Shown here: piece by piece, positions 1-33,994 of the stretch
Layout: every line of letters begins with the position of its first letter
Position numbering within the stretch: the first letter of the stretch is position 1
Source of the DNA: an uncultured Sphingomonadales bacterium
Lineage (GTDB): Bacteria > Pseudomonadota > Alphaproteobacteria > Sphingomonadales > Sphingomonadaceae
Assembly (NCBI GenBank): GCA_937863505.1
Contig: CALMGC010000113.1
Coordinates: 18,046 to 52,039, forward strand
Direction: 5' to 3'
DNA length: 33,994 nt
The notes under the pieces: model-generated
What the model was told of the DNA's origin: nothing
Databases searched by the model: none
The model's input: only the letters and a program-made list of their open reading frames with translations
Made by a program: the position numbers and the translations under genes

Positions 1-201
1 CTGCCAGTCCCGATGCTCGATGGTGGCCACCTAATGTTCTACGCGATCGAGGCGGTGCGCCGGCGGCCGGTGGGGGCGGCGGCGCAGGAATGGGCGTTCC
101 GCGGCGGGCTCGCGGCGCTGCTCGGACTGATGCTGGTGGTGACGTTCAACGATCTGGGATCGCTGGGGTTATGGAAGGGGCTGGCCGGGTTGATCGGCTG
201 A
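1..201 (+). CDS. rseP: C-terminal part of RseP-family site-2 zinc metalloprotease (5' truncated by window)
   Basis: Frame open from base 1 reads LPVPMLDGGHLMFYAIEAVRRRPV, the conserved PxxDGGH C-terminal S2P motif; lies directly upstream of bamA as is typical. Confidence 0.9.
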   Translation: MPVPMLDGGHLMFYAIEAVRRRPVGAAAQEWAFRGGLAALLGLMLVVTFNDLGSLGLWKGLAGLIG

Positions 202-254
202 CGTAGCTGGGGCAGGGGGCCGGACGGGGCGAACAGGGTCTGGGGTCGGGGTAG

Positions 255-3152
255 TTGGTGATTGTGACGACAGTTTCATCGAAGGCGGGCTCGGCCCGGA
301 GCGTCCGCATGACGGCGGCGCTGCTGCTCGCCAGCACGGTCCTCGCAGGCGTCGCCGCCCCGGCCGACGCGCAGTTCGGCGGCGGCGGTCGTCGTGGCGG
401 CGGCCATCGCCCGCAGCCGAGCGCCAACAACGCCTCCAGCGGTCCTGTGACCAACCTGCCCCCGCCCTCGGACACGCCCGCGGTCGTCGTCACCGATCCA
501 AACGCAAAGGTGATCAAATCGCTCCGCGTCGAGGGATCGCAGCGGATCGAGCCGGAGACGGTGCTCAGCTACACCAAGTTGCGGACGGGACAGGCCTATA
601 CCAACGAAAGCCTCGACCAGGCGTTGCGCGATCTCGCCGCCAGCGACCTGTTCGCGGATTACTCGATCAGCGGCGCGTCGACCGGCGACATCGTCATCCG
701 CGTGCGCGAGAACCCGATCATCAATCGGGTGATTTTCGAGGGCAACAAGAACCTCAAGGAAGACAAGATCAAGAAGGAGGTGAAGCTCGCCCCGCGGCAG
801 ATCTTCACCCGCACCGCCGTCCGCGCGGACGTGGGCCGCATCATCGAGCTGTACCGTCGGCAGGGCCGCTTCGCCGCGAGCGTCGACCCCAAGATGGTCA
901 ACCTAGACCAGAACCGCGTCGACGTGGTGTTCGAAATCAACGAGGGCGCGAAGTCCAAGGTTCGCCAGATCAACATCATCGGCAACCAGGTCTTTTCCGA
1001 CAACAAGCTGCGCGAGCAGATGGCGACCAAGCAGGCCCGCTTCAGCCGCATCTTGTCGTCGAACACCTCCTATGACCAAGACCGGCTGGCCTATGACCAG
1101 CAGAAGCTGCGGCAGTTCTACCTGACGGAAGGCTATGCCGATTTCCGCGTCACCAGCGCGGTCGCGGAGCTGACGCCCGACAAGCGCGATTTCATCATCA
1201 CTTATGTCGTCGAGGAGGGAAAGCGCTACAAGTTCGGCGATGTCACCGTCGACAGCGACATCCGCGACTTCGACAACAAGAAGCTCGCCGACAGCCTGCG
1301 AATGAAGAAGGGTGACTGGTACAACGCCAAGACGGTCGAGGACTCGATCGACCAGATCAACCAGACCACCGGCCTGTTCGGCTATGCCTTCACCGACGTG
1401 AACCCAGAATATCAGCGCGACGCCGAGACGCTGACGATGGGGATCAACTTCCACATCGCGCAGGCGCAACGCACCTATGTCGAGCGGGTCGACATCACCG
1501 GCAACACGCAGACGCAGGACCGCGTGATCCGACGCGAGATCCGCTTGGCGGAAGGCGACGCCTTCAACAGCTTCCAGGTCAAGCGCAGCCAGGACCGCAT
1601 CAACAGCCTCGGCTATTTCCAGGACAAGTTCGAAATCAAGCAGACCGCGGGCAGCAGCCCCGACCGCGTCGTGCTGGGCGCCAACGTGGAGGAGAAGGCG
1701 ACCGGTTCGCTGCAGCTGTCCGTCGGCTATTCGAGCCTCGAACAGTTCATCATCCAGGCGAATATCACCCAAAGCAACTTCCGCGGCAAGGGCCAGGAGC
1801 TACGCGCGGGGATCAACTATTCCTATTACTCCAAGTCGGTCGAGCTCGGCTTTACCGATCCGTATGTGTTCAACAAAAACGTCGCGCTCGGTGTCGACTT
1901 GTTCCGGCGTGATTACAATTCGTTCAACACGACGCTGACCGGCACGCGCAATACGACCTATGCGCAGACCTCGACCGGTTTCCAGGTCCGCGCGGGCGTA
2001 CCGCTGACCGAGTTCTGGTCGCTGTCGGGCCGCTACGGCCTGTCGCAAGACAAGGTCTCGCTGGACCGGGCCACCTATTACACGGACAACAACGCCGACG
2101 GGATCAGGGGCAACAGCCCCGACGACACTTGCGACCCGATCCAGGCTGGGCGCTATCTCTGCGACTCGATCGGCACGCGGTTGACCTCGTCGGTCGGCTA
2201 TTCGCTGATCTACGACAGCCTCAACAGCCGCCTGCGCCCGACCAAGGGAACGCATTTCTCGTTCAGCCAGGATTTCGCGGGGCTTGGCGGCAGCGTCAAG
2301 TACCTGCGCACCCGCGCGGACGCGTCCAAATATTACGGGCTGGGTAGCGGCTTCGTGCTCTCGTTTGCGGGCGAGGGCGGATACATCAAGTCGCTTGAAG
2401 GCAGTCGCGGCGCGGGCGTCGACTCGGTTCGCATCACAGACCGCTTCTATCTCGGCGAGCCGCAGTTCCGCGGCTTCGATATCCGCGGCGTCGGCCCGCG
2501 CGTGATCCGGTATTCCTACATGACCGACGCCACGACGGGTGCGCAGACGCTGGTCACCGACAAGAACTCGGTCACCAACGACGCGCTCGGCGGCCATGCC
2601 TATTACCTCGGCAAGGTCGAGCTTGAATTGCCGCTAGGTGCGGGCGCGCGCGAGCTGGGGCTGCGCCCGTCGATCTACGCACAGTTTGGCAGCCTGTTCG
2701 GGTTGACGCGGCCGTCGGTGACCGGCCCCTGCACGGGTAGCCAGACCACCGGCTGCTTCCCGACCCATGTCGATGCCAATGGCAGGACGATCGTCGATCC
2801 GCTCGTCACCTTCGTCAAGGACGGCTCGGGCAACCAGCTTTATGCCGTCCCGCTGACCGATGCGTCGGGCAACGCGATCACTAATGGCGGCACGACCACG
2901 ACCTGCGCAACCGGCACGGGGACGATCGGCAATTGCACCGGCACCACGGTCAACACCGCCGTGAGCAACAGCGCCGGGCCGTTCAACGAAGTCTACTATG
3001 GCAGCACCGCACGGCCGCGGCTGTCCGTGGGCGCGGGCGTCAACTGGAACTCGCCGTTCGGCCCGCTGCGTATCGACATCGCCAAGGCCATTCTCACCCA
3101 GCCGGGCGACGACAAGAAACTCGTCACCTTCAACGTAGGAACCCAGTTCTGA
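255..3152 (+). CDS. bamA: Outer membrane protein assembly factor BamA (POTRA repeats + Omp85 barrel)
   Basis: 965-aa ORF with signal peptide, POTRA-like repeats, barrel ending in ...KKLVTFNVGTQF (terminal aromatic), followed by skp/ompH-like and fabZ. Start codon ambiguous (TTG 255 / GTG 258 / GTG 264). Confidence 0.95.
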   Translation: MVIVTTVSSKAGSARSVRMTAALLLASTVLAGVAAPADAQFGGGGRRGGGHRPQPSANNASSGPVTNLPPPSDTPAVVVTDPNAKVIKSLRVEGSQRIEPETVLSYTKLRTGQAYTNESLDQALRDLAASDLFADYSISGASTGDIVIRVRENPIINRVIFEGNKNLKEDKIKKEVKLAPRQIFTRTAVRADVGRIIELYRRQGRFAASVDPKMVNLDQNRVDVVFEINEGAKSKVRQINIIGNQVFSDNKLREQMATKQARFSRILSSNTSYDQDRLAYDQQKLRQFYLTEGYADFRVTSAVAELTPDKRDFIITYVVEEGKRYKFGDVTVDSDIRDFDNKKLADSLRMKKGDWYNAKTVEDSIDQINQTTGLFGYAFTDVNPEYQRDAETLTMGINFHIAQAQRTYVERVDITGNTQTQDRVIRREIRLAEGDAFNSFQVKRSQDRINSLGYFQDKFEIKQTAGSSPDRVVLGANVEEKATGSLQLSVGYSSLEQFIIQANITQSNFRGKGQELRAGINYSYYSKSVELGFTDPYVFNKNVALGVDLFRRDYNSFNTTLTGTRNTTYAQTSTGFQVRAGVPLTEFWSLSGRYGLSQDKVSLDRATYYTDNNADGIRGNSPDDTCDPIQAGRYLCDSIGTRLTSSVGYSLIYDSLNSRLRPTKGTHFSFSQDFAGLGGSVKYLRTRADASKYYGLGSGFVLSFAGEGGYIKSLEGSRGAGVDSVRITDRFYLGEPQFRGFDIRGVGPRVIRYSYMTDATTGAQTLVTDKNSVTNDALGGHAYYLGKVELELPLGAGARELGLRPSIYAQFGSLFGLTRPSVTGPCTGSQTTGCFPTHVDANGRTIVDPLVTFVKDGSGNQLYAVPLTDASGNAITNGGTTTTCATGTGTIGNCTGTTVNTAVSNSAGPFNEVYYGSTARPRLSVGAGVNWNSPFGPLRIDIAKAILTQPGDDKKLVTFNVGTQF

Positions 3153-3772
3153 TGACCAAGCACCTGTCCGCCGCGGCGCTCGCCGCCGCCCTGCTCCTGC
3201 CCGCCGTCGCCGCCGCGCAGGCGCCCGGCGCGATCCTGATCGTCGATACCGACCGCATCCTGACGGAGTGCACCGCGTGCCGCGCGGCCACCACCCAGCT
3301 GCAGGCGCAGGCGCAGCAGCGCGACCAGCGCGCGCAAACGCTCGCCGCCACGCTCCAGACGCAGCAGCAGACGCTTCAGACCGCGGTCAACGCGGCCCCG
3401 AACCACCAGCCTGACGCCGCGCTTCAGGCCCGCATCGCCGCCTTCGAGCAACAGCGTAACAGCGCCGCGCAGGAGTTGCAGGGAACGGACGAGCGTCTCC
3501 GCTCGACCCAGCAGAACGTCCAGCGGCAGATCTACGCGCGGCTCGGCCCGATCATCAGCGGCGTCCAGCGTCAGCGCAACGCTTCCATCGTACTCGCCAA
3601 AAATGCGACGCTCGCCAGCGCGGACCCGATCGAGGTGACCAACGACGTGCTGACGCAGCTCAACGCGCAGCTGCCGTCGGTCAGCGTCACCCCGCTCCCG
3701 GCGCAGAACGGTGCCGCCGCCCCCGCACCCGCGCCCGCGGCCACGGGCCGTCGCAACAGCGGCGGGCGGTGA
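3152..3772 (+). CDS. OmpH/Skp-family periplasmic chaperone
   Basis: ATG overlaps the bamA stop (TGATG); signal peptide [31 protein letters not shown] motif, Gln-rich coiled-coil; position between bamA and fabZ. Confidence 0.85.
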
Positions 3773-4245
3773 GCGAAGAACACCCGGTCGCGTCGCTAGG
3801 CCCGCTCGATGTCAAGCGGGTCATGGCGGCGCTGCCGCATCGCTACCCGATGCTGCTGGTCGATCGGGTCGAGGAGCTGATTCCCGACCGGTCGATCGCC
3901 GCGATCAAGGCGGTGACGATCAACGAGGGCTTCTTCCAGGGGCATTTCCCCGGTCGCCCGATCATGCCGGGCGTACTGATCGTCGAGGCGCTGGCGCAGG
4001 CGGCGGGGGTGCTCGCGGTGGAGAGCCTCGGCCTCGCGGGCACGGGGAAGCTCGTCTATTTCATGGCGATCGACGCGGCGAAGTTCAGGAAGCCGGTCGA
4101 GCCGGGCGTGCTGCTCCGGCTCGAGGTGGAGTTCGTCCAGAAGCGCGCCAAGGTATGCCGCTTCGCGGGCCGCGCGAGCATCGACGGCCAGCTCGCGGCC
4201 GAAGCGCAGTTCACCGCGATGATCGCCGATCCGCCAAGCGGGTGA
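3769..4245 (+). CDS. fabZ: 3-hydroxyacyl-[acyl-carrier-protein] dehydratase FabZ
   Basis: Hot-dog signature [13 protein letters not shown]...[30 protein letters not shown] start overlapping the upstream stop by 4 bp. Confidence 0.97.
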
Positions 4246-4689
4246 TCATCGCGCTGTGGCGCGTGCGGTGCTGTGCTCGGGCGCCTTGGGCCGCCCCGCT
4301 TCGGCTCGTTCGAGCCGCTCTTGCCGCTTTGCCTCGCGTCGCAGCTGCACCTGTTCGGCTCGGGTCAGTCGACGGGCACCACCGACGACGATGTCGCCTG
4401 GCGACTCTTGCGGGGCAGCGACCGGAGTGTCTTGCGCGGCTGCCGGAGAAACAAGGCCGAGTCCGCTCGCGACCAGTGCGGCAGCGGCCAGCGCGGCACG
4501 TCCGATCGGGCGACGATACCGGACACATACCTCCTCCCGTGCATCGGCAAGCAAAGTCATCCGCTGCGCTTCGCCCATGCGGTCGAGGTCATGCACATGC
4601 TTGTTGCAGCGCTCGCAGAATGACGTTCGCGCATCTCCAAGCTGAAGCGGAAGCGGGCAAGGGGTCACGATCGGCGGGCAATAGGGCAT
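4246..4689 (-). CDS. Small membrane protein with N-terminal Cys-rich (FCxxCxKxVHDL) motif
   Basis: 147-aa product starting MPYCPPIVTPCPLPLQLGDARTSFCERCNKHVHDLDRM, then hydrophobic segment RAALAAAALVASGLGLVSPAAAQD and charged tail. Longer ORF 4246..5415 judged an upstream extension through rpmE/PilZ antisense. Confidence 0.7.
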   Translation of the reverse strand: MPYCPPIVTPCPLPLQLGDARTSFCERCNKHVHDLDRMGEAQRMTLLADAREEVCVRYRRPIGRAALAAAALVASGLGLVSPAAAQDTPVAAPQESPGDIVVGGARRLTRAEQVQLRREAKRQERLERAEAGRPKAPEHSTARATAR

Positions 4690-4789
4690 GGTCCGGCACC
4701 TCCACTTGGCAGGGTAGCAAAGCTGTTCCGCGTAGACCAGCCGCCCTTGCCCGGACGAACCGGCTCCGCTACCGTCCGATAGTTTTCGA

Positions 4790-4806
4790 GCTGGTCGGAA
4801 ACCAGC
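4790..4806 (+). promoter_or_regulatory. Candidate rpmE leader hairpin (GCTGGT-CGGAA-ACCAGC) just upstream of the SD
   Basis: Perfect 6-bp inverted repeat with 5-nt loop, followed by AGGAGC SD and rpmE ATG at 4825. Confidence 0.35.
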
Positions 4807-4824
4807 CGCATCAGGAGCATATTC

Positions 4825-5052
4825 ATGAAGCCCAATACGCATCCAGACTATCACATGATCAAGGTGCAGATGACCGACGGCACCGTGTTCGAGACCCGCT
4901 CCACCTGGGGCAAGGAGGGCGACACTATGCAGCTCGACATCGACCCGCTCGCGCATCCGGCCTGGACCGGCGGGCGCGGCACGATGCTCGACGCGGGCGG
5001 GCAGGTCGCGCGCTTCAACAAGCGGTTCGGCGGGCTGACGCTCAAGCGCTGA
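4825..5052 (+). CDS. rpmE: 50S ribosomal protein L31
   Basis: 75-aa [50 protein letters not shown]...[14 protein letters not shown], typical alphaproteobacterial L31 lacking zinc cysteines. Confidence 0.96.
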
Positions 5053-5067
5053 AGCGCGCCCGGGTTG

Positions 5068-5091
5068 ACGCGGCGTTAGCCAGCGCCGCGT
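5068..5091 (+). terminator. Terminator-like hairpin after rpmE (ACGCGGCG-TTAGCCAG-CGCCGCGT)
   Basis: Perfect 8-bp GC-rich stem with 8-nt loop, 16 nt after the rpmE stop; only a weak pyrimidine tract (ACCCCTTA) follows. Confidence 0.45.
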
Positions 5092-5103
5092 ACCCCTTAG
5101 ACC

Positions 5104-5421
5104 ATGTTCGCCGCCGAATTTAAACCCGCCCAGCTGGGTCGCCGTCGCAGCGTCCGCGCGCCGGTGTCGCTCGACGCGCGCATCGGCAAGACCGCGCGCG
5201 CCTTGTGCAAGCTGGTCGACGTGTCGGTCCACGGCGCGCGGTTGCAGACCTATTCGGCGCTGACCCGCGGCGGCACGATCTGGCTGACGCTGCCCGGCGT
5301 CGGCCAGCGCGCGGCGGACGTGATGTGGGCGGACGACTTCACCGCCGGTTGCCAGTTCCACCAGCCGCTCGATGAGGACAGCGTCGAGGCGCTGATCGCG
5401 CTCAGCCAGGGCCAACGCTGA
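5104..5421 (+). CDS. PilZ domain-containing protein
   Basis: 105 aa: RRRSVRAPVSLDARIG...LVDVSVHGARLQT...IWLTLPGVGQRAADVMWADDFTAGCQFHQPL matches the RxxxR and D/NxSxxG PilZ pattern. Confidence 0.8.
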   Translation: MFAAEFKPAQLGRRRSVRAPVSLDARIGKTARALCKLVDVSVHGARLQTYSALTRGGTIWLTLPGVGQRAADVMWADDFTAGCQFHQPLDEDSVEALIALSQGQR

Positions 5422-5425
5422 GGCG

Positions 5426-5515
<90 letters not shown>

Positions 5516-5609
5516 CGCGCGCGCTCGCCTTACCGGGCGGGCGATCGGTCGTGCAAGGCCCGCGACGATTCGTGTTCCGGCGCGCGCCCCGCTGTGGCAA
5601 GGACGGGCG

Positions 5610-6647
5610 ATGGGGCGGGTGATCAGATCGGCACGGTGGACAGCGGCGCTGCTGCTCGCGTGCATGGGCCCCGGCGGCGCGGTGTCGGCGCAGGACGATG
5701 CGGGGTTCCAGACCTTCCTCGCCTCGCTTCGCCCCCGCGCACTGGCGGCGGGGGTGAGCGCGGCAACGGCGGACTCGGTCCTGCCGACGCTGACGTTCAA
5801 CGCCCGCGTCGTCGCGCTCGACCGCGCGCAGCCCGGCGCGGACCCGAACGCACCGGCGCCGAAGTTCGCGCCTTACTACCGTACGCATGTCGACGCCGCG
5901 CGGATCAGCCGCGGGCGCGAGGTATACGCGACGCAGCGCCCGCTCGCGCGCCGGTTCGAGGCGGATTCGGGCGTGCCCGAAGCGATCGCGGTGTCGATCT
6001 GGGGCAATGAAAGCAATTATGGCGTGTATACCGGCAATTTCGACCTGCTCCGCAGCCTTGCCAGCCTCGCCTATGACGGGCGGCGGCGCGAGCTGTTCAC
6101 CGGCGAGTTCCTCGATGCGCTCAAGATGGTCGACCGTGGTGTTCCCCGCGAGCAGCTGAAGGGGAGCTGGGCGGGAGCCACGGGCAATCCACAGTTCCTG
6201 CCCTCCATCTACCTTCGCGTGGCGCGCGACGGCGACGGCGACGGGCGCGTGGATATCTGGCGCAGCCCGGCGGACACGCTCGCCTCGATCGCCAATTACT
6301 TCCGCGACGCCGGGTGGCGGCGCGGACAGTCCTGGGGCTTGGCGGTGAACGTACCCGCCGGCTTCGACGAGCGGCAGGTGACCAACCGGCTGCTAAGCCC
6401 GCGCTGCCCGCGCGTGTTCGCACGGCATAGCGGCTGGCGCATGATGGCCGAATGGCGCGCGCTCGGCATCCAGCCGCAATCACGCGAATGGCCCGAGGAT
6501 CGCGTCCTCGCGACCTTGTTTCAGCCCGACGGGCAGGGGCAGACCGCGTATCTCTTGACGAGCAATTACCGCGTGATCCTCGACTACAACTGCTCCAATT
6601 TTTACGCGTTGTCGGTGGGACTGCTGGCCGATGCGGTCGAGAAGTAG
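5610..6647 (+). CDS. Lytic murein transglycosylase (MltB-like, SLT_2)
   Basis: Signal peptide; SGVPEAIAVSIWGNESNYGVYTGNFDLLRSLASLAYDGRR...LKGSWAGATGNPQFLPSIYLRVARDGDGDGRVDIW, catalytic Glu motif and GxxQFxPS-like motif. Confidence 0.93.
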   Translation: MGRVIRSARWTAALLLACMGPGGAVSAQDDAGFQTFLASLRPRALAAGVSAATADSVLPTLTFNARVVALDRAQPGADPNAPAPKFAPYYRTHVDAARISRGREVYATQRPLARRFEADSGVPEAIAVSIWGNESNYGVYTGNFDLLRSLASLAYDGRRRELFTGEFLDALKMVDRGVPREQLKGSWAGATGNPQFLPSIYLRVARDGDGDGRVDIWRSPADTLASIANYFRDAGWRRGQSWGLAVNVPAGFDERQVTNRLLSPRCPRVFARHSGWRMMAEWRALGIQPQSREWPEDRVLATLFQPDGQGQTAYLLTSNYRVILDYNCSNFYALSVGLLADAVEK

Positions 6648-7131
6648 CGCGGTCGCGGCGCTGCTGCTGAGTGGTTGCGTCGGCAGCCCGCGACCGGGCG
6701 GGTCGGCGGTCGGCTATGACGCGACGGGCGCGGCGACCTGGTATGGCGGAGCGTTCGCCGGTCGCCCGACCGCCTCGGGCGCGCCGTTCGACCCCGCCGC
6801 GTTCACCGCCGCGCACTGGACGCTGCCGCTCTGCACACTGGTCGAGGTGACCGCGCTCGACACCGGCCGCCATGCGCGCGTACTGATCAACGATCGTGGG
6901 CCACGCGACACTAGGCTGCTGATCGACCTGTCGCGCGCCGCGGCTGATGCGCTCGGCGGCGCGCGGCATCTCGCGCGCGTCCGCGTCCGCGCGGTCGCCG
7001 GACAATATCTCCCGCGCGGTGAAAAGCGTGACCTGCTCGCGCCCGACCCGCAAGCCGGGCGTGACGCGGGCGCAAGCGCCGGTTATCACGCTTCGATCAC
7101 CCCGCCGAACCGATGGAACGCACCCCCGTGA
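6631..7131 (+). CDS. RlpA-like septal ring lytic transglycosylase / DPBB lipoprotein
   Basis: Lipobox-like LLLSGC; GAATWYGGAFAGRPTASGAPFDPAAFTAAHWTLPLCTLVEVT...VLINDRGPRDTRLLIDLSRAAADALG is the RlpA double-psi beta-barrel signature. Confidence 0.9.
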   Translation: MRSRSSAVAALLLSGCVGSPRPGGSAVGYDATGAATWYGGAFAGRPTASGAPFDPAAFTAAHWTLPLCTLVEVTALDTGRHARVLINDRGPRDTRLLIDLSRAAADALGGARHLARVRVRAVAGQYLPRGEKRDLLAPDPQAGRDAGASAGYHASITPPNRWNAPP

Positions 7132-8291
7132 AGTTGACCTATCTCGCGCCGCTCACCCTCGTCCTGCTCGCCGTGCCGGGCCAGGCCGCTGCGCCCGTGT
7201 TCGACACACCCGCGCCGGTCGCGTTCATGCAGGACCTGTCCTCGGGCGCGGTGCTGTATCAGAAGGACGCGGACCGCCGGATGCCGCCCGCCTCGATGGC
7301 GAAGATGATGACGGTCTACCTCGCCTTCGACCTTATCCAGCACGGCCAGCTCAGGCTCGACCAGAAGATCGCGGTGCGGCCCGAGACGTGGAAGAAGTGG
7401 CATTCGCAGGGCTCGACGATGTTCCTCGGCGTCGGCGAGCAACCGACAGTGGCGGACCTGCTCCACGGTATCGTGACGCTGTCCGGGAACGACGCCTGCG
7501 TGGTGCTGGCGGAGGGCGTGGCGGGGACCGAGGAGGCGTTCGTCGGTCAGATGAACGAGGCGGCGGCGCGGATCGGGCTGCACGAGAGCCATTTCGGCAC
7601 CTCCAACGGCTGGCCCGACAACGGCGTGACCTATGTCACCGCGCGTGACCTCGGCAAGCTGGCGGTGGCGACGATCCAGAACCATCCGCAGCTATACCGC
7701 ACCTTCTATTCGCAGCGCAGCTTCAGCTGGGGCAAGACGCTGGGCGCGGGCAAGGACATCAGCCAGGAGAACCGCGATCCCTTGCTCGGTCGCGTCGCGG
7801 GCGCGGACGGGCTCAAGACCGGGCACACCGACGAGGCAGGCTATGGCTTTACCGGTTCCGCGGAGCAGGGCGGGCGACGGCTGGTGATGGTGGTGGCCGG
7901 TCTCAACAGCTTCAACCAACGCATTGAAGAGTCGGTCAAGTTCATGGACTGGGGCTTTCGTTCGTGGCAGCAGAAGACGCTGGCGCACAAGGGCAAGCTG
8001 GTCGAGACGGCGGACGTGCAGCTGGGCGACAGCAATCATGTCGGGCTGGTGACGGCGCAGGACCTGAAGGTGACGCTGCCCGGCGGCGCTGTGCCGGTGA
8101 TGCAGGCCAAGGTCGTGTATGACGGCCCGATCAAAGCACCGATCAAGGCGGGGCAGCATGTCGCCGACCTCGTCGTCACCTCGCCGGGCCTGCCCGAGCA
8201 GACGCTACCGCTGGTGGCGCAGGCGGATGTGGCGCAGGCGGGGTTCTTCGGGCGCGCCTGGGCGGGGCTGCGCTCGCTGTTCGGCGGGTGA
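7113..8291 (+). CDS. D-alanyl-D-alanine carboxypeptidase (PBP5/6-like, S11)
   Basis: SMAKMMT (SxxK), SGNDA (SxN), KTGHTD (KTG) motifs; PBP5-like C-terminal domain. Confidence 0.95.
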   Translation: MERTPVKLTYLAPLTLVLLAVPGQAAAPVFDTPAPVAFMQDLSSGAVLYQKDADRRMPPASMAKMMTVYLAFDLIQHGQLRLDQKIAVRPETWKKWHSQGSTMFLGVGEQPTVADLLHGIVTLSGNDACVVLAEGVAGTEEAFVGQMNEAAARIGLHESHFGTSNGWPDNGVTYVTARDLGKLAVATIQNHPQLYRTFYSQRSFSWGKTLGAGKDISQENRDPLLGRVAGADGLKTGHTDEAGYGFTGSAEQGGRRLVMVVAGLNSFNQRIEESVKFMDWGFRSWQQKTLAHKGKLVETADVQLGDSNHVGLVTAQDLKVTLPGGAVPVMQAKVVYDGPIKAPIKAGQHVADLVVTSPGLPEQTLPLVAQADVAQAGFFGRAWAGLRSLFGG

Positions 8292-8920
8292 GCGCGGCGG
8301 CGCGCTTCATTACGCTGGAGGGCGGGGAGGGCGCGGGCAAATCGACCCAGGCGCGCGCACTCGCGGCGGCGCTGGCGGAGCGCGGCATCGACGCGGTGGT
8401 GACGCGTGAGCCGGGCGGGAGCGAAGGCGCGGAGGCGATCCGGACGTTGCTGCTCGGCGGCGGTGTCGACCGCTGGAGCGCGCGGGCTGAGGCACTTTTG
8501 TTCGCGGCCGCGCGTGCGGACCATGTCGAGCGGTTGATCCGCCCGGCGCTGGCGGCGGGACGGTGGGTGATCTGCGACCGGTTTCTCGACTCGACGCGGG
8601 CCTATCAGGGTGCGGGTGAGGAGGCGGAGGACGCCTCGATCCTCGCTCTCCATGCATTCGGCTCCAAAGGGCTGCTGCCCGATCGAACGATCGTGCTCGA
8701 ACTGTCACTTGCCGAAGGGGAGGCGCGCGCTTCCAAGCGCGACGGCGCTGCGGCGGACCGGTTCGCCGCGCGCGGGCGGGCGTTCCACGAGGCGGTCGCG
8801 CGCGGCTTCCACGCCATCGCCGAGCGCGAGCCCGAGCGGGTGCGCGTCGTCGACGCGAGCGGCGCGCCCGAACAGGTGACCGCGCGGCTGCTCACCGGGC
8901 TCGCCGACCTGCTGCCATGA
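8288..8920 (+). CDS. tmk: Thymidylate kinase
   Basis: FITLEGGEGAGKSTQARALAAAL P-loop, VTREPGGS, DRFLDSTRAYQG. Confidence 0.97.
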   Translation: MSAAARFITLEGGEGAGKSTQARALAAALAERGIDAVVTREPGGSEGAEAIRTLLLGGGVDRWSARAEALLFAAARADHVERLIRPALAAGRWVICDRFLDSTRAYQGAGEEAEDASILALHAFGSKGLLPDRTIVLELSLAEGEARASKRDGAAADRFAARGRAFHEAVARGFHAIAEREPERVRVVDASGAPEQVTARLLTGLADLLP

Positions 8921-9921
8921 TCTCGCTTATCGGCCATGATCGCGCACACGAGGCGTTCCTCGCCGCCGCGAGCGGGGGAGCGCTCCACCACGCCTGGCTG
9001 CTCACCGGCCCGGCGGGGGTGGGCAAGGCGACGTTCGCACGTGCGGCGGCGCTCAGGCTGCTTGCGGCGGCGAGCGACGCGAACTTGCCGCCTGCGTTCG
9101 ACGTCTCGCCCGACCACCGCATCGCCAAGCTGTTCGCGGCGGGTTCGCACCCCGACTTCCGCCTGCTCCAACGCCTGCCCAAGAAAGATGCGAAAGACCC
9201 AGGCGAGGGCCGCGCGCCCGACCTCGCACGCAACGTCAGCGTCGATCAGGTCCGTGCGCTGCTGGCGAGCTTCGCGACCACGCCCGCGCTGTCGCCCCGC
9301 CGCGTCGTTGTGATCGACGCGATCGACGATCTCGAGCGCGCCGCCGCCAATGCGCTGCTCAAGGGGCTGGAGGAGCCGCCCGCCGGGACTGTGTTCCTGC
9401 TCGTCAGCCACATGCCGGGTCGCCTGCTGCCGACGATCCGCTCGCGCTGTCGCGTGCTGCGGTTCGAGCCGCTGGGCGAGGAAAACATGGCGCGCGTTCT
9501 CGCCGATGCGCTGTCCGAGGCGGATCAGACCGAGCTACGCGCGCTGGTCCGCGCGGGGGCGGGCTCGCCCGGGCGCGCGCTCGGCTATGCGGGGCTGGAC
9601 CTCGCCACGATCGACGCCGCGCTGGCGAGCATCGCCGGCGGTGGCGACCGCGACAATGCGCGCCGCCTCAAGCTGGCGCAATCGCTCGCGCCAAAAGCGG
9701 CGCAGCCGCGTTATGAGGCGTTCCTGGAGCGTGTGCCGACCTTCCTCGCCGACGCCGCCGCGTATCGGCAAGGTCCCGCGCTCCGCGCCGCGCTCGACGC
9801 CCATGCCCAAGCGCGCGACATCGCGGGGGCCGCGCGCGGGCTGTCACTCGACGCGGCCGCGACCGTGTTCGAGATGGCGGGCTTGGTGGCGACGCTGGCG
9901 AGCGCGCCCGCGAACGGCTAG
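8917..9921 (+). CDS. holB: DNA polymerase III subunit delta'
   Basis: HHAWLLTGPAGVGKATFARAAA, NALLKGLEEPPAGTVFLLVSHMPGRLLPTIRSRCRVLRF; directly after tmk. Confidence 0.94.
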   Translation: MISLIGHDRAHEAFLAAASGGALHHAWLLTGPAGVGKATFARAAALRLLAAASDANLPPAFDVSPDHRIAKLFAAGSHPDFRLLQRLPKKDAKDPGEGRAPDLARNVSVDQVRALLASFATTPALSPRRVVVIDAIDDLERAAANALLKGLEEPPAGTVFLLVSHMPGRLLPTIRSRCRVLRFEPLGEENMARVLADALSEADQTELRALVRAGAGSPGRALGYAGLDLATIDAALASIAGGGDRDNARRLKLAQSLAPKAAQPRYEAFLERVPTFLADAAAYRQGPALRAALDAHAQARDIAGAARGLSLDAAATVFEMAGLVATLASAPANG

Positions 9922-9931
9922 GGTGCGCAGC

Positions 9932-11488
9932 ATGGCCGAACCGTTCTACATCACCACCGCGATCAGCTATCCGAACGGGCGCCCGCATATCGGCCACGCC
10001 TATGAAGCGATCGCCGCCGACGCGATCGCGCGTTTCCAGCGGCAGGCGGGGCGCGACGTCCGGTTCCAGACCGGCACCGACGAACACGGCCTCAAGATGG
10101 TGCAGACCGCGCGCGAGCGGGGCGTCGACACGCGCGCGCTCGCAGATGAGATGTCCGGCCATTTCCATGACATGGACAACCGCCTTAACATCTCGTACGA
10201 CCATTTCATCCGCACGGTGGAGCCCGACCATCACGAGGCCAGCGCTGCGCTGTGGCGCGCTATGGAGGCGGCTGGCGATCTCTACCTCGACCGCTACGAG
10301 GGCTGGTACTCGGTCCGCGACGAAGCCTTCTATACCGAAGCCGAGCTGACCGAGACCGACGGGGTCAAGCTGTCGCCGCAGGGCACACCCGTCGAGTGGA
10401 CGGCGGAGGAGACGTGGTTCTTTCGCCTGAGCAAGTACGAACAGCCGCTGCTCGATCACTATGCTGCCAACCCGGATTTCATCCGCCCGGAGGCACGGCG
10501 CAACGAGGTGCTGCGCTTCGTCGAGGGCGGACTGACGGACCTGTCCGTCTCGCGGACCAGCTTCGATTGGGGCGTGAAGGTGCCGGGCAGCCCGGGGCAC
10601 GTCATGTATGTCTGGGTCGACGCGCTCGCCAATTATCTCACCGGCGTCGACTATCCGGCGCGGGGCGAGGCGTTTGAGCGGTACTGGCCCGCCGACCTGC
10701 ACCTGATCGGCAAGGACATCGTCCGTTTCCACGCGGTCTATTGGCCCGCGTTCCTGATGTCTGCGGGCCTGCCGCTGCCTCGCCAAGTGTTCGGCCACGG
10801 CTTCCTGCTCCACCGCGGCGAGAAGATGAGCAAGTCGCTCGGCAACGTGGTCGACCCGATCGGGCTGGCGGATCGCTACGGTGTCGACGCGCTCCGCTAC
10901 TTCCTCTTGCGCGAGGTGAGCTTCGGACAAGATGGCAGCTGGTCGGCGGAAGCCATTGTTTCGCGGGCGAATGCGGAACTTGCCAATGCCTTCGGTAACC
11001 TTGCGCAGCGGACGCTGTCGTTCATCGCCAAGAACCTAGACGGCGCTTTGCCGGAGCGGGGGAGGGCGGCAGACATCGACGGCGTGCTGATCGAGGAGGT
11101 CACCGTCGCCTGCGCCGGGTTCAAGGCGGCGTTCGACGACCTCGCGCTCAACCACGGGATCGAGATGTGGTTGGGCGGCGTGTTCGCGTGCAACGCCTAT
11201 ATCGACGCCGAAGCGCCTTGGTCGCTCCGCAAGACCGACCCGGAGCGAATGCACGCGGTATTGCGGACGCTGGTGCGCGCGATTCGGATGCTGGCGATCA
11301 CGATCTTGCCGGTGGTCCCGGATGCGGCGGCCAAGGTACTCGATCAGGTCGGTGCGGAGGACGCACGCGATCATGCGGCGGTCGACGACGACGGCTGGTA
11401 CGACACGCTTGCCGCTACGGACTTCCGCATCGTCGCGCCGACGCCGGTGTTCCCGCGGCTCGAGCTGCCCGCGGCGGAGGCGGCCTGA
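9932..11488 (+). CDS. metG: Methionine--tRNA ligase (518 aa, no C-terminal tRNA-binding domain)
   Basis: YITTAISYPNGRPHIGHAYEAIAADAIARF (HIGH) and KMSKSLGNVVDP (KMSKS); connective region lacks CxxC knuckles. ATG at 9932 chosen over the longer ORF start at 9350. Confidence 0.96.
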   Translation: MAEPFYITTAISYPNGRPHIGHAYEAIAADAIARFQRQAGRDVRFQTGTDEHGLKMVQTARERGVDTRALADEMSGHFHDMDNRLNISYDHFIRTVEPDHHEASAALWRAMEAAGDLYLDRYEGWYSVRDEAFYTEAELTETDGVKLSPQGTPVEWTAEETWFFRLSKYEQPLLDHYAANPDFIRPEARRNEVLRFVEGGLTDLSVSRTSFDWGVKVPGSPGHVMYVWVDALANYLTGVDYPARGEAFERYWPADLHLIGKDIVRFHAVYWPAFLMSAGLPLPRQVFGHGFLLHRGEKMSKSLGNVVDPIGLADRYGVDALRYFLLREVSFGQDGSWSAEAIVSRANAELANAFGNLAQRTLSFIAKNLDGALPERGRAADIDGVLIEEVTVACAGFKAAFDDLALNHGIEMWLGGVFACNAYIDAEAPWSLRKTDPERMHAVLRTLVRAIRMLAITILPVVPDAAAKVLDQVGAEDARDHAAVDDDGWYDTLAATDFRIVAPTPVFPRLELPAAEAA

Positions 11489-12264
11489 TGCTCGCTGACA
11501 GCCATTGTCACCTCAACTACAAGGGCGTCGCCGAGCAACAGGCGGCGGTGCTCGAGCGCGCCCGCGCGCGCGGCGTGACGGCGATGCTCAACATCGCCAC
11601 GCGCGCGAGCGAGTGGGACGCGGTGATCGCCACCGCCGAGCGCGAGCCGGACGTGTGGGCGACGGTCGGCATCCACCCGCACGAGGCGGACGCGCATCCC
11701 GAGGTCGACGCCGCCCGGCTGATCGAACGTGCAGCGCATCCGCGCGTGGTGGGGCTGGGGGAGAGCGGGCTCGATTACCATTATGACCACTCCGACCGTG
11801 CGCGTCAGCAGGCAAGCTTCCGCGCGCACATCGCCGCCGCGCGCGAGACGGGGTTGCCGCTGGTGGTGCATACCCGCGATGCGGAGGCGGATACCGCCGC
11901 AATCCTGCGCGACGAGATGGGGCAGGGCGCGTTCCCTTGCGTGATCCATTGCTTCACGGGGACAAGCGCCTTTGCGGATCAAATGCTTGCGCTCGGCTTC
12001 ACCATCTCCATCTCAGGTATTGTGACGTTCAGGAACGCGCGCGAGTTGCAGGAGGTCGCCGCCCGGCTGCCGCTCGACCGGTTGCTGGTCGAGACCGACG
12101 CGCCGTTTCTCGCGCCGGTGCCGCATCGCGGCAAGCCCGGCGAACCGGCGTTCGTCGCCGACACGGTCGCGTTCCTCGCCGAGCTGAGAGGGGAGGAGCC
12201 TGAAATGCTCGCCGAAGCGACGGCGCGAAACTTCCACGCATTGTTCACCAAAACCGCGGCATGA
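11488..12264 (+). CDS. TatD family DNA hydrolase
   Basis: LADSHCHLNY, VGIHPHEAD, VGLGESGLDYHYDHS, VIHCFTGT, LVETDAPFLAPVPHRGKPGEPAFV; ATG overlaps the metG stop. Confidence 0.96.
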   Translation: MLADSHCHLNYKGVAEQQAAVLERARARGVTAMLNIATRASEWDAVIATAEREPDVWATVGIHPHEADAHPEVDAARLIERAAHPRVVGLGESGLDYHYDHSDRARQQASFRAHIAAARETGLPLVVHTRDAEADTAAILRDEMGQGAFPCVIHCFTGTSAFADQMLALGFTISISGIVTFRNARELQEVAARLPLDRLLVETDAPFLAPVPHRGKPGEPAFVADTVAFLAELRGEEPEMLAEATARNFHALFTKTAA

Positions 12265-13025
12265 AGATTCGCATCCTCGGCTCGGGCACGTCGTCGGGGG
12301 TGCCGCGCATTGGCAATGACTGGGGCGCATGCGATCCGGCCGAGCCGCGCAACCGTCGCACCCGCGCGTCCGCGCTCGTCGAGCATGAGGGGACGCGCAT
12401 CCTGATCGACACCAGCCCCGACATGCGCGACCAGCTGCTCGCCGCCGGAGTAGGGATGGTCGACGCGGTGATCTGGACGCATGACCATGCCGACCACCTC
12501 CACGGCATCGACGACCTGCGGCAGATGTTTCACAATGGGGGCCGCCCAGTGCGCGCGCTCGCCCGGCCCGCGATGATCGAGGCGATCGTCCAGCGGTTCG
12601 GCTACGTCTTTAACGGTCGTACGGGCTATCCCGCGACGGTCGAGATCGAGCCGCTGCCCGACCGGGTCAGGATCGGCGAGATCGACATATTCACCGTCGA
12701 CCAGCCGCATGGGCGGATCGCCTCGGCGGGGCTGCGGTTCGAGGCTGACCGCCAGTCGATCGGCTATGCAACTGACTTTCACGAGCTCACCCCGGCGATG
12801 GCGGCGCATTATCGCGGGCTCGACATCTGGGTTGTGGACGCGCTCCGCCGCGCGCCGCATCCGACGCACCCGACACTCGACGCGGTGCTGGGCTGGGTTG
12901 GCGAGTTAAAGCCGGAGCGCACCGCGTTGATCCATATGGATAACTCGATGAACTATCGCTCGCTTCTCGATGTGCTGCCCGCCGGGGTGGAGCCGGGCTA
13001 TGACGGGCTGGAGCTGGCATGTTGA
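12261..13025 (+). CDS. MBL-fold metallo-hydrolase (PhnP-like phosphodiesterase)
   Basis: LGSGTSSGVPRIG, IDTSPDMRDQLL, WTHDHADHLHGIDDLR, LIHMDNSMNY. Confidence 0.9.
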   Translation: MKIRILGSGTSSGVPRIGNDWGACDPAEPRNRRTRASALVEHEGTRILIDTSPDMRDQLLAAGVGMVDAVIWTHDHADHLHGIDDLRQMFHNGGRPVRALARPAMIEAIVQRFGYVFNGRTGYPATVEIEPLPDRVRIGEIDIFTVDQPHGRIASAGLRFEADRQSIGYATDFHELTPAMAAHYRGLDIWVVDALRRAPHPTHPTLDAVLGWVGELKPERTALIHMDNSMNYRSLLDVLPAGVEPGYDGLELAC

Positions 13026-13642
13026 CGGGGGAGCATGGGCCGACGACGTTCGCCTATCTGCTGCTGCTCGCGCTGCCGATCTCGGCGCTGATCGCGCGGC
13101 GGGTGCCGTTGCTCAGGGTGCTGTGGATGGGGCTGACCTGGGTGGTCCTGTTCGGGGTGCTGCTGCTCGTCGTCGGGCAGCGCGAGCGTTTCGACCCGCT
13201 GATGGCGCGCGCGGCCAAGCTGTTTCACCTCGACGACCAGAGCGTCGTCGGGTCGGAGGTCCGCATCCGCATGAGCCCGGACGGGCATTTCTGGGCGCGC
13301 GCGAACGTCGCGGGGGTCGAGCGGCGGATGCTGATCGACAGCGGCGCGACCGTCACCGCACTGTCGACCGACACCGCGCGCGAGGCCGGGCTGGAGGTCA
13401 AAAATAGCGTGTTCCCGATGGAACTTCGCACCGCCAACGGCTCGATCACCGCCAAGGTGTCGACCGTGGACGAGTTGCGCCTTGACAACGTGGTCGCGCG
13501 CGACCTGCCGGTGGTGGTGTCGCCGGCGTTCGGCGACACCGACGTGCTGGGGATGAACTTCCTGTCGCGGCTGAAAAGCTGGCGCGTGGAAGGGCGGACG
13601 CTGGTGCTGGTGCCGCACCATCCCGATCCGAGGTTTACATAA
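13019..13642 (+). CDS. Retropepsin-like aspartic protease (clan AA), membrane anchored
   Basis: N-terminal hydrophobic segments; MLIDSGATVTALSTDTAREAGL with D-S-G active-site motif and ...VVVSPAFGDTDVLGMNFLSRLKSW. Confidence 0.85.
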   Translation: MLTGEHGPTTFAYLLLLALPISALIARRVPLLRVLWMGLTWVVLFGVLLLVVGQRERFDPLMARAAKLFHLDDQSVVGSEVRIRMSPDGHFWARANVAGVERRMLIDSGATVTALSTDTAREAGLEVKNSVFPMELRTANGSITAKVSTVDELRLDNVVARDLPVVVSPAFGDTDVLGMNFLSRLKSWRVEGRTLVLVPHHPDPRFT

Positions 13643-13699
13643 TGTGTATTATCGAACTCGCGCCAGAGTCTCTCACAGGTTACTTTCGTTTGGTTAATC

Positions 13700-14431
13700 G
13701 TGATTGAGCGTCTGGTAACCATCATGGCCCGTCTCCGCGACCCGGAACACGGCTGCGACTGGGATGGCGCACAGACCTTTGCCACGATTGCGCCTTACAC
13801 GATCGAGGAGGCGTACGAGGTCGCGGACGCGATCGAGCGTGGAGACTGGGCGGACCTCAAGGACGAACTCGGCGACCTGCTGCTTCAGGCCGTGTTTCAT
13901 AGCCGCATCGCCGAGGAAGCCGGGCTGTTCGCCCTACCGGACGTCGTAGCCGCGATCAGCGACAAGATGGAGCGCCGCCACCCGCACATCTTCGGCGACG
14001 GTCCTAACCCCGGCTGGGAAGCGCTGAAGGCGGCCGAGCGCGCCGCCAGGCCCGACGCGAGCGCGCTGGCGGGTGTCGCGACCGGCCTCCCCGCCCTGCT
14101 CCGCGCCGAGAAGTTGCAGAAGCGCGCCGCCCGCACCGGCTTCGACTGGCCCGACGCCAGCGGCCCGCGTGCGAAGATTGACGAGGAGCTGGCCGAGGTC
14201 GAAACCGCCGGGCCGGACGAGCTCGAAAGCGAGATCGGCGACCTGCTATTCTCGGTCGTCAACTGGGCGCGCCACCTCGGCGTCGACCCCGAAGCGGCAC
14301 TACGGTCGGCAAACGCAAAGTTCGAATGCCGCTTTCGCGCAATGGAAGGCGAGGCTGGCGAGGCGTTCGCCGCGCTCAGCCTGGAGGACAAGGAAGCGTT
14401 GTGGGCGGCGGTCAAGCGCTCCGCTGCATGA
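13700..14431 (+). CDS. mazG: Nucleoside triphosphate pyrophosphohydrolase MazG
   Basis: ARLRDPEHGCDWDGAQTFATIAPYTIEEAYEVADAIERGDWADLKDELGDLLLQAVFHSRIAEE and second MazG repeat ELAEVE...ESEIGDLLFSVVNWARHL; GTG start. Confidence 0.95.
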   Translation: MIERLVTIMARLRDPEHGCDWDGAQTFATIAPYTIEEAYEVADAIERGDWADLKDELGDLLLQAVFHSRIAEEAGLFALPDVVAAISDKMERRHPHIFGDGPNPGWEALKAAERAARPDASALAGVATGLPALLRAEKLQKRAARTGFDWPDASGPRAKIDEELAEVETAGPDELESEIGDLLFSVVNWARHLGVDPEAALRSANAKFECRFRAMEGEAGEAFAALSLEDKEALWAAVKRSAA

Positions 14432-15707
14432 AGCGCTCATAATCGCGCGGTGCGAGCCGGACGTCGTAGCCGACCCCGCCCTCGCCTGCGTCCTCCTGCC
14501 CCAGCACCTCGCCATGCGCGTGCAGCCAGGCCGCGCCCGCCCCGTCGGTCGCGGGTAGCGTGACATGGTAAAGAAGGTGTCCGCGCGTCAGCCGCTCGGC
14601 CATGTTCGCGAGCAGCACGTCGACCCCCTCCCCGCTCAGCGCAGAGATCGCCACCACATCTTCGCGCCGCGCCGCTTCGGCCAGCATCGCCTCGTGCGCT
14701 TCGGGGTCGAGCAGGTCGAGCTTGTTCCACGCCTCGATACGCGGTGTCGTCTCCGCCACGCCGATTTCGGTCAGCACCGCTTCCACATCGACGCGCTGCG
14801 CCTCGCTGTCCGGGTGCGCGATGTCGCGAACGTGGAGGAGCAGGTCGGCGGACACCACTTCCTCCAGCGTCGCCTTGAACGCGGCGACGAGCTGCGTCGG
14901 CAGTTCGGACACGAAACCGACCGTGTCCGACAGGATCGCCTTGTCGAGACCCGGCAGCGCGATCTGGCGCAACGTCGGGTCGAGCGTCGCGAACAGCAGG
15001 TTTTCCGCCATCACGCCCGCGCCGGTCAGCCGGTTGAACAGCGTCGACTTGCCCGCATTGGTATAGCCCACGAGCGCGATCACCGGCCACGGCGCACGCT
15101 GGCGCCGGTCGCGGTGGAGTCCACGGGTGCACGTGACCTGGTCGAGCTCGCGGCGCAGCTTCGCCATGCGGTCGCGGATCAGCCGCCGGTCCGCCTCGAT
15201 CTGGGTCTCGCCGGGGCCGCCGAGAAAGCCGAACCCGCCGCGCTGGCGCTCGAGATGCGTCCAGCTGCGCACCAGCCGTCCGGCCTGATAGTCAAGGTGC
15301 GCGAGCTCGACCTGCAACCGCCCTTCCGCCGTCGCCGCGCGCTCGCCGAAGATCTCGAGAATCAGCCCGGTCCGGTCGATCACCTTCGCCTTTAGCGCGG
15401 TCTCGAGATTGCGCTGCTGCACCGGGCTGAGGCTCGCGTCGACAACGACGAGCTGCGCGTCCTCCTGCGCGACCGCCGTCGCCAGCGCCTCGACCTGGCC
15501 CGAGCCCATCAGCGTCGCGGGGCGCGGCTGGCGCAACTTGACCGCGAGCTTGTCGGCGACGATCACGCCGATCGCCTCGGCCAAGCCTGCGGTCTCCGCC
15601 AGCCGCGCGTGGACATCGCGACTCGCCCCGCCCCGGTCGGGCAGCACCACCAGCGCGCGCGCGCCGCGCGCGAACTCGTCCCGGTCGCGGTCGAACCCGG
15701 CGCTCAA
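14412..15707 (-). CDS. hflX: GTPase HflX
   Basis: [74 protein letters not shown]; adjacent to hfq. Confidence 0.96.
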
Positions 15708-16195
15708 GCGTCGTCCGTTTCAGCTGGCTCTTCGGCAAGGTTAAGCGGTCGCGCGGGCTGTACGGTCGAGACCGCGTGCTTGTAGACTAGCTGCGACATG
15801 CCGTCGCGCTGAAGCAACATGCAGAACAGGTCAAATGCCGCGACATAGCCTTGCAGCATGACGCCGTTGACGAGGAACATGGTCACGCTGTCGTCCGAGC
15901 GGGTCACCGCGTTGAGGAAAATCTCCTGCAACCCCGGCTGCTTGCGCGCGCTCTCTCCCACCTGGTCGATGATGTCCGAAAAGTCGATCTGCCCGGCGGG
16001 CATGATGGTGGAGATGGCGTGCTTGTAGATCAGCTGCGATTGCCCGTCGCGGCGAAGCAGCACCGAGAAATTATCGAACCAGGTGACGATGCCCTGCAAC
16101 TTGACACCCTTGACCAGGAACATGGTCACCGGCGTCTTGCCGCGGCGAAGCGCGTTCAGGAACAGGTCCTGTAGCGAGGTCTGCTTGTCGGCCAT
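15704..16195 (-). CDS. hfq: Tandem two-domain Hfq RNA chaperone (163 aa)
   Basis: Two Hfq domains: [61 protein letters not shown] and [61 protein letters not shown]; adjacent to hflX. Confidence 0.93.
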
Positions 16196-16306
16196 CTATC
16201 AAGCCCCTTGTTGGCGGGACGTGCCCGCGGGCGGCGCCGTTACCCGGCGTCGGTTGCGGCCCAAGCCGGGCCGTGTCACTAACCTAAGGTTGCCCTGCGC
16301 TCGCGG

Positions 16307-17683
16307 CTAGTCGTCGCGCGTGTCCGAAATGCCCAGAAGCTTGAGCTTGCGGTGCAGCGCCGAGCGTTCCATGCCGATGAAACTCGCCGTGCGCGAGATA
16401 TTGCCGGAGAAACGCCTGATCTGCACGCGAAGATATTCGCGCTCGAACGACTCGCGTGCCTCGCGCAGCGGCGCGCCCATGATCGCGCCACCCCCCGAAC
16501 CGCCGGCGTCCGCCCCCTCGCCCAGCACTTCGGCGGGCAGCAGGTCGAGGTCGATCCGCGCGAGGCGATCCCCGGGCGCGAGGATGATGGTGCGCTCGAC
16601 GACGTTTCGCAGCTGACGGACATTGCCCGGCCAATCATAGCTTTGCAGCGCGACCATCGCTTCCGGCGCGATCTCGGGCGTGCGGACCCGTCGCTCGGTC
16701 GCATAATGCGCGATGAAGAACGCGACCATCGGTGGAATGTCCTCGCGCCGCTCCGCCAGCGCGGGAATTACGACCGGGACGACGTTGAGCCGATAGTATA
16801 GGTCCTCGCGGAAACGCCCCGCCGCGATCTCCGCGGCAAGGTCGCGCGACGTCGCCGACACGACGCGCACGTCCACCTTCACCACGCGCGTCCCGCCCAC
16901 GCGGGTAAAGCTTTGCTCGGTCAGCACGCGCATGATCCGCGCCTGCGTCGCCACCGGCATGTCGGCGATCTCGTCGAGGAACAGCGTGCCGCCATGCGCC
17001 TGCTCGAGCAGCCCGGGACGGACGAGGTCACCTCCCTGCTCCACCCCGAACAGCTCTTCCTCGACCCGCTCGGGCGTCATCCGCGCGGCGCTGACGACCG
17101 TGAACGGCCCGGTCACGCGCGGGCTCCAGCTGTGCAGCAGCCGCGCCGCGACCTCCTTGCCGACGCCCGCCGGGCCGGTGATCAGCACCCGGCTGCCGGT
17201 CGCGGCGACCCGCTTCAGCGTCGCGCGAACGGTGTTGATCGCCGCCGACGCGCCGGTCAGGTCGTTGTCGCGCCCCGCCGACAGCCGCAGCGAGGCGAGC
17301 TCCTGCCGCAGCCGCTCGGTCTCCGTCGCGCGCTCGACGAGGAGCAGCAGCCGCTCCGCCTCGAACGGCTTTTCGATGAAGTCGGACGCGCCGCGACGGA
17401 TCGCGGCAACGGCAGTGTCGAGATTGCCATGGCCGGAGATGACCAGCACCGGCAATGACGGATCACGCCGCTTGATCTCGTCGAGCAGGTCGAGCCCGTC
17501 GAGCCGCGAGCCCTGTAGCCAGACGTCGAGCAGCACCAGGCTGGGTCGCCGCGCGGCGATCGCCTCCAACGCCGCGTCGCTGTTGGCGGCGTCGCGAGTC
17601 TGATAGCCCTCGTCCTCCAGCACGCCGGCGACGAGTTCGCGGATGTCGAGTTCGTCATCGACGACGAGGATATCGAGCGGCAT
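16307..17683 (-). CDS. ntrX: Sigma-54-dependent response regulator NtrX
   Basis: Receiver domain (ILVVDDELDIRELVAGVLEDEGY), AAA+ domain (ITGPAGVGKEVAARLLHSWS, LFLDEIADMP), Fis-type C-terminus; paired with upstream ntrY. Confidence 0.93.
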   Translation of the reverse strand: MPLDILVVDDELDIRELVAGVLEDEGYQTRDAANSDAALEAIAARRPSLVLLDVWLQGSRLDGLDLLDEIKRRDPSLPVLVISGHGNLDTAVAAIRRGASDFIEKPFEAERLLLLVERATETERLRQELASLRLSAGRDNDLTGASAAINTVRATLKRVAATGSRVLITGPAGVGKEVAARLLHSWSPRVTGPFTVVSAARMTPERVEEELFGVEQGGDLVRPGLLEQAHGGTLFLDEIADMPVATQARIMRVLTEQSFTRVGGTRVVKVDVRVVSATSRDLAAEIAAGRFREDLYYRLNVVPVVIPALAERREDIPPMVAFFIAHYATERRVRTPEIAPEAMVALQSYDWPGNVRQLRNVVERTIILAPGDRLARIDLDLLPAEVLGEGADAGGSGGGAIMGAPLREARESFEREYLRVQIRRFSGNISRTASFIGMERSALHRKLKLLGISDTRDD

Positions 17684-17686
17684 GGG

Positions 17687-19954
17687 TCAGGTCCGGACGG
17701 GGGAAAACGTGGCGAGCTGCGCGTCACCGGGCAGAACGGGGCCGGGCAGATCGCGGCCGGGCAGATCGGGCATGTCGTCCTCAGCGGTGTCGAGCGCGGC
17801 AAGCCGGTGGGTGTCGAACGTCATCCGCACCACCGTGCCGCCGCTTGGCCGGTCGGAAAAGTCCATCGTTCCCGCATGTTCCTCCACGATCTTCTTGACG
17901 ATCGCGAGCCCCAGGCCGGTGCCTCGCGCGCGCGTGGTCATATAGGGCTCAACGATGCGGTCGCGCTCGGGCGGCAAGCCGACGCCGGTGTCGGCGACCT
18001 CGACGCAGACACGGCCAGGCGCATCGGACAGCGTGACCGTCACTTCCCCGCCCCGGCCCGCGGCCTCGATCGCCTCCACCGCGTTCTTGACGATGTTGGT
18101 CAGCGCCTGCCCGATCTGGCGGCGGTCGCAGACCAGCGTCGGCGCGGCGTCGTGCAGCAGGCTGAACCGGACCGCCGGATGCGCGACCTCGTGGAGGAGC
18201 AGCGTCTGGCGGGCGATGTCGACCAGCGGCTCTTCCCGGAACACGGGCTTGGGCATCCGCGCGAACGAGGAGAACTCATCCACCATGCGCCGGAGGTCAC
18301 CGACCTGGCGGACAATGATGTCGGTCAGCCGCGCGAAGGTCGTGTCGCCCGGCTCGACATTCCTGCCATAGCGCCGCTGAAGCCGCTCGGCGGCGAGCTG
18401 GATCGGGGTCAGCGGGTTCTTGATCTCGTGCGCGATCCGGCGAGCGACGTCCGACCAGGCGGCGAGGCGCTGGTTGCGGAGCTGATGCGTCATGTCGTCG
18501 AAGGTGAGGATCGGCCCCGCTTCGGCGCGAGCGATGCGGACCGCCAGCGTCCGCGCCTCCGCGCCCGCCTGTATCTCCACCACCGCCTCGCGCTGGCCGC
18601 TGTCGATCATCTCGTTGAGCTCGGGGGCGACCTCCCCCAGCGGACGACCCACCGGCGACACGCCGATGTCGAGCAACGCCGTCGCCGACGCATTGATGAT
18701 CCGCACCGTCCGGTCGGGCGCGACCGAGATCACGCCAGCCGACACGCCGCCCATCACCGCCTCTATCAGCGCGCGCCTCGAATCGAGCGCCGCGGTCTGC
18801 TGCTGCAGTTCGCCGGTCATGCGGTTGAACGCGTTGGCGAGCGTGCCGACCTCGTCGCGCGTGCGCGGGGCGGCGACGCGCGCGGTGAGGTCGCCCCCCT
18901 CCACGCGGCGCGCGGCATCGACCAGCTCACCCACCGGCGCGACCAGCCGGTCCGCGACCGCGAGCGCGATCCACACCGCGACGCCGACGATCAGCAGCGA
19001 CACCGCCAGCAGCGCGGCGTTGAACCGAAGCTGGAGGCTGCGCGAGCGCGCTTGCAACGCCCGGTAATCGGCCAGGATCGCATCGCCCCGGCGGAGCTGC
19101 GCGGCGAGTTGCGGGTCGAAGATGCGCGCCGCGTACACATAGGTATGCGCCTGATAGGCGAGCGGGACGATCGCGCCGATACGGTCGCTGCTGCTCACCG
19201 TCACGACCGGCGCGCCGCGGTCGAGGTCCGCCATCATCTGCGTCGTGATCACGTTCTTGAGCGGGCGACCATAGGGGTTCAGCACCGCGAGCGGGTCCTT
19301 CTCGCCGCGTTGCAGGATCATCGCCTCCGACAGGCCGCGTCGGTACGTCTGGAACAGCAGGCCCTTCTCGAACTGGCTGCTGTCGATCGGCATTTGGCGG
19401 AGATAGCCGGCGAGGTCACCGCCCATCGCGCCGACCTCGCCCGCGACCGAGGTCAGCTCCCGCGTGTAGTTCCCCTGCACCAGCGCGCTGGCGTTCACCA
19501 GCATCGCGCGGGCGCGCGCCGAGGACGAGAACTCGATGCCATATTGCAGCAACAACGACGCGGCGAGCGCGACCAGCAACATCGGCACCGCGGCCATGAC
19601 GGAGAACAGGGCGACGAGCCGGACATGGAGCTGCCCCTCGCCGCCGATCGGCGAGCGCGCCGCGCGCCGGTGCGCGATCCTGCGCCCCAACAGGATCATC
19701 AGCGCGACCCCGGGGACGAGGTTGGCGACCAGCAGCAACGCGACCAGTCCCTGCGGCAACAGCTCCTGCGCCCGCGCGTGCGCGGCGATGACGTAATAGC
19801 TCGCCACGCCGATCGCCGCCGCGACGGCCAGCACCGCCACCTCCACCAAGGGGGTGACGTGGAAGCGATGCCGCGGCTCGGCTGGGTCCATGGGGCTGAC
19901 GCCGGCGATCATCGTGCCAGGCGATACACGCTTGGTGTTGCCCGGAAAACACAA
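17687..19954 (-). CDS. ntrY: Sensor histidine kinase NtrY
   Basis: N-terminal TM segments, HAMP-like region, PAS, WSDVARRIAHEIKNPLTPIQLAAERLQRRYG H-box, N/G boxes. Start may be internal (ATG at 19891, MDPAEPRH). Confidence 0.93.
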   Translation of the reverse strand: MCFPGNTKRVSPGTMIAGVSPMDPAEPRHRFHVTPLVEVAVLAVAAAIGVASYYVIAAHARAQELLPQGLVALLLVANLVPGVALMILLGRRIAHRRAARSPIGGEGQLHVRLVALFSVMAAVPMLLVALAASLLLQYGIEFSSSARARAMLVNASALVQGNYTRELTSVAGEVGAMGGDLAGYLRQMPIDSSQFEKGLLFQTYRRGLSEAMILQRGEKDPLAVLNPYGRPLKNVITTQMMADLDRGAPVVTVSSSDRIGAIVPLAYQAHTYVYAARIFDPQLAAQLRRGDAILADYRALQARSRSLQLRFNAALLAVSLLIVGVAVWIALAVADRLVAPVGELVDAARRVEGGDLTARVAAPRTRDEVGTLANAFNRMTGELQQQTAALDSRRALIEAVMGGVSAGVISVAPDRTVRIINASATALLDIGVSPVGRPLGEVAPELNEMIDSGQREAVVEIQAGAEARTLAVRIARAEAGPILTFDDMTHQLRNQRLAAWSDVARRIAHEIKNPLTPIQLAAERLQRRYGRNVEPGDTTFARLTDIIVRQVGDLRRMVDEFSSFARMPKPVFREEPLVDIARQTLLLHEVAHPAVRFSLLHDAAPTLVCDRRQIGQALTNIVKNAVEAIEAAGRGGEVTVTLSDAPGRVCVEVADTGVGLPPERDRIVEPYMTTRARGTGLGLAIVKKIVEEHAGTMDFSDRPSGGTVVRMTFDTHRLAALDTAEDDMPDLPGRDLPGPVLPGDAQLATFSPVRT

Positions 19955-19966
19955 TCTTGGCCCGGG

Positions 19967-21391
19967 TCACCCCGGGGCAGCGCCGTTCGGACGCGGCTGG
20001 AGGCCGAGCGCGTCCAATCGCTTGCGAAGCGTGTTGCGGTTCAGCCCGAGCGCACGCGCGGCGCGAAGCTGATTGCCGCCGTATCGAACCAACACCGCCT
20101 CGATCAGCGGGCGCTCGACTTCCTCGATGACGCGTTGATGGAGCGAGCCGTCGTCCCACACGTGCCGGTTCTCCGCCGAAAGCCGGTCGAGATACGCGCG
20201 GACGGCCTCCGCGAGGTCGGGCGCGCGGACGACGCTCTCTCCCCGCGCGGCGAGCATAGGCGCGACATCGCCCGCGCCCAACACCTCGTCACGCGACAAC
20301 ACGCACAGCCGACGTATGAGATTCTCGAGCTCCCGCACATTTCCCGGCCAGCGATGCGCCGCCAGCAACGCGACCGCGTCGGCGTCGAGCGTGCGGCGGG
20401 GCAGTCCTTGCGCGGCGGCAAGGTCGAGGAAGTGCCGGGCGAGCAGCACCACGTCGTCGCCGCGCTCGCGAAGCGGCGGCACCGCGAGCGGCACGACGTG
20501 GAGCCGGTAGAACAGGTCCTCGCGAAACCGCCCGACTTTGACAAGCGTAGCCAGGTTCTGATGGGTCGCCGCCACGATCCGCACGTCGGCGCGGATCGAC
20601 CGTGCGCCGCCGACGGTCGTGAACTCGCCCGACTGGAGCACCCGCAGCAATCGCGTCTGCGCTTCAAGCGGCATGTCACCGATCTCGTCGAGGAACAGCG
20701 TGCCCCTCGCCGCCTGCTCGAAACGTCCGACCGCCCGCGCGGCCGCGCCGGTGAACGCACCGCGCTCATGGCCGAACAGCTCCGCCTCGATCAGCTCGCG
20801 CGGGATCGCGGCCATGTTGACGGCGACGAACGGCGCGGCGCGGCGCGGCCCGAGATCGTGGATTGCGCGCGCCACGAGTTCCTTGCCCGTGCCCGACTCG
20901 CCGGTGATGAGGACAGTGAGGTCGGCCGCGGCCACACGGGCGATGACGCGGTACACCTCCTGCATCGCCGGGGAGCGCCCGACGAGCGGGAGCGACTCTT
21001 CGACCGGCAGGGAGGGTTCCTCCCCCCGCAAACCGCGCGCGAGCGCGGCGGCAACCGTAGCGGTCAAGCGGTCGAGATCGAAGGGTTTGGGCAGGTAATC
21101 GAACGCGCCCGCTTCCGTCGCACGAACCGCGGTGGTGAGCGTGTTGCGCGCGGACAGGACGATGATCGGCAGCGTGGGGTCGCTCTCCGCCAGCTGCGCG
21201 GCGCGCTCGAGCCCGTCGCCATCGGGCAGCACCACGTCCGTGACCAGCACATCGGGCCGCGCTCGCGCGAGGTCGCGATCCAGCTCGGCGAGGCTCGCCG
21301 CGGTCCGAACCTCGTGCCCGGCGCGGCGCAGCGCCTGCGTCACCACCGTCCGGATCGCGGCGTCGTCGTCGACGACCAGCACCCGGCTCAT
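19967..21391 (-). CDS. ntrC: Nitrogen regulation response regulator NtrC
   Basis: MSRVLVVDDDAAIRTVVTQALRRAGHEV receiver; GESGTGKELVARAIHDLGPR, GAFTGA, LFLDEIGDMPLEAQTRLLRVLQSGEF; C-terminal Fis HTH RAARALGLNRNTLRKRLDALG. Start at the ATG of MSRVL, not the longer ORF. Confidence 0.95.
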   Translation of the reverse strand: MSRVLVVDDDAAIRTVVTQALRRAGHEVRTAASLAELDRDLARARPDVLVTDVVLPDGDGLERAAQLAESDPTLPIIVLSARNTLTTAVRATEAGAFDYLPKPFDLDRLTATVAAALARGLRGEEPSLPVEESLPLVGRSPAMQEVYRVIARVAAADLTVLITGESGTGKELVARAIHDLGPRRAAPFVAVNMAAIPRELIEAELFGHERGAFTGAAARAVGRFEQAARGTLFLDEIGDMPLEAQTRLLRVLQSGEFTTVGGARSIRADVRIVAATHQNLATLVKVGRFREDLFYRLHVVPLAVPPLRERGDDVVLLARHFLDLAAAQGLPRRTLDADAVALLAAHRWPGNVRELENLIRRLCVLSRDEVLGAGDVAPMLAARGESVVRAPDLAEAVRAYLDRLSAENRHVWDDGSLHQRVIEEVERPLIEAVLVRYGGNQLRAARALGLNRNTLRKRLDALGLQPRPNGAAPG

Positions 21392-22410
21392 GCGGCGCGC
21401 GGCAGCAGCAGGCGGAACACGGTGACTACGGGCTCGCCCTCGCGCGCATATCGGACCAGCCCGCCCATGTCGCGCACCAGCTTGTCGACCAGCGCGAGGC
21501 CGAGCCCCTGCCCTTCGGGTCGCCCCGACACGAACGGGTCGAACAGCTGGTCTGCGATCTCGGCGGGCGCGCCCGGGCCGTTGTCGATCACCGCGATCTC
21601 GATCGGCAGCGCGCGACGCGGTCGTCCCGGCCCGGCGCTCACCGTCATGCCATGCCGGTACGCCGTCGAGAGGGTGATGCGCCGATCGGCTTGCGGGCCA
21701 AGCGCTTCCGCCGCGTTCTTGACGAGGTTGAGCAGCACCTGGACCAACGCGTCGCGGTTCACCTCGGCGTCGGGGAGCGAGGGGTCGAACCGCTCTTCCC
21801 ACCGGACATGGCGCGCAAACCCCGCGGCCGCGACCCGACGCACATGGGCGAGCACCGGGTAGATATTTTCCGCAGCGATCGGCAGCGCGCGTGCGTCGGT
21901 GAAGTCCTGCATCCGGTCGATCAGCCCAGCGATGCGGTCGACCTCGTTGACGATCAGCGTTGTCAGCTCGCCCGCGCCGAGCAGCTGCGCCGCGCCGCGA
22001 ATGCCCGACAGCGGGTTCTTGATCTCGTGCGCGAGCATCGCCGCCGCGCCGATCGCTGCACGCGCTCCGGCGGCGGGGCGGTCGAACCCGCGCGGGCCGG
22101 CGGGATGCAGCGTCACCACCCGCCAGCCGGGCCGGTCGGGCAGCTCCGCCCCGGCAATGTCGACGCGTAGCCGCAGCCCGCGCGCGGTCTCCACCTCCGC
22201 ATCGAACGCCGCAAAATCGTCCGCGCGCCGCTGCTGGCCGGGCAGCACGGCGGTGAACGATTGCCCCCGCATCGCCCGCTCGGACCAGTTGAGCAGCTGT
22301 TCGCACGCGGCATTCGCCTGCGCGATGCAACCGTCGGGATCGAGCGTCAGCACCGCCACGGGCAACGCGGCGACCAGCTCGGCCGGCCCGGGCCGCGCGG
22401 CACCGGTCAC
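21388..22410 (-). CDS. ntrB: Nitrogen regulation sensor histidine kinase NtrB
   Basis: PAS region then AAMLAHEIKNPLSGIRGAAQLLG, LLNLVKNAAEAL, DNGPGAPAEIADQLFDPFVSGRPEGQGLGLALVDKLV; likely GTG start at 22410. Confidence 0.92.
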   Translation of the reverse strand: MTGAARPGPAELVAALPVAVLTLDPDGCIAQANAACEQLLNWSERAMRGQSFTAVLPGQQRRADDFAAFDAEVETARGLRLRVDIAGAELPDRPGWRVVTLHPAGPRGFDRPAAGARAAIGAAAMLAHEIKNPLSGIRGAAQLLGAGELTTLIVNEVDRIAGLIDRMQDFTDARALPIAAENIYPVLAHVRRVAAAGFARHVRWEERFDPSLPDAEVNRDALVQVLLNLVKNAAEALGPQADRRITLSTAYRHGMTVSAGPGRPRRALPIEIAVIDNGPGAPAEIADQLFDPFVSGRPEGQGLGLALVDKLVRDMGGLVRYAREGEPVVTVFRLLLPRAA

Positions 22411-22411
22411 C

Positions 22412-23410
22412 TCAGGCCGCCGCGCGATCGAGCCAGAGCGCGTAGAACTGCGCGAGCATGGCACGGACGCGCGCCGGGTCCGGCTCTTGGTTGACGTGGT
22501 TGCGGAATTCGGCCGAGCCGGGCAGTCCGCGCGTGTACCAGCCGAGGTGCTTCCTCGCCATGTTGACACCGGTGACGATGCCATAATGGTCGAGCATCGC
22601 CTCGTAATGCACTGCGATCAAACGATATTGCTCGTCGAGCGACGGGTCGGGTACGCGCCCGCCACCGCCCAGCGCCGCCATCACCTGCGCGAGCAACCAC
22701 GGGCGTCCGTACGCGCCGCGCCCGATCATCACCCCGTCCGCGCCCGACTGGTCGAGCGCCGCGCGCGCGTCCTCGACCGAGCAGATATCGCCGTTGACGA
22801 TCACCGGGATCGACACCGCCGCTTTGACCCGCGCGACGAAGCGCCAATCCGCCTCGCCCTTGTACATCTGGTTTCGGGTGCGCCCGTGAACGGTGACCAG
22901 CTTCGCGCCGAGGTCCTGCGCGATGCGCGCGAGCTCGGGCGCATTGAGGCTGTCGTGGCACCAGCCCATCCGCATCTTGACCGTGACCGGAACCGACACC
23001 GCCTTCACCGTCGCGTCGATCAGTTGCGCGGCGAGTTTCAGGTCGCGCATCAGCGCGGAGCCCGCGTCGCCGTTGGTGACCTTGCGGACCGGACAACCCA
23101 TGTTGATGTCGACGATCGCCGCGCCGCGATCCTCGCTCAGCTTCGCGGCTTCGGCCATCTCGCGCGGGGTGCAGCCGACGAGCTGCATCGACACCGGCTC
23201 CTCGACCGGGTCCCAAGCATATTTCTGCAAGCTCTGGCGCGTGTCGCGGATCGCCGCCTGGCTGGCGATCATCTCCGTCACGTTGAGGCCGGAGCCATAG
23301 CCGCGCACCGCGACCCGGAACGGACGATCGGTGACGCCTGTCATCGGCGCGAGGATCACCGGCGTCTCGATCCGGACCGGGCCGATCTGCAAAGGGCTGA
23401 GCGTGCGCAT
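22412..23410 (-). CDS. dusB: tRNA dihydrouridine synthase DusB
   Basis: [79 protein letters not shown]; immediately upstream of ntrBC. ATG of [17 protein letters not shown] chosen. Confidence 0.95.
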
Positions 23411-23493
23411 GTGCCTAAGTTTCGGGCAGGTAGTCGAGCGGGCGGGTCGGGGCAAGGCTGGCGGGCGCGAGGGCGTTGGGCTAGGCGCGCGGC

Positions 23494-24654
23494 ATGACCG
23501 AAGTTCGCACCGTCGCGCTGTTGATGGCCGCGGGCCAGGGCGTCCGCAGCGGCGGGGGCGTGCCCAAGCAGTTCCGCGCGCTCGGCGGCAAAGCGATGCT
23601 GGCCCATGCCTATGCCGCGCTGAAGTTCCATCCGGCGGTGCACGAGGTGATCGTGATCTGCGGTGCCGACCAGCAAGCGGCGACGCGCGCGGTGCTGGGC
23701 GATGGGGTGCGCATCATTACCGGCGGCGCGACCCGGCGCGAATCGGTCCGCAACGGGCTGGAGGCGCTCCACCAGGAACAGGCCGACCGCGTGTTGATCC
23801 ACGACGCCGCTCGGCCGTTCCTACCGGCAGCGGTCATCGACAGATTGCTCGCCGCGCTCGATACGCACGAGGGCGCGGTCCCGGCGCTGCCGGTCGCTGA
23901 CACGCTTGTGCGCTGGGACGGAGCGCTCGGCGACAACGTCGCCCGCCACGGCCTGTATCGCGTGCAGACGCCGCAGGCGTTCATGTATGACGTCATCCTC
24001 GCCGCGCATCGCGACTGGCCCGATGGCGAGGAGGCGACCGACGACGCGCAGATGGTGCGCCTCGCGGGGCTGGAGGTCACTATCGTGGGAGGCGACCCGA
24101 TGCTGGAGAAGATCACGCATCCGCAAGACTTCGCCGCGGCCGAGGCGCGGCTCGCGGCGGCGATGGACGTGCGGGTCGCGACCGGCTTCGACGTCCACCG
24201 GCTCGAGGCAGGGGAGGAGCTGTGGCTCGGCGGCGTGCTGATCCCGCACGACAAGGGGCTGTCCGGGCATAGCGATGCGGACGTCGCGCTTCACGCGATC
24301 ACCGACGCGTTGCTCGGCACGATCGCGGACGGCGACATCGGCTCTCACTTCCCGCCCAGCGACCCGCAATGGCGCGGCGCGGACTCGGCGCGTTTCCTGA
24401 TCCACGCTGCGGACTTGATCGCGCGCGGCGGCGGGGCCATCTCCTTCATCGACCTGACGTTGATCTGCGAAGCGCCCAAGGTCGGCCCGCACCGGGATGC
24501 CATTCGCGCCCGCGTCGCGAACCTGTTGCGGCTGTCGCTCCGCCAGGTCAGCGTCAAGGCGACCACCACCGAACGGCTCGGCTTTACCGGGCGCGGCGAA
24601 GGCATCGCTGCGCAGGCCGTCGCCACCGTTCGCCTCCCTGCGGATCTGACATGA
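23494..24654 (+). CDS. ispDF: Bifunctional IspD/IspF (MEP cytidylyltransferase / MEcPP synthase)
   Basis: IspD part: [28 protein letters not shown]...[11 protein letters not shown]; IspF part: [72 protein letters not shown]. Confidence 0.97.
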
Positions 24655-25175
24655 AGCGTCTTGCCCTGTTGTTTTCCCTCGTCGCGCTCGGGTCCGCACC
24701 CGCCGAGGCACAGCGCCCGTGCCTGACCGCGCCCGAAGCGGAGTCGCTGGCGCTGGTCGCGATGCCCGAGATCATCCGCGACACCGGCGCGGTGTGCATC
24801 ACGCGCCTGCCCGCCAACAGCCTGATCCGGCAGACGCACGGCGCGTTCATCGAGAAGTACGAACACGCCGCCGACCACGCCTGGCCCGCGGCGGAGGCGG
24901 CGATCGTCAAGCTGAGCGACCCGATGGTGGAGACTTTGCTCCAGTCGCAATATGCCCGCCCGCTGCTGACGACGCTGCTGGTCCCACAGCTGGTCGGCAA
25001 GATCAACACGGACGATTGCTCGTTCATCGACCGCGTCGTGACCGACCTCGCGCCGCTGCCGCCCGCCAACGCCGCCGGACTAGTCGTCACCACGCTCCAG
25101 CACCTCAAGGCGGAACAGGACGCGGGCAAGCAGGTTAACCTGCCCAAGCTGCCCCTGTGCGCGGAGCCGCGTTGA
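24651..25175 (+). CDS. Secreted hypothetical protein with four cysteines
   Basis: 174 aa, signal peptide [21 protein letters not shown]; start overlaps ispDF stop (ATGA), stop overlaps next start (TGATG). No family recognised. Confidence 0.75.
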   Translation: MKRLALLFSLVALGSAPAEAQRPCLTAPEAESLALVAMPEIIRDTGAVCITRLPANSLIRQTHGAFIEKYEHAADHAWPAAEAAIVKLSDPMVETLLQSQYARPLLTTLLVPQLVGKINTDDCSFIDRVVTDLAPLPPANAAGLVVTTLQHLKAEQDAGKQVNLPKLPLCAEPR

Positions 25176-25690
25176 TGGACACGATCCTGCCGCCCGAGCT
25201 GATCGCGGCGGCCACCCGCGTGGTGGAGGCGAACCGCGCGTCGGGGCGGCGGATCGTAACCGCCGAAAGCTGCACCGGTGGGCTGGTCGCGGCGGCGCTG
25301 ACCGAAGTGCCGGGCTGTTCGGACGTGGTCGAGGGCGCGTTCGTGACTTACTCCAACGACGCCAAGCTCGGCTTCCTTAAGCTCAGCTCGGACGTGCTCG
25401 ACACCTTCGGCGCGGTGTCGGTCGCAACCGCCTGGGCGATGGCGCAGGGTGCGATCCGGAACAGCGATGCGGACGTGGCGGTGGCGATTACCGGCATCGC
25501 CGGGCCTGGCGGCGGCAGCGCGAAGAAGCCGGTCGGCACCGTGGTGTTCGCGCGCGCCGAACGCGGGGCGGACCCCAACCATATCATCGCCGACCGGCAT
25601 GAGTTTGGCGATCTCGGTCGCGGCGGCGTCCGGCTTCAGGCGGCGCTGTGCGCGCTCGACCTGCTGATGCCGGTCACGCCGGCACCGTAG
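25175..25690 (+). CDS. CinA C-terminal domain protein (PncC-type nicotinamide-nucleotide amidohydrolase)
   Basis: RRIVTAESCTGGLVAAALTEVPGCSDVVEGAFVTYSNDAKLGFL...AVAITGIAGPGGGSAKKPVGTVVFA. Confidence 0.95.
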   Translation: MDTILPPELIAAATRVVEANRASGRRIVTAESCTGGLVAAALTEVPGCSDVVEGAFVTYSNDAKLGFLKLSSDVLDTFGAVSVATAWAMAQGAIRNSDADVAVAITGIAGPGGGSAKKPVGTVVFARAERGADPNHIIADRHEFGDLGRGGVRLQAALCALDLLMPVTPAP

Positions 25691-26112
25691 AGCTTCGCCG
25701 CGCGGTCCTGAAACGCGCCGGTCATCCGGCGCAGCGCGGTGCCGAACACCTGTCCGGCGATCGCCTCGAACAAGCGGCTCTTGAACGCGAAGTCGACCGA
25801 GAAATCGACACGGCACCCGCCCTGCCCCTCGGTCGCGAACCGCCATTCGCTGACCAGATGCTTGAGCGGGCCGTCAATGTATTCGGTGCGGATGCTCTCG
25901 GGGCGCTGCTTGACCACGCGCGAGGTGAACGTCTCGCGCAGTCCCTTGAACCCGATTACGACATCCGCGCACATTTCCGTCGCGCTGTTCGAGCGTACCC
26001 GCGTCGCGACGATCCAGGGCAGGAACTCGGGGTAGCGCGCGACGTCGGCGACGAGGTCGAACATCTGCTCCGGCGTATATGGCAGCAATCGCGTCTCGGC
26101 GTGGCGCGGCAT
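25636..26112 (-). CDS. Coq10/RatA-type START (SRPBCC) domain protein
   Basis: MPRHAETRLLPYTPEQMFDLVADVARYPEFLPWI...VDFSVDFAFKSRLFEAIAGQVFGTALRRMTGAFQDRAAKLYG; next to lipA. Confidence 0.92.
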   Translation of the reverse strand: MPRHAETRLLPYTPEQMFDLVADVARYPEFLPWIVATRVRSNSATEMCADVVIGFKGLRETFTSRVVKQRPESIRTEYIDGPLKHLVSEWRFATEGQGGCRVDFSVDFAFKSRLFEAIAGQVFGTALRRMTGAFQDRAAKLYGAGVTGISRSSAHSAA

Positions 26113-26117
26113 GGTCG

Positions 26118-27038
26118 TTAGGCGCGCGCGAGCTTCGCTTCACGGGCGGCGCGCAGCTTCGCAAAATCCGCACCCGCATGATAGCTGGAGCGGGTCAATG
26201 GCGAGGACGCCACGAGCAGAAAGCCCTTGGCGCGGGCGATCGCGGCATAGGCGTCGAACGCCTGCGGAGTCACGAAGTCGGCGACCTTGGCGTGGCGCGG
26301 CGTCGGCTGAAGATATTGCCCCATCGTGAGAAAGTCGATGTCGGCCGAGCGCATATCGTCCATCACCTGATGCACTTCCAGCCGCTCCTCGCCGAGGCCC
26401 ATCATCACCCCCGACTTGGTGAAGATCGACGGGTCGTGCCGCTTGACCGATTCGAGCAGCCGCAGCGACGCATAGTAACGTGCGCCCGGGCGGATCGTCG
26501 GGTAGAGCCGCGGCACCGTCTCGAGGTTGTGATTGTATACATCCGGGCGCGCGGCGACGATCGACTCCACCGCGGCTTGCGCCTTGTTGCGGAAGTCGGG
26601 TGTCAAGATCTCGACCGTGGTGGTCGGCGTGTTACGCCGAAGTGCCTCGATCACGCGCACGAATTGCGACGCGCCACCATCGGGCAAGTCGTCGCGATCG
26701 ACCGAGGTGATGACGATATGCTCCAGGCCCAGCTCGGCGGCGGCGACCGCGACATGCTCGGGCTCGTTGCGATCGACCGCGCGCGGCATTCCGGTCTTGA
26801 CGTTGCAGAAGGCGCAGGCACGGGTGCAGGTGTCACCGAGGATCATCACCGTGGCGTGCTTGCGCGTCCAGCATTCACCGATGTTGGGGCACGCCGCCTC
26901 TTCGCACACGGTCGCGAGGCCGAGACGGCGCATCAACGCCTTGGTTTCGCCGAACCCGACCGAGGTCGGTGCCTTGACGCGAATCCAGTCGGGCTTGCGA
27001 ACGCGCGCGGGTCGCGCCAACGCTGTGCTGTCGGTCAT
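26118..27038 (-). CDS. lipA: Lipoyl synthase
   Basis: Radical [13 protein letters not shown], plus [13 protein letters not shown]; ...[20 protein letters not shown] of [10 protein letters not shown] chosen. Confidence 0.97.
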
Positions 27039-27091
27039 GGAATGTAGATAGCGTCGGACCGGCGGGGAAACAACGCGAGAACGGGGCAAGC

Positions 27092-27721
27092 ATGACCGAC
27101 TTTACCGACCTGATTGCCGGCTATCAGCGGTTCCGGCGCGAGGACTGGGGGCACCAGCGCGCGCGCTGGGCGGAGCTGGCCGACGGGCAAAGCCCCAAGG
27201 TGATGGTGATCGCCTGTTCCGACAGCCGGGTCGACCCCACGCAGATTTTTGATGCCTCGCCCGGTGAAATCTTCATGGTCCGCAACATCGCCAATCTGGT
27301 CCCCCCGTATGAGCGGGGCGGCGGACGGCACGGCGTCTCCGCCGCGATCGAGTTCGCGGTGACACAGCTCGAAGTGCCCGAGATCGTGGTGATGGGGCAT
27401 GAGTCGTGCGGCGGCGTCGGGGCCGCGCTGACCGAGCGGTTCGACGGGGCCGCGCCCGGTGAGGGCGGCTTCATCGCGCATTGGGTCGACATGCTCGATG
27501 ACGCGCGCGGGCGGATCGTGGCCGAGCACGGCGATGGCCCCGCCGCCGTCCGCGCGCTGGAGCACGAAACGGTGCGCGTCAGCCTCGCCAACCTGCGCAC
27601 CTTTCCCTTCGTCGCCGAGCGGGAAGCGGCAGGCAAGCTGACGCTGCGGGGTGCGTATTTCGCGATCCGCGACGGTGTGCTGCACGTCATGGACGAGGTG
27701 GGGGCCTTCTCCCCGGCCTGA
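27092..27721 (+). CDS. Beta-class carbonic anhydrase
   Basis: [36 protein letters not shown]...[12 protein letters not shown]: CxDSR and HxxCGG zinc motifs. Confidence 0.95.
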
Positions 27722-27724
27722 GCG

Positions 27725-29548
27725 TCAACCCGCCTTGGGGTCGACTGCGCGGTCGAGGTCCTTCGCGGCCTCGCCCGTGACGCGGATATTGAGCTCGCGC
27801 AGCTGCTTCAGCGACACCGCGCTCGGCGCGCCCATCATCAGGTCTTCCGCGCGCTGGTTCATCGGGAACAGCACCACCTCGCGGATGTTGGGCTCGCCCG
27901 CGAGCAGCATCACCATGCGATCAATGCCGGGCGCGGAGCCGCCATGCGGGGGGGCGCCATATTTGAACGCGTTGATCATGCCGGCGAAGTTCTTGTCCAC
28001 ATCCTCGCGCGAGTAGCCCGCGATCTCGAACGCGCGATACATGATCTCCGGCCGGTGGTTGCGGATCGCGCCGGACGACAGCTCAACGCCGTTGCAGACG
28101 ATGTCATATTGATAGGCGAGGATGTCGAGCGGGTCCTTGGTCTCCAGCGTCTCCAGCTCGCCCTGCGGCATCGAGAACGGGTTGTGGCTGAAGTCGACGC
28201 GCTTCGCGTCCTCGTCATACTCGAACATCGGGAAGTCGACGATCCAGCAGAACTCGAAACGGTTCGGGTCGATCAGCCCCAGCTGCTCGCCGACCCGCGT
28301 CCGCGCGAGCCCCGCGAGCCGGGCCGCCTGCGCCGGCTTGCCCGCCGCGAAGAATACGCCGTCATCGGGGGCGAGCCCGAGCGCGTCGGCGATCGCCTGC
28401 ATCCCTTCGGGTCCGTGGTTGTTCGCGATCGGCCCCCCGAACAATCCGCCCTTGCGCGTCGCGTAGCCGAGCCCTGCAAAGCCCTCGCCCTGCGCCCAGC
28501 TGTTCATGTCGTCGAAGAATTTGCGGCTCTTGTCGGCGGTGCCCGGCGCGGGGATCGCGCGCACGATATCGCCGCTTTCCACGATCGAGGCAAAGCGGCC
28601 GAAGCCGCTGCCCCGGAACAGCTCGGACACGTCGCTGATCAGGATGGGATTGCGCAGGTCCGGCTTGTCGTTGCCATAGCGAAGCATCGACTCGCGATAC
28701 GGGACGCGGCGGAACGGCAGCGCGCTTACCTGCCGCCCCCGCCCCTGCCAGTCCGCGAACTCCTCGAACACGCCGTGGAGCACCGGCTCGATCGCGGCGA
28801 ACACGTCCTCCTGCGTGACGAAGCTCATCTCGAAGTCGAGCTGGTAGAATTCGCCCGGCGACCGATCCGCGCGCGCGTCCTCGTCGCGGAAACAGGGCGC
28901 GATCTGGAAGTAGCGGTCGAACCCCGCCACCATCAGCAGCTGCTTGAACATCTGCGGCGCCTGCGGGAGCGCGTAGAACTTGCCGGGGTGGACGCGGCTG
29001 GGGACAAGATAGTCGCGCGCGCCCTCGGGGCTGGAGGCGGTGAGAATCGGCGTCTGGAACTCGGTGAAGCCCTGCGCGATCATGCGCTGGCGGATGCTGG
29101 CGATCACCTGTGACCGGAGCATGATGTTGGCGTGAATGCGCTCGCGGCGAAGGTCGAGAAAGCGGTAGCGGAGGCGGATGTCCTCCGGATATTCCGCGTC
29201 GCCGAACACCGGCAACGGCAGCTCCTGCGCCGCGGACTGCACGGTCACCGCGCGGGCATAGACCTCGATCTCGCCGGTCGCGAGGTTGGGGTTCACCGTC
29301 GCTTCGGAGCGGCGCTTGACCGTGCCGTCGATCGTCAGGACGGACTCGACGCGCACGGCCTCGAGCGTCGGCAATGCGGGCGAGTCCGCGTCCGCGACGA
29401 TCTGGGTGGTGCCGTAATGGTCGCGCAGATCGATGAACAGCACCCCGCCATGGTCGCGCTTGCGATGCACCCAGCCCGACAGGCGGACGGTCTCCCCCGC
29501 GTCGTCGGCGTCGAGCGCGGCGCAATTGTGGGTGCGATAGGCGTGCAT
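27725..29548 (-). CDS. aspS: Aspartate--tRNA ligase (bacterial type)
   Basis: [111 protein letters not shown]. Confidence 0.97.
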
Positions 29549-29628
29549 GATGGAGAAAGTCCGGCTGCTCGAAAGGCTGCGAGGCGCTTTGGGGAGCGGC
29601 CCTGCCTTGTCAAGCGAAGCGGGTCCGA

Positions 29629-31272
29629 TCAGCGCCGCCGGGTCAGACGGCCATGGACCGTGCCCGCATTGCGATCATAGGTCCAGATGCTCCGCCCCGG
29701 ATAGGCGAGCGCCAGCGTGGCGGGCGTGGTCAGGTCGCATCGCGCATAGAGCACCGGCGCTCGACCGTCGGGATCGTTGCGCGCGAGGTCCAGCGGCTGC
29801 ATGTCCAGCATCACCCCGGTCGAACCGCGGATGCAGACCACCGCGTCGTGCAGAAGCTGCGCCGCGACCTGGTCGAAGACGTCGCGGCGCTCCCCCGCGA
29901 TCCGGTGATAGCTCCGTCCCAAAGCGGGCAGGAGCGCAAGCCCGACCAGCGCGCCGAGGACCAGTGCCGCTTCAGCCGCGCGTCGCAAACGGTTCGACAG
30001 GACCGGCAGCGCCGACGCGATCGTGAACAGCATCAGCGGGAACACATCAAAATAGTAACGCGGGCCGAAGCCGTTACCCGCGTTGATCGGGTACAGAAGG
30101 AAAGTGCCGACCAGCAGCGGCGCGATCGCGTCCGCGGCTTGGAACCGGCCCGCCCTCGCCTTGGCCCAGCACGCCAGCGGCCACAGCGCGAGGATGACGG
30201 GTGAGCTCCACAGCCCCAGGTCGAGCAGCCGCCTGCCCGTTTCCAGCGCTCCCCGGACCAGCTCGGCGCGGGACAGATAGAGATGGTCGACCTCGCGACC
30301 CCCAATCCAGTAGACCGGCGTCAGCGGCGAACCGGTGATCCGCCACTGATACCACAACAGCGCGGCCGCGAACGGGACGCCCGCCACGCCGACGGCAACG
30401 ACGCCCTTCCAATCACGCCGCCGCACCATCGCCGCCGCGATCGGCAGCAGCACCAGCACGGCGGTCAACGAGCGGGTGATGCCGAGCATCCCGACCGCGC
30501 CGCCGATCGCGACCGCCCAGCCCAGGCCTCCCCCGTCCCGCCGCCGCGCCGCCGCCCATGCGCCCGCGCACGCCAGCATCGCCGCGAGCGTATGCGAGAA
30601 CAGCGACCCCGCGGTGAAGACCGTGAACGGCGCGGTCGCGAACAGTGCGACCGCCAGCATCGCGGGCACACGGCCCGCCGATGCCGTCATCCGGTACAGG
30701 ACCAGCGCGGTCACCCCCGCCAGCGCCGCGCCGAGCGCCCACGGGTCAAGCCCGAGCAGCGACCATAGGGCCAGTACCCCCGGCCACCCCGGCGGGTATT
30801 GCGCGACCCATCGAGTCGGCGTCACCCAGATGTACATCGCCGCCATCGCCTGCCCGCCCGCAGGCGGCGTGTTCCACAGGCGACCGGCGAGAAACGTCTT
30901 CGCCTCGAACAGGTAAGCGTACTCGTCGCCCGAGCCGGCGAGGCGCTGCTGGACGAGGAACGCACCGGCGAGCGACAGCAGGACGAGCAGCGCGCCTGCC
31001 GCGATCGCGATCCGGGGAGCGCGGGCGTCGTCGGGGGTGAACCACCGCGCAAGGTCGAAAACGCGCGCGGACACCCACACCGCCGCCGCGAACAGCAACC
31101 CGAGCAGCAGGAAAGCGACGCACAGCGTGACCGGTTGCACGTGCGGGTTCCACCACGCGGGCCCGAACCCGAGCGGGTAGTAGATCGCCCACGCGCCGAC
31201 CGCGACCGCCGCCGCGCTCCCGCACAATGTCGCGATACCGGACAAGTAACCCGCTGGGACCGAACGCTTCAC
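29629..31272 (-). CDS. Polytopic membrane protein, GT-C-like (glycosyltransferase family 39/ArnT-like) candidate
   Basis: 547 aa, many hydrophobic segments; acidic [24 protein letters not shown] after an early TM plus [10 protein letters not shown] near the end resembles the GT-C fold. Confidence 0.65.
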
Positions 31273-31360
31273 CGGAGTCCTTCGCCCGCCTCGACCGGCG
31301 CGGGCTGTCGTGTGTCATGGACTTTTGTCAACCCGCCCCCGCCCCGCTATGCGCCAGCCC

Positions 31361-32542
31361 ATGCACATCCACCCGCTCATCACCGACAGCGCCACGCTGC
31401 ACAATCTCTGCACCCGGCTCGCCGATGCCGACTTCGTCACCGTCGACACCGAGTTCATGCGTGAAAGCACCTTCTGGCCGCAGCTGTGCCTGATCCAGAT
31501 CGCGGGCAACGACGAGGCCGCCGCGATCGACCCGCTCGCTCCCGGGATCGACCTCGCGCCGTTGCTCGAGCTGATGGTCGACAATGAGGACGTGCTCAAG
31601 GTCTTCCACGCGGGCGGGCAAGACCTTGAGATCATCTACAATCTGACCGGCAAGACCCCGCACCCGCTGTTCGATACGCAGGTGGCGGCGATGGCGCTGG
31701 GGCAAGGCGACCAGATCGGCTATTCCAACCTCGTCGACAGCTGGCTGGGCGTGTCGATCGACAAGGGCGCGCGCTTCACCGACTGGGCGCGGCGGCCGCT
31801 CGACGACCGGCAGATCGAGTATGCGATCGGCGACGTGACGCATCTCGCCGCGATCTTCCCCAAGATGCTGGCGCGGTTGAAGAAGACCGGGCGCGGCGGG
31901 TGGCTCGATCAGGAGATGGAGCGGCTCGCCGACCCCGCCAACTACGCCAACGATCCCGACGAGGCGTGGCACCGCATCCGCGCGCCCAGCCGCAAGCCGG
32001 AAGTGATGGGGCGGCTAAAGGCGCTTGCCCGCTGGCGCGAGCTGGAGGCGCGGAGCAAGGACCTGCCGCGCGGTCGCATCGTCAAGGACGAGACGCTGGC
32101 CGACCTCGCGGGCCACGCGCCGCGGCGTCAGGCGGACCTGGCCAAGGTACGTGGGCTGTCGGCGAACTGGGGGATCAACGACATCGGCGCGCGGCTGATG
32201 GCGGCGCTGGAGGCGGCGCAGCCGATGGGCGCGGACGAACTCCCCGCGCGCGACGACCGCAAGCCCGGGCTGGGCAAGGACGGCGCGCTGGTGGCGGACC
32301 TGCTCAAGCTGCTGCTCAAGATCAAGGCGCGCGACCTCGACGTCGCGCCGAGATTGCTCGCGCGCGGTGACGAGCTGGACGCGCTCGCGGCGGGGACGCG
32401 GGACGGGCTGGCGATGCTGGAGGGGTGGCGGTTCGACCAGTTCGGCAGGGATGCGCTGGATTTAGTGGATGGGCGGCTGGGGTTTGCGGTGAAGGGGGGT
32501 AAGTTGAAGATGACGCGGGCGGAGGTGCTGGAAACGCCTTGA
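31361..32542 (+). CDS. rnd: Ribonuclease D
   Basis: FVTVDTEFMRESTFWPQLCLIQIAG, VFHAGGQDLEIIYNLTGKTPHPLFDTQVAAMALG, YAIGDVTHLAAIFPKM (DEDDy), HRDC-like tail. Confidence 0.95.
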   Translation: MHIHPLITDSATLHNLCTRLADADFVTVDTEFMRESTFWPQLCLIQIAGNDEAAAIDPLAPGIDLAPLLELMVDNEDVLKVFHAGGQDLEIIYNLTGKTPHPLFDTQVAAMALGQGDQIGYSNLVDSWLGVSIDKGARFTDWARRPLDDRQIEYAIGDVTHLAAIFPKMLARLKKTGRGGWLDQEMERLADPANYANDPDEAWHRIRAPSRKPEVMGRLKALARWRELEARSKDLPRGRIVKDETLADLAGHAPRRQADLAKVRGLSANWGINDIGARLMAALEAAQPMGADELPARDDRKPGLGKDGALVADLLKLLLKIKARDLDVAPRLLARGDELDALAAGTRDGLAMLEGWRFDQFGRDALDLVDGRLGFAVKGGKLKMTRAEVLETP

Positions 32543-32603
32543 TCTTGCGTTGACAAGCACGAGGAACAAGGCTCACGCTGCTAGGTCGGAGATTGGGGGT
32601 AAC

Positions 32604-32882
32604 ATGCTAGTTGCGCTATTTGTCATAGTGGCTGCCTGGAGGAGTGAGCGAATTTGGCCTAAAGGTTTGCTTCTGGTTCTCGCTTCCGCTGCGGTCGCAA
32701 CCACTATTGCGCTTTATGGCCATAATAACGCAGCGGTGCGCTTTGGAGAGACTCCCGATTGGTCGCTTCCGACTATCTTTCAGACGTACGCCCTGACCTT
32801 TACAGTACACGCAGTGCTTTTCTCAGTTGCATTCGGCATAAAGCGATTGTGGACGCGGCGTGGAGTCAAAGAGGGCAAGTAG
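32604..32882 (+). CDS. Small hypothetical membrane protein
   Basis: 92 aa with two to three hydrophobic segments (MLVALFVIVAAW, GLLLVLASAAVATTIALYG, YALTFTVHAVLFSVAFGI); visibly lower GC than surroundings. Confidence 0.5.
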   Translation: MLVALFVIVAAWRSERIWPKGLLLVLASAAVATTIALYGHNNAAVRFGETPDWSLPTIFQTYALTFTVHAVLFSVAFGIKRLWTRRGVKEGK

Positions 32883-32886
32883 CAAG

Positions 32887-33994
32887 TTAGACTGCGAGCG
32901 ACGCCTTTCTCCCCAACACTCCCGCCAACGCCGCATGTCTCCGCTCCACCGTCTCCCCATACAGCGCCCGGTCCTCCGCCGCGAGGTGGAGCGTTACCGT
33001 TGAGGCGTCCGCGCTGAGGCGGGAGCGTTGCAGCGGGCCTGCAAGCCCGCCGCTGAGCCGCTGGCCGAGGCGGATGGCAAGGCCCCAGGCGGTCGCTCGG
33101 TCGATTCGCTCTTTGCCCAGCAGGCGCGGGATCGGGTCGAGGGCGGTCGCGCCGCCGCCGAGGCTGGCGTGGAGCGCCTGCGCGACCTGCGCTCTCCCCG
33201 CGGCGTCGATCGCGACCCAGTTACCGTGGAGCGCGATCTCGACCCCTCGTTCGGCGCGGAACTCGGGATTGGCGCGCCAGCCGACATCGGCGAGCTGGCA
33301 GGCGGCATGACGCAGCCGCGCGGCCCCGGACGAATCGCGGTCGAACAGCGGCGCGAGCCACGTGTCGAGCAGGTCGCCATGCTCGGGCCAGCGCCCCGAC
33401 CGGCGGCCCTCGTCGCGGGCGGCAACGATCAGCGGGTCCTCCGCACGGGTGGCCGCGTCGAGCTCCTCGTAGAGCAGCCCTTCGCGCAGGCCGTAGGAGG
33501 ACACCATCGTCCCCGTGCTGCCCAACTCACGCATCAGCAGCGACAGGATCGCGGCGGCGTCGCCCAGCGTCGGGATGCGCCCGCTCGACAGGCCGGGGAT
33601 CGCGCGGAGCCGGCTTTTCGGTTCCTGCTCGGCGGTGCGGCGCAGGCGCGCGACGGTCTCCGCGTTCATCTCGTACCCGTGGATGATCGGCAGCGGATAG
33701 CCGGTCAGCTCCATGTCGAGCCGCGCCAGCGCGCGCCACGAGCCGCCGACGAGAAAGAAGGGTAATCCCCTGCCCCTCCCCGCCCAGCCCGCCTTGTCGA
33801 TCGCGCGCGCGACCTGCTTGTCGAACGCGGCCTCGCCCTTGGCGCGCAATGCGGCGAGGCGGAGGACGCCGAGCGGGAACGACACCCGCTCGCCCGCCTT
33901 TCCCTTGCGCACGCGGACAAGCTCCAGACTGCCGCCGCCGAGGTCGCCGACGATGCCGTCCGCGTCGGGAAAGGCGGAGAGGACGCCCGAGCCC
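32887..33994 (-). CDS. Ppx/GppA family exopolyphosphatase/phosphatase (5' end outside window)
   Basis: Minus strand from the window edge reads GSGVLSAFPDADGIVGDLGGGSLELVRVRKGKAGERVSFPLGVLRL, the Ppx GDLGGGSxE phosphate-binding motif; frame open to the window end. Confidence 0.93.
   Translation of the reverse strand, partial: GSGVLSAFPDADGIVGDLGGGSLELVRVRKGKAGERVSFPLGVLRLAALRAKGEAAFDKQVARAIDKAGWAGRGRGLPFFLVGGSWRALARLDMELTGYPLPIIHGYEMNAETVARLRRTAEQEPKSRLRAIPGLSSGRIPTLGDAAAILSLLMRELGSTGTMVSSYGLREGLLYEELDAATRAEDPLIVAARDEGRRSGRWPEHGDLLDTWLAPLFDRDSSGAARLRHAACQLADVGWRANPEFRAERGVEIALHGNWVAIDAAGRAQVAQALHASLGGGATALDPIPRLLGKERIDRATAWGLAIRLGQRLSGGLAGPLQRSRLSADASTVTLHLAAEDRALYGETVERRHAALAGVLGRKASLAV

What the first reader, a model, noticed from the sequence alone, without database searches (positions are those of the whole stretch)
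15704..16195. hfq encodes a fused tandem-domain Hfq in exact 81-residue register
The ORF contains two full Sm/Hfq domains (about residues 7-67 and 88-148) in one 163-aa chain. Equivalent residues (Q9/Q90, G30/G111, Y57K58H59/Y138K139H140) are all offset by 81 with no indels, suggesting an in-frame duplication-fusion. Canonical Hfq has a single Sm domain and forms a homohexamer. A fused protein would more naturally form a trimer of tandem domains, giving a ring with alternating, non-equivalent subunits. I believe such architectures are annotated in some Sphingomonadales, so the architecture itself may not be new, but its functional consequences look underexplored.
Basis: partly seen in the sequence, partly recalled or inferred. 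Interest (0 to 1): 0.8.

Follow-up and report, generated by a model that had tools for sequence, protein, structure and literature searches.

The report
Two-in-one Hfq RNA-chaperone of sphingomonads
This Sphingomonas genome carries the standard sphingomonad form of the RNA-matchmaking protein Hfq, in which two copies of the ring-building domain are fused end to end; the fusion itself has been known since 2010, but across the whole family the two halves have become consistently different, as expected if three chains build a six-part ring with only three active, tail-guarded edges.

Summary
On the minus strand, 16195..15704 encodes a 163-aa protein with two complete Hfq domains in 81-residue register, and no other hfq is found in the genome. 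It is not an artefact: 302 of 316 sampled genomes of its GTDB family have it (47 of 55 genera). It is not new either: NCBIfam has a model for it (NF010691/PRK14091.1), and Yang et al. 2010 described it in Zymomonas and six other Sphingomonadales species, and already asked whether three chains make the ring.

What appears unreported: one duplication, never reversed in this sample; the eight single-domain genera branch outside the tandem clade. No tandem was found elsewhere in the Alphaproteobacteria or Pseudomonadota sampled. The halves have diverged in a fixed, complementary way. D1 keeps the basic RNA-annealing rim (+3 in 131/132), K31, and gains N28K. D2 has K31M, N41L, W38A/G, M63Q and a largely neutralised rim, but keeps proximal-face and ring-interface residues. 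The acidic autoinhibitory tail survives once per chain, after D2.

Most likely mechanism (inferred, not shown): three chains form an alternating D1-D2 pseudo-hexamer with three annealing rims on D1, each gated by the neighbouring D2 tail. Oligomeric state is untested.

The parts
15704..16195 (-). hfq, tandem-domain RNA chaperone Hfq, 163 aa (ATG at 16195, TGA at 15706-15704)
   Evidence: ORF; PF17209 two stretches; NF010691 and NF001602 above cut-off
15995..16177 (-). Hfq domain 1 (residues 7-67), canonical-like, full basic rim
   Evidence: Pfam residues 8-70; composition across 132 relatives
15935..15994 (-). linker (residues 68-87) that replaces the acidic tail of domain 1
   Evidence: linker [19 protein letters not shown], charge -2 here, family mean -0.7; short helix 73-79 in the model
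15752..15934 (-). Hfq domain 2 (residues 88-148), diverged rim and distal face, conserved proximal and interface residues
15707..15751 (-). acidic C-terminal tail (residues 149-163, ...[13 protein letters not shown]), the only acidic tip of the chain
   Evidence: charge -5; equivalent in position to the C. crescentus tip that docks on the rim
16136..16147 (-). domain 1 rim residues R17 R18 K20 (E. coli 16, 17, 19)
   Evidence: charge +3 in 131 of 132 tandem proteins
15893..15904 (-). domain 2 rim positions T98 R99 D101 (E. coli 16, 17, 19), basic triad lost
16100..16111 (-). domain 1 distal-face K29 and K32 (E. coli N28K and K31)
   Evidence: K28 fixed in 132/132 D1, N in all D2 and all 46 single-domain Hfqs
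15857..15868 (-). domain 2 distal-face N110 and M113 (E. coli N28 and K31M)
   Evidence: M31 in 131/132 D2
14412..15707 (-). hflX GTPase, immediately downstream; TTG start overlaps the hfq stop (conserved hfq-hflX pair)
   Evidence: Pfam HflX domains; hflX found on the same strand in 175 loci
16307..17683 (-). ntrX-type response regulator, upstream neighbour
   Evidence: Pfam; same strand in all 143 loci where found

Best explanation
This is the sole Hfq found in the genome, produced by one ancient in-frame duplication of hfq within the GTDB family that contains Sphingomonas. Shown: the architecture, its single origin, its family-wide fixation, and fixed differences between the halves. Inferred: three chains close into one six-domain ring with D1 and D2 alternating. 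Fusion turned D1's acidic autoinhibitory tail into a linker and left one acidic tail per chain, after D2. In an alternating ring each D2 tail docks on the basic rim of the neighbouring D1. The D2 rims, whose neighbours no longer carry a tail, have lost their basic character. The result would be a chaperone with six proximal U-binding sites, three strong annealing rims on D1 each gated by one tail, and a distal face whose lysines are concentrated on D1.
For: Two full domains in one chain. 302 of 316 family genomes have two matches, and one search shows these lying in one reading frame for the genus representatives; none has more than two, so no additional Hfq gene was seen. The HflX tree puts all 59 tandem rows on one side of a branch (SH-aLRT 87) with single-domain family members outside. 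In the domain tree all D1 form one group (98) and all D2 another (99), i.e. one duplication with no visible gene conversion. Fixed differences: N28K in D1 132/132; K31M and M63Q in D2 131/132; N41L in D2 123/132. Rim triad charge is +3 in 131/132 D1 and in all 46 single-domain proteins but most often 0 in D2 of genus representatives; tail mean -5.2 against linker -0.7. In the C. crescentus structure the acidic tip docks on R18/K19/K21 of the adjacent protomer (PMC6561178), the same three positions. Interface residues F11, L12, I24, L26, V54, I59, V62 (PMC11770335) are kept or conservatively replaced in both halves. dN/dS is about 0.02 in D1 and 0.11 in D2: both constrained. AlphaFold2 model: pLDDT 90, pTM 0.85 for the two-domain chain.
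Against: No oligomer was predicted or measured. pTM 0.85 does not prove ring-like side-by-side packing, because coordinates could not be inspected. D2 rim loss could be plain relaxation (three rims may suffice). In many Sphingomonas D2 domains R16 and K17 survive and only position 19 and its neighbours turn acidic, so loss of the rim is graded; the R16T of this protein is rare (2 of 132). The tail-docking argument is transferred from one crystal structure in which the tails also make lattice contacts.
Confidence: 0.65

Rival explanations
1. Six chains assemble into stacked homotypic rings (a D1 hexamer joined by linkers to a D2 hexamer) or another higher assembly; the halves then specialise as whole rings.
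For: Stacked or back-to-back Hfq rings occur in crystals (own knowledge); a linker of about 18 aa could span two rings; D1 and D2 differ strongly and consistently.
Against: A D2 tail in a D2-only ring would face D2 rims, so basic D2 rims should be kept; instead the D1 rims are kept and D2 rims neutralised. Interface residues allow heterotypic packing.
Confidence: 0.1
2. Three-chain ring, but the asymmetry has no functional meaning: with six sites per ring in excess, one domain simply relaxed after fusion and drifts (passenger half, constructive neutral evolution).
For: D2 evolves about four times faster than D1 in dN/dS; D2 identity among genera is 71% against 83% for D1.
Against: D2 dN/dS is still about 0.11; several D2 substitutions are fixed to one specific new residue across the tandem genera (M31, Q63, L41), which drift would not readily give; D2 proximal residues Q8, Y55, K56, H57 are retained.
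Confidence: 0.18
3. Open, mixed or variable assemblies: chains polymerise or exchange domains, so that no fixed closed trimer exists.
For: Nothing specific; linker length varies between lineages.
Against: Ring-closing interface residues are kept in both halves; linker and register are narrow (79-81 in 127 of 132).
Confidence: 0.05
4. Sequencing or assembly artefact that joined two genes.
For: The genome is a fragmented assembly of 324 contigs.
Against: Same architecture in hundreds of independent genomes including complete chromosomes.
Confidence: 0.01

Closest known systems
NCBIfam NF010691 / PRK14091.1 (two-domain 'RNA chaperone Hfq', 176 positions)
   Same: Same architecture, match over residues 1-161 above cut-off; in 385 class-wide and 299 phylum-wide genomes it exceeds the cut-off only in this family.
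   Different: Nothing material; the window protein is an ordinary member.
Zymomonas mobilis ZMO0347 Hfq (Yang et al. 2010, PMC2877685)
   Same: Two Sm-like domains; the authors noted six other Sphingomonadales species with it and proposed testing whether three chains form the ring.
   Different: No analysis in that paper, in the passages read, of residue-level specialisation of the two halves.
Caulobacter crescentus Hfq (PDB 6gwk, PMC6561178)
   Same: Closest solved sequence to domain 1 and best fold match; basic rim and short acidic tail.
   Different: Single domain, homohexamer, six equal rims and six tails.
Eukaryotic Sm/Lsm hetero-heptamers (own knowledge)
   Same: Rings built from diverged paralogous Sm folds with non-equivalent positions.
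   Different: Here the paralogues are fused in one chain and only two kinds exist; the heteromeric state arose independently.

Membership tests
Hfq (PF17209 / TIGR02383) | Hfq Sm domain above curated cut-off | tested here: met
   185 bits against 27 for PF17209, two stretches; TIGR02383 175.7 against 61.7
Hfq (PF17209 / TIGR02383) | Sm2 signature Y-K-H and proximal Q8 | tested here: met
   Y57K58H59 and Y138K139H140, Q9 and Q90 (conservation)
Hfq (PF17209 / TIGR02383) | Genomic context: hfq followed by hflX | tested here: met
   hflX directly downstream, conserved in 175 loci
Hfq (PF17209 / TIGR02383) | Forms a six-domain ring that binds U-rich and A-rich RNA | not testable with these tools
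   Monomer model only; RNA-binding residues conserved in D1, partly changed in D2
Canonical single-domain homohexameric Hfq | One Sm domain per chain | tested here: not met
   Two domains
NF010691 / PRK14091.1 tandem Hfq | Match across both domains above 270 bits | tested here: met
   282.1 bits, residues 1-161

The most novel reading that the evidence does not exclude
Sphingomonads run RNA-based regulation on a naturally three-fold-symmetric, functionally asymmetric Hfq ring. Fusion halved the number of autoinhibitory tails and, in step, of basic annealing rims, leaving three gated active rims on D1 and a D2 half specialised for ring-building and U-tail binding. This matching of tail number to rim number would be a natural test of the Hfq autoinhibition model, with sRNA and mRNA binding at non-equivalent positions of the ring.
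Probability: 0.45. Interest if true: 0.65.

Novelty: new member of a known kind. Interest (0 to 1): 0.42.

Why it matters
Hfq is the central sRNA matchmaker and is studied almost wholly as a symmetric homohexamer, in which every mutation hits all six sites at once. A natural ring with two fixed, different domain types would allow rim, distal and tail functions to be changed at three defined positions. It would also test whether tail number must match rim number. It bears on sRNA control in Zymomonas (ethanol and inhibitor tolerance) and in pollutant-degrading sphingomonads, where Hfq-dependent sRNA regulation is reported (SuhB in Sphingopyxis).

Tried and rejected
Artefact or fused neighbouring genes: rejected. 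Separate canonical hfq: none in the own genome and never more than two domain matches in relatives. Independent duplications or repeated loss of D2: rejected as unnecessary; single-domain family members lack the D1 mark K28 and branch outside the tandem clade. Tandem Hfq elsewhere in Alphaproteobacteria or Pseudomonadota: none in samples of 385 and 299 genomes. A solved tandem structure: none among sequence matches, where every chain listed is 63-114 aa, or the 50 best fold matches, all single-domain chains. Literature: the phrase 'two Hfq domains' has no hits, and later Zymomonas papers, in the passages read, do not treat the oligomeric state. The search covers only open-licence papers. Ring geometry could not be examined because model coordinates are not exposed.

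Full report
OBSERVATION. The finding is correct as a sequence statement. The minus-strand ORF 16195..15704 is a 163-aa Hfq with two complete domains. The named residue pairs are offset by 81, and the two domains are 63% identical in this protein. NCBIfam's two-domain model NF010691 (PRK14091.1) matches residues 1-161 above its cut-off. The gene lies between ntrX (upstream) and hflX (downstream), all on one strand. The hfq-hflX pair is kept in 175 related loci, so this is the orthologous hfq locus, not an extra copy.

IS IT REAL AND UNIQUE IN THE CELL? The own genome shows only these two domain matches, though it is 87.7% complete. In 401 genomes of the order, the own GTDB family f1 has 316: 302 with exactly two domain matches, 14 with one, none with zero or more than two (my count of the table). 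Where places were listed, the two matches sit side by side in one open frame. The 85 genomes of other families in the order have one match (78), none (6), or two on different contigs (1, a partial copy at a contig end). Tandem proteins thus occur in 47 of 55 genera of the family. A class-wide sample (385 genomes) and a phylum-wide sample (299) gave matches above the tandem cut-off only in f1. Named members include Sphingomonas, Hephaestia, Stakelama, Sphingobium and Sphingosinithalassobacter.

ORIGIN. A tree of the neighbouring HflX protein puts all 59 tandem rows on one side of a branch (SH-aLRT 87). The 13 single-domain family members included branch outside it, next to the other families. 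A tree of the domains alone gives one D1 group (98) and one D2 group (99). The single-domain members carry neither the D1 mark (K28) nor the D2 marks (M31, Q63). The simplest history is one duplication-fusion after the single-domain genera had split off, never reversed in this sample. Support on the HflX branch is moderate and rests on the quick tree method.

DIVISION BETWEEN THE HALVES. In E. coli numbering, over 132 tandem proteins and tested again on 52 family representatives, six positions are nearly fixed to different residues in the two halves. Position 28 is K in D1 and N in D2 and all single-domain proteins. The others, D1/D2, are: 31 K/M, 38 W/A, 41 N/L, 43 S/C and 63 M/Q. Both halves keep the proximal residues Q8, Y55, K56 and H57, the distal F25, G29 and Q52, and the interface residues. 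The rim triad (16, 17, 19) has charge +3 in 131/132 D1 and in all 46 single-domain proteins. In D2 the family-representative values range from -2 to +3, with 0 the most frequent. In the window protein the triad is R,R,K in D1 and T,R,D in D2. R16 and K31 are among the positions that E. coli workers mutate to disable the rim and distal faces, and R16A nearly abolishes recovered sRNA-mRNA pairs in vivo (PMC12262471). Both halves are under purifying selection among Sphingomonas-like sequences, D1 more strongly (dN/dS about 0.02 against 0.11).

TAIL AND RIM. The acidic tail exists once per chain, after D2 (mean charge -5.2). The corresponding stretch after D1 is a near-neutral linker of about 18 aa (mean -0.7). 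Acidic Hfq tails displace RNA from the basic rim (PMC5606850). In the C. crescentus structure the tip docks on R18, K19 and K21 of the adjacent protomer (PMC6561178), the same positions as the triad above. If D1 and D2 alternate in the ring, the retained partners are D2-tail and D1-rim, and the lost partners are D1-tail and D2-rim: both sides of one pair are kept and both sides of the other are gone. If instead D1 and D2 formed separate stacked rings, D2 tails would face D2 rims and those should stay basic, which is not seen. This is an inference from sequence, not a measurement. The causal order (fusion removes D1's tail first, then ungated D2 rims decay) is a guess.

STRUCTURE. An AlphaFold2 model of the single chain, from 61 family sequences, has mean pLDDT 90 and pTM 0.85. 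It shows two complete helix-plus-five-strand Hfq folds and a short linker helix at 73-79. The fold matches Hfq crystal structures, best C. crescentus 6gwk; the 50 best fold matches are all single-domain chains. Ring assembly was not modelled.

PRIOR KNOWLEDGE. Yang et al. 2010 described the two Sm-like domains in Z. mobilis Hfq, noted the same in six other Sphingomonadales species, and asked whether three proteins form the active ring. The architecture and the trimer idea are therefore not new. The family-wide fixed asymmetry, the single-origin mapping and the tail-rim matching were not found in the papers read here, but only open-licence papers were searchable.

VERDICT. A real, functional-looking, family-typical protein of a known kind; the added value is the asymmetry between the halves and a testable mechanism.

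Noticed in passing
L170, L171, L172 (genomes G096, G155, G157; one genus, g13): Tandem Hfq is strongly degenerate in part of one genus (D1 E about 1e-20 to 1e-25, D2 down to 1e-11): offset shortened to 72, the acidic tail lost or shortened, and H57 replaced by Q in one; another member of the same genus (G105, L164) keeps a normal tandem. Hfq function may be decaying there.
   Followed up: partly
window 15704-15707: The TTG start of hflX overlaps the TGA stop of hfq (TTGA), suggesting translational coupling.
   Followed up: no
L096 and L129: Records titled Microvirga sp. SRT01 and Bacillus sp. 2B10 carry Sphingomonas-type tandem hfq loci (about 81% identical to the window protein); most likely misnamed or contaminated assemblies.
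   Followed up: no
L177 (G001:C82:5520-5633) and L042: One genome of another family (f2) has a full single-domain hfq plus a second partial hfq at a contig end; possibly a second copy or contamination.
   Followed up: no
L175 (G344): Single-domain hfq whose frame runs on for about 150 residues after the acidic tail, and no hflX was detected in the 2 kb downstream; possible frameshift, rearrangement or assembly error.
   Followed up: no
window 16196-16306 and relatives: ntrX lies directly upstream of hfq in the family (tandem and single-domain members), whereas ntrX was not found within the short flanks fetched for most other families of the order.
   Followed up: partly
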